Shown piece by piece: positions 1 through 64,000 of a stretch of 64,000 bases of DNA (position 1 is its first letter; every line of letters begins with the position of its first letter). The DNA comes from Candidatus Gastranaerophilales bacterium (lineage in GTDB: Bacteria; Cyanobacteriota; Vampirovibrionia; Gastranaerophilales; Gastranaerophilaceae): contig CALVBS010000004.1 in assembly GCA_944325865.1 (NCBI GenBank), positions 186,001-250,000 of the forward strand, given 5' to 3'. Made by a program: the position numbers and the translations under genes. The notes below the pieces were generated by a model. The model did no database searches and was not told the origin of the DNA. It saw only the letters and a list, made by a program, of their open reading frames with translations.

Positions 1-1153
1 CTTCGGTAATCTCAGGAGGAAGCACACTTCTTTCAAGAGTAACCGCAATAGAAATTTCTTCAATCATACCAGGCTTTAAGTACTCATTAAGCTGTGTTTT
101 ACTGACACCATACTGAGTTTCAGTTGCAGAACGCGAGTAGCTTCTTTCCTGACTTGAATCCATTCCGCCGCCGGCAATTCCGTTTGGAACATAAACACTT
201 ACTGCATTTAAATTTCTGTTACTGTCACGGGTTTCATCACCAAGGCCCTCGGTAAATGACTGCTCATTGACAGAGGCTTTTCTGTCAGGATCATAATCCG
301 TACTGTACTTTTCTGCAGGTGCCTGACGAAGGAAAGTGCTGACGGTTGCAACATAATTACCTTTCCCGATTAATCTGTCCAACTGAATCTGAACTTTTTG
401 CTGCATATATTTATCGTTTTCTTCAATTTTTGCAAGCATTTCATCAGAAGCATTCATTATACTATGATAAACATTACCGTTTGTATCGGTAATTGAAATA
501 TTTTCAGCCTCTAATCCGGAAACACTGCCAAGAAGAAGATTTGTAACTGCCTTTACTTTTAACTGATCTAATTTTTCACCCGACGGCATTACAATCTGAA
601 CTGTTGCAGTAACAGGTTTCTGCATTGAGGTAAACATTGTTTGTTCCGGAATTGAGATAAAGACAGAGGCATTTTCAATCGGAGGAATCTTTCTTATTAA
701 TCTTGACAATTCCCCGTTGATTGCTCTAACCAGTCTTATTCTTTTATCTTCTTTTGTTGAGGTAAAATCACCTTTATCAAAAATTTCAAGCCCTGTATTT
801 TGATCCATCAAACCGCTTTTAACAATAGCAAGAAGAGCCTGATCCCGCTGAGTCATTGTATATTCTTTTAAAAAAATAGTAGATTTAGTACCATCAAGTT
901 TTCTGCTTGCGACAATACCTTCGCGTGCAAGGAGAGCTTGAATTTCTATTGCTTTACCCAAATTATCGGTAGTCAATAAATCCAGAGGTTCTTTGATAAC
1001 TTTTTCACTTACAACCCTTGCGGCCCCGTTAGAAGACCCGCTGCCCGATACTGCAACAATCGATATGGTAAGGATAAGAGCTATTACCAGTACAGCTCCG
1101 CCTATAATTCCGTATAATAAAGGTTTATTTTGTAAAATCTTTTGAAAATCCAT
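1..1153 (-). CDS. fliF: Flagellar M-ring protein FliF (N-terminal part, cut by window edge)
   Basis: This open frame runs off the left edge, so only the first 384 codons are present; full FliF is about 500-570 residues. FliF builds the MS ring in the inner membrane, the base on which the flagellar export apparatus and rotor assemble. The product starts MDFQKILQNK, has one hydrophobic segment at about residues 11-33, and then a YscJ/FliF-type ring-building domain, including a stretch reading ALLAREGI and, later, SVFISIPEQTMF. The ATG at 1151-1153 follows a GGGGA ribosome site. It lies 68 bp downstream of fliE in the same direction, the common fliE-fliF order. The C-terminal FliG-binding tail is outside the window. 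Confidence 0.93.
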   Translation of the reverse strand, partial: MDFQKILQNKPLLYGIIGGAVLVIALILTISIVAVSGSGSSNGAARVVSEKVIKEPLDLLTTDNLGKAIEIQALLAREGIVASRKLDGTKSTIFLKEYTMTQRDQALLAIVKSGLMDQNTGLEIFDKGDFTSTKEDKRIRLVRAINGELSRLIRKIPPIENASVFISIPEQTMFTSMQKPVTATVQIVMPSGEKLDQLKVKAVTNLLLGSVSGLEAENISITDTNGNVYHSIMNASDEMLAKIEENDKYMQQKVQIQLDRLIGKGNYVATVSTFLRQAPAEKYSTDYDPDRKASVNEQSFTEGLGDETRDSNRNLNAVSVYVPNGIAGGGMDSSQERSYSRSATETQYGVSKTQLNEYLKPGMIEEISIAVTLERSVLPPEITE

Positions 1154-1221
1154 ATCGTCCCCGAGGTCTGTTTTATTTTAGTATTCCCTATTTATTACCA
1201 AGTCGTAGTGATGTTTTAAAT

Positions 1222-1560
1222 TTATACCTGAATCTGCATTACTTTGTCATAGGCCTGTATAACTTTACCCACGGCAGTTGTTGCAATATTAACGGTAATT
1301 TCGGATTTGGCCATTGCTGTCATAACATCGTGGATATCAATATTGTTATTTCCAGACATTACGTCTTTTAACAGGTTATCCGGAGCATTGAGTTCCTGAT
1401 TAAAATTCTCCACAAGCCCTGAAAAAACAGCTTTGAAATCTCCTGTCGCAGGAGTTTCCATTCTTTCCATTCTTGCGGACGGAATACCATATAGTCCGGA
1501 ATCAAGCTTTGTATGCTGGATTCTGGCTGGTAAATTGTAACTCGGATAAAAATCTCCCAT
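1222..1560 (-). CDS. fliE: Flagellar hook-basal body protein FliE
   Basis: FliE is the small adaptor between the MS ring and the proximal rod. The 112-residue product has the FliE C-terminal half: DIHDVMTAMAKSEI (about 75-88), then helix residues ending KVIQAYDKVMQIQV, close to the family's usual KVVEAYQEIMRMQV ending. The N-terminal 40 residues are not conserved, as is normal. The start is supported by an AGGAGGT site about 9 bp upstream. It heads the fragment of a flagellar operon with fliF, so the organism probably makes a flagellum or at least a basal body. Confidence 0.92.
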   Translation of the reverse strand: MGDFYPSYNLPARIQHTKLDSGLYGIPSARMERMETPATGDFKAVFSGLVENFNQELNAPDNLLKDVMSGNNNIDIHDVMTAMAKSEITVNIATTAVGKVIQAYDKVMQIQV

Positions 1561-1654
1561 AATTTAATGACCTCCTATTTTATTCTATCTTATTAATATA
1601 TGTTTTGTTAAGCGTTTCAGCCAAAAATCATCCGTTTGACCGAGAAAAACAGAT

Positions 1655-1689
1655 AAAATTAGACCATACCGACTAACACGATATGGTCT
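1655..1689 (-). terminator. Terminator of the dCMP deaminase gene
   Basis: Arms AGACCATA (1661-1668) and TATGGTCT (1682-1689) form an 8-bp stem. Read on the minus strand it is followed by AATTTTATCTG and lies 55 bp after the deaminase stop codon. The other strand carries a stronger T-run after the stem. Confidence 0.55.
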
Positions 1690-1743
1690 TAATGATTTTT
1701 TTTTGAAAGTCATGCTGATAATTTCAATACAAACTTTAAAATA

Positions 1744-2190
1744 TTATTCCGCCTCAAGTTCACGTCTGATGTCATCAACTGTTACATGAAGAATCGGAGA
1801 ATTTTCGTCCTTTCTCAATACAACATTTTTTATTCCGGATTGAACAATGAACCTTTTACACAAAATACAAATAAAGTTATGCCCCCAGATATACATAGTT
1901 GCATCTTTACATCTGTCCTGACCTGCCTGAATTATTGCATTCTGTTCCGCATGAATTGAACGACAGGTTTCGTATCTTGTTCCGGATTGAATATTATGCT
2001 TAATTCTGTAACACTCACCGCGTTCCGCACAGGATTCAACCTTTGATGGGGTTCCGTTGTATCCGGTTGCTTTAATTTTTTTATCTTCACCTACGATTAC
2101 GGCACCTACCTGTGCTCTTATACAGTTTGAACGGCTTGCACAGGTTTTTGCCAAATCCAAAAAGTAATCTTCCCACGATTTTATTTCCAT
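1744..2190 (-). CDS. dCMP deaminase (ComEB-type cytidine/deoxycytidylate deaminase)
   Basis: A zinc-dependent deaminase that converts dCMP to dUMP, feeding dTMP synthesis. The HAE zinc/catalytic motif (SIHAEQNAI) lies near residue 80, and the paired zinc cysteines are in CILC about 26 residues later. The usual proline before that CxxC is isoleucine here. An N-terminal Cys-rich stretch (CAERGECYR) matches dCMP deaminases rather than cytidine or tRNA-adenosine deaminases. The ATG at 2190 is preferred over the in-frame GTG at 2196 because GGGAG is 7 bp before the ATG but only 1 bp before the GTG. It stands alone, diverging from the glycosyltransferase. Length (148 residues) is normal. Confidence 0.87.
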   Translation of the reverse strand: MEIKSWEDYFLDLAKTCASRSNCIRAQVGAVIVGEDKKIKATGYNGTPSKVESCAERGECYRIKHNIQSGTRYETCRSIHAEQNAIIQAGQDRCKDATMYIWGHNFICILCKRFIVQSGIKNVVLRKDENSPILHVTVDDIRRELEAE

Positions 2191-2294
2191 TTTCACACTC
2201 CCTTTTTCTTCATATTATTATAAAAAATAAATATTCTCAATCTGAATTGACAGAAGAATCTTTATATTTTAGACTGAATAAAAAAGGGACAAGA

Positions 2295-3185
2295 ATGTTT
2301 TCATTTAAAAATTTATTTAAGAAAAAGTGCAGTCTGAAATCAATAAATAAAGAAAAACTTGATAAAGATATCAGTAAATTTAACTCCTGCGGAATAAATG
2401 ATATACCTCGGACTCCTAAACTCATTGTTTCTTTAACATCATTCCCGCAAAGGATGTACGATATCCATTATTGTCTTTACTCACTGCTTAATCAAACATT
2501 AAAACCTGATATGATTATTCTCTGGCTTGCAGAAGAACAGTTTCCTAATAAAGAAAAAGATATTCCGCAAGAAGTTTTGAGCCTGCAAAAGTTCGGACTT
2601 ACGATTAAATGGTGCAAAAATCTATATTCGTATAAAAAACTTATCCCTGCATTAATTGAATATCCTGACGATATAATAGTAACCACAGACGATGATGTTT
2701 TTTATGAAAAAGACTGCATTGAAAAATTATACAAAAGTTATCTTGAAACCCCCGGGGTCATAAGCTGTCATCGAGGCCACAGGATTATAACAGACGAAAA
2801 CGGTAATTTTGCAATTTATAAAAAATGGAAAAAGAAAATTTCAGGAGAATCCATTAATTTCAAAAACTTCTTTACAGGAGTCGGAGCGGTTCTCTATCCG
2901 CCACATAGCCTTTATAAAGATATAACCAATATTGAGTTATTCACAAAACTGGCTCCGCATGCAGATGATATCTGGTTCTGGGCAATGGCGGTTTTGAACA
3001 ATACACCAATAAAAGTTATAAAAAATAATATAAAAAACAATACATATATTAATCCTGAAAGAGAAAGAGGACTTACAGGCGAACTCACTCTTGCTGCATC
3101 AAATTATAAAAAAGGCGGAAATGATATTCAAATGGCAAATGTCATTTCTTACTATCCGCAAATTAAAGAAATCATTAATAACTAA
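2295..3185 (+). CDS. Glycosyltransferase (GT-A type, DDD motif)
   Basis: Probable sugar transferase for cell-surface polysaccharide. The 296-residue product opens with a basic, non-hydrophobic tail, then a beta-strand LIVSLTSFPQR (about 43-53) and the nucleotide-sugar/metal motif TTDDDVFY around residues 130-137. Later HADDIWFWAMA resembles the acceptor-side acidic motif of GT-A enzymes. No membrane segment is visible. A longer open frame extends upstream to 2112, but that part overlaps the divergent deaminase gene antisense. The ATG at 2295, shortly after AAAGGGAC, gives the expected start. It is monocistronic. Donor and acceptor cannot be told from sequence. Confidence 0.75.
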   Translation: MFSFKNLFKKKCSLKSINKEKLDKDISKFNSCGINDIPRTPKLIVSLTSFPQRMYDIHYCLYSLLNQTLKPDMIILWLAEEQFPNKEKDIPQEVLSLQKFGLTIKWCKNLYSYKKLIPALIEYPDDIIVTTDDDVFYEKDCIEKLYKSYLETPGVISCHRGHRIITDENGNFAIYKKWKKKISGESINFKNFFTGVGAVLYPPHSLYKDITNIELFTKLAPHADDIWFWAMAVLNNTPIKVIKNNIKNNTYINPERERGLTGELTLAASNYKKGGNDIQMANVISYYPQIKEIINN

Positions 3186-3293
3186 CCCCACCATATAATT
3201 GAAAATAATTGTTTTTATTCATATAAACGTATGATATTTGCAGAATGCATTGTTTAAATATCTTAATATTACCGTATAATTTATTATATAATG

Positions 3294-3321
3294 TTGACTT
3301 TAAAAAAAACATGATTATAAC
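3294..3321 (+). promoter_or_regulatory. Putative sigma-70 promoter for the 3370 gene
   Basis: TTGACT (3294-3299), a 16-bp spacer and TATAAC (3316-3321) lie about 50 bp before the start codon of the 508-residue protein. Base match only. Confidence 0.45.
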
Positions 3322-3369
3322 AGTTAACGTAGTAGTATAAAGAAATTTCATAATGAAGGAGAGCAGCTT

Positions 3370-4896
3370 ATGGGTATGGCAGCTTCACAGGCCAGATATT
3401 TAGGTTTAACAGCAAGAAAAACAAACGTTGAATATGAAGGACAGCAAATAAATCAGGCACGTACGGCCCTTGCAAACCAGAGTGCAAATACATTTAATGA
3501 TCTTCTGGCACTTGAAGTACCGACAGCTCCAAGCACTCAGGATTATACTGAATTAATCTATTCTTATGAAGAAGGAACTGAAAAAGAAACTATTACCGGT
3601 ATGGCAAAACTGGAAAATGATCCTGACGGATACAATTATCTTGTAACCCATTACCATTATGCTGATGTTTATACCGGCGTTCAAAATAAACTTGCTAATC
3701 CACAGGTAATAGAAAGCGACAGTTCGCAAAGAGGTTCTGTCAGCAGAGATTCAATAGGGACAGTGGAAGAACCGACCTATAGCATTAACGGTCACGAATT
3801 ATCAAATTATGACCCTGCCGATCCGACACAGAGTGAATTATACAGCAGGCTGGCCGCAGAATATCCGGAACTTGCCAATGCTGAAATATCTAATTTAAGA
3901 TTTTACACAGACGTTGACGGAAATGTTCATTTTGTAATGAACACAGAAGTTACCGGAGATGGAACGGTCAATTCTTACTCCATTGACCCTGACACCCAAA
4001 ATCCGACAGTACAAACACTAAACAGAGGCAGTGTCACTGAAACCATGCCGGAAAACGTAACATATACTGTTAACGGACATCCTGTAAGTGCTTACGACCC
4101 GACAAATCTTGCTCAGAAAAATGTATTTGATAAAATTTCACAAGATTATCCGTCTATAGCCAACAATATTGATGATGTAAGATGCTATATGGATGACAGT
4201 GGTGCCATTCATTTTACGACACAATCAGCACTTGAAGGAACAGGAGATATAACAGATTATTCTGTCTTGAGCGGAATTCCGACACATGTCGGCAACTGTG
4301 AATTAACTCAATATAATCCGAATGATGCAGAACAAAAAGCCGCATATGAACAAATTTTAAAAGATTGGCCGGATTCTTCTCTGGCACTTTCAGACCCTTC
4401 AGATATTTATGTATGGGAATTTCAAGGAGAAACCCGTTTTGCATCAAGAAACGACTTAACAAGTGCTGCAATAAGCGGTCCTGACCAGACACAACCTTCC
4501 GAAAATCAGGACAAACTAACTTACTACGTTGCTCAGGATGTTAAAACAAAAATTGAAAGAACAGAAAAAGCAATGATTGATGTCGATGAAAAAGGACGAC
4601 CACAATCTGTAAAATTTGAAGATTCATCAGTAACATATGCACTTTCAACCGAAACGGTAACCGACGATGCTGCTTACCAGGACGCAATGAATCAGTATAA
4701 TTACAACATGGAAGTCTATGAAAAGAAAATTCAGGATATCAATGCCAAAACTAAAAAAATTCAAGAACAGGACAGAACCCTTGAATTAAGACTCCGACAA
4801 CTTGATACCGAACAGGAAGCACTGCAGACGGAAATGGAAGCGGTTCAAAAAGTTATTGAGAAAAATATTGAATCAACATTCAAAACTTTTGAATAA
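3370..4896 (+). CDS. Unrecognised 508-aa protein: two-helix core with three-repeat insert
   Basis: No known family is recognised. The N-terminal 45 residues form a predicted helix (ASQARYLGLTARKTNVEYEG) reminiscent of the D0 helices of flagellar axial proteins. Three related segments of about 75-95 residues follow, starting near residues 137, 232 and 306, each with a pattern like NGHxxSxYDPxxxxQ, then YPxxxN, then F or Y in an acidic strand. Residues about 430-505 are a charged coiled coil ending KNIESTFKTF. The two end helices match the 107-aa protein at 6283 without gaps over the last 43 residues. GGAG lies before the ATG. It is first in a same-strand series next to fliE-fliF. There is no signal peptide, so if exported it would need a non-Sec route. 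That link to the flagellum is inference. Confidence 0.8.
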   Translation: MGMAASQARYLGLTARKTNVEYEGQQINQARTALANQSANTFNDLLALEVPTAPSTQDYTELIYSYEEGTEKETITGMAKLENDPDGYNYLVTHYHYADVYTGVQNKLANPQVIESDSSQRGSVSRDSIGTVEEPTYSINGHELSNYDPADPTQSELYSRLAAEYPELANAEISNLRFYTDVDGNVHFVMNTEVTGDGTVNSYSIDPDTQNPTVQTLNRGSVTETMPENVTYTVNGHPVSAYDPTNLAQKNVFDKISQDYPSIANNIDDVRCYMDDSGAIHFTTQSALEGTGDITDYSVLSGIPTHVGNCELTQYNPNDAEQKAAYEQILKDWPDSSLALSDPSDIYVWEFQGETRFASRNDLTSAAISGPDQTQPSENQDKLTYYVAQDVKTKIERTEKAMIDVDEKGRPQSVKFEDSSVTYALSTETVTDDAAYQDAMNQYNYNMEVYEKKIQDINAKTKKIQEQDRTLELRLRQLDTEQEALQTEMEAVQKVIEKNIESTFKTFE

Positions 4897-4925
4897 AATA
4901 ATTAACTTAGTAAAAAGAGGTACAA

Positions 4926-5744
4926 ATGGCTTACAAAAACGACAGTTATCTGGTAATAGCAAATAAATTCGGCTCCGCAAGCGGAGATGCCAAGGCTATG
5001 CTATTTGAAACATACGATAAATTAAGAGATTTAACCGTATCAGGGAACGGAGCCGGCACAGGATTCGGAATGACGGGAAGTTTTCTTTACAGAATTGCAA
5101 GCTTGATGGCTCCGTCATCGTTTGCTAATGTTTTTGGAGCCTCTGAAACAATGAATGTACCGGGAACATCCTATAATTCTTCTTTACCTGGAGGTTCTGC
5201 TTATGGTATTGATTCATTATATAACTATTCCGGATTTCCAAGCGGTGCAGCACCTATTTCCTGGAGTTTTGGAGGTACGACAACAGGCGGAGCCTCAAGT
5301 ATCCTGGGCTGGGGGAGTTCTACAGGCGGTACAGCAACCGGATATGCCTCCAATATAGGCGGAATTGCAGATATTGCAAATGCTGCAGCATACGGCTTAG
5401 GGGCATCAAACGGCTATGGCTGGGTAGGTAAAAATATTGTTCTGCCTATTGCCGGTATGATTTCCGGATGGGGCGGTATTATGCAGGCCGCAGCACCTTA
5501 TTTGGGCGAATGGGGCCTTCCGGCAATCGTAATGTCTAATTTAATGCAGGGAACATCTTCTGCAGCACTCGCAGCATATCAGAATGTCTCGGGAAATATC
5601 ACGGCAAATGCCGACGTAATACTTTCTAATAAAGTACGAAATATTGAAACAGTCTGCAAAATGCTTGATACGCAGGGTGATGTTGTTAAAAAGATGCTTA
5701 AAGAATCAATCGATGGCGACAGTAAAGCTATTCAAAACTTATAA
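4926..5744 (+). CDS. Unrecognised Gly/Ala/Ser-rich protein
   Basis: A 272-residue product without a recognisable domain. After about 70 mostly helical residues it is unusually rich in Gly, Ser, Ala, Tyr and Trp up to about residue 180 (for example SFGGTTTGGASSILGWGSST), then has moderately hydrophobic stretches (IVLPIAGMISGWGGIMQAA). The end is a helical tail (NIETVCKMLDTQGDVVKKML). No N-terminal signal peptide. An AAAGAGG site precedes the ATG. It starts 29 bp after the previous gene and is probably co-transcribed; a strong terminator follows. The composition could suit a fibre, a surface protein or a membrane-inserting protein; none of these can be shown. Confidence 0.72.
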   Translation: MAYKNDSYLVIANKFGSASGDAKAMLFETYDKLRDLTVSGNGAGTGFGMTGSFLYRIASLMAPSSFANVFGASETMNVPGTSYNSSLPGGSAYGIDSLYNYSGFPSGAAPISWSFGGTTTGGASSILGWGSSTGGTATGYASNIGGIADIANAAAYGLGASNGYGWVGKNIVLPIAGMISGWGGIMQAAAPYLGEWGLPAIVMSNLMQGTSSAALAAYQNVSGNITANADVILSNKVRNIETVCKMLDTQGDVVKKMLKESIDGDSKAIQNL

Positions 5745-5788
5745 CACTTATAACCATTTAAAAATATGTAAAATTTTATTGCAAAAAC

Positions 5789-5828
5789 AAATAATCCTGA
5801 AATTTTCATTAAAGTTTCAGGATTATTT
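5789..5828 (+). terminator. Rho-independent terminator
   Basis: A 14-bp stem, AAATAATCCTGAAA (5789-5802) with TTTCAGGATTATTT (5815-5828), sits 45 bp after the 4926-5744 gene. The 3' arm ends in a T-rich stretch. It separates the first two genes of the cluster from the next two. Confidence 0.75.
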
Positions 5829-5997
5829 GCCGATACATAAAACAGAAATCTGAAAATATCTTGATTTCTGAGTGTAATGACAACAAACAAGACCGGTAAA
5901 CTTTAGTTAAAACATGTTACAAAACCTTTACAAACATGGCAATATTTTCACCGTAAATGTTTTTATATACATGTAGGTCTAAAGTGTAAGGAGAAAA

Positions 5998-6270
5998 ATG
6001 CTTCGTGATACTTTAGAGATGAATATAAAAAGAATACTCGATTTCTTGATATATTCAAAAAATTTCCTAATAAGAAAAAGCCCGATAAAGGCTATGATGA
6101 ATTCGATTGTAGAAGGTATCAGAGATTTTCTTACAATGAAAAGAAAATTGAAAATGGCACAATACAGATTGAATTATCACAGGCACCAGTTCCAGAAAAT
6201 GGAACAGCTCATAGCGGAAAACAACCAGCATAGCTTTTTGAGGGGAAACAATCTCAACGAAACCAGATAA
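5998..6270 (+). CDS. Unrecognised 90-aa basic helical protein
   Basis: A small, very basic protein (many Lys/Arg, His) with predicted helices throughout. The central part (TMKRKLKMAQYRLNYHRHQF) could form a coiled coil. AAGGAG lies 5 bp before the ATG, a strong reason to accept the gene. The 6283 gene begins 12 bp downstream, so the two are very likely translated from one message. An antisense open frame (6067-6369) covers both genes but lacks comparable support. Function unknown; a small export chaperone or adaptor would fit the size and position but is only a guess. Confidence 0.65.
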   Translation: MLRDTLEMNIKRILDFLIYSKNFLIRKSPIKAMMNSIVEGIRDFLTMKRKLKMAQYRLNYHRHQFQKMEQLIAENNQHSFLRGNNLNETR

Positions 6271-6282
6271 AGGGAAAAAGCA

Positions 6283-6606
6283 ATGGGTGTCATTACAGAT
6301 ACAATCAGAATGCATTATTTGACGAATGTCAAAATGGATTTGGAATTTAAAATCCAGCTGGTAACTCAAAACCGTATGGAATTAACAGAAGCTTGCAATG
6401 ATTTAATGCAGGTTGGTTCCGACTATGATTCTGATAACCCTATAATGAAAACACTTAACCAGCGTCAGCAAAAGTTAAAAATTCTGGAACAAAAACTTGA
6501 ACATCAAATGGAACAATACCAGATAAGATTAAAAATGGTTGAAACAGAACTCGGCTCATGCAAACAGAGAATTGATAAAAATATTCAGGAAGCCTTCTCT
6601 TATTAG
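6283..6606 (+). CDS. Unrecognised 107-aa two-helix coiled-coil protein
   Basis: The product is almost entirely helical: an N-terminal helix (residues about 5-45, HYLTNVKMDLEFKIQLVTQN) and a C-terminal coiled coil ending DKNIQEAFSY. Both halves resemble the ends of the 508-aa protein at 3370. From the Asn that begins each C-terminal coiled coil to KNI, both have exactly 43 residues, with 11 identities including TE and IxKNI. This protein therefore looks like the minimal form of that family, without the repeat insert. It follows the 90-aa gene by 12 bp, with an AAGGG site. There is no signal peptide. Confidence 0.75.
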   Translation: MGVITDTIRMHYLTNVKMDLEFKIQLVTQNRMELTEACNDLMQVGSDYDSDNPIMKTLNQRQQKLKILEQKLEHQMEQYQIRLKMVETELGSCKQRIDKNIQEAFSY

Positions 6607-6621
6607 TTCATAGCGATATAA

Positions 6622-7293
6622 TTAATTAGTTTGAATAAAAAGACTGATAATATCATTTACTGCAGCATATTGTCTTTGATATTTCTGTGTTTGAGCCTCA
6701 AGAATATTAATTTGTTTTTTATATTCAAGAATGCTGTTCTGGCACTCTCTTGCTGATTGATTTAAGCTTTCCTGTACCTGCTGGGCTTCCTGCAAAACAC
6801 TATTCATTGAAATTCCAAGAGCTTCCATTGTCTGTTTTATAATCAAAGCACCGGTATGTTTTGAAACCCCTGAAGGCAATTTTGTAATCAACTGTTTTAA
6901 CACTGCAACATTGGAAGGAAGTTCCATTTCTTCAACTGCAGATAAATCAGGAGCAGGAGCAGCCTGCTGAGCAGTATAAGAAGAACCGTAAAAATTTTCC
7001 TGAGAATTTACGGTAGGAATTTGAGTTTGAGGGTGAGCAATCTGCGAAAAATTGAAGGTCTGGCTTTGTGCCTCACGTCTTGCTGATTCTAAATCTACAG
7101 AAGCAACAGCTTCCTGTAATGATTTTGACAGAGCATTTTCAGCTTCATCAGATGTAATGTTTTGCTGCACATTGTACTGATTGACAGGCTGAACAAATGG
7201 TTCTGAAACCGGAGTGATTTCAATATCATTTTGTTGTTTTAATGCTTCAACGATTTTTTTACCGACACCTTCTGTAATTTTGTTGTTAATCAT
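6622..7293 (-). CDS. Unrecognised coiled-coil protein
   Basis: A 223-residue soluble protein. The first 120 residues are low-complexity, rich in Gln, Ala, Pro and Ser (possibly disordered). Residues about 125-220 look like a folded helical domain: ELPSNVAVLKQLITKLPSGV, then a Gln-rich coiled coil of about 60 residues (QESLNQSARECQNSILEYKK) ending in ISLFIQTN. GAGGGA lies 5 bp before the ATG. It converges on the 6283 gene with 15 bp between stops and diverges from the PurH-like gene. A scaffold or envelope-associated role is possible; no function can be assigned. Confidence 0.72.
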   Translation of the reverse strand: MINNKITEGVGKKIVEALKQQNDIEITPVSEPFVQPVNQYNVQQNITSDEAENALSKSLQEAVASVDLESARREAQSQTFNFSQIAHPQTQIPTVNSQENFYGSSYTAQQAAPAPDLSAVEEMELPSNVAVLKQLITKLPSGVSKHTGALIIKQTMEALGISMNSVLQEAQQVQESLNQSARECQNSILEYKKQINILEAQTQKYQRQYAAVNDIISLFIQTN

Positions 7294-7412
7294 CTTTCCC
7301 TCAAAAATTTTTTATAAAAATAAACTAATTGAATTATAGTAAAGACAAAAAATTATTTCAACAAATATATGCTAAAGTTACGAAATACTAAGAAGTAATA
7401 TTGTTTTTGAAC

Positions 7413-7441
7413 TTGCAAGAAATATATTTTACTGATAAAAT
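7413..7441 (+). promoter_or_regulatory. Sigma-70 promoter of the PurH-like gene
   Basis: TTGCAA (7413-7418), a 17-bp spacer and TAAAAT (7436-7441). A second TATAAT at 7452-7457 could be an alternative -10 box with a poor -35. Confidence 0.5.
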
Positions 7442-7475
7442 CTTAAGTTGATATAATTTAACAGAAGAGGTAACA

Positions 7476-8468
7476 ATGGCAAGAAGAATTAACGTCAGAA
7501 TATTTGAAAATAGTGAAAATGACTTGTGGGAACAGGTTGAAGAACTTGAATACGGAGCATTCACAGACCTTCCACACGGAGAGAATCCTCAACAGAAAGC
7601 CGAATTATATAAATCTCCGCAAATGATAGACTATGCAGTGATTGATAATCAGGCTCTTTCTTATAATGAGATAACTAATCTTGTGGAAGTTACTACGATT
7701 ATAAGCGACTTTTATGATGTTCCTGCATGTGCAATCGTAAATAACGGAAGTCCTTGCGGGGTTGCTCTGGGAAGAAATATTGAAGAAGCCTACGAAAAAG
7801 CTTTTGACTGTGATCCGATAGCATCATTTTCAGGGACAATAGGGTTCTCAAAAAGCGTAAATGCCGAAGTTGCCAAGCACATAAACTCTATGGCAGTAAA
7901 AGTTGTTGCCGCTCCGGATTTTGACTCAAAAGCAATCGAAATATTGAGTGATAACCCGTATATTAAGCTTATAAAGCTTAATACTCCACTGGAAAAATTC
8001 AAAAAATATGATTATAAAGAAATAAAAATTACACCGTTCGGAACAATTATTCAGGACTTTAATAAAAGTGAACTTAATAAAGACACATTTAAAGTCGTAA
8101 CTCAGACAAAGCCGACAAAAGAGCAGATTGAAGATGCAATATTTGCCTGGAAAATTGCAAAATATGCAAAAACGCATTCTGTGGTAATAGCAAAAGATTT
8201 TAAAACTTCTGCTATTGCACAGGGGCACTTAAACCCGATTATAGCAGTAGAAGAAGCCCTAAACATTGCCTGTGACTCATCAAAAGAAGCCGTAATGGCT
8301 CTGGATAGTACAATAGCTGCCATTGATTGTATTAATGCTGCCGCTCAGGGCAGAATTTCATTAATTATTCACTCAGGTGGTTCTCCAAAAGATGCGGAAC
8401 TGATTAAACTGGCAGATAAGTTCAAAATTGCAATCATATCAACAGGAATAAAAAATACAAGAAACTAA
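7476..8468 (+). CDS. PurH C-terminal (AICAR transformylase) domain homologue, stand-alone, catalytic motifs degenerate
   Basis: The fold-level match is to the AICAR formyltransferase domain of PurH, without the IMP cyclohydrolase domain. Conserved landmarks are HGENPQQKAELY (34-45), DPIASFSG, the PTKEQIEDAIFAW helix, HSGGSPKD and the final TG. The catalytic KHxNPCGxA motif reads NNGSPCGVA (89-97), so the Lys-His pair that acts in known enzymes is Asn-Asn. Other changes are GHLNP in place of the usual GQxSR, STIAAID in place of FFPFxD, and KNTRN in place of RHFRH. Length (330) is shorter than typical stand-alone forms (about 390). The frame is intact, so it is probably selected but may not perform the purine step. 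An AGAGG site precedes the ATG. It is monocistronic. Confidence 0.82.
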   Translation: MARRINVRIFENSENDLWEQVEELEYGAFTDLPHGENPQQKAELYKSPQMIDYAVIDNQALSYNEITNLVEVTTIISDFYDVPACAIVNNGSPCGVALGRNIEEAYEKAFDCDPIASFSGTIGFSKSVNAEVAKHINSMAVKVVAAPDFDSKAIEILSDNPYIKLIKLNTPLEKFKKYDYKEIKITPFGTIIQDFNKSELNKDTFKVVTQTKPTKEQIEDAIFAWKIAKYAKTHSVVIAKDFKTSAIAQGHLNPIIAVEEALNIACDSSKEAVMALDSTIAAIDCINAAAQGRISLIIHSGGSPKDAELIKLADKFKIAIISTGIKNTRN

Positions 8469-8534
8469 AACCCGTTTAAAAACAACTTTTTATTATTATT
8501 GTAAATTATTTTTAAAATTAAGAATAATTCTCAC

Positions 8535-8563
8535 TTTACAAATGAAATACTTTATAGTACAAT
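8535..8563 (+). promoter_or_regulatory. Sigma-70 promoter of reverse rubrerythrin
   Basis: TTTACA (8535-8540), exactly 17 bp, then TACAAT (8558-8563), 49 bp before the start codon. The region is very AT-rich; no clear peroxide-repressor palindrome was identified. Confidence 0.6.
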
Positions 8564-8612
8564 AATTTTGTTGATAATATGATAAACAAAATAAGAAGAA
8601 AGGTGGTCAAGA

Positions 8613-9152
8613 ATGGCTAAATTTGTATGTACTGTTTGCGGTTGGTCAACAGAAGCTGACAAAGCTCCGGAAAGATGCCCTTTATGCGGAGCAACAACTT
8701 TTAAAGAAGTTGGCGGCGGCGAAAAAGTTTATGCATGCGAACACAAAGTTGGCGACGGCAAAGTTGAAGATAAAGAAGTATTGGAAGGATTGAGAGCACA
8801 CTTTACAGGAGAATGCACTGAAGTAGGTATGTATCTTGCAATGGCAAGAGTTGCTGAAAGAGAAGGCTATCCTGAAGTTGCTGAAGCATACAAAAGATAT
8901 GCATTTGAAGAAGCAGAACATGCTGCAAAATTTGCAGAATTACTCGGCGAAGTCGTTACCGATTCTACAAAGAAAAACCTTGAATTACGTGCAGAAGCTG
9001 AACATGGTGCTTGTGAAGGTAAATTAGCAATCGCAGCACGTGCAAAACAGCTTGGCTATGATGCAGTTCATGATACTGTTCATGAAATGGCTAAAGACGA
9101 AGCTCGTCACGGTAAAGGTTTTGACGGACTTTTGAAAAGATACTTTTCATAA
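8613..9152 (+). CDS. Reverse rubrerythrin (N-terminal rubredoxin, C-terminal diiron domain)
   Basis: A peroxide- and oxygen-detoxifying enzyme of anaerobes, working in the cytoplasm with an NADH-linked electron donor. The domain order is reversed from classical rubrerythrin. The rubredoxin iron site comes first (CTVCGW, then CPLCG, residues about 6-25), followed by a four-helix diiron domain. Its ligand motifs are [31 protein letters not shown] and [10 protein letters not shown]. Length (179) is normal. A strong AAAGGTGG site and a near-consensus promoter suggest high expression. The gene is followed by a terminator and is monocistronic. Confidence 0.92.
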
Positions 9153-9170
9153 TAAACTTTAAATCTCATA

Positions 9171-9203
9171 AAAAAGTTCTTAGCAAAAGCTAAGAACTTT
9201 TTT
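9171..9203 (+). terminator. Rho-independent terminator (probably bidirectional)
   Basis: AAAAAGTTCTTAGC (9171-9184), a four-base loop, then GCTAAGAACTTTTTT (9189-9203). It lies between the convergent rubrerythrin and 9229 genes, with A- and T-runs on the two sides. Confidence 0.88.
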
Positions 9204-9228
9204 ATACTTTAAAATACTTTCGCAAAAG

Positions 9229-9675
9229 TTATTTTGAAGAATCTTTGATTATCATATCGCTCTGGTAAAGCCCCTGTTTTCTTTGACTGTTGTAAACTTC
9301 ATTTTTATTCAATTCAATCTGTCTGAGATCGGTATAACACTCCCCGCGGTCATTATCATCGACTTTAGCTTTACAGTAGTTCAAATATTTATTAAAGCTT
9401 TCTCTTCTTTCAGCCCAGTATGTCCTTTTGGCTCTTTCTGATTTTACAAAACTTAAAAGATTAAACCAATCCGCTCTGTCTGAAGCTTCAACATTTTCAT
9501 AACCCGGCTCACAAAATTCTTCCCATTTAGGAGCAAGAATTATCGGAGTAGGCGATGTTATCTGCTGAACAGGTTGCTGGGTTTCATCAAGATTAAGTTC
9601 AATTTCCTCTGCAAATGCTTGAACACATAAACAGGCCACAAATATTATACTTATCAGCAATGAAAAAAACTTCAT
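9229..9675 (-). CDS. Unrecognised secreted protein
   Basis: A 148-residue protein with a clear Sec signal peptide: basic start, hydrophobic FFSLLISIIFVACLCV, and a likely cut after AFA near residue 22. The mature part begins acidic and Pro/Gln-rich, then has an Arg/Glu-rich helical region with cysteines at CEPGYENVEASDR, YCKAK and GECYTD; these could form disulfides in the periplasm (compare the VKOR-DsbA gene at 13392). Start: the ATG at 9675 is preferred over the adjacent GTG at 9678 because AAGG lies 8 bp before it. It ends a possible transcription unit with the acyl-CoA synthetase gene 16 bp upstream. Confidence 0.75.
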   Translation of the reverse strand: MKFFSLLISIIFVACLCVQAFAEEIELNLDETQQPVQQITSPTPIILAPKWEEFCEPGYENVEASDRADWFNLLSFVKSERAKRTYWAERRESFNKYLNYCKAKVDDNDRGECYTDLRQIELNKNEVYNSQRKQGLYQSDMIIKDSSK

Positions 9676-9691
9676 CACAATTTCCTTTCTC

Positions 9692-11368
9692 TTATACTGA
9701 TTTTACTAACTCTTTTACTTCTTTTCTTTTAATTTTTCTAGTTGCGGTTTTTGGCAAAGGCTCTCTGGAAATATAAATATTAACAGGTCGTTTGTATGGT
9801 GTCAGCCTTGTTGCAAGCTGTTTTATATCAGACTTAATCATCTTATCTAATTCTTTGGCATCATATCTTTCCATAACATAATCTTTTGGAACAACAACAG
9901 CAGCAATATCTTCTGTACCGTCCTTTGCACCGAATGTTCTTGAGATACCCAACACACAAACTTCGCTTAAATATTCACTTTTTTCAAGAACAGATTCCAC
10001 TTCTTCCGGAAAGACCTTCTTCCCGCCAGAAAGTACAATCATATTCTTAATCCTGCCAGTAATATAAATAAATCCGTCCTTATCAATTTCTGCAATATCA
10101 CCGGTATGAAGCCAACCGTCTTCATCAATTACGGTCTTTGTGAGTTCTTCCTGATTATGGTACCCTTTCATAACTGCAGGCCCTTTAACCAGAAGCTCAC
10201 CCGTATTTTCGTCAATCTTCACCGTAAAACTCGGAAGCGGACGTCCAACAGAACCGATTTTGTTATGGGATTTAGTATTAACAGATACAACAGGACTTGC
10301 CTCTGAAAGACCGTAACCTTGATATAATTGAATACCTATTCTGTCAAAAAATTTAGCAACCGACATTTCAAGCGGAGCCCCGCCAGGTATGCAGCCGAGA
10401 AAATGCCCGCCAAATTTATCATGAATTTTTTTAAACATTAATTTTCTTACACTTCTGAACGGAACAAATTTTGCAAGCTTATACATAATTTCAAAACTTG
10501 TCTGCACATGACGCGGAGAACTTTTTAATTCCGCCTCAATCGCAGTTTTCAACAGTTTCAGAAATGCCGGAACTGCAATCATAAAGTTAATTTGTTTTTC
10601 ACGCATTACACTTAAAATATCTTTTGGTTTCAAACTCTGTGCATAATAGACAGAAAAACCACAGTTCAAAAATGTAGAAAATCCTACCGTCATCTCAAAA
10701 AGATGATTCATCGGTAATATCGAAAGAATTCTTCCATGCTCAAACGGCAATATATCACTAAGAACAATTTTAAAATCATCAAGTTGAGAAAGCATATTTG
10801 CAAATGTTATCTCAACACCTTTAGGAGAACCGGTTGTTCCTGAAGTATAGATAATAAAAACGGTTGATTTAGGACTTCTGTGACGCCATTTTTCATCATA
10901 ATTATCTGGCAATGCATAAATACTTGTTAGCTGCATATTATAAGAAGGCTCGTCCATAACAAGTATAGTCTGAAGCGACGGAATAGTTTTTTGAAGCTCC
11001 AGAGCTGTATCAATATAATGTTGTGAAACAAGCATGACACTAGGCTCACAATCAGATAAAATTGAATTTAGTTCATATTTTGTTAATTTTACATCCAGCG
11101 GAACCGTAACAGTACCGGCAAGTATTGATGCAAAAACGCAAGCACCGTATTCAGGCTTTGATTCTGAGAGGATAGCCAGTTTATCACCTTTCTTAACTCC
11201 CACAGTATTAATAAGATAAGCTGCAAGTTTTCTGGACATCAAACCTATACCTTTATAGGTAAATTCTTTCCAGCCCATTGTATTTTTTGTACCTAAAGCA
11301 ACTCTGTCATTAAAATTGTTTGTTTTATCTTCCAGCAACGATAAAATGTTTTGTTTCTTACACTCCAT
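9692..11368 (-). CDS. AMP-forming acyl-CoA synthetase / acyl-acid ligase
   Basis: A member of the ANL adenylating superfamily: it activates a fatty or other carboxylic acid with ATP and usually transfers it to CoA. Motifs are the P-loop YTSGTTGSPKGVE (about 174-186), GYGLSEASP (A5), GWLHTGDIAEIDKDGFIYI (A7) and GRIKNMIVLSGGKKVFPEEVE (A8). The last Lys of A10 appears in LPKTATRKIKRKE. The 558-residue length fits long-chain acyl-CoA or acyl-ACP synthetases, and cyanobacterial enzymes of this type recycle free fatty acids. No membrane segment. AAGGGG lies before the ATG. The exact acid substrate cannot be read from sequence. Confidence 0.87.
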   Translation of the reverse strand: MECKKQNILSLLEDKTNNFNDRVALGTKNTMGWKEFTYKGIGLMSRKLAAYLINTVGVKKGDKLAILSESKPEYGACVFASILAGTVTVPLDVKLTKYELNSILSDCEPSVMLVSQHYIDTALELQKTIPSLQTILVMDEPSYNMQLTSIYALPDNYDEKWRHRSPKSTVFIIYTSGTTGSPKGVEITFANMLSQLDDFKIVLSDILPFEHGRILSILPMNHLFEMTVGFSTFLNCGFSVYYAQSLKPKDILSVMREKQINFMIAVPAFLKLLKTAIEAELKSSPRHVQTSFEIMYKLAKFVPFRSVRKLMFKKIHDKFGGHFLGCIPGGAPLEMSVAKFFDRIGIQLYQGYGLSEASPVVSVNTKSHNKIGSVGRPLPSFTVKIDENTGELLVKGPAVMKGYHNQEELTKTVIDEDGWLHTGDIAEIDKDGFIYITGRIKNMIVLSGGKKVFPEEVESVLEKSEYLSEVCVLGISRTFGAKDGTEDIAAVVVPKDYVMERYDAKELDKMIKSDIKQLATRLTPYKRPVNIYISREPLPKTATRKIKRKEVKELVKSV

Positions 11369-11499
11369 AAATACCCCTTAAAAAGCTTACATAGCCCCAC
11401 TAACACAATATAATCTCCAGCCATGATTGTCAAGTATGCAAATTTTTGTATTATAATCTTTTTATAGCTGAAATTTTAAACTAGAAACAGGAAAGAATT

Positions 11500-12825
11500 A
11501 TGAAAAAAGTTTTTATAGAGACAATGGGCTGCCAGATGAATAAATCAGATACCGAAAGAATGCTCGGGATGCTTTCAAACTTCGGATATGAAGAGACTAA
11601 AGAACCAAAGAAAGCTGACTTATTGATGATAAATACATGCTCAATCCGCCAGCTCAGTGAAGATAAAGCATTCAGTATGATTGGTACCTGGGGCAAATGG
11701 AAAGAGGAAGGTAAAGATATCAAAATCGGATTTTGCGGCTGTGTTGCCCAGCAAAAAGCCGAAACTATTTTTAAAAGAGCAAGATATGTTGACTTTGTAC
11801 TTGGGACCCATAAAATTTATTCACTTCCTGACATAATAAAGAGAGTAAACAACGGAGAAAAAGTCTGCGAATGTGAAGAAACAAATACAACTGAAGACGA
11901 CAAGGCCTCTGAATACAAAATAAACAGGGTAAAATCCGTAAATGCATGGATTCCGATAACTGAGGGCTGTAACAATTTCTGTACATACTGTATAGTACCA
12001 TACACAAGAGGCAGAGAACGCTCAAGACAGCCGGAAGTAATTCTTAAAGAAGCAAAAGATGCTCTTTCTCAAGGGTTTAAAGAAATTACTTTACTCGGAC
12101 AAAATGTTGACAGTTACGGAAAAGATTTTAAAGATAAAAACTACAGACTTGCACAGCTTTTACAGGACGTAAATAATCTGGAAGGCAATTTTCGAATTCG
12201 TTTTGTTACATCTTATCCTACGGATATCACAGATGAACTTATAGAAACTGTCGTAAAACTGGATAAAGTTTGCGAATATTTTCATATACCTATGCAGTCA
12301 GGCAGCAGCGAAGTTTTGAAAAAAATGAACAGACGATATGACAGAGAAACTTACGCCAAAATAGTTGAAAAAGTCAGAAAAATGGTTCCTGATGTAACTA
12401 TAACGAGTGATTTTATTGCCGGATTTCCGGGAGAAACAGAAGAACAATTCGAAGAAACTCTGACGGCTATAGATGAATTTGAATTGGATTATTCAAACAC
12501 TGCAGCTTACTCTCCACGGGAAAAAACTGTTGCGGCGAAATGGGTTGATAAGTATATTGACGAAGACACAAAAACAGAACGCCTCGCAAGGTTAAATGAA
12601 AAAGTAAGAGAAAATTGTCTGAAATCAAATCAAAAATTTGTCGGACGAGAAATGGAAGTGCTTATAGAAAATTTTGAAAACCATAAAGGTCAAAACATCA
12701 TTACCGGAAGAACACGTAATAACAAAATTGTTCACATTCCTTGTAACAAAGATTTAACCGGAGAATTTGTCAATGTCAAAATTACCGGTCTGAAAACATG
12801 GTACCTTAAAGGCGAATTGATATAA
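11500..12825 (+). CDS. miaB: tRNA 2-methylthio-N6-dimethylallyladenosine synthase MiaB
   Basis: A radical SAM methylthiotransferase modifying A37 of tRNAs that read UNN codons. The N-terminal UPF0004 domain opens with FIETMGCQMNKSD and supplies three cysteines for the auxiliary cluster (GCQMN, NTCSIR, FCGCVAQ). The radical SAM motif is CNNFCTYCIVPYTRGRERSR (about 157-176), whose CIVPYTRGRERSR part is diagnostic of MiaB. A TRAM RNA-binding domain ends the protein. Length (441) is normal. An AGGAAAG site precedes the ATG, and a TATAAT at 11452-11457 with TTGTCA at 11427-11432 (19-bp spacing) may be its promoter. It diverges from the acyl-CoA synthetase gene. Confidence 0.96.
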   Translation: MKKVFIETMGCQMNKSDTERMLGMLSNFGYEETKEPKKADLLMINTCSIRQLSEDKAFSMIGTWGKWKEEGKDIKIGFCGCVAQQKAETIFKRARYVDFVLGTHKIYSLPDIIKRVNNGEKVCECEETNTTEDDKASEYKINRVKSVNAWIPITEGCNNFCTYCIVPYTRGRERSRQPEVILKEAKDALSQGFKEITLLGQNVDSYGKDFKDKNYRLAQLLQDVNNLEGNFRIRFVTSYPTDITDELIETVVKLDKVCEYFHIPMQSGSSEVLKKMNRRYDRETYAKIVEKVRKMVPDVTITSDFIAGFPGETEEQFEETLTAIDEFELDYSNTAAYSPREKTVAAKWVDKYIDEDTKTERLARLNEKVRENCLKSNQKFVGREMEVLIENFENHKGQNIITGRTRNNKIVHIPCNKDLTGEFVNVKITGLKTWYLKGELI

Positions 12826-12859
12826 TAGCACACATCCCATTTAAACAAATTATTTGTGA

Positions 12860-13459
12860 TTATTTCTGGATACTAAATTCACATCCGCAGTAGTTTTGAC
12901 GGTAAAGGTTTAATTCGCGGGCAATTTTGTTTGTCTTTAAAAACCCGTCTTTCTTTTTAAAATCAATATCAAGATAGTTAAGAGCGTACTTTTCTGCAAT
13001 ATCTTTTCCAAGAACTGATAAAAGCTGAAAATTTTTGTGCGGACTTATCACAATAGATGTTGTAAAGTTCTTAATACCTTTAGCAATGCATAATTTAGCC
13101 GTTCTTTCCAGCCGCAGTTTAAAGCATTCTATGCATCGTTTACCTTTTTCAGGCTCCTGTTCAAGCCCTTTTGCACACTCATAAAAGTTTTCCGTGTCAT
13201 ATTCTCCCTCTATAAGTTCAACCCCGAAATGCGAACATATCGTTCTTTCCGCAGCAAGTCTTTTTTGGTATTCTTCCGACGGATAAATATTGGGATTATA
13301 AAAATATACTAAAACGCGGTATCCCGCATCTTGTAAAAAAGACACGGGATAACCGGAACATATTCCGCAGCAGGCATGAAGAATTATCTTATTATCTTCG
13401 TTTTGCACCGGCCTGCTCCACAAATTCTGCATATTTTGAATAAGGTCTGATACCGACAT
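12860..13459 (-). CDS. queH: Epoxyqueuosine reductase QueH
   Basis: Catalyses the last step of queuosine synthesis in tRNA, reducing epoxyqueuosine; it is the non-orthologous replacement of QueG. Metal-binding cysteines are in HACCGIC near the start, CIECFKLRLERT in the middle and YCGCEFS at the C-terminus. The open frame could begin at 13522, but the ATG at 13459 has AGGA 5 bp upstream and gives 199 residues, close to the family length. Another ATG lies at 13432. Either way the gene overlaps the end of the VKOR-DsbA gene (stop at 13392) by 40-68 bp, which suggests translational coupling. With tgt at 62401, two steps of the queuosine pathway are in this window. Confidence 0.88.
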   Translation of the reverse strand: MSVSDLIQNMQNLWSRPVQNEDNKIILHACCGICSGYPVSFLQDAGYRVLVYFYNPNIYPSEEYQKRLAAERTICSHFGVELIEGEYDTENFYECAKGLEQEPEKGKRCIECFKLRLERTAKLCIAKGIKNFTTSIVISPHKNFQLLSVLGKDIAEKYALNYLDIDFKKKDGFLKTNKIARELNLYRQNYCGCEFSIQK

Positions 13460-14588
13460 AAACATCCTGACCGATTTTTGTTGTCGGAGTGGCATTAATT
13501 CCGGATGCGGTTGCGGCATCAATATCTTTTAAAAGCTGGTCATTAATTTCTTTACCGGACATATCTTTTTGGAGTTTATCCATATCAAGATTTAAATTCT
13601 TTGCAATTTCTAACATTTCAGCAACAGTTGCCGGCTGTTTTTCAAAGAATAACGAATTGATATCCCAGAACTTACCCTGTTTTTCAGCAGCCATTGCAAT
13701 TTTTGCCATTTCACATGCACCTTCATGGAAAGGTCTTGTCAGATTTTTGTTACAATCAATGTCCAACGGAAGGTTTTTGTGAACAATTTTTATACCTTTA
13801 TAATCTTTGGCAAGTTTATGCATCATTATGTTATGAACTTTACAGATAGGACATCTGTAATCCGTGTAAATATATACAATAATATTTGCATCTTTATCGC
13901 CGAGGACATTTCCGCTGACTTTATATTTATTAGTTTTAGCCTTTACAAATTCACCAAAATCTTTTGCCTGTTTAACCTGCGGCGTAAAGATATTGGTTGT
14001 TGAAGCATAAACCAGACCGGTACCGGCAATAAGCATTACTACAATAAAGGCAATCAGATAAGCCTTTACCTTAATTGCATCCAGAAAATCCAAAACACTC
14101 TGTTTCACAGCCTTAACAAAACCTCCGTTTTTATAATCAACTGCCACCAGTGCTATCAGCAAATCTAAAAGATAAGTAACCGCACAAAGTACACAGATTT
14201 TTTTTATTTCAAAAAGACTTACACACAAAAGCCCCATTGAGATTATAAATGCAAGCAAACCCAGCGATGCTATATAATCAAGAGGGTTTTTAAACACTTC
14301 CATAAACTTAAACAATTTAAAGTTTTTCAATTTATCCGCAATTAACAAAATTCCGATAAATGAATACAAGAATAATCCCCAGTATGCAAGCGGAATACCG
14401 AAGAATTGTGATTCCGTAGTTTTTGCGACACCATCACAGTCTATTAACGAATTAACCGAACAAAAACTCGGCAGTGCATAAGGGTTAAAGTTTGCATTGT
14501 AATAGATTATAGCAAGTTTTATTGTCGTAATAAAGCCTATCAATGCAATTACTGCTACTCCAATCTTCTTTTTAGTTATTCCATCCAT
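13392..14588 (-). CDS. VKOR-DsbA fusion, disulfide-bond-forming membrane protein
   Basis: A single protein that oxidises periplasmic thiols and passes electrons to quinone. Residues 1-195 form a VKOR domain: several membrane helices, loop cysteines C43 and C51 (SLIDCDGV) and the quinone-side CVLC pair C132/C135. A last helix (about 177-195) leads to a periplasmic thioredoxin/DsbA-like domain with active site CPIC at 246-249, cis-proline region NATPTT, and an extra cysteine pair. VKOR-thioredoxin fusions are known from Cyanobacteria and a few other phyla, where they replace DsbB/DsbA. AGGAG lies before the ATG. It overlaps queH downstream. Confidence 0.93.
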   Translation of the reverse strand: MDGITKKKIGVAVIALIGFITTIKLAIIYYNANFNPYALPSFCSVNSLIDCDGVAKTTESQFFGIPLAYWGLFLYSFIGILLIADKLKNFKLFKFMEVFKNPLDYIASLGLLAFIISMGLLCVSLFEIKKICVLCAVTYLLDLLIALVAVDYKNGGFVKAVKQSVLDFLDAIKVKAYLIAFIVVMLIAGTGLVYASTTNIFTPQVKQAKDFGEFVKAKTNKYKVSGNVLGDKDANIIVYIYTDYRCPICKVHNIMMHKLAKDYKGIKIVHKNLPLDIDCNKNLTRPFHEGACEMAKIAMAAEKQGKFWDINSLFFEKQPATVAEMLEIAKNLNLDMDKLQKDMSGKEINDQLLKDIDAATASGINATPTTKIGQDVYVGIRPYSKYAEFVEQAGAKRR

Positions 14589-14706
14589 ATCTTAATCTCC
14601 TATCCTATAAGGCTATTTTACATGTTTTATAATTATAAATCAATACCGTAAAGTATAAGATTGCCTTAATACGTTTTTCGTATTAAAATGGGATTCGGAG
14701 GCCGAG

Positions 14707-15444
14707 TTGAAGAAAAATTTATTTAAACTCTTTACGGATAAATTGCTTGATTATCCTATTTGGGTAAAACAGGCCGTGTTTAGAAAGCTTTATTTTGACC
14801 TTAAAGAAACCGGTTATGAGAAACGGGTTATAGAATCTCCAGAAAAGATTTTTGTATTTTATGAACCTGTGATTACCTATGACGGAGAAAATGAGTTGAA
14901 AAATAAAAAATTTGCACTCGATAATAATATTTACAACTTTTTAAAACTCTGCCGTGAAAATTATAATATTTTGGAAATTGCATTGAATACATTCCTCTCG
15001 CTTGAAGAAACAGCAAAGCTTTTTATGTTTTGTATGGAACAAAATTATATCGAATATCCTAAAAATAAAGAGGTTTTTGCGACATGCGGATTTATCGCCG
15101 GAAAATTTCGGACCGGGGAATACTTTAAGGAAAAGGGGCTTATTACCCCGCAGCAGCTTGAAGAATGCCTAAAAATTCAAAAAACTGAAACCAAACCTAT
15201 AGGTGAAATCCTTACGGATTTGAATTTGATTTCAAAAACTGAAATAAAAAATTTATTTACACTCAAGTTTGATGCAAAAAAAAGATTTATTCTTGATTCT
15301 GCAATATATCCGACAAGCGAACTTCAAATTACGGAAAAAGAAAAATACCAGATAGAAATAGATAATTTGAAACAGGAAAACGAAACACTAAAAAAAAGGA
15401 TGAAACAGCTTATACAAATGGTAAGCGGGAAAAATGATGATTAG
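14707..15444 (+). CDS. Unrecognised protein with MshEN/GspE-N-like segment
   Basis: The start is TTG, strongly supported by GGAGG 5 bp upstream. The 245-residue product has an N-terminal part without a known match. Residues about 135-185 (GEYFKEKGLITPQQLEECLK, then PIGEILTDLNLISKTEI) have the rhythm of the N-terminal domain of type II secretion/type IV pilus ATPases (GspE-N/MshEN), where two short helical repeats can bind c-di-GMP. The end is a coiled coil (IEIDNLKQENETLKKRMKQL). No ATPase domain is present, so it may be a regulator or adaptor. It overlaps the asparaginase gene by 11 bp. Confidence 0.68.
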   Translation: MKKNLFKLFTDKLLDYPIWVKQAVFRKLYFDLKETGYEKRVIESPEKIFVFYEPVITYDGENELKNKKFALDNNIYNFLKLCRENYNILEIALNTFLSLEETAKLFMFCMEQNYIEYPKNKEVFATCGFIAGKFRTGEYFKEKGLITPQQLEECLKIQKTETKPIGEILTDLNLISKTEIKNLFTLKFDAKKRFILDSAIYPTSELQITEKEKYQIEIDNLKQENETLKKRMKQLIQMVSGKNDD

Positions 15445-16384
15445 AACACCTGAACTACTAGTAGAATATAAAAGAGATTCCCTTATTGAACAGGAGCATT
15501 ATGGATATATTATTGTAGCAGACAAAGAACACATTATTGACAGTAAAGGAGATTCTGCCAATTATCCGTTTTTTCTCCGTTCATGTGCAAAACCATTGCA
15601 AGCAAGTCTGTTAATTGATTACGGAATGGATATCCGATATAACATGACGGAACAGGAAATTGCACTATGCTGTGGTTCTCATGCCGGAGAATCCATACAT
15701 ATAAATATTGCTCAAACACTTTTAGAGAAAATAGGAATTAATGAAAATCAGTTAAAATGCGGCATCCATAAGCCGCTATCAAAAACGGAACAGACAAGAA
15801 TGCTGCTTGCAGGAGAACAGGCAAGAACATTACACAATAACTGCTCAGGAAAACATATTTTTATGCTGGGGTTGTGTAAAATGAACGGATGGGATTTGGA
15901 AACTTATGATGAATTAAACCATCCGCTTCAGCAGGCAATAAAAAAGAAAATTTATGACCTCTGTGAATTAAAAAAAGAATATCCTATAACAAAAGACGGA
16001 TGCGGAGTTCCAATATTTGCAATGCCGCTTTTCAACATGGTTAAAGGATATCTGAATATGTTTACCAATCCGCGGTATGAAAAAATTAAAACCGCAATCC
16101 TTAATAATCCATACATTATAGGCGGAGAAGACCGAACCGATACAAAAATCATTGCGAATTCCAAAAATCTTATTGCCAAAACAGGAGCCGGCGGTTTATT
16201 TATTGTGGTTAATACAGAAACAGAAGAGGGACTTGTCGTAAAAATCTGTGATTCTGATATGAAAGCAAGAGAACTTGTTGTAACAGACAGCCTCAAAAAT
16301 CTGCACTGGGCTGATATTGAGGCTGACCATTCAATTAAAACACTTCACGGTAATGTTGTAGGGGAAATAATTACTTTGTTATAA
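15434..16384 (+). CDS. Asparaginase II family protein (Rhizobium etli type)
   Basis: Likely hydrolyses L-asparagine to aspartate and ammonia in the cytoplasm. This family is unrelated to E. coli asparaginases. Catalytic features known from the R. etli enzyme are visible: the SxxK motif in RSCAKPLQA (about 50-58), the Ser of CCGSHAGE, the CxxK of NNCSGKH, and the Cys of DGCGVP. Length 316 is normal for the family. The ATGATG start lies inside the end of the 14707 gene (11-bp overlap), so translation is coupled. Its 3' end overlaps the convergent 16371 gene by 14 bp, leaving no room for a terminator. Confidence 0.88.
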   Translation: MMIRTPELLVEYKRDSLIEQEHYGYIIVADKEHIIDSKGDSANYPFFLRSCAKPLQASLLIDYGMDIRYNMTEQEIALCCGSHAGESIHINIAQTLLEKIGINENQLKCGIHKPLSKTEQTRMLLAGEQARTLHNNCSGKHIFMLGLCKMNGWDLETYDELNHPLQQAIKKKIYDLCELKKEYPITKDGCGVPIFAMPLFNMVKGYLNMFTNPRYEKIKTAILNNPYIIGGEDRTDTKIIANSKNLIAKTGAGGLFIVVNTETEEGLVVKICDSDMKARELVVTDSLKNLHWADIEADHSIKTLHGNVVGEIITLL

Positions 16385-17462
16385 GCTTAACCTTGCTGCC
16401 CCAGAAACTTTTTACATCTCTATTGTAATCAGCAAGCTGTGCTGCAAATTCCGTTTTATCAGGATATTCCAGTCTCAAAAGTCTTATGCCGTCATTGTAA
16501 ACTCTTTGAGCTGTATTGGTTATACTTTTCGGGATATTACCGTTATACATTTTACTTGCGGTTGCCATATCAAAGAGTCTGCGTTTACTCAGTCCGCTCA
16601 TAGGTTGCTTTGTTGCTGCAGAAACATTGTTGGTCATCTTACATATTGCAGCTTCATATTTACCATTTTTTAGACACCATAAGAGTCCCTCTGTATTTTT
16701 GATAATATCAGTACCTTTATTAAATGTCATATCAAGCAAAGCTTCCTTTAACGAAGCAGGGAGTTTGTCATAATTTTTCTCTCCGCCCATCAGAACTCTT
16801 AAATGATCTTCTGCTTTAATCAGATCTTTTGCAAACTGTTCCAAAACTTGTTTATTATTAAGGTATTCAGGTTCGCCTTCTTTCCAGACATGCCCTATGC
16901 CTATTGTCTTTGTTTTGCCTTTGTCATTATAAGGAGTATTATGAAACTGGGTGTCTTTCAATTCTTTACCGTCTTCAATTCTTTTTATACCAAGAATAAA
17001 TTCATTACTGACTCCCATTGATTTTGCAACATCTTTTAGTGTATTTATATTTTTCGGAGTCCTTGTAGGAGGGATTTTTAAACTTTGCCCTGCACGAATT
17101 TTTACGGCACTCTTTTCATCTAAACCATTTACTGCCATTACGGCAGCAGGCTGAACCCCAAATTTTGCCGCAATTTTTGAAATATTATCACCTTTTTGAA
17201 TTTTATAATTTGGATTTTTAGTAACAGTTAGATACTTACTTCTGGTATTTTGCTGCATTATTTGTTCATCGGAAATATCTCTAATAAGAGGAATTTCAGT
17301 AGTTTTAGCAGGTTTTGCATCATCTTCTCCGGAGAAAAAATCCGCAATTTCCGAGAATAAACTCATAGCATATTCTTTGGCACGTGTCCAAAAACTTTTT
17401 TCTTCCTGAACAGGTTGTTGTCTCACATTATTCTGTTGTAAAGTTATATTCATTTCAGTCAA
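16371..17462 (-). CDS. LysM plus GH24-type lysozyme-like cell-wall hydrolase, no signal peptide
   Basis: The 363-residue product has a LysM peptidoglycan-binding domain (about 85-132, YKIQKGDNISKIAAKF) followed by a T4-lysozyme/phage endolysin-like domain. In the latter, E163 (IKRIEDG) fits the catalytic Glu, D180 the catalytic Asp, and TIGIGH (186-191) is the family signature. MTFNKGT later matches the conserved helix of GH24. The N-terminus (about 45 residues) carries no signal peptide or membrane helix. The start is TTG at 17462, 9 bp after GAGG; an in-frame ATG is 9 bp further in. It lies 13 bp after the 17476 gene and is probably co-transcribed with it. It could be a developmental or self-lysis enzyme, or be secreted by a non-Sec route. 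Confidence 0.83.
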   Translation of the reverse strand: MTEMNITLQQNNVRQQPVQEEKSFWTRAKEYAMSLFSEIADFFSGEDDAKPAKTTEIPLIRDISDEQIMQQNTRSKYLTVTKNPNYKIQKGDNISKIAAKFGVQPAAVMAVNGLDEKSAVKIRAGQSLKIPPTRTPKNINTLKDVAKSMGVSNEFILGIKRIEDGKELKDTQFHNTPYNDKGKTKTIGIGHVWKEGEPEYLNNKQVLEQFAKDLIKAEDHLRVLMGGEKNYDKLPASLKEALLDMTFNKGTDIIKNTEGLLWCLKNGKYEAAICKMTNNVSAATKQPMSGLSKRRLFDMATASKMYNGNIPKSITNTAQRVYNDGIRLLRLEYPDKTEFAAQLADYNRDVKSFWGSKVKLITK

Positions 17463-17475
17463 AATTAATATCCTC

Positions 17476-19743
17476 TTAATTCAATAACGTGGCTTCAATA
17501 GCATTTGCAATACATTCAGCATATTTATTCTGATCAAACTCCGACAATAATGAATTTGTAATATGTCCGTTTGCAATATTACCTATTTCGAGCAGAGAAG
17601 AAGGAATTCCTCTGGTAGCATTATTAACATATAAATCGTCATGAGTGGAATCAGGAGTAAGTGCCATAAAACCTTGATTAACATACCGGCTTATATTGTC
17701 TGCCAATTCTTTATCAATATCTTTTGTATATCTTACAGTACACATTTTAGATTCCGGTTTTTCCTTTGCGGATTCAACGTGTACTGATAAAAATAACATA
17801 TCTTTTTTATCGGTATCCTTCATTAATTCACGAACGTTATCATCACCTTTTTTACCGGCGAGCATACCTTCCAAATACTTTTGAGCAGCCATTCCTCCGT
17901 TTCTTACGGCACCGGAAACAATAACAACTTTTGCTCCACGTTTCCGCAGATTATCTGCTATCTTTTCTACATAGCTTTGTGCAACACGCCATTCTTCAAT
18001 AGGCATCTGCTCTCCCTCTGCATTTTCAACCGAAAGGACCGTTCCGGCATCAAAGAATCCGTTTTTCTGCTGATATCCGCCGTGTCCTGGATTAAGAACC
18101 ACAACTTTGCCGTCAAGACTACCGTTTGCAGTAGGCTCAAGGACTTCAGTTACAGCCTCAATCTTTTTGGTTTCTGTATTGTAGTTAGGTAAAGGCCTTA
18201 CTATAAAAGGATCTTTTACATCTTTAAATCCAGGATCTCTTTTACCTCCGCTTAATGCCCAATTTTTCAGAGTTCCTGCATTTACATAATTTCCATCTGC
18301 ATCTTTTATTGTAGTCATTGTTGTAGGGGTAATATCTTTGCTGTGTCCACCGTTTGTCGAATAAAAAATTTCATTCGGATAAGCTTTTCCGCTTAAGTGA
18401 AGAGCATTACTGCCTGTATTTGCAGTTCTTTCTTCTTTCTTTTTTGACTTTTTGGAAGATGTTTTTCCGGAAGCATCAGTTTTTCCGTCAGGATAAATAT
18501 AACTGTTTAAAATTTCATCCATTTTATCAGTGGAAACTGTTCCAAAAGAATCAAATTCGTCATTCAATTCATTTATAAATTCTTTACGTTTTTCAGGTGT
18601 TGCAATTTTGCTTCCAACATTTGCTGCAACGAGATCATAAATTTTTGTCATTGCGGCTTTTCTGCTTTCTTGTGAACTGCTCCACTCTGAAGCTATAGTA
18701 TCAAGAAGACTTGAGTCTGAAAACCACCCGTTACCTTTTATTTTGTCGTATTCTTTCAGGACATCCACTACATTATCCTTTGTAATGTCGCTAAAAGGCA
18801 TTTGAAAATTATCTTTTTCAACACACCCCTTTTCACCTGACGCATCTTTCAATGCTTGAGCAATCTGTGAAGGAGTTTTTTCTCCCATATTAAAAATCAT
18901 TTTGTCAAGTTTTTTTGTCGAAACCGTACCAAAAGAATTAAATTCATCATCAAGTTCTTTGATAAAAGCCTCCCGTCTCTCTGCAGTAGCCTTAGGAGAA
19001 CCGGCTTTTTCCGCAAGCAAATCGTAAACCCTTGTCATTGCCGCTTTTCTTACATCCTTATCACTTCCCCATTCAGAAGAAATCATATTAATCAAACTTT
19101 CTTTAGGAGAAATTTCATTGTAAGCTCTCACAACATCATTAATATTATCTTTATTCAATTTAGCAAAAATTGCATTAAATTTATCTTTACCGACAGCACC
19201 GGCTTTGTTGTCAGCTTCCTCATAAAGAGCTTTTGCAATTTCTTCTGGAGATTTAATTTTACTTACCTCAGCCCTTGTTTCCGCATCCAGTTCCGGAACT
19301 TCCAACCCTTTCAGTTCTGTACCGGAATGTACCTGCTTCTTTGCTCCTCCGGATGATTCTGTGCTGTCAGATTTTTTAAATTTTACATAAAACGATTCGC
19401 CTTTTTGCGGCTGATAACTTTTATCAATTCCATTAAGTTCACAAAATTCCGCAAGTGACATACCGTATTCTCTTGCAACTGATGTTAAGCCTTTACCTGC
19501 TTTAACTTTAGCTGTCGGAACATTTTTAATCACCTGACCCGGTTTCAATGTTGAACTTTTTAAGCCAGTCTTCTTTTTGAACTCTTCGACAGACATCCCA
19601 AACTTCTTGGCAAGTTCTGGCAGAGTCGTTCCTTTTTCAACAACATATTCACCCTTCATTCTTAATTCACGGTTTTTCTTCAAAGCATCTTCTTTAAGAT
19701 TTGCTTTATTACTCGTACCGGCTCCCGACACGCTTAAAGACAT
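17476..19743 (-). CDS. N-acetylmuramoyl-L-alanine amidase (Amidase_3) with two LysM and two novel repeats
   Basis: The 755-residue product has two LysM-like segments (about 33-77 and 79-125). Two tandem homologous helical repeats of about 125 residues follow (starting near 164 and 289); each contains an SEW motif, then RKAAMT and ends in FGTVST. A linker leads to a C-terminal zinc amidase (about 545-752). Its zinc ligands are NPGHGG, the Glu in PIEEWR and SVHVE; the catalytic Glu is in SLLEIGNIAN. It should cut the bond between MurNAc and the stem peptide. No signal peptide is visible, which is odd for a wall enzyme. The helical repeats have a helix pattern loosely like annexin repeats. AAGGAG precedes the ATG. 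It is first in an operon with the lysozyme. Confidence 0.85.
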   Translation of the reverse strand: MSLSVSGAGTSNKANLKEDALKKNRELRMKGEYVVEKGTTLPELAKKFGMSVEEFKKKTGLKSSTLKPGQVIKNVPTAKVKAGKGLTSVAREYGMSLAEFCELNGIDKSYQPQKGESFYVKFKKSDSTESSGGAKKQVHSGTELKGLEVPELDAETRAEVSKIKSPEEIAKALYEEADNKAGAVGKDKFNAIFAKLNKDNINDVVRAYNEISPKESLINMISSEWGSDKDVRKAAMTRVYDLLAEKAGSPKATAERREAFIKELDDEFNSFGTVSTKKLDKMIFNMGEKTPSQIAQALKDASGEKGCVEKDNFQMPFSDITKDNVVDVLKEYDKIKGNGWFSDSSLLDTIASEWSSSQESRKAAMTKIYDLVAANVGSKIATPEKRKEFINELNDEFDSFGTVSTDKMDEILNSYIYPDGKTDASGKTSSKKSKKKEERTANTGSNALHLSGKAYPNEIFYSTNGGHSKDITPTTMTTIKDADGNYVNAGTLKNWALSGGKRDPGFKDVKDPFIVRPLPNYNTETKKIEAVTEVLEPTANGSLDGKVVVLNPGHGGYQQKNGFFDAGTVLSVENAEGEQMPIEEWRVAQSYVEKIADNLRKRGAKVVIVSGAVRNGGMAAQKYLEGMLAGKKGDDNVRELMKDTDKKDMLFLSVHVESAKEKPESKMCTVRYTKDIDKELADNISRYVNQGFMALTPDSTHDDLYVNNATRGIPSSLLEIGNIANGHITNSLLSEFDQNKYAECIANAIEATLLN

Positions 19744-19877
19744 ACTTTATCTCCTTTATTCACTTCTACACAAGATAAAATACGGATAACTTTTTCAAAT
19801 TCTTTAATAAAAAAAAAGAAATATTAAAATTCTTTTACAAAAGAAAATATAAATGTAACAAAAACACAATAATAAAT

Positions 19878-19905
19878 TTGCATTCCGCCATGTTTATACT
19901 ATTAT
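19878..19905 (+). promoter_or_regulatory. Putative promoter of the rpsB-tsf operon
   Basis: TTGCAT (19878-19883), 16 bp, TATTAT (19900-19905). A start near 19912 would place the whole structured leader (next entry) in the transcript. An overlapping TATACT at 19895 is an alternative -10 box. Confidence 0.5.
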
Positions 19906-19911
19906 GTAATT

Positions 19912-20060
19912 GGTTACACCAGCCCGATAGGTTTTACCCTAGTCCGAGCAGGGCAAGAGGGGCAGAATAAGCGGTGTCACTGAAAAGTATCCCGCAAACA
20001 ATCCTTCTGCCGGAAACCCTGAATTTGAGGATGGGGCGGTATAGCCCGTAGTACAATACA
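19912..20060 (+). ncRNA. Structured leader RNA upstream of rpsB (unassigned)
   Basis: This 150-base stretch is clearly richer in G and C than the flanking DNA and lies in the 339-bp gap (19744-20082) before rpsB. Nested complementary pairs suggest a rod: GCCC 19922-19925 with GGGC 20034-20037; CAGGG 19949-19953 with CCCTG 20017-20021; GGCAGAA 19961-19967 with TTCTGCC 20005-20011; GCGG 19971-19974 with CCGC 19992-19995. A side hairpin is TAGG/CCTA (19928-19941). No riboswitch class was recognised. It may be the S2 autoregulatory leader or an independent small RNA. No terminator T-run is seen before rpsB. Confidence 0.5.
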
Positions 20061-20082
20061 TAAAATTATAAGGAGAAAACCG

Positions 20083-20871
20083 ATGCCAACAGCATCTATG
20101 ATTGAACTTTTGGAAGCAGGTGTTCATTTCGGACACCAGACTCAAAGATGGAACCCTAAAATGAAACCGTATATTTACGGTGCAAGAAACGGAATTTACG
20201 TATTGGATTTGCGTAAAACTTCTGATTTATTGGATGAAGCTTATGCTGTAGTAAGAGAATTTGCAGCACGCAATAAAAACATCCTTTTTGTAGGTACAAA
20301 AAAACAGGCTGCTGAAGTTGTTGCAGAAGAAGCAAAAAGAGCAGGGGCATACTTTATTAACAAGAGATGGCTCGGCGGTATGCTTACAAACTTTGAAACA
20401 ATCAGAGGCCGTGTTAATAAATTAAAAGAACTTGAAGAATTCATTTCTTCAGGTCATGCTGACAAATTACCTAAAAAAGAAATTGCTCAGTTAAACAGAC
20501 AATTAGGTAAATTGAGCAAAACATTAGGTGGTATCAAGGATATGAGAGGCTTGCCTGACTTAATCTTTATCATTGATCAGGGTAAAGAATTAATCGCTAT
20601 TCAGGAAGCTAATAAACTTGGTATTCCTGTAATCTGTCTGGCTGATACAAATGCAAATCCGGATGGTATTGACTACATTATCCCTGGGAATGACGATGCA
20701 ATCCGTTCTATCAAATTAATCACCTCTAAACTTGCTGATGCAGTTTTGGAAGGTAAACAATTAAGAGAAAACAATGCTAATCAAAAAGCTAAAATTGAAG
20801 AAATTAAAGCTGAAGATGCCGGCGTTGTTGAAGAAAAAGCAGAAGAAAACACTGAAACTGTTGCAGAATAA
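20083..20871 (+). CDS. rpsB: 30S ribosomal protein S2
   Basis: S2 joins late in 30S assembly and helps recruit S1. The 262-residue product has the family's N-terminal block ([19 protein letters not shown]), then [30 protein letters not shown] and the C-terminal [29 protein letters not shown]. The last 35 residues are Glu/Ala-rich, a common variable tail. AAGGAG lies before the ATG. It is followed 81 bp later by tsf, the standard bacterial rpsB-tsf pair. Confidence 0.98.
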
Positions 20872-20882
20872 TTTACATTGAA

Positions 20883-20925
20883 GAGTGATGCGTGAATATT
20901 GAAAATTTCAAATCCACGCTCACTC
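20883..20925 (+). other. Intercistronic hairpin between rpsB and tsf
   Basis: GAGTGATGCGTG (20883-20894) pairs with CACGCTCACTC (20915-20925), with one bulged T; an inner TTGAAA/TTTCAA extends the stem. No T-run follows, so it is not a standard terminator. It could be a processing site, mRNA stabiliser or partial attenuator setting the S2:EF-Ts ratio. Confidence 0.6.
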
Positions 20926-20952
20926 CTCATTTATAAAAAGGAGAGAATTATA

Positions 20953-21816
20953 ATGAATATTACAGCTCAAATGGTTAAAGAACTTCGCGACAAAACCGGT
21001 GCAGGTATGATGGATGCAAAAAAAGCACTCGTTGAAACTGACGGTAATATGGAAAAAGCAATGGAAGTTTTACGCCAAAAAGGTATGGCTTCCGCTGACA
21101 AAAAAATGGGCAGAATTGCTGCTGAAGGCTTAATTGCTGCTGCAGTTACCGACAAATGCGGTGCTATGGTTGAAGTTAACTGCGAAACTGATTTCGTTGC
21201 AAAAAATGAAGAGTTCAAAGAATTAACTGCAGGACTGGCTGAAATGGTTGCTGAAACTAACCCTGCCGATGTTGATGCATTGCTCGCAACAACTTGTCCT
21301 AAATGCGGAAAAGTTATCTCTGAAGTTATTAAAGAAAAAATTGCTTCTATCGGTGAAAAAATTACTTTCAGAAGATTTGTACGTTATGAAGGCAACACAG
21401 CTTCTTACATACACAATGGAAAAATTGGTGTATTAATTCAAACAGATAAAAAAGATGCTGAATTAATGAATGATATCTGCCTTCACATAGCATCTAATGC
21501 ACCTGAATTCATTTCAAGAGCTGAAATCCCTCAGTCTGTTATCGATCACGAAACTGAAATCGAAATGGGTAAAGAAGATCTTCAGAAAAAACCTGAAGCT
21601 ATCAGAGCTAAAATTGTTGAAGGCCGTGTTAACAAACTTATGGCATCCAGAGTTCTTCTGGAACAGCCGTTTGTTAAAAATCCTGACATAACTGTTGGTC
21701 AGTTAATCGAAGGTAAATTGACTATTGAAAAATTCACCAGATTTGTTCTCGGTGAAGGTTTGGAAAAACGTCAGGATAACTTTGCTGAAGAAGTTATGAG
21801 TCAGGTTAAAGGCTAA
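20953..21816 (+). CDS. tsf: Elongation factor Ts
   Basis: EF-Ts is the guanine nucleotide exchange factor of EF-Tu. The 287-residue product starts MNITAQMVKELRDKTGAGMM and contains MDAKKAL, the EF-Tu contact region EVNCETDFVAKNEEF, and the C-terminal dimer-type domain, so it is full-length rather than the short form. A longer frame begins at 20899, but GGAG lies 9 bp before the ATG at 20953 and that N-terminus matches the family. A CPKCG motif (around residue 115) within the core subdomain is unusual for EF-Ts; whether it binds a metal is unknown. Confidence 0.97.
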   Translation: MNITAQMVKELRDKTGAGMMDAKKALVETDGNMEKAMEVLRQKGMASADKKMGRIAAEGLIAAAVTDKCGAMVEVNCETDFVAKNEEFKELTAGLAEMVAETNPADVDALLATTCPKCGKVISEVIKEKIASIGEKITFRRFVRYEGNTASYIHNGKIGVLIQTDKKDAELMNDICLHIASNAPEFISRAEIPQSVIDHETEIEMGKEDLQKKPEAIRAKIVEGRVNKLMASRVLLEQPFVKNPDITVGQLIEGKLTIEKFTRFVLGEGLEKRQDNFAEEVMSQVKG

Positions 21817-21838
21817 TACCATTTAAATATAAATTATA

Positions 21839-21873
21839 AAAAGAACCTGTATTTTATTATACAGGTTCTTTTA
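21839..21873 (+). terminator. Terminator of rpsB-tsf
   Basis: AAGAACCTGTA (21841-21851) and TACAGGTTCTT form an 11-bp stem followed by TTTT, 23 bp after the tsf stop. Confidence 0.88.
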
Positions 21874-21893
21874 GTTTAAAAAATTGGTAATAT

Positions 21894-22253
21894 TTATGCA
21901 ATTCTGTCTATAGTTGATTTTTCAGCGTCTTCAACTACTTTATTAATTGCCTGTCTTACTGTAATTTTTTTTGCAGCTTCGTCACTGTTTAAAGAAAACA
22001 TATCACGAATGTCTTCCAGCATTTGTTTAATTCCTTTTGAAGTTAATTTGCCGGTAGATTCGTCAAACATACCGGTAAATGCCTTATTTAAGTTTTTTAT
22101 AATATCTTTTTCTGTTACGTTACCTCGAATGCCATCTGATACAAGATCCATTGCCAATTTCTTACTTCTTTGTGCGGTTTTGTTTACAACTTTTGCATAT
22201 TCTTTTGCATCAATATTGTAAAAAGGTTTGTTCATTAGTGATACCGGGTTCAT
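21894..22253 (-). CDS. Unrecognised 119-aa helical protein
   Basis: A soluble, mixed-charge helical protein without known domains. The N-terminal MNPVSLMNKPFYNIDAKEYA is a short tail of the sort seen on other unknowns here. A pair of short helices around TEKDIIKNLNKAFTGMF and TSKGIKQMLEDIRDMF suggests an internal repeat. AAGGAG lies 8 bp before the ATG, supporting a real gene. It is monocistronic, converging on tsf. Confidence 0.7.
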   Translation of the reverse strand: MNPVSLMNKPFYNIDAKEYAKVVNKTAQRSKKLAMDLVSDGIRGNVTEKDIIKNLNKAFTGMFDESTGKLTSKGIKQMLEDIRDMFSLNSDEAAKKITVRQAINKVVEDAEKSTIDRIA

Positions 22254-22409
22254 TTAAAATCTCCTTTCTGTATTTTACAAATGTTATAATGTGTGTCAAT
22301 AAAAAAATTTTACAATATAGGAAGTTTTTTTTACATTTCTTCACACAAAGTCTTGATATCAGCTTGAAATATAAGAAAAATCTGTTATCATATAGAAAAG
22401 GAGTTAAAT

Positions 22410-22553
22410 ATGGAAAATATCAATATCAAATCGGTTGAGTCATTTTCGAAAGATGATTTTAATACAACAACTCTCACAATTATTGAAAATGATTGTGAAA
22501 AAGAAATTGTATTGCAGGGAAACGGATCCCTTAAAATTGCTGTAGAAGCTTAG
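22410..22553 (+). CDS. Small 47-aa protein
   Basis: The frame encodes 47 residues starting MENINIKSVESFSKDDFNTT and ending LKIAVEA. AAGGAG sits 6 bp before the ATG. The product is acidic, soluble and probably beta-rich (TLTIIEND, EIVLQGNGSLKI). It converges on the 22557 gene with only 3 bp between stop codons. Ribosome site, composition and tight packing support a real gene; function unknown. Confidence 0.6.
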   Translation: MENINIKSVESFSKDDFNTTTLTIIENDCEKEIVLQGNGSLKIAVEA

Positions 22554-22556
22554 AGT

Positions 22557-23264
22557 TTATTTATCAGAAAACGGCTGTTGCTGTGCTGCCGGAATTTCTG
22601 GCATGATTAAATCTTCCTGTACAGAATCGCTGTGTTTATTTGTTTTTGTTAAGGTATCTTCTGAGTCGTCTTTATCTTTGTTGTTTTTGTCTTTTTTAAA
22701 TTTGAAAGAGAAAAAGTCATTCTTTTTAATAACTATTTCTTCTCCGTTATTTGCATATGAAAGCGGAGTGCTTTCGTAAACTGAAACTACACTTGATTTC
22801 AGACGGTTTCCCTCTTCATTTTTTACAGCACCTTCAACTGCGTGATAGCCAAGGCTAAGACCTTTTACAAAATGATTTCCAACGGCAAGTGCTGCATCTT
22901 TAGCAAGTTGACCTTTATCGATGTCAAATTTAGGAGAATATTTACCGACATGTTCTTTTTCTATCGGATGTTCAACCCCGCTAAAATCTTTGTAGCTGAC
23001 GGGAATAATCGAAAATTTCGCATCACGTTTTAATCTTTTTGGAGAAACGACGTCAACAACTTTTCCTTTTACCTGATATCCTGAACGAAGGCTCAAGTCT
23101 TCATCCAGTTGAATATCATTATAAATTTGAACTTCTATGTATTCCGATGGATTTTCTGTGGTAAAATCACTCAAAGACATCACCTGCATAGTTTCTGCAT
23201 ATACTGCAACACCAAAAGAACATATAGCTATGCTCAAAAACAGTTTAAATAAAACTTTTTTCAT
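22557..23264 (-). CDS. Secreted protein, tandem paralogue of 23279
   Basis: A 235-residue protein with a Sec signal peptide (VLFKLFLSIAICSFGVAVYA, cut near residue 23). The mature domain begins with MSLSDFTTENPSEYIEVQIY and then a beta-rich stretch ending YQVKGKVVDVV. The same layout occurs in the 23279 gene, which lies 14 bp upstream and is probably co-transcribed. The C-terminal 55 residues are Lys/Asp-rich and then Pro/Gln-rich, likely disordered. A periplasmic or outer-membrane-associated role is likely; no family is recognised. Confidence 0.78.
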   Translation of the reverse strand: MKKVLFKLFLSIAICSFGVAVYAETMQVMSLSDFTTENPSEYIEVQIYNDIQLDEDLSLRSGYQVKGKVVDVVSPKRLKRDAKFSIIPVSYKDFSGVEHPIEKEHVGKYSPKFDIDKGQLAKDAALAVGNHFVKGLSLGYHAVEGAVKNEEGNRLKSSVVSVYESTPLSYANNGEEIVIKKNDFFSFKFKKDKNNKDKDDSEDTLTKTNKHSDSVQEDLIMPEIPAAQQQPFSDK

Positions 23265-23278
23265 TTTACCAACCTTAA

Positions 23279-23893
23279 TTATCTTAAAAATTCACGCTGC
23301 TGTAAAATACTGCCTAAAGGCATTGCAGGGTTATAAAGATTTGTTGCATCCATTGTTGATAAATCAGTACGCGGTAAGCCCGGAAGATATGTACTGAACG
23401 GTCTTTGAGATTCTTCTGTTGCCGGAACAAACAAATCTATTGTTGCATCAGTCGGAGAACCGGACAAATTCTGATTTACACTATTATCTACGACCTGCTG
23501 AACATCTTTAAAGTTCAAAATAAACATCTGGCCTGTACTTACGGTAAATGGAGAACCAGAAGGAGTGGTGTGCTGATTATTTACAAAACCGGCAAAAATA
23601 CCGTAAGTTTGAGCTTTAATAGGCAGCTCCTCGTTATGAATGTTTATATAACTATAAGGTACAAAAGCAAAAGCACCATTATTAGTCGGAACAACTTTAC
23701 CTTTTACCGTAAAATTCTCAAATAAAACGACATCATCGGTTACCTGAATATTACTTTTAACCTGAATAACCATTGATTGCGGCGGATTACTTGCACTATA
23801 AGGAGTCAAGGCTACAACAGGCACCGTCTTTGCCATTACGGCAGAGCCCGCTAACATTAATGCGAAAATTATTCCAGATAAAAACTTTTTCAT
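23279..23893 (-). CDS. Secreted protein, tandem paralogue of 22557
   Basis: A 204-residue protein with a signal peptide (FLSGIIFALMLAGSAVMA, cut near residue 21). The mature part follows the same scheme as its neighbour: LTPYSASNPPQSMVIQVKSN then IQVTDDVVLFENFTVKGKVV, aligning with the neighbour's VQIYNDIQLDEDLSLRSGYQ and VKGKVVDVV. The remainder is less charged than the neighbour and ends with a Pro-rich tail. AGGAG lies before the ATG. It is first gene of the pair. Confidence 0.78.
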   Translation of the reverse strand: MKKFLSGIIFALMLAGSAVMAKTVPVVALTPYSASNPPQSMVIQVKSNIQVTDDVVLFENFTVKGKVVPTNNGAFAFVPYSYINIHNEELPIKAQTYGIFAGFVNNQHTTPSGSPFTVSTGQMFILNFKDVQQVVDNSVNQNLSGSPTDATIDLFVPATEESQRPFSTYLPGLPRTDLSTMDATNLYNPAMPLGSILQQREFLR

Positions 23894-23979
23894 ATAACAT
23901 CTCCTGATGATATCATTTATATTTATATGATAACATATCTTTCCAAAAGCGTCAATATATACGGATTATACAACATTTG

Positions 23980-26802
23980 TTAAAGGACGCCTTTAAGATA
24001 TTGTCCTGTAAAAGATTTTTTATTTTTTGCAACTTGCTGAGGAGTACCGGTGGCAACAATCTGCCCCCCGCCATTACCGCCTTCAGGACCCAAATCAATT
24101 ATATAATCTGCAACTTTTATCAAATCAAGATTATGTTCAATTATTAAAATGGTATTTCCTTGATCAGCAAGCTGTTGAATAATTTTTATAAGCTTATCCA
24201 AATCATACCAGTGAAGCCCAACCGACGGCTCATCCATAAGATAAAGTGTTTTACCGGTAGCCCGCTTATTAAGTTCAGAAGCAAGCTTAATTCTCTGTGC
24301 TTCACCGCCCGAAAGAGTTGTTGCACTCTGTCCCAGTTTTATATAATCAAGTCCAACATCATAAAGTGTTTGAAGTTTATTTCTGATAGAAGGAATACTA
24401 TCAAAAAATTCAAGAGCCTCTTTTACACTCATATCAAGAACATCCGCAATAGTTTTTCCTTTATACTTAACCTCAAGTGTCTCTCGGTTATAACGCTTAC
24501 CTTTACAAACAGGACATTTAACATAAACATCCGATAAAAAGTTCATTTCAATTTTGTTAACGCCATCGCCTTTGCAAGCTTCACAGCGTCCGCCTTTAAC
24601 ATTAAAACTAAATCTTCCCGGTTTATAGCCGCGGACTTTTGCTTCATTTGTTTTTGCATACAAATCCCTTATATGTGTAAACAAATCAGTGTAAGTAGCA
24701 GGGTTTGAACGTGGCGTTCTACCAATAGGAGACTGATCAATATCAATTATTTTGTCAATATTTTCAAACCCTTCAATTCTGTCAACACCCTGCGGTTTTG
24801 GCTTGTTTCCACGAAGTTGATGCAATGCATATTCATAAATCAAATCCTGCATAAGTGTTGATTTACCTGAACCGGAAATACCGGTCAACACAACGATTTT
24901 ACCTAACGGAATTTCAACATCAATATTCTTTAAATTATTTAAATGTGCATTTTTAACTCTCAAAAAATGTCCGTTGCCTTCCCGAATTTTATCAGGTACC
25001 GGAATATATTTTTCGCCGCTTAAATATTGTCCTGTTAATGAAGACTTACAGTTAATAATATCCTGCAGAGTTCCCTGAGCAACTATTTTACCGCCATTTA
25101 CTCCTGCCTTAGGACCGATATCTACAATATAATCAGCATTACGCATAGTATCCTCATCGTGTTCGACAACGATAAGAGTGTTTCCGAGATTACGCAGTTT
25201 TATAAGAGTTTTTATAAGCCTGTCGTTATCTCTCTGGTGCAGGCCTATTGAAGGTTCATCAAGAACATACAAAACTCCGGACAAACCGCTTCCGATTTGT
25301 GTAGCAAGCCTGATTCTCTGTGCCTCACCGCCTGATAGAGTTCCTGCACGTCTGGCCAAATCAAGGTATGCAAGTCCCACATCACAAAGGAAACGAAGTC
25401 TGGCTCTAATTTCATCCAATATCTGTTTTGCAATCTGTAAATGATACTCGTCAAGTTCCAGATAAAGGTCGTTTATAAAATTCAAAGCTTCATCAATCGG
25501 CATAAGCGTAAATTCGTAAATATTCTTGCCCTTTATTCTGACAGCAAGCGGAAATGGTTTTAGCCTTGCTCCGCCACATTTCGGACACGGGGTTGTAACC
25601 ATATATTTTTCAATTTCTTCCCGCCAGTATTCCCCATTTGAATCATTATAGCGTTTTTCCAAAAACGGAATTACACCTGAAAATCTATGATATTTAGTCT
25701 CATATCTGTGTGTTCCAAATTTCATGACATGAAACTTAACTAAATCATCACCTCCGTAAAGGATTATATGCTGATGCTCCTCAGGCATATCCTCAAACGG
25801 AATATCCATATTAATACCGTAATGTTCACAAACCGATTTTAAAACATCTTCATAATAGTTGGTAGAAGTTTTCGACCAAGGATAAATTGCCCCTTCTCGC
25901 AGTGATTTTATTCTATCTGGAACAATCAGATTCGGATCTATAACAAAATCTGCACCAAGACCTCCGCAACGGTCACAGGCTCCGTAAGGGTTATTAAAAG
26001 AAAATATTCTAGGCACCAGCTCTTCAAAACTTATATTACATCTTGGACAGGATAATTTTTCACTAAAGATAACCTCTTTATCTCCGACAACATCAATAAC
26101 TACAATTCCATCGGCTTTTTTCAAGGCAATTTGAACACTATCAGCAATTCTTGAACGAGCAGATTCTTTGACAACAATTCTGTCAACTACTACACTGATT
26201 GTGTGCTGTTTTGTTTTGGCCGGTTTAATTTCATCTTCATCAAGGTTATAAATCTCACCGTCCACCTTAACTCTGACAAACCCTTCTTGCCTGAGTTCTT
26301 CAAATGTTGATTGAAACTCTCCCTTTTTACCCCTTACAATAGGTGCAAGAATTTGAATTTTAGTACCTTCTCCTATTTTTAATATACTGTTGACAATTTC
26401 GTCTATAGACTGCGGCTTAATTTCTTCTCCGCATTCCGGGCAATAAGGAGTACCCACACGGGCATAAAGAAGCCTTAAGTAGTCATAAATTTCAGTAACT
26501 GTTCCGACCGTTGAACGAGGATTGTTGCTGGTCGATTTCTGGTCTATGGAAATTGCCGGAGAAAGACCGTCAATATATTCAACATCAGGTTTATCCATTT
26601 GCCCGAGGAATTGTCTTGCATAAGTAGAAAGGCTTTCTATATAACGTCTCTGACCTTCTGCAAATATAGTATCAAACGCAAGAGAACTCTTGCCGGAACC
26701 TGAAACTCCGGTAAAAACAATCAATTCATTTTTGGGGATTTCAAGCGATACGTCTTTTAAATTATGTTCCTTAGCACCCTTAATCGTAATTTTATCTATC
26801 AT
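23980..26802 (-). CDS. uvrA: Excinuclease ABC subunit UvrA
   Basis: The damage-recognition ATPase of nucleotide excision repair. The 940-residue protein has two ABC ATPase modules: Walker A GVSGSGKSS near the start and GISGSGKST near residue 645, and two LSGGEAQRI signature motifs. Zinc cysteines include CPECGEE, CPRCNISFEELV with CDRCGG, and CEACKGDG with CPVCKGKR. STYARQFLGQMDKPDVEYI is a UvrA hallmark. Length is normal. No clear ribosome site is seen before the ATG. Confidence 0.98.
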   Translation of the reverse strand: MIDKITIKGAKEHNLKDVSLEIPKNELIVFTGVSGSGKSSLAFDTIFAEGQRRYIESLSTYARQFLGQMDKPDVEYIDGLSPAISIDQKSTSNNPRSTVGTVTEIYDYLRLLYARVGTPYCPECGEEIKPQSIDEIVNSILKIGEGTKIQILAPIVRGKKGEFQSTFEELRQEGFVRVKVDGEIYNLDEDEIKPAKTKQHTISVVVDRIVVKESARSRIADSVQIALKKADGIVVIDVVGDKEVIFSEKLSCPRCNISFEELVPRIFSFNNPYGACDRCGGLGADFVIDPNLIVPDRIKSLREGAIYPWSKTSTNYYEDVLKSVCEHYGINMDIPFEDMPEEHQHIILYGGDDLVKFHVMKFGTHRYETKYHRFSGVIPFLEKRYNDSNGEYWREEIEKYMVTTPCPKCGGARLKPFPLAVRIKGKNIYEFTLMPIDEALNFINDLYLELDEYHLQIAKQILDEIRARLRFLCDVGLAYLDLARRAGTLSGGEAQRIRLATQIGSGLSGVLYVLDEPSIGLHQRDNDRLIKTLIKLRNLGNTLIVVEHDEDTMRNADYIVDIGPKAGVNGGKIVAQGTLQDIINCKSSLTGQYLSGEKYIPVPDKIREGNGHFLRVKNAHLNNLKNIDVEIPLGKIVVLTGISGSGKSTLMQDLIYEYALHQLRGNKPKPQGVDRIEGFENIDKIIDIDQSPIGRTPRSNPATYTDLFTHIRDLYAKTNEAKVRGYKPGRFSFNVKGGRCEACKGDGVNKIEMNFLSDVYVKCPVCKGKRYNRETLEVKYKGKTIADVLDMSVKEALEFFDSIPSIRNKLQTLYDVGLDYIKLGQSATTLSGGEAQRIKLASELNKRATGKTLYLMDEPSVGLHWYDLDKLIKIIQQLADQGNTILIIEHNLDLIKVADYIIDLGPEGGNGGGQIVATGTPQQVAKNKKSFTGQYLKGVL

Positions 26803-26928
26803 AACTAAATTATCGCACTAAAAAATCCGCTGGCAAGAAACTACAATAAAGATTTAACAGCCGTATTTATTATATGTAATTTTTTATTGTCTTTTGAAAC
26901 TATATCAATGCCTGATTGAATTTCAATT

Positions 26929-26973
26929 ATATTTTAAGAGAACGGAGTAAAAACAACCGTTCTCTTAAAATAT
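26929..26973 (-). terminator. Terminator of the 27014 gene
   Basis: Perfect 17-bp inverted repeat: ATATTTTAAGAGAACGG (26929-26945) and CCGTTCTCTTAAAATAT (26957-26973), with an 11-base loop. It lies 40 bp after the stop of the minus-strand 27014 gene. Confidence 0.82.
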
Positions 26974-27013
26974 CAAATTAAATTTTATTAAACTTGATTA
27001 TAGTAAAAAATAT

Positions 27014-27682
27014 TTATGACTTCGTTTCAATATTTTCGGCTTTTTTAGAACCTTCTACATTCTTAGCTGCAGGTGTTGCAAGATAAGATACCAGGCCGGC
27101 AAACACCGCACCAATACCACCAAAAATTGCAGCCTGTTTTAGTTTTATATGTGTAACAAGTTTCTTTACTTTAGGTAACACTGCTTTACCTTCTTCTGTT
27201 AAAGTATCAATCTGATTGGTAAATTTTTTCGAGGATTTATCATAAACTTCGTCAATTAAACTACGGATATCGTCTTTCAATAACTCATAGTTTTCGCAAA
27301 ACATATCTTTTGTTTCTTTAAACAAAGTTTTAATCTCATCATCACTACCATTTTTAATTATATTTAAGTCTTTTTCATCAAAAGCTATACTTGATGAATC
27401 TTGCATATTGTCCATTTTTCCAAGCATTTTTTTCATTGAAGACACTGAGGAATTTTCATCCATTGAACTTAACAATTTTGAAAGGTTAAAATATTTTTTT
27501 TCATCTTTATCTGCAGCAGACAACAAAACAGCTTTATGAATAAATTCGTCTTTAATATTTTTTTCTTTATCAAGAATTGATGTAGTAAGATAACCTGCTG
27601 CACCTGCACCGACAAGTCCCACACCCGCACCTATTACGGCATTTCTGTTTTTGTGACTAATACCATTAACTGCATCTACCAT
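27014..27682 (-). CDS. Unrecognised membrane protein with Gly-rich N-terminal helix
   Basis: A 222-residue protein. After a 13-residue tail comes a Gly/Ala-rich hydrophobic helix (AVIGAGVGLVGAGAAGYLTT, about 15-34), then about 140 residues of charged, mainly helical sequence, and a second hydrophobic segment near the end (AAIFGGIGAVFAGLVSYLAT, about 189-208). The middle would lie on one side of the membrane. The N-terminus does not look like a cleavable signal. GAGGTG lies before the ATG. It resembles the 30124, 30708 and 38796 products in layout but not clearly in sequence. Confidence 0.72.
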   Translation of the reverse strand: MVDAVNGISHKNRNAVIGAGVGLVGAGAAGYLTTSILDKEKNIKDEFIHKAVLLSAADKDEKKYFNLSKLLSSMDENSSVSSMKKMLGKMDNMQDSSSIAFDEKDLNIIKNGSDDEIKTLFKETKDMFCENYELLKDDIRSLIDEVYDKSSKKFTNQIDTLTEEGKAVLPKVKKLVTHIKLKQAAIFGGIGAVFAGLVSYLATPAAKNVEGSKKAENIETKS

Positions 27683-27865
27683 ATTTACACCTCACTTTTT
27701 ATAGTTAGCTACCCATATAAAACTCAAGAATTGTAAATTTTGACATAACAGATATTTGATTTTACAAACTTTAACATTTGTAATATTAAAAATTAATGCA
27801 AACCTTTTCACTACACATTTAACCGTAAAATGCGGAATTTCTCAACCGTAATTATAAAAATATTA

Positions 27866-29008
27866 CTAATTTTTACACAAAATATCTAAAAGCTGCCTGT
27901 GCATACGAACATTATGAACGCGTATGATATCGACGTTTTTCTCTATTGCAAGCGTATTAATTGCTGTCGTATAGATATCTTTGGTGAAATTATCTTCATC
28001 AGCAATATTTAGTAAACTCTTTCTTGAAACTCCGAGCATTAGCGGACACCCCAACCCGTGTAATTCCGAAAGCCTTTTTATTATTTCGAAATTATCTTCA
28101 CGTCTTTTGCCAAACCCGATACCGGGATCAATAATAATCTTATCTGCAGCAATTCCGGAAGACACCGCAAACTCAACTTTTTTCTTTAAATCAAGATAAA
28201 TCTCATCCATTAGATTTTTATAAACGGGATTATCCTGCATATTTTCCGGGGTTCCTTTTGAATGCTGAATTACAACCTTAACACCATATTTTGCGATTAC
28301 ATCCGCCAGTTTTTTGTCATATGTTAATCCGGATACATCGTTAATTATTCCTGCCCCGTTTCTAATACATTCTTCTGCAACAACAGAACTTCTTGTATCT
28401 ACACTCAAAGGAATTTTTATATCATTTGATTTTGTGAATTTCAAAACCGGTAAAATTCGCTCAAGCTGGATATCTGCAGATACCGGAACCGAATATGGTC
28501 TGGTGGATTCCGCACCGATATCAATAATATCAGCACCGTCCGAAACCAGTTGTAAAAAATGTTCACAGGCCTTTTCATAGTCAACATACATCCCGCCGTC
28601 TGAAAAAGAATTATCTGTCAGGTTCAAGATTCCCATTATTTTAGTTTTGGATTTCTTTTCAATACCTATAAAGGAGATTAATTTCTCACCAAGCGATTTC
28701 AAACCAAACGGCTGAAATTTTAATTTCTCAGCTATCTTTTTTATCTGTGAAATACTTCCGCCTAAAATACAATCAGTAGTTTCTATTTTGGCCGTAATTG
28801 TTTCCCTGTGGGTCGCACAATCCGCACCGACAGATAGAGCTGTTTGCTTCAAAATATTTGCCTGAGGCACAGTAAGAGAATAAATTTTTATATTCTTATA
28901 TTCAAACTTATTACAAATCTGTGTAGAATATGAACTGTCAAAACCGACAGCCTCAATTTCAGGCTGAATATTATCTGTTATAATCTCTCTAAACACAAAA
29001 TCCTGCAT
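27866..29008 (-). CDS. folP: Dihydropteroate synthase with N-terminal extension
   Basis: Condenses p-aminobenzoate with hydroxymethyl-dihydropterin diphosphate in folate synthesis. The TIM-barrel part (about 120-375) carries the family's blocks: KIMGILNLTDNSFSDGG, DIIDIGAESTRPYS, SVDTRSS, INDVSGL, IIDPGIGFGKR, and the final IIRVHNVRMH. The first 115 residues are an additional domain (LTVPQANILKQTALSVGADC, then KFQPFGLKSLGEKL); similar extensions occur in some other bacterial and archaeal homologues. No ribosome site is clear before the ATG. Sulfonamide-class drugs target this enzyme in general. Confidence 0.93.
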   Translation of the reverse strand: MQDFVFREIITDNIQPEIEAVGFDSSYSTQICNKFEYKNIKIYSLTVPQANILKQTALSVGADCATHRETITAKIETTDCILGGSISQIKKIAEKLKFQPFGLKSLGEKLISFIGIEKKSKTKIMGILNLTDNSFSDGGMYVDYEKACEHFLQLVSDGADIIDIGAESTRPYSVPVSADIQLERILPVLKFTKSNDIKIPLSVDTRSSVVAEECIRNGAGIINDVSGLTYDKKLADVIAKYGVKVVIQHSKGTPENMQDNPVYKNLMDEIYLDLKKKVEFAVSSGIAADKIIIDPGIGFGKRREDNFEIIKRLSELHGLGCPLMLGVSRKSLLNIADEDNFTKDIYTTAINTLAIEKNVDIIRVHNVRMHRQLLDILCKN

Positions 29009-29053
29009 ACACTAAAAACTAACATAAATAAAATTTAAATTAAACAATATAAA

Positions 29054-29995
29054 TTACCCGACCAAATGTATCTTTTTAGTGGAAAAACGATTCATCATAT
29101 TGGCAGTTTTTGAAATTTGAGTATTCTGAATATTTTGTGTAGTTTCGTCATGTAAATCAAAATTAGTATTCAAAGCAAAATCATTTAAATTATTCCGGTT
29201 CTGAAAAACTTCCGGATTAAAAAACTCAAGATTCAAAACACCGGAATTTGCATCAGAATTTAATTCTGAAAGAGAATCCAAGAATTTATCAACCATTTCT
29301 ATAACAGGATCATCGCCGGCATCATCAAGCCCAATTCCGTAATTCCGTGATGTTACTTGAGAATCAAGTCCTGCTTCAGCTGCAGGTAAAGTATCTTCCG
29401 CAACATTCGGTTCACTAGTCAAGGCATTAATAATTCTTTCAATATTTATACCTTGTACAAGTTTTGTTTTGTCAGGGTCATTATAAATCGGTGACAGTTT
29501 TTTATCTAATTCAATAGCTTTATAACCTCGTTTTATATAAATTTTACCTTTTAAAATTTCCTTTTGAATTTCCTGCATAGCTCTTTGTACGCAATTTTGA
29601 ACCTCAGATTTATCCTTGCAGTTTGATAATTCAGAAAAAGACCTGTCCAAAATCAATTCCGTATATTTCCCTATAGCGTCAACCTCGGTTTCTATAAAAA
29701 GTCCAACCCTTGGCAGCTGCCCGACAACAGAATTTTCAAGCAGTTTTGAAATTTTCTTTGCCTGCTTGGATAATTCAGCAGTATTTACCGATTTAGCAAG
29801 AATACTGGTTCTCGCATTGTGAATCATCTCTTGTAGTTTTGCATCTTCAGCCCTTTGAGCCGGGGTCGTACCGGAAACGGTATTCACAGATGCTGCAGAA
29901 AAAGCAGACATATTATTCTCTGCATTCAAAGCTTTATCCGGCATTTTTAACATATTAAAAACACCCTGAAATTTCCCATTAATCCCCTGTATCAT
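29054..29995 (-). CDS. Unrecognised 313-aa protein
   Basis: No known domain. The N-terminal 55 residues are a low-complexity tail without a signal peptide; residues about 60-190 are helical and charged (ELSKQAKKISKLLENSVVGQ); the rest is acidic and Asn-rich, with repeated LNxxxNxxxLN-like patterns. The start is uncertain: the ATG at 29995 has no good ribosome site, while an internal ATG at 29953 has AGGG 10 bp upstream. Flanked by folP and similar unknown genes. Confidence 0.62.
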   Translation of the reverse strand: MIQGINGKFQGVFNMLKMPDKALNAENNMSAFSAASVNTVSGTTPAQRAEDAKLQEMIHNARTSILAKSVNTAELSKQAKKISKLLENSVVGQLPRVGLFIETEVDAIGKYTELILDRSFSELSNCKDKSEVQNCVQRAMQEIQKEILKGKIYIKRGYKAIELDKKLSPIYNDPDKTKLVQGINIERIINALTSEPNVAEDTLPAAEAGLDSQVTSRNYGIGLDDAGDDPVIEMVDKFLDSLSELNSDANSGVLNLEFFNPEVFQNRNNLNDFALNTNFDLHDETTQNIQNTQISKTANMMNRFSTKKIHLVG

Positions 29996-30073
29996 ATATA
30001 TAATAAAAAAAATATTTCCTGAATAATTGACCTAGTATTAAGAAATATTATGATAAACTGACTGATTACTATA

Positions 30074-30110
30074 TAAAAAAACAGTGTCTTTTCAGACCCT
30101 GTTTTTTATT
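30074..30110 (-). terminator. Terminator of the 30708-30124 pair
   Basis: The hairpin ACAG-GTCT with AGAC-CTGT, around a TTTC loop, is flanked by A- and T-runs. It lies immediately after the 30124 stop on the minus strand. Confidence 0.75.
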
Positions 30111-30123
30111 TTAAATTTCATTT

Positions 30124-30693
30124 TTATACGTTATCATCATTATCAGAAGTTTTATTATAACTATCAGCGAGATTATTCAAATTTTCAGCTAATTGCGGAG
30201 CATAATGGTCAACAACTTTTGTTGTATTATTATACAGGGTTCCAAGCCCTGAAATAAGGACACATCCTGCTAAAAAGCCCCCGCAAACCTTACATCCGTA
30301 TTTTACTGCCGGCGTTTTAACGAATTTTTGAACTAATTTACCGGCTTTCATATTCTTTAAAGAATTCAACATATTTTCTGTAAAGTGTTGGGCATTTAAT
30401 TTAAAATTCCGAAAAATACCGTTTGCTTCTTTTGCAAGTCCTGTAACAGCTTTTTTGGATTCATTAACTGTCTGCATACCTTTTTTTATGTCACCGGTCA
30501 ATTTTGCGGATGTAGAAGATGCATCTTTTAATTTTTTAGCCATATTCAGCCCGCCGCCTTTTACGGCAGTATAACCTGCACCTGCAGCACCGCCGGCAAC
30601 TGCAGTATCTCGAATGTCTTCCCGTTTTTCATCAGACAATCTTCTGTTATTTACTTCATTTGATGTGAACGCAATCGGACTAATTTGTAACAT
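30124..30693 (-). CDS. Unrecognised membrane-associated protein with Gly-rich segments
   Basis: A 189-residue basic protein. The N-terminal tail contains ISPIAFTSN, followed by a Gly/Ala-rich stretch (AVAGGAAGAGYTAVKGGG), a Lys-rich helical middle, and a hydrophobic segment with cysteines (YGCKVCGGFLAGCVLISGLG, about 135-154). The ending is acidic and Asn-rich. No cleavable signal peptide. AAGGAT lies before the ATG. It begins 14 bp after the 30708 gene, so the two form an operon. Confidence 0.7.
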   Translation of the reverse strand: MLQISPIAFTSNEVNNRRLSDEKREDIRDTAVAGGAAGAGYTAVKGGGLNMAKKLKDASSTSAKLTGDIKKGMQTVNESKKAVTGLAKEANGIFRNFKLNAQHFTENMLNSLKNMKAGKLVQKFVKTPAVKYGCKVCGGFLAGCVLISGLGTLYNNTTKVVDHYAPQLAENLNNLADSYNKTSDNDDNV

Positions 30694-30707
30694 ACACCTA
30701 ATCCTTA

Positions 30708-31448
30708 TTAACCTTCAAGTCTTTCTTTTTTCTCAGGATCAATTACACCGACAGCAGCTGTAGAAACACCGGTTGCCGTACCGATGACATCACCGGTTCT
30801 GTCAACTACCTTTTTACCGCTCATATGTGTTATTCTGGAGAAAAATTCTTTTGTTTTAACTACAAAACTATTTTTCGAAAATTTGTCAGATAAAGACTTT
30901 ATACCTTTACCGAGAGAAGTAGCATTAAATTTATTCGACAAATTAGTGAATTTTTTGTCAGCAGCTTTAAATAATGGTGTATTTTTAATTGAATCAATAC
31001 ATCTGCCAAAAGCTTTCCCTAGATTTTTCAAGGAACCCTTAATATTTCCGGAAGCTTTTTTAATTGACTGTTTATTGGCAAGTTCTCCAAGATATTCACT
31101 GGTTTTACTAAATCCGAATTTTGTACCGATACCTGCAACCAGAGCTGCACCAAGTGTATAGAGAACTCCCATTGATTGTTTTGCCCAGTTAGGAAGAGGT
31201 ATTTCTTCTTCAAGACCCTTTATATTTGCGATAGTTTTATTAACACCATCCTTGATATCTTCCAAATCCGCATTCTTTTCTGCAATTCTGCTATCCTGAT
31301 CACGATATCCAAATGAATCATCCTCTATCGTTTCATTAAATAAATCTGTATCGTCAACCGTAGAAAAATCAGGTCTTTGATAGTTATTTCCGAAACCTGG
31401 CAAAGAATGCATACGTTTTTGTGATAAATTTGGCTGAATTGTTAACAT
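30708..31448 (-). CDS. Unrecognised membrane-associated protein
   Basis: A 246-residue protein: an acidic N-terminal 75 residues (many Asp/Glu, tail MLTIQPNLSQKRM), a hydrophobic segment (MGVLYTLGAALVAGIGTKFG, about 92-111), then a strongly basic region with repeated Lys-rich helices (NIKGSLKNLGKAFGRCIDSI). It ends with a Gly/Ala/Val stretch (IGTATGVSTAAVGVID). The ATG at 31448 is preferred over the GTG at 31457 because GGAG is 8 bp before the ATG. It is the first gene of the pair with 30124; no family is recognised. Confidence 0.7.
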   Translation of the reverse strand: MLTIQPNLSQKRMHSLPGFGNNYQRPDFSTVDDTDLFNETIEDDSFGYRDQDSRIAEKNADLEDIKDGVNKTIANIKGLEEEIPLPNWAKQSMGVLYTLGAALVAGIGTKFGFSKTSEYLGELANKQSIKKASGNIKGSLKNLGKAFGRCIDSIKNTPLFKAADKKFTNLSNKFNATSLGKGIKSLSDKFSKNSFVVKTKEFFSRITHMSGKKVVDRTGDVIGTATGVSTAAVGVIDPEKKERLEG

Positions 31449-31651
31449 ACTAATCACTCCAATTATACTTAAATATTTTCATTTGTTTTAAAAAACATAA
31501 AAAATATTTTTTGCGGTTTTTATATACAAATATTAATAATTCTTAACAAGATAACTCTACACATGCATAGTATTACACATTTCGCAGATTTTGTAAACTG
31601 TTTGTAAATTATTTTACATATCAGATTACGGCTTTATAGTATAATTTTGTT

Positions 31652-32299
31652 ATGAAAGACTTTTTGTCAGGATTATTAGACTGGATTTATAAGAAAAAAT
31701 GTTATTTTTGTAAAAGTTCAAAAGATTCTTCGAAAATGTGTTCAAAATGTTTTGAAGAATTAGACTATCTGCCTTTAAAAATCAATCGTATAACTGAAGG
31801 TAAAAAAGTCTATTGTGCCGGCATTTATTCAAAAAATCTGCAAAAACTCATAAGAGGATTAAAATACCACAACCAGAAAGATTTAGCTTACTTTTTGGCT
31901 TTATTTATGTATCATTACTGGTCACAAATCACTGATGACAAAGATTTCCAGATAATACCTGTCCCAATTTACCATAAGCGAAAAAAGAAACGAAAATACA
32001 ACCACATGGAATTAACGGCCATTGAATTTTGTAAATTAGGCGGTTATACTTATAATCCGGAATTGATTGAAAGAGTAAAAGATACGAAACCTCAATACAA
32101 ACTATCAAAACCCCAAAGGGCAGAAAACCTTTCAAATGCATTTAAAATCAATAAAGAAAAACTCCTGCCGGAAAAAATTCTAATCATAGATGATATATGT
32201 ACAACAGGAGCAACTTTTGAAGAAATGATACGGGAATTTAAGAAAAACGGTATTGAAAATATAGTCTGTCTTGCCGCAACTACCCCGTTCGGAGATTAA
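31652..32299 (+). CDS. comF: ComF family phosphoribosyltransferase-like protein
   Basis: ComF/GntX proteins are cytoplasmic and in transformable bacteria are needed for DNA uptake. The 215-residue product has an N-terminal zinc-ribbon-like CYFC...CSKC, the HKRKKKRKYNHMELTA region (family: RxRGFNQ-type), and the PRPP-binding loop ILIIDDICTTGATFEEM (about 178-194). A TATAAT at 31640-31645 ends only 6 bp before the ATG and no ribosome site is seen, so the mRNA may be leaderless. It is followed 1 bp later by the 32301 gene. Confidence 0.88.
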   Translation: MKDFLSGLLDWIYKKKCYFCKSSKDSSKMCSKCFEELDYLPLKINRITEGKKVYCAGIYSKNLQKLIRGLKYHNQKDLAYFLALFMYHYWSQITDDKDFQIIPVPIYHKRKKKRKYNHMELTAIEFCKLGGYTYNPELIERVKDTKPQYKLSKPQRAENLSNAFKINKEKLLPEKILIIDDICTTGATFEEMIREFKKNGIENIVCLAATTPFGD

Positions 32300-32300
32300 A

Positions 32301-32621
32301 ATGATACTAAAAGAATTTTCAAAATATCTTCAGGAAAATAACGACAAATTAACATCTAATTCAACAACATCTACAAAACTTCTCTGCGACTGGATTAAAT
32401 TTGTTATATATAAAAATCCTAAAAACCATGTTGATAAAATTGTACACAAAGAAATTATGCTGGCAGAAAATCAAACCGGTGACTTTTTCATAATAGGAAA
32501 ATCCGAAAGCGGTCGTGTACTTGTTAATGCTTTATACAACTTTGCACTAAGTTATGAACATTACATCATGAGCAAGTGGCTTCTCGATAAACACCCTCAC
32601 GACTTCACAAATGGGAAATAA
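32301..32621 (+). CDS. Unrecognised 106-aa protein
   Basis: A soluble small protein with no known match. The start is the ATG at 32301, 6 bp after GGAG. An upstream in-frame ATG at 32271 overlaps comF and is unlikely. The N-terminal half is helical (MILKEFSKYLQENNDKLTSN); the second half contains a strand-like EIMLAENQTGDFFIIGKSES and a helix (YNFALSYEHYIMSKWLLDKH). It directly follows comF and is probably co-transcribed. Confidence 0.68.
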   Translation: MILKEFSKYLQENNDKLTSNSTTSTKLLCDWIKFVIYKNPKNHVDKIVHKEIMLAENQTGDFFIIGKSESGRVLVNALYNFALSYEHYIMSKWLLDKHPHDFTNGK

Positions 32622-32702
32622 GTCAAACAAATACCCGGTTGGATGATTTCATTTATAAGTTGTTCTCTTTACAATAATTCTATATTTTAAAGGAGAGTTG
32701 AA

Positions 32703-33557
32703 ATGAAATCGTCAATTTGTCTTGCTCCAATCAGTCATCTTAAGGAGTTAAATAATCTTTTTATTGAATTAACAGAAAAAAATTGTAATCTGCGTTGCAA
32801 ACATTGCTATATAAATTTTCCGTTAAAAAAGAACGTAAAAGATTTTATAACGGTAGATTCCGTAAAAAAAGCATTAAACGAAACCATTAACCACAATATA
32901 ACCTGTATCTATCTGACAGGTGCAGAACCTATGACACATCCGGATTTTAACAGTATTCTCAGACTATGCCTCAAAAGAAGCAATGTGTGTATTTTCACAA
33001 ATGCAAGCTGCATTAATGAAAAAAAGGCCAGATTTTTAAAAAGGGTTGAAGAAGAAAGCAGTTTCGAAATAATATTCAAACTTAGTATAGACCATTACAA
33101 TGAAATCAAAAGTGACGATATAAGAGGCAGGGGAACATATCGACAGACATTACATGCTGTAAAATGTCTGGTAAAATACGGGTTCAATCCTATTTTATGT
33201 ATTACAAATTATTACAAAGAAGATCCACAAATTTTAAAAGAAGAATTTAAAAAAGTATGTTCCAAAATAGGATTTGAAACAAATGATGATAACTTTACAA
33301 TAAACGAATATTTTGATAAAAATTCCAATGACGATATAATAGATACCGAATGGGATTCTCTTGATTGTGAGTATGGAAGAATTTTAACATCAAAAGGAAT
33401 TTACAGCTGTCCATTTCTGGCAAATGACCATAGAGGACGCTCCGGAAGCTCTTTCATTGATTTTTCAGACAAAACACTTCTTGAATCCCCGTTTTGCAGA
33501 ACATGCATAAAAAATAAAAAATCTATGTTTAGCATAGATTTTAGTAAATTTACATAA
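32703..33557 (+). CDS. Radical SAM protein with C-terminal cysteine motifs
   Basis: An iron-sulfur enzyme generating a radical from S-adenosylmethionine. The cluster motif is CNLRCKHC (about 31-38). YLTGAEPMTHPDF is the GGEP-type SAM contact, and IFTNAS continues the barrel. The C-terminal part has YSCPFL and, 30 residues later, CRTCIKNKK, resembling a short SPASM/twitch auxiliary-cluster domain, so the substrate may be a peptide. The 284-residue length is short for SPASM enzymes. AAGGAG precedes the ATG. No precursor peptide gene is obvious next to it. A strong terminator follows. Confidence 0.83.
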   Translation: MKSSICLAPISHLKELNNLFIELTEKNCNLRCKHCYINFPLKKNVKDFITVDSVKKALNETINHNITCIYLTGAEPMTHPDFNSILRLCLKRSNVCIFTNASCINEKKARFLKRVEEESSFEIIFKLSIDHYNEIKSDDIRGRGTYRQTLHAVKCLVKYGFNPILCITNYYKEDPQILKEEFKKVCSKIGFETNDDNFTINEYFDKNSNDDIIDTEWDSLDCEYGRILTSKGIYSCPFLANDHRGRSGSSFIDFSDKTLLESPFCRTCIKNKKSMFSIDFSKFT

Positions 33558-33587
33558 AAAAAGAGCCTTTTTCAAGGCTCTTTTTAT
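33558..33587 (+). terminator. Bidirectional terminator
   Basis: The stem AAGAGCCTT with AAGGCTCTT, a TTTC loop, and A- and T-runs on the two sides. It separates the convergent radical SAM and pilO-like genes. Confidence 0.88.
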
Positions 33588-34172
33588 TTAAACTTTTTGT
33601 GCATATAAAAGGATTTTACAATTTATCAGTAAGATTGTTTTATCTTTTTGATAAGGCAAAATCTCTATTTTTGCAATATCAAGAAAATGTTCATGTTTAT
33701 ATAAATCTCTCAAGAAATTTTCAAAATTCTTATAAGTCGCAATCAACTGCAAATCCAGATGACAAGCACTAATTTTTGCACCTGCACCTTTAACAAAAGC
33801 ATCTTCAGCAGGATTATAATTGTAATCAACAGAACGAGCCTTAATAGAATTAGCTCTTAATAATTCTAAAATTTCATTAAACTGGCCTGCTACTATACTT
33901 TCTGCATCGAGTCCGGTTTCCATCGGTTTATACATTGCCTTAGAACCGCTTAAATCAACATTTGTAGCCTGCATTAATGAAGCTTTAATGGCATCATATT
34001 TCTGTTCCATGGTTGCCTGTTTTTCAAGAGCGGCTTTGTAATCCGCAGACAAACTGCTTATTGTTGAAGCTTTCGGATATATAAACATAACAATTAAATA
34101 TATTGAGCTGACAACTGTCAGTATCAGAAGTAATATTGCATTTTGAAATAATTTTAGTTTTTCTTTATCCAT
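33588..34172 (-). CDS. pilO: PilO-like type IV pilus inner-membrane protein
   Basis: PilO forms the periplasmic alignment platform of type IV pili with PilN. The 194-residue protein has one N-terminal membrane helix (ILLLILTVVSSIYLIVMFIY, about 13-32), then a coiled coil (LSADYKAALEKQATMEQKYD), then a ferredoxin-like fold with LDLQLIATYKNFENFLRDLY near residue 140, the most PilO-like stretch. AAGGA precedes the ATG. It follows the PilM-PilN gene by 19 bp. Overall similarity is remote; layout and context make the call. Confidence 0.75.
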   Translation of the reverse strand: MDKEKLKLFQNAILLLILTVVSSIYLIVMFIYPKASTISSLSADYKAALEKQATMEQKYDAIKASLMQATNVDLSGSKAMYKPMETGLDAESIVAGQFNEILELLRANSIKARSVDYNYNPAEDAFVKGAGAKISACHLDLQLIATYKNFENFLRDLYKHEHFLDIAKIEILPYQKDKTILLINCKILLYAQKV

Positions 34173-34191
34173 ATATATTTCCTTATTCTTT

Positions 34192-35907
34192 TTAATTTAC
34201 TTGTACTGGTTGATCACTCAACAATTTGTTATCAGGTACATTCCCGCTCTTTTTATTAGAGCTGTTTTTAGCCGAACCATTGGCAGCATCCTGCCCTTCC
34301 TCGGTAGTTAAGCCTAGCAGTGACTTCAACTGAGATTCACTCATATTAGTAATTTCAAATTCATAATTTGAAGATGAATCACTGGAAATAATATCATCAA
34401 CCGAGCCTGACTGCATTTGAAGCTTATACAATCTTAATTTTGTATTAATCAAAGAATCTTTCATATTTTTAAAGAATGTATAAATATCTTCAACATTTGT
34501 AGCTGCACCCTTAACATCAATCAGACCATCGTCAGATGTCATAAAATATGTAAGCCATACCGTATCCGGAATTGAAGTACCTATAGCTGTATAATTCATT
34601 AATTTAGCTCTGTTATTTTTCAAAACATAATCAACCTGTTTTGCCATATCAAAAGACCCGGTTGCACTCTGTTCACCTTCAGCAGTCTGGAGTTGAGTCT
34701 CAAGTTCTTTAACTTTACCCTCAACTTCTGAAAGCTGGCTTTGCTTAGCAGATTCCATACCAGGCAACACACCGAAAGCCAGAGCACTAAGCAAACCGGC
34801 ACAGATAACAAGCACACCAAAAGCCAGCTGTGTAGCCTTTGTCGGAGATAAATCAATAGTTTGATCGCCGAACTGTAATGATACCAGCTCATCAGCAACA
34901 GCAACTTTTGCAGTGTCCTTCATAAAATCAAAGTGCACAGGATAGTGTGATATTAAAGAAAGGGCACAACCAACAGCCTGCAAAGAAATTTTCATAACAT
35001 TATCAGGTAAAACTTCTAAACTTACAGGCATAACTTCCTGCTTTTTAAAACTGTTATTTTCTAAGAAATCTACAGTTCCTGCATTTTGAATTTTTTTAGA
35101 TAACAATTCTGCACTAACCATATCGGTTTCAGAAATAATATACAAATAATTTGCAGGATAACTCATAAGAGTAATTTGTGCAGAAGCGTTAATTGCATTA
35201 TAAATATCATCACCCTCAAAAGTTTTAATAGCAAGAGGTTCTTCATAATAATCAACAATAGTTTTTCCAACCATAGAGATTAATGAATAACCTGTAGAAC
35301 TTACTATCATAAGATTCCAGGTAATATTATCTTTCATCTGAGCTGTAGTATATCCAATATAATCCAGAGCTCTGAGATATGACACTATGGAAATTTCTAT
35401 ACCTGAAAGAGTCGAACCAAGTGCAGCAAGAGCCGCTGCGATATTTTCAATAACAGGCTTCTGCATTGCGGAATACAATATTTTACGCGTATCACCGCCA
35501 TTGTTACCGGTATTAACATCAGTCCAAGCTACAACCGGCTCCAGACGTCTGAAAATATAAGACTGCTCAACTTCCGATGTGACACTGACCTCAATAGAAT
35601 TTTCAGCCATAATAAGCGGAAGATTCATAGTACCCAGAGTACATAGCGGAAGATTCACAATGACACTGCATTTCGGATTAACATGCAGCTCCATATACAT
35701 TTCTTCAACAGCACTTTTAAAGGCTTCATAATCACCAATATCTTTAGTCGTCTCATTATATGCGAGTTCTCTGACCGCATAAGCTTTTACTTGTCTTGAT
35801 TGAGGATCAACAAGACATAATTCCAAACCTACTCCCGGAGTAACTGATAGGTAAACCGTATCTTTTTTACCTCCGGATCCCATTAAACTATTTAAAAAAT
35901 TTCCCAT
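34192..35907 (-). CDS. PilM-PilN-like fusion of the type IV pilus
   Basis: The 571-residue protein combines what are usually two genes. Residues 1 to about 350 look like the cytoplasmic actin-like PilM fold (DTVYLSVTPGVGLELCLVDP at the start; a beta/alpha pattern throughout). A single membrane helix (LAFGVLVICAGLLSALAFGV, about 362-381) is followed by a coiled coil (LSEVEGKVKELETQLQTAEG) and a PilN-like periplasmic domain (SIPDTVWLTYFMTSDDGLID, then EDIYTFFKNMKDSLI). The last 50 residues are Asn/Ser-rich. In the usual system PilM binds the cytoplasmic tail of PilN, so fusion is plausible. It heads an operon with the pilO-like gene. Confidence 0.75.
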   Translation of the reverse strand: MGNFLNSLMGSGGKKDTVYLSVTPGVGLELCLVDPQSRQVKAYAVRELAYNETTKDIGDYEAFKSAVEEMYMELHVNPKCSVIVNLPLCTLGTMNLPLIMAENSIEVSVTSEVEQSYIFRRLEPVVAWTDVNTGNNGGDTRKILYSAMQKPVIENIAAALAALGSTLSGIEISIVSYLRALDYIGYTTAQMKDNITWNLMIVSSTGYSLISMVGKTIVDYYEEPLAIKTFEGDDIYNAINASAQITLMSYPANYLYIISETDMVSAELLSKKIQNAGTVDFLENNSFKKQEVMPVSLEVLPDNVMKISLQAVGCALSLISHYPVHFDFMKDTAKVAVADELVSLQFGDQTIDLSPTKATQLAFGVLVICAGLLSALAFGVLPGMESAKQSQLSEVEGKVKELETQLQTAEGEQSATGSFDMAKQVDYVLKNNRAKLMNYTAIGTSIPDTVWLTYFMTSDDGLIDVKGAATNVEDIYTFFKNMKDSLINTKLRLYKLQMQSGSVDDIISSDSSSNYEFEITNMSESQLKSLLGLTTEEGQDAANGSAKNSSNKKSGNVPDNKLLSDQPVQVN

Positions 35908-36020
35908 ATCTTTTTAATTTCTCTTCTATTGTAACCAATTCCTATTTTTATTATACAATATATTTTATAGACAAAACAATTTTAACAAAAATTTACAATA
36001 AATGGAGGAGAAACCCGCCA

Positions 36021-36950
36021 ATGAATTCGAAAATTATAGACGAAATAAAAAAGCTGAAAAAAGAGAAGAATGCGGTTATACTGGCACATTGCTACCAGAA
36101 CATGGAAATAGATGAAGTTGCGGATTTTGTTGGAGATTCATTGTATCTCAGTCAGATGGCTGCAAAAACCGATGCGGAGATAATAGTTTTTGCAGGAGTA
36201 TATTTTATGGCTCAGACAGCAAAAATATTAAATCCGGATAAGAAAGTACTTCTACCACGGTTGGAATCAGGATGCCTTATGGCGGACATGATTAACCTGG
36301 ATCAACTTAGAGAATTTAAAGCCAAACATCCGGGGCTGCCTACTGTTTGTTATATTAATTCAACAGCTGAAGTTAAAACAGAATGTGATATCTGCTGTAC
36401 ATCGTCAAACGCTCTTAATATAGTAAAAAGTCTAAATGCTCCGAAAGTATTATTCCTTCCGGATACATATCTTGGCAAATGGGTAGAATCACAGCTTGAA
36501 AATACGGAAGTTATAACATATCTCGGATACTGCCCGACTCATTTAAGAATTAAGCCGCAGGATATTATTAGTGCAAAAGAAAAATATCCTGATGCAAAAG
36601 TCCTTGCCCATCCTGAATGTCATGCCGAAGTAGTAAAACTAGCAGACTACACGGGAAGTACAACAGGAATCATGAAATATGCGGCGGAAAGTGATAGCAA
36701 AACATTTATCATCGCAACGGAAAAAGGTGTAGTTGACAGACTGCAGCGTGATTATCCGCAAAAAGAATTCATCCTAATAAAGGATAATATTATATGTCCT
36801 AATATGAAATGGCACACTCTGGAAGATATTTATAATGCACTTGAACATGAACAATATGAAATTAACGTAGCTCAGAATGTCGCATTAAAAGCAAAAAAAT
36901 GTATTGACAGAATGCTGGAGGTATCAAAACAATGTCAGACGAAAGCATAA
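36021..36950 (+). CDS. nadA: Quinolinate synthase NadA
   Basis: Condenses iminoaspartate with dihydroxyacetone phosphate to quinolinate in NAD synthesis, using a [4Fe-4S] cluster. Motifs are ILAHCYQN near residue 20, VGDSLYLS, VFAGVYFMAQTAKIL, and the probable cluster cysteines in ESGCLMAD (C85), AHPECHAEV and IICPNMK. TGSTTGIMKYAA is conserved. The 309-residue length is standard for the short bacterial type. GGAGGAG lies before the ATG. It overlaps the next gene by 19 bp, so they are co-translated. No nadB or nadC is in the window. Confidence 0.96.
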   Translation: MNSKIIDEIKKLKKEKNAVILAHCYQNMEIDEVADFVGDSLYLSQMAAKTDAEIIVFAGVYFMAQTAKILNPDKKVLLPRLESGCLMADMINLDQLREFKAKHPGLPTVCYINSTAEVKTECDICCTSSNALNIVKSLNAPKVLFLPDTYLGKWVESQLENTEVITYLGYCPTHLRIKPQDIISAKEKYPDAKVLAHPECHAEVVKLADYTGSTTGIMKYAAESDSKTFIIATEKGVVDRLQRDYPQKEFILIKDNIICPNMKWHTLEDIYNALEHEQYEINVAQNVALKAKKCIDRMLEVSKQCQTKA

Positions 36951-37681
36951 TTTACGGTAAAAATGCAGTCATAGAAGCACTTTTGTCTGGAAACAGAGAA
37001 ATCAACAAAATTCTAATTTCCAAAAACATTCATAGTGATACTAAAATCAATCAAATAAAAGAATTAGCCCAATCCAAAGGGATTATATTTCAATTTACGG
37101 CAAAAGAAAAATTTAATCAGTATGCCCAATTTAACCATCAGGGCGTAATTGCACAAATTTCGCCGATAAAATATACAGAGTTTGAAGAATTTCTGTCACA
37201 GCCGCATGAAAATTCGTCCATAGTAATTCTTGACGGGATAGAAGATTCACACAATCTTGGAGCTATTATCCGTACATGTGTTTGTGCCGGAGTAAAAGCA
37301 GTAATAATTCCTTCCAGAAGAAATGTTCAGGTTAATTCCATTGTGGAAAAAACTAGTGCGGGAGCAATAAATCACATTCCTATAATAAAGGTCAACAGTC
37401 TGATAAACGTAGTCAATCGTCTAAAAGAAAACAACTGGTGGATAATTGCAGCGGACGCATCAGCAAAAGATAATTGTTACAATGTTAATTACAATGATAT
37501 GAACTTTGCGATAATTATGGGAGCTGAACATGCAGGGGTTTCCAAATCACTTTTAAAGGCATCGGATTTTATTGTAAAGATACCTATGGAAAATAACTTC
37601 AATTCATTAAATGTTTCGAACGCTTTTGCCGTTATAATATTTGAAGCTTTACGCCAAAAGTTAAGCAAAGTAAATAAATAG
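36932..37681 (+). CDS. rlmB: RNA 2'-O-ribose methyltransferase, SpoU/TrmH family (RlmB-like)
   Basis: A knotted methyltransferase modifying rRNA or tRNA ribose with S-adenosylmethionine. The N-terminal substrate-binding domain starts IIYGKNAVIEAL and ends HQGVIAQI. The SpoU domain shows ILDGIEDSHNLGAIIRTC (motif 1, Asn and Arg catalytic), IIMGAEHAGVSKSLLKASD (motif 2) and IPMENNFNSLNVSNAFAVII (motif 3). Length (249) is that of RlmB. The start lies within nadA (19-bp overlap). The exact target nucleotide (G2251 of 23S in E. coli RlmB) is inferred only by family. Confidence 0.9.
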   Translation: MSDESIIYGKNAVIEALLSGNREINKILISKNIHSDTKINQIKELAQSKGIIFQFTAKEKFNQYAQFNHQGVIAQISPIKYTEFEEFLSQPHENSSIVILDGIEDSHNLGAIIRTCVCAGVKAVIIPSRRNVQVNSIVEKTSAGAINHIPIIKVNSLINVVNRLKENNWWIIAADASAKDNCYNVNYNDMNFAIIMGAEHAGVSKSLLKASDFIVKIPMENNFNSLNVSNAFAVIIFEALRQKLSKVNK

Positions 37682-37728
37682 TATTATTGCTGATTAATAG
37701 TATATAATTATTATTGGAGAGCATTAAC

Positions 37729-38733
37729 ATGAAAAAAGAATTAGAAAAGTTAGACTTATTACAAGACGAAATTTCTGAAGACGGAGTAGATTTTCACACT
37801 CTGCAGCAGGAATCTGAAGATGATGACAATGTTTTGGAATCTGTTGAAGACCCAAAAGTTCAGGAAAGTTTATCTTCAGTAAGTTCAGATGACAGCGTTA
37901 AGATTTATTTACAGCAAATCGGTAAAATTCCGCTTCTTTCCCCTGAACAGGAACTTGATCTTGCAAAACAAATTTATGAAAACCAGAGTGATTTTGCAAA
38001 AAATCTTCTGGTAAATGCAAACTTGCGTCTTGTCGTAAGTATTGCTAAAAAATATATAGGAAGAGGACTTTCTTTTCTGGATTTGATACAGGAAGGCAAC
38101 CTCGGACTAATGAAAGCTGCAGGAAGATTTGATTACACAAAGGGGTATAAATTTTCTACTTATGCAACATGGTGGATTCAGCAATCAATAACAAGAGCAA
38201 TCGCAGATAAGGCAAGAATTATCCGTCTTCCTATCCACATGATTGAATCTCTCGGAAAAATCCGAAGAACAACTCTGGATTTAACAACAGAACTCGGACA
38301 CACACCGTCAAAACAGGAAATTGCATACCGGCTGGGAATATCAGTCAGCAAACTGAATTCAATAATAAAATCAGCCCAATCAACAATAAGTATGGAAACA
38401 CCTGCTAATTCGTCGGAAGATTCTTCCAAAATCGCTGATTTTATTGTTGATGAATCAACAATAACTCCTGACAGCAGAGTTTCACAGGAAAATCTCTTCC
38501 ATGACATAAGAAAAATGCTTAACCAGTTGAGCCAGAAAGAAAGAGATGTCTTAATTTTACGCTACGGGCTTGATAACAGCGGAACAAAGAAAACACTTGA
38601 TGAAATAGGCTCACAATATGGCGTATCCCGAGAAAGAATCCGCCAGATTGAAAACCGAGCCATTGCAAAGCTCAAAAAACTATGTAAAAACAAAAAATTA
38701 TCGGTAGGATTAAAAAATTATTTCGGAGAATAA
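37729..38733 (+). CDS. RNA polymerase sigma-70 factor, primary or group 2 type
   Basis: The 334-residue product has sigma region 1.2 ([20 protein letters not shown]), region 2 ([44 protein letters not shown] and the -10-recognising [13 protein letters not shown]), region 3, and region 4 with [17 protein letters not shown]. Region 1.1 is replaced by about 55 acidic residues without clear similarity, as in cyanobacterial SigA-type factors. The ATG at 37729 with GGAG 8 bp upstream is preferred over the TTG at 37714, which contains part of that ribosome site. A TATAAT at 37703 may be its -10 box. It could be the housekeeping RpoD; a group 2 paralogue is possible. Confidence 0.93.
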
Positions 38734-38740
38734 CAAAATA

Positions 38741-38778
38741 AAAACGTCATTCAAATTTATTGAATGACGTTTTTATTT
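38741..38778 (+). terminator. Bidirectional terminator after the sigma factor gene
   Basis: AAAACGTCATTCA (38741-38753) and TGAATGACGTTTTT (38761-38774) form a 13-bp stem followed by TATTT. It lies between convergent genes. Confidence 0.88.
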
Positions 38779-38795
38779 ATATAAAATGGATTCCT

Positions 38796-39926
38796 TTACT
38801 TTACAGGTCTTGCCATAAATTCTGCATCTTTTGCATAATGTTGAATTAATGAAAGGATTGCATCATAATCCATATTTTCCTGATAATCCAGGAGTTTAGC
38901 AAATGCCCGAACTTCGTCTTCATTCAAACGTCCGCCAACTTCTATCAAATCTTTCTGGAGCGGAGTTAATTTTCCGGACTTATTGCCGGCAGCTATCTGA
39001 TAGGTAATACCTTTACTAAAGCCCTTATCTACTCCAGCATCCGGAAGTCGAAGTGAAACAACATCAGTGCCGGTTTCCGAATCTTTAAATGAAGACACAA
39101 GGTTATTTAGCCATTTAGATTTAATTCTATCCGGGGCAATATTGTAAGAACAAAAATCATTTTCAATAGCTATACTACCACTTTCTGAAAGATGATTTTT
39201 ACGGAGCATATAATCTGTATAACCACCTCCGGAGGTATAGTTTGTGACAGCTAAATCCATTTCGTCTGCCCCGTACGTATGAGGTTTAACACCTTCCGGC
39301 AGCATACCTTTTTCTGTATATAAGTCAATCGTTTCCTGAAGATTTTTACCGTCTGCAGGAGAATGCTTTATATTATAACGCTGATGAACATTTTTTAACT
39401 CTGCTGCATACAATCTTCTGACCTCTGTGAAATCACCTTTTCCTTCAAGTGCCTTTTTCAAAGCTTGTGCAGTTTCTGTATTTGATTCCTTTAGAATCCT
39501 TGCCAACGAAAAATTTGAACCATCCCTAAACATACAATCGAGCATTCCATACTCACGATACATTTTATTTAATTCGTCAAAATTTTTTGTTTTTTTAGCA
39601 TTCGCAACCACTGATGTAAGTTCTTCATCAACTTTTGACATATCAAATCTTTCAGCGTATCTTTCATCACCTTTTTTAACTTTAATTCTATGCTGCAACG
39701 AATCTGTTATTTTATCTAAAGCTTTAGTAAATTTGGCTTTTTTAGCATACATAATACCACCTATTACAGTACCTGTAACAGCAAGTGCAGCACCTGTACC
39801 TATCAAAATTTTATTTGCTGAATTTTTCTTTTCTTCAGCTTGAGGAGATTTACCAAACGAGGTTTTACTATCTACAGATTTTGTGTGCTGAAACTTAATC
39901 TCATTGATACCTGCTACTGATGACAT
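38796..39926 (-). CDS. Unrecognised 376-aa protein with single Gly-rich membrane helix
   Basis: The N-terminal 35 residues form a tail with Lys/Ser and IKFQHTKS; a membrane helix follows (ILIGTGAALAVTGTVIGGIM, about 40-59) ending in a Lys-rich anchor. The remaining 310 residues are a soluble, mostly helical region (DFTEVRRLYAAELKNVHQRY; CSYNIAPDRIKSKWLNNLVS) with no recognised family. The Lys-rich flank after the helix suggests that the large domain is cytoplasmic or exported by an unusual route. AAGGAG lies before the ATG. Confidence 0.72.
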   Translation of the reverse strand: MSSVAGINEIKFQHTKSVDSKTSFGKSPQAEEKKNSANKILIGTGAALAVTGTVIGGIMYAKKAKFTKALDKITDSLQHRIKVKKGDERYAERFDMSKVDEELTSVVANAKKTKNFDELNKMYREYGMLDCMFRDGSNFSLARILKESNTETAQALKKALEGKGDFTEVRRLYAAELKNVHQRYNIKHSPADGKNLQETIDLYTEKGMLPEGVKPHTYGADEMDLAVTNYTSGGGYTDYMLRKNHLSESGSIAIENDFCSYNIAPDRIKSKWLNNLVSSFKDSETGTDVVSLRLPDAGVDKGFSKGITYQIAAGNKSGKLTPLQKDLIEVGGRLNEDEVRAFAKLLDYQENMDYDAILSLIQHYAKDAEFMARPVK

Positions 39927-40094
39927 TAATTTCTCCTTTATTGTTATTAAACAAATCTACCTATATTTATAAAACAAGTAAAGAAAAATTTTTGACTTTA
40001 TCAAGAATAAATAAACTATACCACTCTCCACCACTCTAGCCAATAAAACATTACAAGCGGGTTTTAGAAACATTAAATACGCATTTACATTTTG

Positions 40095-40337
40095 TTACAT
40101 ATGTTTGGTTTTAAAATATCTCTGCAGCCGGGGAATATACTCATCCAAGCTTTTACGAAGCCGCTTTTGCTGAATATACAAAATATTTATAAGATAAGTC
40201 ATCTTATCCACGCCATCAGAATTTTCCGAATTAAACTCTCCGTAATCTCTTATTATCTCCAGCAAAAACTGCTGTTTTGCAAAAGCTGCTTCAATATCGT
40301 AAAGATCTGTTCTTAATTTGCTTATTGTAGCCTTCAT
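40095..40337 (-). CDS. Unrecognised 80-aa coiled-coil protein
   Basis: An almost fully helical product (KLRTDLYDIEAAFAKQQFLL near the start, IQQKRLRKSLDEYIPRLQRY near the end). AGGAG sits 7 bp before the ATG, which favours this strand over the opposite 40092-40316 frame. It lies between 38796 and the divergent XRE gene; the 95-bp space to the latter must hold both promoters. Confidence 0.6.
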   Translation of the reverse strand: MKATISKLRTDLYDIEAAFAKQQFLLEIIRDYGEFNSENSDGVDKMTYLINILYIQQKRLRKSLDEYIPRLQRYFKTKHM

Positions 40338-40432
40338 TTAACAACTCCTGTTTAATTTTTATCATTTATACTTTATTTATTATCAACTATACATGATAAA
40401 ATAAATTTTGTAAATAGTATATAATAAAATTT

Positions 40433-40645
40433 ATGGAAATTGGAAATTTAAAGAAAACTATTGCTTCAAATTTAAGATTGAATAGAGCAAAAAATAAAAT
40501 TTCACAGGAAAAACTTTCTGAACTTACCGGAATAAGCCAGCAATTTATATGCAATATCGAAACAGAAAAAGTAAATCCGAGTGTGGAAACTCTTCTGAAA
40601 ATTGCAAATGCACTTAATGTTACTTTAAATGACTTAGTTTATTAA
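40433..40645 (+). CDS. XRE-family HTH DNA-binding protein
   Basis: A 70-residue protein consisting only of a helix-turn-helix domain: LRLNRAKNKISQEKLSELTG, then ISQQFICNIETEKVNPSVET (recognition helix) and LLKIANALNVTLNDLVY. Such single-domain repressors often bind their own promoter. A TATAAT at 40420-40425 lies 7 bp before the ATG and no ribosome site is visible, so the message may be leaderless. Its target cannot be assigned. The gene is 83 bp upstream of ispH in the same direction. Confidence 0.85.
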   Translation: MEIGNLKKTIASNLRLNRAKNKISQEKLSELTGISQQFICNIETEKVNPSVETLLKIANALNVTLNDLVY

Positions 40646-40727
40646 GACTTGATTTTATATAGCTTTTATAATTAAATAAAATTACAGCGGATTTTCCGCA
40701 AGTCCAAAAGAAAGAAGACAATTTTAA

Positions 40728-41588
40728 TTGCCTAAAGAAATTAAACTAGCCAAATATGCAGGGTTTTGTTACGGAGTGAAAAGAGCCGTTGAAACCGTTA
40801 AAAAATTAAAAGCCGAAAACCCTGAACAAAATGTTTCCGTTCTCGGGGAATTGATTCATAATACAGATGTAATTAAAGAATTGGAAGCTTTAGGGATTAA
40901 AACGATTACAGAAATTCCGGAAAAAGGCGAGGGAATTTGTGTTGTTAGAAGCCATGGTGAAAGTCCCGAAGTTATAGAAAGAATTAAAAATGCAGGATTC
41001 ACACCGGTGGATTTGACATGCCCGGATGTAAAAAAAGTTCAGCAAACAGCTGTTGAACTTGCCAAGAATGATTACTATGTCGTAATAGTAGGCAAATACG
41101 AACACCCTGAAGTTATTGCAATTAAAGCAAATGCGAAACTATGGAGCGATAAAGTTGTTGTTGCTACCGAAATAGAACAACTTAAACCTTATGAAAAAGA
41201 AATTAAATCTCACAGAAAAGTCGGAGTAGTTGTTCAGACGACACAACGTATAACTACCCTAAATAAAATTGTTGAATATTTAACTTCAATAACAAAAGAA
41301 ATTCATATTGCCAACACAATCTGTGCAAGCACATCAATGCGTCAATCTGAAGCAAAAGAACTCGCAAAAGAAAGTGATCTTGTAATAGTGGTAGGTTCAA
41401 GAAAAAGTGCAAACACCACACACTTAGCGGAAATTCTAAAAGACATAACAAACACAATACATATAGAAAATGATACTGAATTGGATAATTACAGAGACTT
41501 AATAAAAAAATCTCAAAAAATAGGTATTACTGCAGGAGCATCAACTCCGCAGAGCGTTATTGAAAAAGTAATTGAAAAATTAAAATAA
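40728..41588 (+). CDS. ispH: 4-Hydroxy-3-methylbut-2-enyl diphosphate reductase IspH
   Basis: The last enzyme of the MEP isoprenoid pathway, making IPP and DMAPP with a [4Fe-4S] cluster. Cluster cysteines are in AGFCYGVKRAV (C14), DLTCPDVKK and ANTICAST. Substrate residues include VRSHGESPEV, GKYEHPEV, TTQRITTL and TAGASTPQSVIE. The start is TTG at 40728 with a weak AAAGAAGA site; no in-frame ATG fits the family N-terminus. Length (286) is normal. The rpsA gene begins 20 bp downstream; adjacency of ispH with an S1 gene is known in several phyla. Confidence 0.95.
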   Translation: MPKEIKLAKYAGFCYGVKRAVETVKKLKAENPEQNVSVLGELIHNTDVIKELEALGIKTITEIPEKGEGICVVRSHGESPEVIERIKNAGFTPVDLTCPDVKKVQQTAVELAKNDYYVVIVGKYEHPEVIAIKANAKLWSDKVVVATEIEQLKPYEKEIKSHRKVGVVVQTTQRITTLNKIVEYLTSITKEIHIANTICASTSMRQSEAKELAKESDLVIVVGSRKSANTTHLAEILKDITNTIHIENDTELDNYRDLIKKSQKIGITAGASTPQSVIEKVIEKLK

Positions 41589-41608
41589 ATGAAAGGAAAA
41601 AATAAAAC

Positions 41609-42682
41609 ATGACAACAACACTAGAACAAACAAATCTTGATGAATTTGAAAAATTATTAAATGAATCTTTTTCTGAATCACATTCAGTAGCAGATATCGT
41701 AGAAGGTACTGTTATGAAAAAAGATAATGAAGGTTATCTTATCAGCGTTAGAGGTGCTAAAACCGAAGCATACCTTCCTAACAAGGAATTACCTTCGCAG
41801 GATGGTGAAACTCTTGAAATCGGTGATGTCAGAGAATTTTATGTATTAAAAGAAGAAAATGATGAAGACGGTATGCTTCTGTCATTGAAAAGACTTGCAT
41901 TTGCTCAAGCATGGGCACAGCTTAATGATGCTAAAGTTCAAGGAGACACCATCCTTGCAAAAGTTGTTTCTGTTGTTAAAGGCGGTGTACTCGTTGACGT
42001 TGCAGACCTCAAAGGATTTATACCTTCTTCTCAATTAAGAACAGGAACTCCTTTTGACGGACTGATTGATACAAAAATTGAAGTTAAAGTTCTTGAAGCA
42101 GATCCTAAGAAAAATAAACTAATACTCTCTCAAAGATTGGCTGTTGCAGAACAGAGAGATCAGGTTGTTGATAATATTCTATCAACTCTTGAAGAAGGCC
42201 AAATTGTTAAAGGTGAAGTTGTAAGAATTGCGGATTTTGGAGCATTCATTGATATCAACGGAATTGACGGACTTCTTCCTATCTCTGAAATCTCCTGGCA
42301 AAGAATCAAACATCCTTCTGATGTTATTTCACTCGGTGAAACTATTGAAGTTAAAATTATCAAAATTGATAATGAATTGAAAAGAATTTCTCTTTCATTA
42401 AAAAGAATGGGTGAAGATCCATGGCAGCAAATTGAAGGCCAATTTGAAGAAGGACAGGTAATTACAGGAACCGTTAATAAAGTTACCGGTTTTGGAGCAT
42501 TTATTAACATCTTCCCTGGTGTCGAAGCATTACTTCCTGTGTCAGAAATGGCTGAAGAAAATGTTAATCCGTTCAATCAATTCAAAGTAGGTGACAGTGT
42601 TGAAGTTTTAATCAAAAAATTCACACCGCAAGAACATAGAATTGCATTAAGCGTTAAAGACATTAACAAAGATGCTGAATAA
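41609..42682 (+). CDS. rpsA: Ribosomal protein S1 (four S1 domains)
   Basis: S1 binds mRNA on the 30S subunit and helps initiation. The 357-residue product has four OB-fold S1 domains at about 28-98, 112-180, 195-267 and 281-353. The last two are the most canonical (GEVVRIADFGAFIDINGIDG; GTVNKVTGFGAFINIFPGVE). This short form resembles those of Firmicutes and Cyanobacteria rather than the six-domain E. coli protein. A GAAAGGAAAA site precedes the ATG. It follows ispH closely and ends at a strong terminator. A second S1 protein is at 57182; which is the main ribosomal one is not certain. Confidence 0.93.
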   Translation: MTTTLEQTNLDEFEKLLNESFSESHSVADIVEGTVMKKDNEGYLISVRGAKTEAYLPNKELPSQDGETLEIGDVREFYVLKEENDEDGMLLSLKRLAFAQAWAQLNDAKVQGDTILAKVVSVVKGGVLVDVADLKGFIPSSQLRTGTPFDGLIDTKIEVKVLEADPKKNKLILSQRLAVAEQRDQVVDNILSTLEEGQIVKGEVVRIADFGAFIDINGIDGLLPISEISWQRIKHPSDVISLGETIEVKIIKIDNELKRISLSLKRMGEDPWQQIEGQFEEGQVITGTVNKVTGFGAFINIFPGVEALLPVSEMAEENVNPFNQFKVGDSVEVLIKKFTPQEHRIALSVKDINKDAE

Positions 42683-42698
42683 CCAGAACCAAGACTAC

Positions 42699-42733
42699 AA
42701 GCGGCTGCATTTGGATTCAAATGCAGCCGCTTT
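42699..42733 (+). terminator. Terminator of ispH-rpsA
   Basis: AAGCGGCTGCATTTG (42699-42713), GATT loop, CAAATGCAGCCGCTTT: a 15-bp perfect GC-rich stem, 17 bp after the rpsA stop. Confidence 0.88.
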
Positions 42734-42750
42734 ACTACAAATTCTGCACC

Positions 42751-45639
42751 TTAAGCATTGTAGATATCCAATTCCTCCTGATTTGGATAAATATCAGTTT
42801 TTTTAGGAGCAAGAGCACCTTTTACTGTTGACAAAAGCGGCATTGAGGAGTAGTTTTTTGTTTTCTTATCTTTGTTTGTGATTTCTTCGCATCTTTCAAT
42901 GGTCGAATCCTGAAACATAGCTTTATGAGATTTTACATACTTCGCTGCAGCTTTCTTATCGGAAGTCTGACAGGTAAGCATAATATCAACAACTTTATAA
43001 ACAACATCCGAATCAAGCCCAGGAGTATTCAGAATATATTGCCCGTAACCCTGTTTGACAAGACCGGACAACATTTGCGGGCAATATGTTGCAATTTTTG
43101 AAAATACTGTTCCCTGCCAGCTCATCGGAATTTTACTTAACAGTTTAAATTGTTCTTGAGGGGAAGCATTCAGGAAGTTTTTGATATAGCTGAGCTTTTG
43201 CTCATCATCTGTAATTTCCTGCTCAATGTTAGATTGCATACCTGTTAATTTTTCGTATTGTTCATGGAATTCAGCAACCTGCTGGGCTACTTCCTGAGCT
43301 TGCCGTACTTCGGTTTCCTGCTGCATAGCCTGATATTTAGGATTTTCCTGTACATAATCCGCATATTTGTCGAAATTAGACATAGCTGCGTCGATAGCAT
43401 CCTGATTTCCGGTATTTTTGGTAGAGTCAAGAGCATCACCCTGAACGGACTCATCGTATTTATAAATATTACCGGCAGCATGTTCAACAACATCTGAGTA
43501 TTTGCTTTCCATATAAAAATTATGCATATCCAGCTGATTTTCTTTGTCAGCATTTGCGATATGATCTGCGTTTGTATTTAAAAGGTCAATTTTTTCTTCG
43601 CCTTCGAATAATTCATCAGTTCTGTTATAGGCTAATTCCATACCTTCAGTCTGATTTTCTTTATCAAATCTTGCCCAAGTACCATCTTCAACAAATGCTT
43701 CTGTTGCAAGTCTTGAATCGTTTGTGTACATCGAGGCAAGTCTTGTTTGGTTTTCAGAGAGCATTAAGTCAGTATGAACAGCTCCGTAAGCCTTAGTCTC
43801 CTCTGTAGCAAATTGATTAATTGTTTCATTTGACTTTAACTGTAATTCAGCATTCACATAAGTTGCAGTAATATCAATGTTTTTATTTGCAATCTCTGTG
43901 TCTTCATTCGCTTCACCTAAAGCTGCAATATATTCATCTTTATTTTCGTCCGGTATTTCCAGAGCAGAATCCAAGAATACGTCTTGAGTACTACTAATTA
44001 ATCGTTTTGCATGTTCCAAAAGCTTACTTTGACCATTTCTTTCAAAGTAGAGTTTAGCATCCTTATACAGATTTTTCTGTTTTTGTCCATTAATTTTGTC
44101 ATATGCTTTTGGAACATTTTTATTTTTTTTGCGAATATTATTCAAAGATTTGGTACTTACATCTGTAGAAACATCTTTATGGCTTAGAATTTTCTTACCA
44201 ATTTCCGGATCAAAAACCAAACAGGCACTAAGAAAACTTACTTTAGTTTCGGCGGCATCTATACCTTCCGAACATAACCCGTTGTATAATTCTATAGCCA
44301 ACTTACTCTGCTTTTTAGCACTATTCGGATATTTTTCTTTAACATATGCCATTAGAATAGCGGCACGTTCTTGAGGATCAGAAGTTTGTTCGTATAACTT
44401 TCCAAAAGAACTTTCTCTAAATTTATGATAACTTTTCGGAGGTTCTTTTTTCTCGATTTGATACGCTTTAGCCCATTTTCGAATCTTTACGGAATCATTA
44501 CTATTGATAACTTTTTCCAGTTTTTCAGCTCTTGCGGTATCACCATTTTTTTTAGCTTCTTCAAGTTCAGCCTCAAGGTTCTTTAACCCCTGAAATTTTG
44601 CTTCCATCAAAACACCCTGCATTGCAGGATCGTTTATGTCAGCATTTAACTTATCTAGTAATTTTTGTTCATCAGCAGATAATTCACCGTTTTGTGCTTT
44701 TTGAGTTAAATATTGCTGCAAAACTTCCGTTTGAGTTAAATTATTATCTTTCATGTATTGCTTTGCATCAGCAAGACATAAATTATCCTGACCTGCTAAA
44801 TGATTTACGGCATCAACAAGAGTCTGTTGATATTGTAATCTTGCTTTATCAGAATCACTCAATGTATTAGGAGCAAGCTCTTTTACCTCGGAAAGATATG
44901 AATAAACCAAGTCTGACTTTTGATTTTGATCAAGTTTATTCATCTGTTCAATAGTATATCCGCCGTAGTTTGCAGCCTGCAAATCCGTCATCATTGCGTC
45001 AATGGCCTTGCCCTTCAAATCAGAAGAGGTTTCGCTCAAAACAGCAGAAAACTTCTCCTCCAAGCCTTTTTTGCTTTCGGCAATATATTTAGTCTGTTCT
45101 TCTTTAGAAAGGTTATTCCAATCATCAAGCGTTTTCGGATTTTCAGAGTCTGAATACATAAATGAATTTTTTGTATATTCATTTACATAAACTTCTAATT
45201 TCTTACTCAAAGGAAGTTTACTATAATCAGCATTATTAAAATATAAATGATCTAAACTCTCTTTAGGGGTCTCATTTTGAGTAGTCTGTGCAGAAGTTTG
45301 AGTTGCTGCAGATTGAGATTCAGATGCTGTTGCGGCTTGTGATGGTTGTGCAGTATTATTATTCTGGGAAGTTTGTTCCGTTGTTTTGGTTTTATTTTTT
45401 GAAATGTATTCAAGCTGTTTTTCCAGAGACATTGTTGCAAATTCAGGATTTGCATTGACCATAGCCATATATTCAGCCTCTGTTATACCCAATTTTTTCA
45501 AAAGCTCATCTTGAGGTTTTGCCATTATAGATGTATTTTCTGGCTTGGCCTGAGCTGAAGCTGAAGCCTGGGATGTACTTGCAGCAGAGGTTGTGCTATT
45601 TACATTTGGATTTTCAGCATTTACATTTGTGAATTCCAT
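42751..45639 (-). CDS. Unrecognised large 962-aa protein
   Basis: No signal peptide, membrane helix or known domain is seen. The first 40 residues and residues 80-120 are Ser/Thr/Gln/Ala-rich and low-complexity; between them is a compact helical segment (LLKKLGITEAEYMAMVNANP). Residues 120-560 are charged helices (YVKEKYPNSAKKQSKLAIEL). Residues about 600-770 contain many Asn/Asp/Glu and look like a chain of short degenerate helical repeats; the end carries a Cys pair and a Pro-rich tail. GGTGAG lies before the ATG. It lies 91 bp after the 45731 gene in the same direction. A structural or secreted role is possible. Confidence 0.7.
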   Translation of the reverse strand: MEFTNVNAENPNVNSTTSAASTSQASASAQAKPENTSIMAKPQDELLKKLGITEAEYMAMVNANPEFATMSLEKQLEYISKNKTKTTEQTSQNNNTAQPSQAATASESQSAATQTSAQTTQNETPKESLDHLYFNNADYSKLPLSKKLEVYVNEYTKNSFMYSDSENPKTLDDWNNLSKEEQTKYIAESKKGLEEKFSAVLSETSSDLKGKAIDAMMTDLQAANYGGYTIEQMNKLDQNQKSDLVYSYLSEVKELAPNTLSDSDKARLQYQQTLVDAVNHLAGQDNLCLADAKQYMKDNNLTQTEVLQQYLTQKAQNGELSADEQKLLDKLNADINDPAMQGVLMEAKFQGLKNLEAELEEAKKNGDTARAEKLEKVINSNDSVKIRKWAKAYQIEKKEPPKSYHKFRESSFGKLYEQTSDPQERAAILMAYVKEKYPNSAKKQSKLAIELYNGLCSEGIDAAETKVSFLSACLVFDPEIGKKILSHKDVSTDVSTKSLNNIRKKNKNVPKAYDKINGQKQKNLYKDAKLYFERNGQSKLLEHAKRLISSTQDVFLDSALEIPDENKDEYIAALGEANEDTEIANKNIDITATYVNAELQLKSNETINQFATEETKAYGAVHTDLMLSENQTRLASMYTNDSRLATEAFVEDGTWARFDKENQTEGMELAYNRTDELFEGEEKIDLLNTNADHIANADKENQLDMHNFYMESKYSDVVEHAAGNIYKYDESVQGDALDSTKNTGNQDAIDAAMSNFDKYADYVQENPKYQAMQQETEVRQAQEVAQQVAEFHEQYEKLTGMQSNIEQEITDDEQKLSYIKNFLNASPQEQFKLLSKIPMSWQGTVFSKIATYCPQMLSGLVKQGYGQYILNTPGLDSDVVYKVVDIMLTCQTSDKKAAAKYVKSHKAMFQDSTIERCEEITNKDKKTKNYSSMPLLSTVKGALAPKKTDIYPNQEELDIYNA

Positions 45640-45730
45640 AATACTCTCACCATTTTTACTTTATATCCATGTAAAAACATAACGGACATAACAATTTCAA
45701 CATGAATAAAAATCTTTACATAAGTTAAAA

Positions 45731-46864
45731 TTATTGAACCTGAGTAATTACACCTTTTCCAAAGACCTTATAATCAGTATCCCAACCGGTAAACATTCCA
45801 AAGGCAGATTTCCCGTCAGAAGATTTAGCGTACTTTTTAAGTTCATTACCTAGTTTTGTATCCATTAAAACAATCTTAGTAGTACCGTTCCCTTGCAGTA
45901 AAGTCGAGGTATATTTTGCGACAATACTTGAATATTCATCTTTATCAATATTGGCGATATGATCAATTACAAGACCAACTCTGAACTGGTTACCGGGATT
46001 TGTTGTTTTTTCACAGGTTACAAGCGGCTTATTATCTGCATTATTTTTATAGAAAGAAATTTTATAGGTTCCGTTATCACCGACGATTGTCTTGGTTGGA
46101 GCAGTTCTTGTATATCCGGTAAGGTTATAACCTGTTGACTTATCTAATATATTACCCCTTGAATTATTCTGGAAGGTTGCCGAAGGTGTCAAACCTAATG
46201 TTCTGTTATAAACATTAACCGGAATGACATCTTTATTAGGATTATTAGCGATTTGCTGCTGTATATATTTTGCAATAGGGTCGTTATTCATAGATAATTC
46301 TACAGATAAACCATTCGGCTTTGATACAATTTTTGTCATTGGTAAAACACCCTGACTTATACCGTCATCAGAAACTATATTAAAGTTAATTTTATTTATA
46401 GCCTTTACTGTTGCAGGCATATCATTATAAGCTATACCATTAGCATCTATAGTAACTAATTCAATCGCATCAAATCCTGAGCCTCTTCTACCTTCAGTAT
46501 TAACAAGATTTACAATATAACCGCTTATATTTTGCCCCTTTGCCGGAAACTGTTTTGAAGCAAGAATTACTTTACTTGATGCTGCCGCACTTACACTTGA
46601 GATGTCATTAACATCAGAAGTTTCAACAAGTTCAATCATATCTTCAGGAAAGTCCGCAATTTCAGAGGCATTAATATTTGCTGTATTCAAAGGACTCATT
46701 GCAAGAAGCGTCATTAAAGGTACCGCTTTCAAAGCAGACGCTTTCTTACTGGAAAACTCATTTGATTGATATTCAAAACCATCGTTATTATTTTTTCTAC
46801 CAGTAAAACTTGTATTATAATTATTACCATTTAACCCTAAACTCATCACCGGTGTAATAGCCAT
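45731..46864 (-). CDS. Unrecognised 377-aa protein with N-terminal SFTG tail
   Basis: The N-terminus has a short tail with NTSFTGRKN, then a region with a weakly hydrophobic stretch (ALKAVPLMTLLAMSPLNTAN, about 44-63) that could be a late signal sequence. The rest (about 90-377) is beta-rich with alternating hydrophobic residues (ISGYIVNLVNTEGRRGSGFD; VVTIDANGIAYND-like) and may be an extracellular beta-sandwich. GGAG lies about 10 bp before the ATG. Followed downstream by the 962-aa gene; the pair may be one unit. No family recognised. Confidence 0.7.
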   Translation of the reverse strand: MAITPVMSLGLNGNNYNTSFTGRKNNNDGFEYQSNEFSSKKASALKAVPLMTLLAMSPLNTANINASEIADFPEDMIELVETSDVNDISSVSAAASSKVILASKQFPAKGQNISGYIVNLVNTEGRRGSGFDAIELVTIDANGIAYNDMPATVKAINKINFNIVSDDGISQGVLPMTKIVSKPNGLSVELSMNNDPIAKYIQQQIANNPNKDVIPVNVYNRTLGLTPSATFQNNSRGNILDKSTGYNLTGYTRTAPTKTIVGDNGTYKISFYKNNADNKPLVTCEKTTNPGNQFRVGLVIDHIANIDKDEYSSIVAKYTSTLLQGNGTTKIVLMDTKLGNELKKYAKSSDGKSAFGMFTGWDTDYKVFGKGVITQVQ

Positions 46865-47233
46865 AATGTCTTAACTCCATTCTGTTTTTATTTTCAGTTG
46901 CACAAAATTTGTTACATATAAAACAGGCACAAAATATCTTTTGCTACCTAATTTATATATAATCTTTATTCATTTCCCCTATTCGACCAGATTATAGCAA
47001 GCTTTCAGAATTTTGTAAAATGGTATATACGATTTTAATTTTTCTTAACAATTACTATAAAAGTAGCATTCCTTAATATGTTCAAATCATGATTATGGTT
47101 GTATTTAAAGTTTTTTTGTTATATTTTACATGTGTATAAAATATTGACTTAAAACAGAGGCTAAAGCCTCTGGCAAATATGAAAAAGTCCGACCAATATC
47201 GGTAAACATATAAAAAAAAGAAGGAGAACTCAA
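46865..47233 (+). promoter_or_regulatory. Intergenic region before fba, with two leader hairpins
   Basis: No gene is seen in these 369 bp. It separates the divergent 45731 and fba genes. Near fba, TATAAA at 47135-47140 may be a -10 box. Two hairpins follow: CAGAGGCT/AGCCTCTG (47155-47172) and CCGA/TCGG about 20 bp later. They would lie in the fba leader. AAGGAG precedes the fba ATG. Confidence 0.4.
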
Positions 47234-48193
47234 ATGAGTGAAAGAAAATTAGTTGGAACAGGAGAAATGTTCAAAAAAGCACTCGCTGGCGGTTATGCTA
47301 TTGGTGCTTACAACGTTAACAACATGGAAATTTTGCAGGGTATTGCAGAAGCTGCGGAAGAAACTCAATCACCTATCATTTTACAGGTATCTGCAGGTGC
47401 AAGAAAATATGCTAACCAAACTTACCTAATTAAATTGGTTGAAGCAGCATTAGCTACAACTACAGTACCTATCGCATTGCACTTAGACCACGGTGCTGAT
47501 TTTGAAATTTGTAAAGCTTGTATTGACGGCGGATTTTCATCAGTAATGATTGATGGTTCAAGATTCCCTCTTGAAGAAAACATCAAATTAACAAAACAGG
47601 TTGTTGATTATGCACATCCACGCGGAGTTTCAGTTGAAGCAGAGCTCGGCAAATTAGCAGGTGTAGAAGATGATGTTAAAGTTCATGCTAAAGATTCTAC
47701 ATATACAGATCCGGCAGAAGCTGCAAGATTTGTAAAAGAAACAGGATGTGATTCACTGGCTGTAGCTATCGGAACATCTCACGGTGCTTACAAATTCAAA
47801 GGTGAAGCAAAACTTGACTTTGAAAGACTTGCTGAAATTAAAAAAGCTGTAAATGAAGCTGTAGGATATGATTATCCGTTAGTATTGCACGGTTCATCAT
47901 CAGTTCCGGCAGAATTTGTTGCTAAATGTAATAAATTTGGCGGCAACCTGCCTGATGCACAGGGTGTTCCGGAAGATATGCTTAACTATGCTTCTAAACA
48001 CGGTGTTGCAAAAATCAATATCGATACAGACTTGAGACTTGCAATGACTTCAACAATCAGAGAGTTCTTTATTGAACATCCTGAAAAATTTGACCCGAGA
48101 GAATATATGGGTCCTGGCAGAACTGCTGTTAAAGAAATGGTTATGCACAAAATGCGTGATGTTCTTGGTACTGCAGGACATGCTAAAGACTAA
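47234..48193 (+). CDS. fba: Class II fructose-bisphosphate aldolase
   Basis: Cleaves fructose 1,6-bisphosphate to two trioses in glycolysis, or the reverse, with a zinc ion. Motifs are GAYNVNNMEILQG (phosphate side), IALHLDHGADFEICKACI (zinc His; DH at about 81-82), SVEAELGKLAG (Glu), GTSHGAYK (zinc His) and VLHGSSSVP (zinc His), with INIDTDLR near the end. The 319-residue length fits the short class IIA/B bacterial type. AAGGAG lies before the ATG. It is monocistronic with its own terminator; codon use is of a highly expressed gene (inferred from recurrent A/T-ending preferred codons). Confidence 0.96.
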   Translation: MSERKLVGTGEMFKKALAGGYAIGAYNVNNMEILQGIAEAAEETQSPIILQVSAGARKYANQTYLIKLVEAALATTTVPIALHLDHGADFEICKACIDGGFSSVMIDGSRFPLEENIKLTKQVVDYAHPRGVSVEAELGKLAGVEDDVKVHAKDSTYTDPAEAARFVKETGCDSLAVAIGTSHGAYKFKGEAKLDFERLAEIKKAVNEAVGYDYPLVLHGSSSVPAEFVAKCNKFGGNLPDAQGVPEDMLNYASKHGVAKINIDTDLRLAMTSTIREFFIEHPEKFDPREYMGPGRTAVKEMVMHKMRDVLGTAGHAKD

Positions 48194-48209
48194 TTTCTTT
48201 TTGAAATAC

Positions 48210-48242
48210 AAAAATCCCGTTCTAATTGAACGGGATTTTTTA
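48210..48242 (+). terminator. Terminator of fba
   Basis: AAAAATCCCGTTC and GAACGGGATTTTTT around a TAATT loop, 17 bp after the stop codon. Confidence 0.9.
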
Positions 48243-48362
48243 TTACTTTATATTAGATTCGCTAATACAACTTTAAACTATCCGGCTTCATTAAAAAATA
48301 ATTAATTATTACGTATATTCTTAAATTTTATATTATCATTAATATAGGAGATATATAAACAT

Positions 48363-49415
48363 ATGGAATATAAAGATTATTATGAAATATTAGGCGTGAA
48401 AAGAGATGCAAGCGAAGCTGAAATCAAATCGGCATACAGAAAGCTTGCAAGAAAATATCACCCTGATGTAAATAAGACAAAAGAGGCAGAAAGTAAATTC
48501 AAAGATATAAATGAAGCTTACGAAGTTCTCAGCGATAAAGCCAAACGTCAAAGATATGACAGCTTAGGTTCAAACTGGCAGGGCGGACAAAGCTATACTC
48601 CGCCTCCGGGATTTGAACAATTCAATTTTGGAGGAGGAAACGGCGGAGCTTATCAAAGTTTCAACTTTAACGGTCAGGATCTTGGAGGTTTCTCAGACTT
48701 TTTCAGTTCACTTTTCGGTGATATGATGATGGGCGGCGGTGCAAGAAGTCAGGGCATGAATTTTGGAGGATTTGACTTTGGCGGTCCGCAGCAGACAGCT
48801 TCATCAAGAAGAAGCTCCCGTCAGAGACAAACAAAGACATCAAAAGAAGATCTTGATATTACAAAAACTTTGAACATAACAGCGAAAGATGTTTTTAATA
48901 AAAAACCTATAAGCGTAAACTTTTCTGAAATGAACCGATGTACACAATGTCCTCCAAACGGCGGTTATTGTACTGCTTGCGGCGGAACAGGCTTTACCAA
49001 TGTAACAAAGTCAATAAAAGTAAAACTTCCTCCTGAAGTAAAAGAAGGGCAGAAGGTAAGACTCAAAGGCGAAGGTAAAGTTGATAGTTATGGTCAGGCC
49101 GGTGACTTGTATTTAATAATACACTTTACTGATAAGGAATATGAGGTTGATGGTACAGACCTTACAAAAGAAATTGAAATAACACCTCCTGAAGCTGTTC
49201 TTGGTACAAAGAAAGAAATTTCCACTCTTCACGGGAATATAGGAATAAAAATTCCACCCAAAACATCTTCCGGTCAAATGCTAAGGCTGAAAAACCTTGG
49301 CCTTCCGAAAAAAGACGGAGGGTTCGGAAATCTTAATGCAAAAATAAAAATTATAATACCGAAAAATCTTACCGAAAAACAAATTGAATTATATAAACAA
49401 ATTCAAAATTCATAA
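48363..49415 (+). CDS. DnaJ-type co-chaperone with reduced zinc finger
   Basis: A J-domain protein that would stimulate DnaK. Residues 1-70 form the J domain with the essential HPD (YHPDVNK). A Gly/Phe-rich linker (about 75-150) follows, then a C-terminal peptide-binding region (about 165-345) with [20 protein letters not shown] and GDLYLIIHF. Classical DnaJ has four CxxCxGxG repeats; here only CTQC and CTACGGTG remain, enough for one zinc site. It is thus between DnaJ and CbpA types. A weak AGGAGAT site lies 11 bp upstream of the ATG. Confidence 0.88.
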
Positions 49416-49416
49416 C

Positions 49417-49444
49417 AAAAAGCAGGATTAATATCCTGCTTTTT
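49417..49444 (+). terminator. Terminator of the dnaJ-like gene
   Basis: AAAAGCAGGAT and ATCCTGCTTTTT with a TAAT loop, directly after the stop codon. Confidence 0.88.
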
Positions 49445-49449
49445 AGGGA

Positions 49450-49607
49450 GATGGTGTTATTGGAACTATGGTTCTTTTTATGTTAGGAAGAGGGTACATA
49501 TATACCGGATTAGTTCACACGACCTCTCTTTATAAAAAGAAGAGATAATGACCCCGACTTACGGGAAAAGGTGCCAATGGCGGGTAAGGTCTTTTAAAGA
49601 CCGTTTT
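49450..49607 (+). ncRNA. Candidate small RNA with its own terminator
   Basis: This stretch lacks an open frame of note but holds several short hairpins: GAAC/GTTC near 49465, GGTA/TACC near 49495, TCTCTT/AAGAGA near 49530, CCCG/CGGG near 49555. ATTGG near its start can pair with CCAAT near 49575. It ends with GGTCTT-TTA-AAGACC (49588-49602) followed by GTTTTT, terminator-like. No known RNA family was recognised and no clear promoter was found, so it may be only degenerate repeat DNA. Confidence 0.33.
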
Positions 49608-49759
49608 TATTGTCATCCAATATTTAGCACTGCAAAATCGAATTGATGACATGAAAACTTACTTTTTCACCTTTCAGCTCCGCTATTGTATTATCGCACA
49701 TACCTGACAAAATCCCCCTTTATCCCCCTTTACAAAATGGGGCAAAAACAGATGCAGAT

Positions 49760-49803
49760 GCCTCTATTTGTAAAAGAGGTGGCACAAAGTGACGGTGGGT
49801 TTT
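49760..49803 (+). repeat. Hairpin repeat, copy A
   Basis: GCCTCTATTTGTAAAAGAGG forms an imperfect stem-loop, followed by the shared block TGGCACAAAGTGACGGTGGG and TTTT. Slightly diverged in the left arm from copies B and C. Confidence 0.75.
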
Positions 49804-49854
49804 CGATATTGCAAAAAATCCCCCTGCTCCCCGTTAAAAAATGAGGCTAATAAT

Positions 49855-49900
49855 GCCTCCCTTTGTAAGGGAGGTGCCACGTAAGTGGCGGTAGGTTTTT
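49855..49900 (+). repeat. Hairpin repeat, copy B
   Basis: The CCTCCC/GGGAGG stem-loop, then GTGCCACGTAAGTGGCGGTA, with its own CCAC/GTGG hairpin. The changes relative to copy C (GGCAC to GCCAC, AGTGAC to AGTGGC) keep a paired structure. Confidence 0.8.
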
Positions 49901-50115
49901 ACTTCATACTATTTTTAATGTGTATTTTTTGTAGTCTATTCTTTCTCTTTGTTGCGATGCAAAGAGAAAGAACAGACAGAAGAAAGAGAAACATGCTATA
50001 TTACGGCAATGCTTCGCATTGCTTTATTCAAAATGACGCCGTGAAAAACAGAGTTTTTCACCTTTCAGCCTCGCTATCGTGCTATCGCACACGCTCGGCA
50101 TTTTTTTAGCAAACA

Positions 50116-50159
50116 GCCTCCCTTTGTAAGGGAGGTGGCACAAAGTGACGGTGGGTTTT
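50116..50159 (+). repeat. Hairpin repeat, copy C
   Basis: CCTCCCTTTGTAAGGGAGG, followed by TGGCACAAAGTGACGGTGGG and TTTT; identical to copy A in the second block. The T-run after it could let it act as a terminator. Confidence 0.8.
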
Positions 50160-50363
50160 ATTTCAAACTATTTTTAAAGTGTTTTTATAGTCTATTCCTT
50201 CTCTTTGTTGCTATACAAAAAGAAACACCTGCTGTATAGCAATGCTTCATATTACAAAATCGAGTTGATGACATGAAAACTTCGTTTTTCACTTTTTAGC
50301 ACTGCTATTGTAACATCATATATATTTATGTTATCTTTAGTAAAAGATTAAGGATTTATATTT

Positions 50364-50951
50364 ATGGGAATTGTGGAAGATTTAGAAGACGTAAAACAAA
50401 TGTGTCAGTATTGCGACAAATGTGCTCTGGCACAATCCAGAACGAATATAGTCTTTTCAGGCGGTGTACCCAATCATAAACTTATGCTTATCGGAGAGGC
50501 TCCGGGATACTATGAAGATCAGCAGGGTGAGCCTTTTGTCGGCAAAGCAGGTCAGCTTCTGGATAAAATTTTTGAATCTGTAGGTCTTTCCAGACAGAAA
50601 GATGTATATATATGTAACACCCTAAAATGTCGTCCGCCCAATAACAGAGACCCGCTGCCCGAAGAAAAAGAGGCCTGCAGGGCTTTTCTTGATGCACAGA
50701 TTGAAATCCTAAAACCAAGAATCATTCTTCTCTGCGGAAAAGTAGCCCTTTCTTCATTGCTGAATACATCAATCGGAATTACAAAAGTCAGAGGCAAATG
50801 GTTTGATGGGCCGTTTGGAAGTAAAATGATGCCGATATTTCATCCGTCATATCTGCTGCGTAATGATTCTCATGAAAAAGGCAGTCCGAAATGGCTTATG
50901 TGGCAGGATATTCAGGAAGTTAAAAAAGCCTATGACGCTTTAACAGAATAA
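50364..50951 (+). CDS. Uracil-DNA glycosylase, family 4 (iron-sulfur type)
   Basis: Removes uracil from DNA in base excision repair. The 195-residue product has the N-terminal cluster cysteines CQYCDKC (about 15-21), motif A GEAPGYYEDQQGEPFVGKAG, the further cysteine block ICNTLKCRPPNNR, and motif B PIFHPSYLLRN. Two early Cys within CxxC and a later Cys match family 4/5 [4Fe-4S] enzymes, and GEAPG distinguishes family 4. A weak AAGGA site precedes the ATG. It is monocistronic. Family-4 enzymes are typical of thermophiles and many anaerobes. Confidence 0.92.
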   Translation: MGIVEDLEDVKQMCQYCDKCALAQSRTNIVFSGGVPNHKLMLIGEAPGYYEDQQGEPFVGKAGQLLDKIFESVGLSRQKDVYICNTLKCRPPNNRDPLPEEKEACRAFLDAQIEILKPRIILLCGKVALSSLLNTSIGITKVRGKWFDGPFGSKMMPIFHPSYLLRNDSHEKGSPKWLMWQDIQEVKKAYDALTE

Positions 50952-50992
50952 ACCGGACAGATAATAATAAAATTTTATTAACATTTTAACGA

Positions 50993-52534
50993 TTAACTTT
51001 TAGACTTTTTTACTTTTAATATGTACAAAATCGGAATAATAATAATGCACATCAATGCGAGTACCGTAAACACATCAAAAAATGAGGCAAGCCTTGCCTG
51101 TGCCTGTAATTCTCTATAAAGCATCCCGTTAGCTTTTTTGGCTGCAAGCACATCCGGATAATGAATTAAAAATTTATTCTTCAACATCATTAACTTGTAT
51201 TGAAACATAGGATTATGCGGAGATAAGTTACCTACAAGATAAGTCTGGTGAACTTGGGAAACTCTTGCGATAAAAGTTGCAGATGCAGAAGTGGCAATAG
51301 CAGTTACAATATTTTTAAATAATGCATGTAAAGCTGCAGCATCAGCATTTTTACTCGCCGGAAGCGTCTGGAAAGACAATGCCGTAATCGGAACAAATGC
51401 GGTCGGAACCCCAACACATAAAAGAATATTAGGCAAAATTATACTTTCCATGGAAGAAGTAGTATTCATCTGTGTGAGCATCAGCATAGAAATTGCAATA
51501 ATTATCAAACCGATTGAAGCCAGTAACCTGCTGTCAATAAATCTTGAAATTTCACCAACAACTATTAAGCCTACAAGACAAATCACTGCTCTCGGAAACA
51601 TTGTCAAACCTGACATGGAAGGGCTGTATCCCAACAAACTTTGAACAAACATCGGAACAAGAAGTAACGTTGAATAAATCATCACATTTATAAACGAACT
51701 TGCAATAGTTCCAAAAAGAAAGTTTCTGTCCTTGAATACTCTTATATCAATAACAGGATACTTGTATTCAAGCTCCCAAACATAAAAAAGAACAAACGAA
51801 AATATACAAATACCCGCTAACCAGCAAATCCATGTTGTATCAAACCAGTTAAACTGCTGCCCTTTATCAAGAACTATCTGCATACAGGCCATTGCCACAA
51901 CTACAGAAACATAACCCACCATATCAAAGCGTTTATTATACTTCTGCTTTTCGGGTTTATCACTGGGAACAAACAATTTTACCAGTAAGAATGAAAGCAT
52001 ACATAACGGAATATTCATAATAAATATCCATTGCCATGAATAGTTATCCGTCAAATATCCACCCATAAAAGGGCCTGCTAGCGGAGAAAACATCGCAGCC
52101 ACTCCAAAAAGTCCCATTGCAACTCCGCGTTGTTCCTCCGGAAATACTTCCAAAAGGATTGCCTGACATAACGGGAGAATACATCCGCTGCCTATTCCCT
52201 GTATAATTCTTGCAGCAATCAGAGCTTGCAAATTCGGTGCTAACAGACACAGTAAACATCCAAGACAAAATATCCATATACTGTAATACATTAATAATTT
52301 TTTACCGATGGTTCTTACCAGATATCCCGTAACAGGCAGCATCAACCCGCCGGAAATAATATAACAAGTAATAACGGTATTAGTTTCATACTGTGTAGCA
52401 CCGTAAAAGCCTGCGATATGCGGCTGGCTTACATTGGTGGCCGAAGAAGCGGCCAGAGAAAGGAATGACGGCAGCAATACCGATAATGCAACTATATAAG
52501 GATTAACTTTTTTAGGGGTAACAACTTCTTCCAT
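50993..52534 (-). CDS. emrB: MFS multidrug efflux transporter, DHA2 family (EmrB-like)
   Basis: A proton-driven exporter in the inner membrane with about 14 membrane helices, as expected for the DHA2/QacA-EmrB group; length 513 is normal. Recognisable parts are the helix-1 start (ALSVLLPSFLSLAASSATNV), antiporter-type motif VTGYLVRTIGKKLLM (family motif A), and GIGSGCILPLCQAILLE (motif C-like). It starts 2 bp after the emrA-like stop and is translationally coupled. With the HlyD-type adaptor and the TolC-type channel it forms a tripartite pump across both membranes. Substrates unknown; hydrophobic toxins or bile salts would fit a gut organism (inference). Confidence 0.9.
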   Translation of the reverse strand: MEEVVTPKKVNPYIVALSVLLPSFLSLAASSATNVSQPHIAGFYGATQYETNTVITCYIISGGLMLPVTGYLVRTIGKKLLMYYSIWIFCLGCLLCLLAPNLQALIAARIIQGIGSGCILPLCQAILLEVFPEEQRGVAMGLFGVAAMFSPLAGPFMGGYLTDNYSWQWIFIMNIPLCMLSFLLVKLFVPSDKPEKQKYNKRFDMVGYVSVVVAMACMQIVLDKGQQFNWFDTTWICWLAGICIFSFVLFYVWELEYKYPVIDIRVFKDRNFLFGTIASSFINVMIYSTLLLVPMFVQSLLGYSPSMSGLTMFPRAVICLVGLIVVGEISRFIDSRLLASIGLIIIAISMLMLTQMNTTSSMESIILPNILLCVGVPTAFVPITALSFQTLPASKNADAAALHALFKNIVTAIATSASATFIARVSQVHQTYLVGNLSPHNPMFQYKLMMLKNKFLIHYPDVLAAKKANGMLYRELQAQARLASFFDVFTVLALMCIIIIPILYILKVKKSKS

Positions 52535-52536
52535 AA

Positions 52537-53676
52537 TTATTTTACTTTAACCTTTGGTACGACTGACATGCCGGGAACTATATTGTAATTGGAAATATCT
52601 TCCTTAAATACAATTTTTACCGGAACTCTCTGAACAATTTTTACGTAACTTCCCACAGCATTTTCAGGCGGGAAAAGACTTGACTTCGCACCGGTAGCAC
52701 GCTGAATACTCTGAACTTCACCCTTAAAACGCTTGTGAGGATATGTATCAATTTTTATAGAAACCGGCTGGCCCTCTTTCATATGAGTTAGCTGGATTTC
52801 TTTAAAATTTGCAACAACCCATACTTCATCAGGGACAATCTGCATTATAGGCTGACCAACCTGAAGGTAATTTCCCATCTCAACGCTTCTGGCAGAAACT
52901 TTGCCTGCCTGAGGAGCATAAACTTTTGTATATTGGAGGTTTAATTTAGCCTGCTCAACTTCCGCCTCAAGTTTTTTGATATTAGCTTCCATAGCTTCGG
53001 TTTTTGCTATATTTGAGGCAAGAGCATGTTTTGCAGCCTGAGAACGTTCTTCTGCGGATTTATTGTTGGCTTCTGAAACTTCATACTTTGTTTTACTATC
53101 TTCAAATGCCTGTTTTGAAACAATACCGCTTTTATACATTTTTGAATATCTGTCATAATCGCTTTTGGCAAATTCCATTTTCGATTTTGCAGACGTAATA
53201 TCTTCTACGGATTGATTAACATTAGCCTGATCCTTGTCAACTTCTTTTTCCGTAACATTTAATTCGGCCTTAGCCTCGGCTAGTTTTGCTTCAGCCTGAT
53301 GCAATTTAACCTCGTAATCCGTTGGATCAATTTCAATAAGCAATGTTCCGGCTTCAACTTCATCATTATCATCAACAAGAAGTTTTACGACCGGACCGGA
53401 AACTCTCGGGGCAACCGTTACTAATCTACCTTCCACAAACGCATCATCTGTTGACTGAAAAAATGTAGAATGAATCGCAGCAAAAAGACCTATCAAAACA
53501 AGAATTACAGCTGTAGTTACAGGCACAAAAACTCTTTTCTTTTTATATTCCGGTCTGTTTTTCTTTGCTTTTTCCTTCCGCTGTTTTATTCTGGCTTTTG
53601 CCTTAACTTCAATTTCTTCTTTGTTTAGGGGTTTAAAATCATCATCACCTTTATTAGGTTCTTTTTTCTCTTCCAT
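52537..53676 (-). CDS. emrA: HlyD-family membrane fusion protein (EmrA-like)
   Basis: The periplasmic adaptor linking the MFS pump to the outer-membrane channel. The 379-residue protein has a long basic N-terminal tail, one membrane helix (VFVPVTTAVILVLIGLFAAI, about 49-68), the barrel-sandwich half-motif VAPRVSGPVVKLLVDDNDEV, a long coiled-coil hairpin (about 125-250), and the second lipoyl half QYTKVYAPQAGKVSARSVEM. FPPENAVGSYVKIVQRVPV is typical of EmrA. AGGAG precedes the ATG. It lies between marR and emrB. Confidence 0.92.
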   Translation of the reverse strand: MEEKKEPNKGDDDFKPLNKEEIEVKAKARIKQRKEKAKKNRPEYKKKRVFVPVTTAVILVLIGLFAAIHSTFFQSTDDAFVEGRLVTVAPRVSGPVVKLLVDDNDEVEAGTLLIEIDPTDYEVKLHQAEAKLAEAKAELNVTEKEVDKDQANVNQSVEDITSAKSKMEFAKSDYDRYSKMYKSGIVSKQAFEDSKTKYEVSEANNKSAEERSQAAKHALASNIAKTEAMEANIKKLEAEVEQAKLNLQYTKVYAPQAGKVSARSVEMGNYLQVGQPIMQIVPDEVWVVANFKEIQLTHMKEGQPVSIKIDTYPHKRFKGEVQSIQRATGAKSSLFPPENAVGSYVKIVQRVPVKIVFKEDISNYNIVPGMSVVPKVKVK

Positions 53677-53700
53677 AAATTTTTATCTCCTGTATATTTA

Positions 53701-54180
53701 TTAAATCTGTATATTCAAATCTTTCTCCAAGTTTTCTTTGAATTTATTCAATACCCTTAAAGTAATTAACAGTTCATCTTCAGGAACACCTTTAACCGTT
53801 CTCTGCCATAACTTTAATGCTTCCGGAATAACTTTTGCATGAACCTGACGCCCCTTTTCTGTAATAAAAATTTTGTGAATTTTCCTTCCGTTGACATCAG
53901 GTTGTATTGTAACCAGTTCCATTTTTTCAAGAATTTTTATAATTCTTGTAATATTGGGTCTGTCTTTCAGGGTAATGGCACTAATTTGTCTCTGGTACAT
54001 ACCGTCATGGTCAATTAATGCCTGCAAAACGGTTAATTGTTCCGGAGTTACTTCAAATTTATTGGCAGTAAATCTCTGAACAGCTATAGCACGTGTCATC
54101 TTGCCGATACGCACTAATTTCATTCCGATTCTGCTTTTTAATAAATCTAATTGTTCCATGACTTTTCTTTGTGTTATCAT
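53701..54180 (-). CDS. MarR-family transcription regulator
   Basis: A winged-helix regulator, probably repressing the efflux operon and relieved by a ligand. The core (about 45-130) shows the family's LTVLQALIDHDGMYQRQISA, the recognition helix DRPNITRIIKILEKMELV and the wing PDVNGRKIHKIFITEKGR. Two starts are possible: 54180 (no ribosome site) or the ATG at 54159 (weak AGAAAAG). It is divergent from the TolC-like gene with only 20-41 bp between starts, so its operator must cover both promoters. It lies upstream of emrA in the same direction. Confidence 0.9.
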   Translation of the reverse strand: MITQRKVMEQLDLLKSRIGMKLVRIGKMTRAIAVQRFTANKFEVTPEQLTVLQALIDHDGMYQRQISAITLKDRPNITRIIKILEKMELVTIQPDVNGRKIHKIFITEKGRQVHAKVIPEALKLWQRTVKGVPEDELLITLRVLNKFKENLEKDLNIQI

Positions 54181-54200
54181 AATAACATAAGCAAGGAAAA

Positions 54201-55583
54201 ATGAACATGAAAATTTTAAAAATATTAATTACCCTAATTTTATTAACGTGCAGCTTTTGCCCTACTGACGCTAAAAACAAACCTGTTGCTGCAGACAAAA
54301 TAGAATACATGAATTTGTCATGGTGGAAGCAATTCGGAGACGAAAATCTTGATAATCATCTTTTATTCGCATATGAAAATAATAAAGATTTAAAAATTGC
54401 AACAGCCTCAACAAAACAGGCTCAGCAGGTTGTAAAAATGGCATTTGCCGATCAACTTCCGCAGTTATCAATAGATGCACATTTAGGAAGAGAATTTCCC
54501 TCGGCAACAACAAGATTTGGAGATGTCATAATTCCTGATTACACTCAAAGCAGGTTTCTTTTACCTTTAAACATGACATATGAACTTGATATTTGGGGAG
54601 AAAATTACCTCAAAACAAAAAGTGTTAAACAAAAACTGGAAATGATTAAACAGGATGAAAGAGCCTCATACATAATGATTACAACGGCTCTTGCTTCTAA
54701 TTATTACAATCTTATAAAAGCAGATAAACTTATTGAGAATCAAAAAGAATTAATCAAAATACAGGAAGAAATTGTTAAATTATACGAAAAAATGTTTGAC
54801 GGCGGTCTTTGTGCAATTTCAGATGTATTGAATCAAAAACAGTTTTTAACCGTTCTCAAAGAAGAATTAAACAACCTTAAAGAAACTCAGGACGTTCTGG
54901 AAAATCAGCTTAAAGTTATACTCGGCAACAGAGACCTTACTGATATAAAAAGAACTTCTTACGACAATATAAAATTAATAGAACTTCCTGCCGATATAAA
55001 ATCAGAAGCTATCCAGAACCGCCCTGACTTGATAAAAACCGAATTTTATATAAAACGAATAGGGATTGACGTAAAAGTTGCAAGAAGAGAATTTCTGCCG
55101 AAATTTATTATTTTTGGTCAGGTAGGATTTAATGCATACCAATTTTCACAGATGTTTGGATCGCATACATTTCTTGCCAATGCAGGTATCTTACCGTCGC
55201 TGGATTTGTTCACCGGCGGAAGAAAAATGGCCATATTGAGATATCAGAAGTATGAATATGAAAAAGCTCTTCAGATTTACGAAAAAACAATTCTAACATC
55301 ATTGCAGGAAGTAAATGATGCAATGATGAGTGCAAAAACAGCAAGAATGAATTTGCATGCAAGTGAAGAACGATATAATATTGAAAATAAAAAATATTCT
55401 CTTATTGAAGAGAAATTTGATATCGGTTCAGCTTCTAATTTAGAACTTCTTCAGGCAAAGGAGGCTCTTATTCTGTCGGAAAAGAATAACATTTCAAACA
55501 AAATTGATAATATAATTTCCGCAATAAATATATATAAGGCAGTTGGCGGAGTTGATTACATGCAGTTTGAAGAACTCTTATAA
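54201..55583 (+). CDS. TolC/OprM-family outer-membrane efflux channel
   Basis: The third part of the tripartite pump, a trimer spanning the outer membrane and periplasm. The 460-residue product has an N-terminal signal sequence (ILKILITLILLTCSFCP), then the typical LSWWKQFGDENLDNHL, and two copies of the OEP repeat with LIKADKLIENQKELIKIQEE and RFDLGSAS-type motifs (DIGSASNLELLQAKEALI near the end). A cysteine follows the hydrophobic core, as in lipidated OprM-type channels, but the lipobox is poor. AAGGA precedes the ATGs at 54201 and 54207. It is divergent from marR, sharing its control region. Confidence 0.9.
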   Translation: MNMKILKILITLILLTCSFCPTDAKNKPVAADKIEYMNLSWWKQFGDENLDNHLLFAYENNKDLKIATASTKQAQQVVKMAFADQLPQLSIDAHLGREFPSATTRFGDVIIPDYTQSRFLLPLNMTYELDIWGENYLKTKSVKQKLEMIKQDERASYIMITTALASNYYNLIKADKLIENQKELIKIQEEIVKLYEKMFDGGLCAISDVLNQKQFLTVLKEELNNLKETQDVLENQLKVILGNRDLTDIKRTSYDNIKLIELPADIKSEAIQNRPDLIKTEFYIKRIGIDVKVARREFLPKFIIFGQVGFNAYQFSQMFGSHTFLANAGILPSLDLFTGGRKMAILRYQKYEYEKALQIYEKTILTSLQEVNDAMMSAKTARMNLHASEERYNIENKKYSLIEEKFDIGSASNLELLQAKEALILSEKNNISNKIDNIISAINIYKAVGGVDYMQFEELL

Positions 55584-55666
55584 ATAGGAAATTTTTTCTT
55601 TAAAAATTCTGCCGCCACTATCCGGCATCTCCTTTAAGAAACTAGGAAAGAGTTCTAACTTTGACA

Positions 55667-55706
55667 ATAAAAACGCGGGGTGTTTTTTACTCACCTCGCA
55701 TTTTTT
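55667..55706. terminator. Terminator between the convergent TolC-like and 55711 genes
   Basis: GCGGGGTG and CACCTCGC (one mismatch), with A-run before and TTTTTT after; it can serve both strands. Confidence 0.75.
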
Positions 55707-55710
55707 AAAT

Positions 55711-56904
55711 CTACATTGCAAAACCGACCTGAATACCGAGTGAGCGTAAATACTCTATGGCTTCTTGTTCACTCTGACACTGAGTTACTGCCTCTTTTTC
55801 AGCATCAGTCAACGGACGGGATGTATTATCACACTTAGAAATTAAATCCTGCTTTATGTCATCCAATGATAACTGACCGGTTCCTGGTTGTTTGTTCAGC
55901 CATACTTGCGGAGGATTGTCTTTAGGGGCATCTGTTCTAACAGCATCTTCATCTCCGGTATAATCTCCTGGGGCAGTCTCATAAGCACCTTCATCTCCGG
56001 TATAATCTCCTGGGGCTATTTTGTACTCTGACGGCTTATTATCGTTTTTACCAACCTGAAGTCCAACACCATAGTTATCCTGATCGTTATACTGTACCAG
56101 TTCAGGACTTCCGTCTTCTGTCCATTGTAATGTGTATTGGTTATCTGTTGTTATTGGATTTCCGTTCATTGACACACATTTATAAACCGGCTGGCCTTTG
56201 TCATTCACACCGGCTTTTCTGTATAAATATTTATGATCGCTTCCTGATGAATTATCTGTTATTGTAAATACATCCGGATTTTTGTCCCAAAAATCATTCA
56301 GACCGCCAATTTTTCCTTGGATATTCTGTGTTTTGCCACTAGAATCACGGCATACCATTTCTTTCTGATTAAATTTAAAGAAATCACCTTCGGATATTTC
56401 ACCAGGTAACGCCGGAATATATTTTTCTCCGCTGTCTATAAGTTTTTTACGTAATTCTGCGTGTACCTCTTCTTCGGTTAATGCATCACTTAACTCTACC
56501 GGAGAATGTAAACCGCCTGCAGCTTTCGGAGAATTGGCAGCAGGTGTATTGTTAACGGCAACACGTTCTGTTGTCGGAGCAGGACTAGGCTTTTCTTCCT
56601 CAACAGGAGTCTCTTCAGCAGCCCCACGTTCTTCAACTGATGCTGGCTGCTCTCCTGCTGAACTTACCTCAGGGACTGGCTCATGAGCTACCTCAGATAC
56701 TTCATCCTGGGCATGCTCGACTGATAAACCCTTTATCGCAAATGTATTCCAGTCTGTTAGCTTCGGGGCCTGAAACCAGTTTGTAAATATCGGAATATTA
56801 CCGCCGAATAAACCGCTACCTTGTTGCGGCAGCCTTGATAAATATCCTTGTTGACCAGAAAATCTTAACAATGAGTCTCCTAAATTCGTTAAAAAATCTG
56901 TCAT
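55711..56904 (-). CDS. Unrecognised 397-aa acidic protein with Pro/Glu-rich linker and tandem repeat
   Basis: No known domain. The N-terminal 70 residues (FLTNLGDSLLRFSGQQGYLS) are not a signal peptide. Residues 80-150 are a Pro/Glu/Ala-rich linker. A folded, beta-rich part follows (about 160-290), including FTITDNSSGSDHKYLYRKAG. Residues about 296-325 hold two copies of APGDYTGDE; the DNA there is a 42-bp-scale tandem repeat. The C-terminus is a helical segment (LTDAEKEAVTQCQSEQEAIE). AAGGAT precedes the ATG. Monocistronic. Confidence 0.72.
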   Translation of the reverse strand: MTDFLTNLGDSLLRFSGQQGYLSRLPQQGSGLFGGNIPIFTNWFQAPKLTDWNTFAIKGLSVEHAQDEVSEVAHEPVPEVSSAGEQPASVEERGAAEETPVEEEKPSPAPTTERVAVNNTPAANSPKAAGGLHSPVELSDALTEEEVHAELRKKLIDSGEKYIPALPGEISEGDFFKFNQKEMVCRDSSGKTQNIQGKIGGLNDFWDKNPDVFTITDNSSGSDHKYLYRKAGVNDKGQPVYKCVSMNGNPITTDNQYTLQWTEDGSPELVQYNDQDNYGVGLQVGKNDNKPSEYKIAPGDYTGDEGAYETAPGDYTGDEDAVRTDAPKDNPPQVWLNKQPGTGQLSLDDIKQDLISKCDNTSRPLTDAEKEAVTQCQSEQEAIEYLRSLGIQVGFAM

Positions 56905-57113
56905 AATACAATCCTTTCATTGATTATTTACTTTATAATACTTATTTATATCTTATATATATACAAAAGCAATACATTGAAAAAGATTGCTATACTGCTA
57001 TCTATCCTATCCTATGAGGCATTATAACTGGATTACAGCCATTTGAGAACTTAATTTTACATTTCTTAATATTATTAAGATTCTTAATATTAATTCTTTA
57101 ATCGTCAAAATGA

Positions 57114-57150
57114 CACAAAAAATCAGAGGCACCCCGTTAAAGATGCCTCT
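57114..57150 (-). terminator. Terminator of the second S1 gene
   Basis: AGAGGCA (57125-57131) and TGCCTCT (57144-57150); on the minus strand the stem is followed by GATTTTTTG. It lies 31 bp after the stop codon at 57182. Nothing else is seen in 56905-57113. Confidence 0.75.
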
Positions 57151-57181
57151 TTTCATATGTTAGTGTTTATAACAATAACCA

Positions 57182-58249
57182 CTACTCTGCAGATATTTCT
57201 GTTGTATTCGGTTCTGTAACAGTAAGAGCAATACGTTTGTCAGTCGGATTAAACTTCAAAATGTATGTCATAATCTTATCTCCTACCTGCAGAATATTTC
57301 CGCTCTGGTTTTGAAGTTCAACAACTTCATTGTGAGGAAGTAATGCTTCAACTCCCGGAAATACTTCCACAAAAGCACCGAAATGTTTAATTCTTGTTAT
57401 AGTACCTTCGACTTTATCGCCTTCTTTAATTTGTTTTTCAGCCTCAACCCAAGGATCAGGTTCAAGATTTTTCAAGCTTAAAGATACACGCTGCTTATCG
57501 TGATCAACAGCAATAACTTCAACATCAATTTTGTCCCCGACTTTTAAGATATCAGTCGGATGGTCAATCCATCTCCATGAAAGTTGTGATAGAGGAAGAA
57601 GACCGTCGATACCGCCCAAATCAATAAAGGCACCAAAATCAGTAATTCTTACAACATCACCTTTAACAATCTGTCCCGGTTCTATTTGAGAGAATACATT
57701 TTTTCTTGCTTCAACGGCACTATCTTCATAAACTTTTTTATTAGAAAGAATAAAGTTATTCTGCTGGCTGTCGAGAGTAAGGATTTTCAATTCAATTTTT
57801 GAACCGACTTCAAGATCTGTTTCTTTGCTTCTTAACTGTGAAGAAGGAACAAAGCCGCGGACTCCGGAAATTTCTACTAAGACTCCGCCTTTAACAATAC
57901 CGGCAATCGTACCAAGAATTGTTTCATCGGCAGCTTTAGCCTTTTCAAGTTCTTTCCAGGCGTATGCAAAATCAACTTTCTTTTTGGAAAGAAGGAATTT
58001 GCCGTCTTCATCTTCTTCTCTTATGATAAGGAATTCGTATTCTTTACCTTTTTCAAACTTATCTTCAACTTTTTCATCCTTTTCTACAGCCTCACGTGAA
58101 GGAACCACTGCAATAGTTTTTGCACCGATATCAACCATCACACCTTGACTGTCATAACCGCATACTATACCTTTTACAAGGTCGCCTTTTTGAAACTTAT
58201 AGTCATACTGTTTCAACAATTCTTCAAAATCTAATTCACTTGATGTCAT
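57182..58249 (-). CDS. Second S1-domain protein (S1 paralogue, four S1 domains)
   Basis: The 355-residue product has the same four-domain layout as the 41609 protein: domains at about 20-92, 107-174, 190-263 and 278-349. Matching blocks are GDVVRITDFGAFIDLGGIDG, SLSLKNLEPDPWVEAEKQIK and GTITRIKHFGAFVEVFPGVE. Cyanobacteria also carry two short S1 proteins (Rps1A and Rps1B). It would bind RNA in the cytoplasm or on the 30S subunit. GGAG lies before the ATG. It is monocistronic, 160 bp after valS. Confidence 0.87.
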   Translation of the reverse strand: MTSSELDFEELLKQYDYKFQKGDLVKGIVCGYDSQGVMVDIGAKTIAVVPSREAVEKDEKVEDKFEKGKEYEFLIIREEDEDGKFLLSKKKVDFAYAWKELEKAKAADETILGTIAGIVKGGVLVEISGVRGFVPSSQLRSKETDLEVGSKIELKILTLDSQQNNFILSNKKVYEDSAVEARKNVFSQIEPGQIVKGDVVRITDFGAFIDLGGIDGLLPLSQLSWRWIDHPTDILKVGDKIDVEVIAVDHDKQRVSLSLKNLEPDPWVEAEKQIKEGDKVEGTITRIKHFGAFVEVFPGVEALLPHNEVVELQNQSGNILQVGDKIMTYILKFNPTDKRIALTVTEPNTTEISAE

Positions 58250-58358
58250 CTTTACTCCATTGTCTTCTACTTGTTTATTACATTTGCTACTATTTTAGCA
58301 GACGAAACGCAATATGTAAAGGGTTTTTAACCTTACTTAACATTTTTTTACAGCACAA

Positions 58359-58390
58359 AGCAGGCTTATTCATAAAACAAGCCTGTTTTT
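58359..58390. terminator. Terminator hairpin after valS
   Basis: CAGGCTT (58361-58367) and AAGCCTG (58379-58385). A TTTTT run follows only on the plus strand; on the minus strand, where valS ends, the T-run is weaker. Confidence 0.55.
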
Positions 58391-58409
58391 ATGTCATATT
58401 TTTATTAAA

Positions 58410-61061
58410 TTAAGATTTCAATGAGGTTATTAACTCATTGATTGCACTCTCCTGAATTTCGATTTCAGCAATTCTTTCTTTTGTTTGCTGAATCAATTCT
58501 TTCGGGGCATTGGCGACAAATTTAGGGTTATTGATACGACCTTCCAAAGATCTTTTCTCTCCCGTTAATTTGTCAAGCTTTTTCTGTTGACGCTTAATTT
58601 CCTCATTAAAATCAATAAGATTTTCAAGCGACAACACTATTTTTGAAGCGGAAACAACTGCTGTTGCCGTTTTTTGAGGTACAGGGGCATTTACATCCGC
58701 ATATGTAATATTTTCCACTCTTGCAAGTCTTTTTATATAAGATTCTATAGCTTCAAATACCGGTTTTTCATCTTCAGCAGCCCTGATTTCAATATCCATT
58801 TTCAATGAAGTTGAAATATTGAAACTTTGTCTTACATTACGTAACGATTTAATAGTTTCGAAAACGAGTTCCATTTCTCTTGCTTCTTTCGGAAAAGCAA
58901 GTTTTTCTGAATATACAGGAAAATCTGCAACAATAATAGCAGGGAACTCACTATTTTTAGGGATTAACTGCCATACACGCTCTGTAATATGCGGCATAAT
59001 CGGATGAAGCATTCTCAATGACATATCAAGAACATATCGCAATACCCGCTGAGTATTAAGTTTTAATGCAGCATCCTGAAGCTGAATTTTCGCAATTTCT
59101 ACATACCAGTCGCAATATGAATTCCAGAAGAAATCATATAAAACATGAGCCGTTTCACCTATTCTGAAGGTTTCAATGTTTTCATTAATTTCCTTAGCAG
59201 TAGAATTCAACTTATCAAGAATCCATTTATCCGCAATGGTTAACTTATCAAAATCAATGTCACTGTTATCGACTCCATCGAGATTCATAAGAACAAATCT
59301 GGAAGCATTCCAAATTTTGTTAGCAAAATTTCTTCCGTATTCAAATCTTTCTTCGCTCATCTTGATATCTTGACCGCCGTATGTACAGAGAGATGTCATT
59401 GTGAATCTCAAAGCATCTGAACCGTACTTGTCAATAACTTTAACAGGATCAATAGTATTGCCTTTAGACTTAGACATTTTCTGGCCTTTTTCATCTCTGA
59501 TGAGTCCGTGGATATAAACTGTTGAGAAAGGAGCTTTTCCTGTAAATTCCAGTCCCATCGTAATCATTCTTGCAACCCAGAAGAAAATAATATCAAATCC
59601 TGTAACAAGAGTTGTTGTCGGATAGAATTTTTTAAAGTCTTCACTCTCGGTATTAGGCCAGCCCATAGTTGAAAATGGCCACAACCCTGATGAAAACCAC
59701 GTATCAAGGACATCAGGATCCTGTGTATAATTTTCCGGATCAGGATTTTCTCTTGCAACAACCATCTCACCTGTTTTGTTATGGTAGTATGCCGGAATTT
59801 GATGTCCCCACCATAACTGACGGGAAATACACCAATCACGAATATTTTCCATCCAATTCAGATAATTCTTTTCCCATCTTTCGGGAACAAATTTTATTCT
59901 TCCGTCTTTAACAGCAGCAATAGCCTCTTTTGCAAGCGGTTCCATTTTTACAAACCACTGTTCTGAAAGAAGCGGTTCAATAGTTGTTCCGCAACGCTGA
60001 CATTTACCGACATTGTGTTCATGGTCACGGGTTCTTAATAAGAAATTGTTATAAGAAAGCATTCCTATAATTTTTTCTCTGGCAGCATATCTATCGAGAC
60101 CGTGGAGTTCTTGAGGGACTTCACCGCAGGCCTTCATTTTACCTTCACCGTCAATAACCCAGATAGGTTTCAGATTATGTCGTTTGCCGACTTCAAAGTC
60201 GTTCGGATCATGTGCCGGAGTAATCTTAACAGCACCGGTTCCGAAGTTTCTGTCAACATATTCATCAGCGATAATAGGGATTTCTCTGCCTGAAAGCGGA
60301 ATTATAACAGTTTTTCCTACCAATTCTGAATATTTATGGTCTTCCGGATGAACCGCAATCGCAACATCTCCAAAAATTGTTTCAGGGCGTGTTGTTGCAA
60401 CAATAATCGCTCCTGATTCACCTTTAACAGGATAAGAGATTTCCCACATATGCCCCTGCTCTGTTGCATATTCGGTTTCAACATCCGAAATTGCTGACTG
60501 ACAGCGAGGACACCAGTTTACAATATATTTACCCTTATAAATCAAACCTTTTTCATAAAGTCTTACAAAAACTTCTTTAACTGCATCAGAACAGCCTTTA
60601 TCAAAAGTAAATCTTTCTCTTGTTCTGTCAAACGAAGCACCTAAACGCTTACACTGGTCAAGAATTGCCGATTTATGCTCATTAGCCCAGGCCCATGTTT
60701 CTTCAAGAAATTTTTCTCTGCCCAAATCATAACGGGACAAGCCTTTTTCCCGAAGTTTTTTTTCAACTACATTTTGAGTTGCAATACCTGCATGATCAGT
60801 TCCCGGGAGCCACAAAGTTTCATAGCCGCTCATCCTGTGGTAACGGGTCAGTATATCCTGCAGGGTTTCATCGAGAGCGTGCCCCATATGGAGAACACCG
60901 GTAACATTCGGCGGAGGTATAACAATGGAATACGGCGGCTTTTTACTTTTTGCATCTGCTTTAAAAAAGCCTCCTTCTTCCCAGAATCTATACATCTCAT
61001 CTTCGGTAGCTTTGGGGTCATAAACTGTAGGTAAATCTTCAATCTTCGTTGACGTCATCAT
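58410..61061 (-). CDS. valS: Valyl-tRNA synthetase
   Basis: Charges tRNA-Val. The 883-residue class I synthetase has the HIGH motif as HMGH (PPNVTGVLHMGHALDETLQD, about 50-69), an editing domain, KMSKS in GQKMSKSKGNTIDP (near 527), the anticodon-binding domain with LWSSYC-like FFWNSYCDWYVEIAK, and a C-terminal coiled-coil arm (IKRQQKKLDKLTGEKRSLEG) characteristic of ValS. GAGGGA lies before the double ATG (61061 or 61058). Monocistronic; no T-box leader is evident upstream. Confidence 0.97.
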   Translation of the reverse strand: MMTSTKIEDLPTVYDPKATEDEMYRFWEEGGFFKADAKSKKPPYSIVIPPPNVTGVLHMGHALDETLQDILTRYHRMSGYETLWLPGTDHAGIATQNVVEKKLREKGLSRYDLGREKFLEETWAWANEHKSAILDQCKRLGASFDRTRERFTFDKGCSDAVKEVFVRLYEKGLIYKGKYIVNWCPRCQSAISDVETEYATEQGHMWEISYPVKGESGAIIVATTRPETIFGDVAIAVHPEDHKYSELVGKTVIIPLSGREIPIIADEYVDRNFGTGAVKITPAHDPNDFEVGKRHNLKPIWVIDGEGKMKACGEVPQELHGLDRYAAREKIIGMLSYNNFLLRTRDHEHNVGKCQRCGTTIEPLLSEQWFVKMEPLAKEAIAAVKDGRIKFVPERWEKNYLNWMENIRDWCISRQLWWGHQIPAYYHNKTGEMVVARENPDPENYTQDPDVLDTWFSSGLWPFSTMGWPNTESEDFKKFYPTTTLVTGFDIIFFWVARMITMGLEFTGKAPFSTVYIHGLIRDEKGQKMSKSKGNTIDPVKVIDKYGSDALRFTMTSLCTYGGQDIKMSEERFEYGRNFANKIWNASRFVLMNLDGVDNSDIDFDKLTIADKWILDKLNSTAKEINENIETFRIGETAHVLYDFFWNSYCDWYVEIAKIQLQDAALKLNTQRVLRYVLDMSLRMLHPIMPHITERVWQLIPKNSEFPAIIVADFPVYSEKLAFPKEAREMELVFETIKSLRNVRQSFNISTSLKMDIEIRAAEDEKPVFEAIESYIKRLARVENITYADVNAPVPQKTATAVVSASKIVLSLENLIDFNEEIKRQQKKLDKLTGEKRSLEGRINNPKFVANAPKELIQQTKERIAEIEIQESAINELITSLKS

Positions 61062-61140
61062 AAAAAATCCCTCTTATTTTTATCGTATAACATAAAGATA
61101 ACACAAAAAAACTTTTAAAACACAAAAATAAAAGCGTTAT

Positions 61141-61362
61141 CTACTTTTTTTCCTCTAAAAGTCTGCAAATATCAATATTCAAAGCATTTGCAAGTTTATT
61201 CAGAGTTTTTATGGTTATATTTTGCTTTCCGTTTTCAATTTTACCTATATATTTTTCATGAACATCTATAAGTTCAGCAAGCTGAGCCTGCGTTAACCGT
61301 TTTATTGTACGTTCAACCCGTACATTCAATGCAATTCTGGAAAATAATTCGTTATCATTCAT
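61141..61362 (-). CDS. XRE-family HTH regulator
   Basis: A 73-residue protein consisting of one helix-turn-helix domain: RVERTIKRLTQAQLAELIDV, HEKYIGKIENGKQNITIKTL (recognition helix) and NKLANALNIDICRLLEE. It diverges from the truncated prepilin gene; the 118-bp gap contains a perfect palindrome overlapping a near-consensus promoter, a likely operator. No clear ribosome site was seen before the ATG. It may also autoregulate. Confidence 0.87.
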   Translation of the reverse strand: MNDNELFSRIALNVRVERTIKRLTQAQLAELIDVHEKYIGKIENGKQNITIKTLNKLANALNIDICRLLEEKK

Positions 61363-61398
61363 ATGTTAATGATATGAGTATTTTATTGCTCTATAAAC

Positions 61399-61433
61399 AA
61401 TATATAATACTATATAAAGTAGTATTATATATT
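61399..61433. promoter_or_regulatory. Palindromic operator candidate
   Basis: A perfect 14-bp inverted repeat, AATATATAATACTA (61399-61412) and TAGTATTATATATT (61420-61433), with a 7-bp spacer. It ends on the -35 box of the next promoter. Its place between a divergent XRE repressor and its neighbour fits an operator; because it is AT-only apart from two C/G pairs, chance cannot be excluded. Confidence 0.6.
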
Positions 61434-61460
61434 GACTTAATATTTATATAATGATATTAT
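61432..61460 (+). promoter_or_regulatory. Near-consensus sigma-70 promoter
   Basis: TTGACT (61432-61437), 17-bp spacer, TATTAT (61455-61460), 20 bp before the truncated prepilin ATG. One of the best promoter matches in the window. Confidence 0.65.
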
Positions 61461-61480
61461 TTGTCTAAAAAGGAGAAACT

Positions 61481-61687
61481 ATGAAAAAATTTTCAATATA
61501 CACATCAGGATTAGACAAAAATGCTTTTACATTAGCAGAAGTTTTAATTACTCTGGGAATAATAGGTATAGTAGCTGCTATGACCCAAAACACATCCTGT
61601 GCATATTATGCATTAACAGATACTCATCCTACCAAACCAGGGAAAAATTACTGGCAGGATTTTCTTGGTGAAGTTTACAGCAGATAG
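61481..61687 (+). pseudogene. Truncated prepilin-like gene
   Basis: The 68-residue product keeps an intact prepilin N-terminus: a 15-residue leader, the cleavage site NA-FTLAEV, and the helix FTLAEVLITLGIIGIVAAMT. It departs from the pilin pattern just after that point (the intact paralogue continues LPTL) and stops after 30 unrelated residues, so the globular pilin domain is missing. AAGGAG and a strong promoter precede it, so it may be expressed. Either a decayed pilin or a purposely short one; the residue before the cut is Ala, not the usual Gly. Confidence 0.65.
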
Positions 61688-61689
61688 AA

Positions 61690-62328
61690 TTAGTATTTCT
61701 TTTGCCAGCCGTTTTCCATAATTTCAAAAGCATAGTTGTAATCTTCATCGGTACCGCTGCCATTTAGTGAGGAGTCTGTATATCGGACGATTTTACCCTT
61801 CCCGTTAACTGCCCATGCAAAAACATCATTTCCGAGCCGGCCCGGCTTTTTCTTTCCGTTGACATCAAAAAATACTGAAAAATTACCTTCATTAACATCA
61901 AAGAAAACTGTTACTCCATTATTTAAAACAAAACTTTTTAAGGCCCAGCTACGATATTGTGCCTCTGTAATTTTTTGTTCGGTACCGTCGTATGTATATA
62001 CTGGAAAGGCAAAACAGGTAGTGTCACCCTCTCCGCAAACTTTTGTCATATTAAGTCGTTGTTTATAAAGATTTAACACTTGTTCAGATGAATCCTGATC
62101 GTTATTTTTTAATCCCCATACCTCAGGCTGTCCAAAGTCATAAATAAGTAAATTTGTAGCATTGGAAAATTCCGTATAAAACTTCTGCAATGCCGTAATA
62201 TTAGAACGTTCATCAAGCTTTTGTTGTAAAGTCGGCAATGTCATAGCCGCAACCACGCCAATAATACCAAGTGTTATTAATACTTCCGCTAATGTAAAGC
62301 CGTCAGATATACTTTTTAAAAATTTCAC
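61690..62328 (-). CDS. Type IV pilin-like protein (prepilin N-terminal methylation motif)
   Basis: A 212-residue pseudopilin/pilin. The start is GTG at 62328 with GGAG 5 bp upstream (a longer TTG start at 62346 is less likely), giving leader MKFLKSISDG and then FTLAEVLITLGIIGVVAAMT; the prepilin peptidase would cut after the Gly. The globular part has cysteines at VCGEGDTTCFAF and a beta-rich end (NVFAWAVNGKGKIVRYTDS-like) that resembles the C-terminal domain of cyanobacterial and melainabacterial pilins. It may be assembled by the PilM-PilN/PilO machinery at 33.6-35.9 kb. It converges on the truncated copy with 2 bp between. Confidence 0.87.
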   Translation of the reverse strand: MKFLKSISDGFTLAEVLITLGIIGVVAAMTLPTLQQKLDERSNITALQKFYTEFSNATNLLIYDFGQPEVWGLKNNDQDSSEQVLNLYKQRLNMTKVCGEGDTTCFAFPVYTYDGTEQKITEAQYRSWALKSFVLNNGVTVFFDVNEGNFSVFFDVNGKKKPGRLGNDVFAWAVNGKGKIVRYTDSSLNGSGTDEDYNYAFEIMENGWQKKY

Positions 62329-62400
62329 GCAATCTCCAATATCCAATAATTATATTTTAATTTTAACATTTTATGTTAGCTTTATCAAGATATAACAGCA

Positions 62401-63528
62401 TTATTTAAAGAGACGTGAATAATGTTCATTGTAAAAATCACCAAATCTGTCTTCTATAATGGCTACACGACACTGCTGTGAAAAATCTACAAGAAACTTA
62501 ATATTATGAATTGAAAGCAAGGTTGAGGCAGTAGCTTCCTGACAACGCCAGAGATGACGAATATATGCTCTGGAATGATTTTTACATGCATAACAGTTAC
62601 AACCTTCCACAAGAGGTTTATCATCATCCCAAAACTGTTTATTTTTGATATTTTTCTTTCCATCCCAGGTAAAGAATGAACCATGGCGGGCATTACGTGT
62701 CGGCAGAACACAATCAAACATATCAACGCCATATTTAATTCCGTCAAGTAAATCTTCCGGAGTTCCAACGCCCATAAGATAACGCGGCTTGTTTGCAGGC
62801 AGCAGCGGTGCCGTTAATTTTGTAAAATAATTTTTTATATCTGCAGGTTCTCCAACGCTGACTCCGCCTATGGCATAACCAACAGCATCATATGAAGATA
62901 TTACTCTGGCACTTTCTTTTCTCAAATCATCAAAAAAAGCACCCTGCACAATAGGAAATAAAGCCTGACGAGGGTTAGTTTTTGCTTTAAAGCATCTTTC
63001 AAGCCATCTGTGAGTTCGTTCCATTGCAGCCTTTGCAGTCTCATAATCACAAGGATAAGGGGCACACTCGTCAAATGCCATAATAATATCAGCACCTATA
63101 TCCTGCTGAATTTCCATTGAAACTTCCGGCGATATAAAATGTTTTTTACCATCCTTAGGATCTCTAAATTCAACACCATCCTCGGTAATTTTTCTCAAAT
63201 GTGCGAGAGAAAAGACCTGAAACCCTCCGGAATCAGTTAAAACCGGCTTATGCCAGTTCATCCAGCCATGGATTCCTCCAAACTGCTTGATTAACTTTGT
63301 ACCGGCACGCAGGTACAGGTGATATGAATTTGAAAGCATAATTTGAGCCCCCGTATCCATAATCTGATCGGATGTCAGGGTCTTCACTGCAGAATTAGTT
63401 CCTACCGGCATAAATATAGGCGTTTTTATAACTCCATGCGGAGTTGTAAAAACGCCTGCTCTTGCACCTGTTTGTTTACAGGTATGAATAAGTTCATATT
63501 TAAAGTTTTCGTGAGCATTATCACGCAT
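62401..63528 (-). CDS. tgt: Queuine/preQ1 tRNA-guanine transglycosylase
   Basis: Exchanges G34 for preQ1 in tRNAs for Asn, Asp, His and Tyr. Markers are SNSYHLYLRAG, TDSGGFQVFSL (active-site Asp), the second catalytic Asp in GVDMFDCVLPTRNARHG, FDECAPYP, and the zinc ligands CNCYACKNHSRAYIRH. The 375-residue length is normal. It overlaps ndk by 1 bp (TAATG-type), so the two are coupled. QueH at 12860 acts later in the same pathway. Confidence 0.97.
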   Translation of the reverse strand: MRDNAHENFKYELIHTCKQTGARAGVFTTPHGVIKTPIFMPVGTNSAVKTLTSDQIMDTGAQIMLSNSYHLYLRAGTKLIKQFGGIHGWMNWHKPVLTDSGGFQVFSLAHLRKITEDGVEFRDPKDGKKHFISPEVSMEIQQDIGADIIMAFDECAPYPCDYETAKAAMERTHRWLERCFKAKTNPRQALFPIVQGAFFDDLRKESARVISSYDAVGYAIGGVSVGEPADIKNYFTKLTAPLLPANKPRYLMGVGTPEDLLDGIKYGVDMFDCVLPTRNARHGSFFTWDGKKNIKNKQFWDDDKPLVEGCNCYACKNHSRAYIRHLWRCQEATASTLLSIHNIKFLVDFSQQCRVAIIEDRFGDFYNEHYSRLFK

Positions 63529-63998
63529 TATTCATCAACATCCTCTGTAACAAGTTCCAGCATATTTTTGTAATTTGGACAGAGTTCTTCAGGCTTAAAG
63601 TATATATTGATTTCTCTTTCAGCACTTTCAATACTATCAGAGCCATGAACCGTATTGTATTCTTTCAACTGTGCATAATCTGCTCTTATAGAACCTACAT
63701 CAGCTTCACAAGGATCCGTTAAGCCCAAAACGTGGCGAATACCCTGTACAGCTTTGTAACCCTGAAATACCATTGCAATAATAGGACCGCTTGTAATATA
63801 TTTTACAAGATTCGGATAAAAAGGTTTGCCAATATGTTCTTCATAATGTTTTGCCGCAATTTCTTCGGTTACCTGAAGCATTTTCATACCTATAAGCTTA
63901 TAGCCTTTTTTTTCAAAACGGCTTATAATTTCACCGACCAAACCTCTTTTAACACCGTCCGGTTTAATCGCAACAAATGTTCTCTCTTCTGTGTGCAT
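63528..63998 (-). CDS. ndk: Nucleoside diphosphate kinase
   Basis: Transfers phosphate from ATP to other nucleoside diphosphates through a phosphohistidine. Blocks are RTFVAIKPDGVKRGLVGEII at the start, KLIGMKML, GPIIAMVFQGYKAV, the GSIRADYA region, and the active-site NTVHGSDSIESAEREI. The 156-residue product is slightly longer than the usual 137-150, with a C-terminal acidic tail (LELVTEDVDE). The start lies 2 bp from the right edge, so the ribosome site cannot be seen. First of the ndk-tgt pair. Confidence 0.97.
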   Translation of the reverse strand: MHTEERTFVAIKPDGVKRGLVGEIISRFEKKGYKLIGMKMLQVTEEIAAKHYEEHIGKPFYPNLVKYITSGPIIAMVFQGYKAVQGIRHVLGLTDPCEADVGSIRADYAQLKEYNTVHGSDSIESAEREINIYFKPEELCPNYKNMLELVTEDVDE

Positions 63999-64000
63999 GT

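What the first reader, a model, noticed from the sequence alone, without database searches (positions are those of the whole stretch)
3370..6606. A two-helix protein family next to fliE-fliF, in a minimal and an expanded form
The 107-aa product (6283-6606) and the 508-aa product (3370-4896) share both ends. Over the last 43 residues (from an Asn to KNI) they align without a gap, with 11 identities, then both end in a short tail with F. Their N-terminal helices also match: both have LT, then K, E followed by an aromatic residue, and Q/R/L at equal spacing. The larger protein simply has about 380 extra residues between the helices. Terminal helices that pair around a variable middle are the plan of flagellar axial proteins (FlgE, FlgK, flagellin). 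Neither protein has a signal peptide, and fliF-fliE lie 2 kb away. They could be a new class of type III-exported protein or a cytoplasmic scaffold.
Basis: partly seen in the sequence, partly recalled or inferred. Interest (0 to 1): 0.68.

Follow-up and report, generated by a model that had tools for sequence, protein, structure and literature searches.

The report
Two-helix appendage proteins without flagella
A gut relative of cyanobacteria that has no flagellum keeps a flagellum-type export machine, together with a large new family of proteins built like flagellar filament parts, so gene sets previously read as a decaying flagellum look instead like a working secretion or surface-appendage system.

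Summary
The 107-aa and 508-aa proteins share both ends ungapped (11 identities in each 43-residue end, z about 5). With relatives the homology is firm: hhalign E 1.8e-9 and 8.3e-9, controls under 1%. They belong to a family found in Gastranaerophilales and related orders: 9 long members in this genome, 3-15 hits in each of 97 same-family genomes. Sampled members from other orders are ~109-aa hairpins; long forms are one clade with a large insert at the hairpin turn. The AlphaFold2 model of the 508-aa protein resembles flagellar axial proteins: the top 14 VIA-align rows are all flagellar rod, hook, filament or cap chains (Z 5.8-9.4; next 4.4).

Linkage is not to flagella but to a second, divergent flagellum-type export apparatus (FlhA clade 100/99), kept in 75 family genomes without flagellin; MotB tracks flagellin. 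The 107-aa gene lies within about 15 kb of that flhA in all 37 same-contig cases. All 8 scattered paralogues have sigma28-type promoters; FliA is retained. Best reading: export substrates forming a non-rotating appendage. Export and assembly are inferred.

The parts
3370..4896 (+). expanded two-helix protein, 508 aa (W508)
   Evidence: ORF; N- and C-terminal modules shared with eight other long paralogues
3373..3507 (+). N-terminal helix of W508, residues 2-46 (MG..ASQARxLxxTAR module)
   Evidence: AlphaFold2 secondary structure; nine residues invariant among the nine paralogues
3769..4494 (+). middle of W508: three related ~75-95 aa units, by eye and by repeated secondary structure
   Evidence: self-comparison shows offset 94-95 similarity between the first two units; sequences printed; repeated H/E pattern in the model; orthologues of 332, 416, 508, 599 aa differ by about one unit. 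Third unit is by inspection
4666..4890 (+). C-terminal helix of W508, residues 433-507 (..LDTEQ..LQTE..VIxKNxExTFKxF)
   Evidence: AlphaFold2; five invariant columns in the paralogue alignment
3294..3319 (+). probable sigma70-type promoter of W508 (TTGACT..ATTATA), conserved in orthologues
   Evidence: alignment of upstream DNA of 19 orthologues
4926..5744 (+). W272, Gly-rich protein with hydrophobic segments, conserved partner gene directly after W508
   Evidence: synteny in more than 30 loci; also beside a minimal-form gene in another order (L202, E 9e-70); no known family
5998..6270 (+). W90, small basic helical protein, conserved partner directly before W107
   Evidence: synteny; no known family
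6283..6606 (+). minimal two-helix protein, 107 aa (W107): helix 2-45, turn, helix 53-106
   Evidence: AlphaFold2 pLDDT 88; orthologues in 115 of 194 genomes, usually one copy in the own family
6622..7293 (-). W223, convergent neighbour conserved in position in many close relatives; role unknown
   Evidence: synteny
1222..1560 (-). fliE of the divergent (B-type) export apparatus
   Evidence: Pfam PF02049 1e-15
2..1153 (-). fliF (runs off the window); followed upstream of the window by a gene at the fliG position, fliH and B-type flhA
   Evidence: open ORF; FliF C-domain, FliH and FHIPEP hits on the adjoining stretch

Best explanation
The two proteins are the minimal and an expanded member of a new family of axial-type proteins. 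Each folds its N- and C-terminal helices into a hairpin; in the expanded members a large variable domain is inserted at the hairpin turn and would face outwards. They serve a second type III export apparatus derived from the flagellum (divergent FlhA/FliP, FliE, FliF, FliH, FliO/P/Q/R, FliM/N-like protein, rod proteins FlgB/C/F/G, a hook/rod-like protein and FliK) that has no flagellin, cap or MotB stator in this genome. W508-W272-W90-W107 would be expressed early, as structural parts or adaptors on the rod. The scattered long paralogues would be expressed late from sigma28 (FliA) promoters, exported through the channel and assembled or displayed as a non-rotating surface appendage that presents different outer domains. 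Shown: family, architecture, insertion history, co-occurrence, synteny, promoters, structural resemblance of the model. Inferred: export, polymerisation, surface location, order of assembly.
For: Homology of minimal and long forms; minimal form likely ancestral, long forms one clade (99/91). Family only in genomes with FlhA: 117 of 140 with, 0 of 54 without; the FlhA genomes lacking it have only A- or sister C-type FlhA where sampled. B-type FlhA clade 100/99, distinct from flagellar FlhA; flagellated relatives carry both types and usually two FliPs, non-flagellated ones one. No flagellin in 75 of 97 same-family genomes, MotB in 49 genomes versus flagellin in 50; no FliD_N in own genome. Export gate and rod genes present. 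W107 6.5-15.1 kb from B-type flhA in 37/37 same-contig cases. TAAAG-N16-CCG 28-60 nt upstream of all 8 scattered paralogues versus 7 of 602 background ORFs in related loci; FliA retained. 508-aa model: 14 best VIA rows all flagellar axial, Z 9.4-5.8, next 4.4; examples 2.2 A over 107 residues (flagellin 7sqd), 1.1 A over 60 (hook 3a69). One paralogue carries GLUG motifs (6e-7), which I know chiefly from surface proteins.
Against: No experiment shows export. Profile-profile comparison with rod/hook proteins finds no sequence homology (under 1%). Foldseek's flagellin hit is E 3.2e-4 with TM 0.11 and probability 0.44, and the model's pTM is only 0.52, so relative placement of parts is uncertain; VIA rows were pre-selected by Foldseek. 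The co-occurrence is confounded by common descent: the carriers may trace to one ancestor. In flagellated same-family genomes W107 is not near flhA (0 of 18). W508 and most of its orthologues do not have the sigma28 site. FliI, FlhB and ring proteins were not searched for here. G088 has family genes but no full-length FlhA or W107, probably a missing locus.
Confidence: 0.68

Rival explanations
1. Secreted effectors or adhesins: the helical ends are only an export and chaperone-binding module, and the proteins act individually outside the cell or in a target cell, without polymerising.
For: Long paralogues are scattered singly, numerous (3-15 hits per genome) and have unrelated middles, as effector repertoires do. 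The MG[ML]xx[S] start is nearly invariant and resembles the degenerate eukaryotic N-myristoylation pattern (from memory).
Against: The C-terminal helix is as conserved as the N-terminal one, and a stand-alone helical hairpin with the same ends is the ancestral form, which suits an assembling subunit better than an export tag. Several minimal forms start MGF, which that pattern excludes.
Confidence: 0.17
2. Cytoplasmic chaperones, scaffolds or export-gate regulators of the second apparatus.
For: No signal peptide; W107 is a bare coiled hairpin whose generic matches include CT398 and HP0958; it lies beside flhA.
Against: Large, fast-varying beta-rich middles, tandem repeats and GLUG motifs are unusual for a cytoplasmic chaperone; late sigma28 promoters fit substrates better.
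Confidence: 0.1
3. Remnant of a decaying flagellum: the retained flagellar genes and these proteins have no coordinated function (published reading for MEL.A1 and G. phascolarctosicola relatives, PMC3787301, PMC4040986).
For: Flagellin, FliD_N and MotB are missing in this genome.
Against: The retained FlhA is not the flagellar one: flagellated relatives have it as a second copy. The same set is kept in 75 flagellin-less genomes with open frames, with multiplied paralogues and intact sigma28 promoters.
Confidence: 0.03
4. Substrates of another export route (for example a type VII-like two-helix system or autonomous secretion), with the flagellar linkage incidental.
For: About 100-aa helical hairpins are also the plan of WXG100/Lap proteins; LapA appears among generic hairpin matches.
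Against: Tight synteny with B-type flhA, FliA-type promoters and absence from FlhA-less genomes.
Confidence: 0.02

Closest known systems
Flagellar axial proteins (flagellin FliC, FlgE, FlgG, FlgK/L, FliD)
   Same: N- and C-terminal helices at the extreme ends around a variable beta-rich middle; no signal peptide; FliA-type promoters for the scattered members; VIA-align matches span residues 1 to 508
   Different: No detectable sequence homology, no Flagellin_N/Flg_bb_rod/FliD hits; kept where flagellin and MotB are absent
Non-flagellar T3SS (injectisome) needle, tip and translocator proteins
   Same: Export by FlhA/FliP-type machinery presumed; W107 is a small helical hairpin like a needle subunit; W272 has hydrophobic segments as translocators do (analogy only)
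   Different: The apparatus keeps FliE, FlgB and FlgC, which Abby and Rocha use to exclude injectisomes (PMC3459982); secretin not tested; no needle-family hit
Flagellar basal bodies kept without filament in Buchnera (PMC8109811)
   Same: Flagellum-type export machinery retained in a non-motile symbiont
   Different: There it is the ordinary flagellar system reduced; here a separate FlhA lineage that coexists with true flagella in relatives and has its own protein family
Myxococcales NF-T3SS lacking secretin (PMC3459982)
   Same: Flagellum-related type III apparatus without motility parts
   Different: Those lack FlgB/C/E and FliE; this one has FliE and FlgB/C/F/G

Membership tests
Flagellar axial proteins | Flagellin_N, Flg_bb_rod/Flg_bbr_C or FliD sequence signature | tested here: not met
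   No such Pfam hit in the 508-aa, 107-aa or eight further long proteins nor in 54 or 31 relatives; hhalign with rod/hook profiles under 1%
Flagellar axial proteins | Terminal helices at both ends with a variable middle, D0/D1-like arrangement | tested here: met
   AlphaFold2 helices 2-46 and 433-507; top 14 VIA rows all flagellar axial proteins. Resemblance of a predicted model, pTM 0.52
Flagellar axial proteins | Export through the type III gate and polymerisation on rod or hook | not testable with these tools
   needs experiment
Bacterial flagellum (the retained B-type apparatus) | Flagellin filament | tested here: not met
   0 flagellin matches in own genome and in 75 of 97 same-family genomes with the family
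Bacterial flagellum (the retained B-type apparatus) | MotB stator | tested here: not met
   no MotB_plug in own genome; found almost exactly in flagellin genomes
Bacterial flagellum (the retained B-type apparatus) | Rod FlgB/FlgC, FliE, FliF and export gate | tested here: met
   the FlgB assignment is sub-threshold in Pfam (18.1 bits) but supported by operon position and relatives
Non-flagellar T3SS | Absence of flgB, flgC and fliE | tested here: not met
   these genes are present; criterion from PMC3459982
Non-flagellar T3SS | Secretin SctC | not tested
   no search made
T3SS needle family | needle sequence signature | tested here: inconclusive
   no needle family among Pfam hits of 31 W107 orthologues; single-sequence searches would miss remote relatives

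The most novel reading that the evidence does not exclude
A third kind of type III machine: a flagellum-derived, non-rotating secretion appendage that coexists with true flagella in some relatives and replaces them in most gut Gastranaerophilales, whose filament-like subunits evolved by inserting exchangeable outer domains into a small ancestral helical hairpin.
Probability: 0.45. Interest if true: 0.9.

Novelty: new variant of a known kind. Interest (0 to 1): 0.78.

Why it matters
Gastranaerophilales are common in animal and human guts, and their incomplete flagellar genes have been read as loss of motility. If this reading holds, most of these species carry a dedicated export system with a repertoire of 3-15 variable exported proteins, a new candidate interface with host or neighbours. 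The family also gives a clear example of how a filament protein with a variable outer domain can grow out of a 109-residue hairpin, which bears on how flagellin-like proteins arose.

Tried and rejected
Sequence homology to flagellar rod/hook proteins, which looked likely by eye (GLSASQARLL against GLNAAQTRLD; QTEYDSVKSVI against QRAYEANAKVI): hhalign gave 0.9% and 0.3%, so dropped. W107 as a T3SS needle: no profile hit; VIA matches are generic hairpins and uninformative. A C-terminal family module in W272: weak (22%), not claimed. Solved-structure sequence search with the W107 profile: nothing significant. NCBIfam: nothing relevant to the family. FliG at the fliG position (358 aa): no Pfam hit. 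Literature searches for a type III system in Melainabacteria, Gastranaerophilales or Vampirovibrio returned no description of one in the held library, which lacks many subscription papers.

Full report
Observation. The 508-aa ORF (3370-4896) and the 107-aa ORF (6283-6606) are real and as described. Up to KNI their last 43 residues align ungapped with 11 identities; their first 43 also align ungapped from Met1 with 11 identities; neither is reached in 20,000 shuffles. tblastn alone is weak (E 0.11). Relatives settle it: profiles of the long paralogues find 107-aa orthologues, and profile-profile comparison gives E 1.8e-9 and 8.3e-9 at about 96% probability while control coiled-coil neighbours stay under 1%.

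Family. The genome (2.03 Mb, 99% complete) holds nine long members, 335-708 aa, on four contigs, sharing MG(M/L)(S/A)A(S/T)QAR at the start and LDTE..LQTE..VIxKNxExTFKxF at the end with unrelated middles. Named relatives are Candidatus Gastranaerophilales and Scatousia gut MAGs. Over 194 genomes of the class the N-profile hits 117: all 97 sampled genomes of the own family (3-15 hits each), and families f2, f4, f9, f10, plus one weak hit in f5. W107 itself is found in 115, nearly always single copy in the own family. In f4, f9 and other orders the sampled members are all about 109 aa, with exactly the terminal modules of W508 joined by a short turn. A tree of the terminal modules groups all long forms (99/91) and all W107 orthologues (100/98); the link of W107 to the minimal form beside a W90 gene is weak (92/49). 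One such minimal gene sits beside a W272 homologue (E 9e-70) and another beside a W90 homologue, so the cassette W508-W272 / W90-W107 predates the insertion. The rooting is by outgroup families and not independently tested.

Cassette. W508-W272-W90-W107 is conserved in order in more than 30 loci. Orthologues of W508 of 332, 416, 508 and 599 aa differ by about one unit of a roughly 90-aa module; the first two units are visible by self-comparison, the third by inspection and by the model's repeated secondary structure.

Structure. W107 is predicted as a helical hairpin (pLDDT 88), but hairpins match many things and no fold assignment follows. W508 (pLDDT 90, pTM 0.52) has helices 2-46 and 433-507 around a beta-rich middle. 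Foldseek's only hit under 1e-3 is a flagellar filament, with low TM. VIA-align's first 14 rows are all flagellar axial proteins, Z 9.4 to 5.8, then a drop to 4.4. Sequence comparison with rod and hook proteins is negative. I therefore say it works like an axial protein on structural grounds and do not file it in that family.

Apparatus. fliE and fliF in the window continue into a gene at the fliG position, fliH and flhA. FliO, FliP, FliQ, FliR and a FliM/N-like protein lie elsewhere, as do FlgB/C/F/G and a hook/rod-like protein with FliK. This FlhA belongs to a clade (100/99) apart from flagellar FlhA; flagellated relatives have both, and usually two FliPs, while flagellin-less ones have one. 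Flagellin occurs in 50 of 194 genomes and MotB in 49; neither is in the own genome, and FliD_N is absent too. 75 own-family genomes have the protein family and FlhA without flagellin. W107 lies 6.5-15.1 kb from this flhA in 37 of 37 same-contig cases, all flagellin-less; in 18 flagellated same-family genomes the two are on different contigs. 54 genomes without FlhA have no family member. Phylogeny confounds co-occurrence: the carriers may be one clade, so the synteny and promoter evidence matter more.

Regulation. All eight scattered paralogues in this genome have TAAAG-N16-CCG 28-60 nt before the start (44-60 for six; for L022 counted from the upstream ATG), close to the textbook sigma28 consensus (from memory, one base longer). 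In related loci 13 of 37 other long paralogues have the same spacing and 5 more N15, versus 7 of 602 background ORFs (Fisher 5e-13); W508 orthologues 5 of 40. The motif was noticed in the upstream sequences and then tested, so the own-genome 8 of 8 is post hoc; the related loci are a partly independent check. FliA is retained (TIGR02479, 3.9e-72). W508 has a conserved sigma70-type promoter instead.

Comparison with literature. Di Rienzi et al. (PMC3787301) and Soo et al. (PMC4040986) describe incomplete flagellar sets in some gut genomes as loss. Di Rienzi et al. list two flhA genes in ACD20 but treat them as flagellar. I found no paper describing a second type III system or this family, within an open-access library only. 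By the rules of Abby and Rocha (PMC3459982) the apparatus would not be an injectisome because FliE/FlgB/FlgC are present, and it lacks flagellin and MotB, so it fits neither class cleanly.

Verdict. Observation confirmed; interpretation partly right. Confidence 0.68 in exported axial-type proteins of a second flagellum-derived apparatus; the appendage itself is unproven.

Noticed in passing
window 16371-19743 (-): Two cell-wall hydrolases without an evident signal peptide (755 aa, LysM plus amidase; 363 aa, LysM plus endolysin-like), with a sigma28-like TAAAG-N16-CCG site 39 nt before the first; possible substrates of the same export system. The site alone is at chance level in the window.
   Followed up: partly
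L171:5664-7142 (own genome C5:149163-150641, -): A 492-aa protein without the FlhA membrane part but with its cytoplasmic domain (PF00771 6.6e-49), also in relatives; possibly a soluble docking factor.
   Followed up: partly
L161-L166 (families f5, f6, f7): A third FlhA lineage, sister to the B type, in f5-f7; f6 and f7 have no flagellin and no member of this family.
   Followed up: partly
L070:13105-13935 (own genome C3:216604-217434, -): FliA/WhiG sigma factor retained in a genome without flagellin.
   Followed up: yes
L024:2058-4094 (-): Long paralogue with GLUG motifs (PF07581, 6.2e-7) in its middle.
   Followed up: partly
L063:17908-18984 (-): Gene at the fliG position (358 aa) with no FliG Pfam hit, conserved in the B-type operons.
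   Followed up: partly
L158:4863-5444 and L160:14819-15481: Lytic transglycosylase (SLT) gene inside the B-type operon between flgC and fliE, tested in L160 (3.4e-35).
   Followed up: partly
window 30124-30693 (-), 38796-39926 (-), 45731-46864 (-): Several proteins start with a short leader containing AFTS, SFGK or SFTG and no signal peptide; by eye only.
   Followed up: no
L023:1837-1965 (own genome C4:79837-79965): C-terminal family module alone, with one TAG inside; possible broken paralogue.
   Followed up: no
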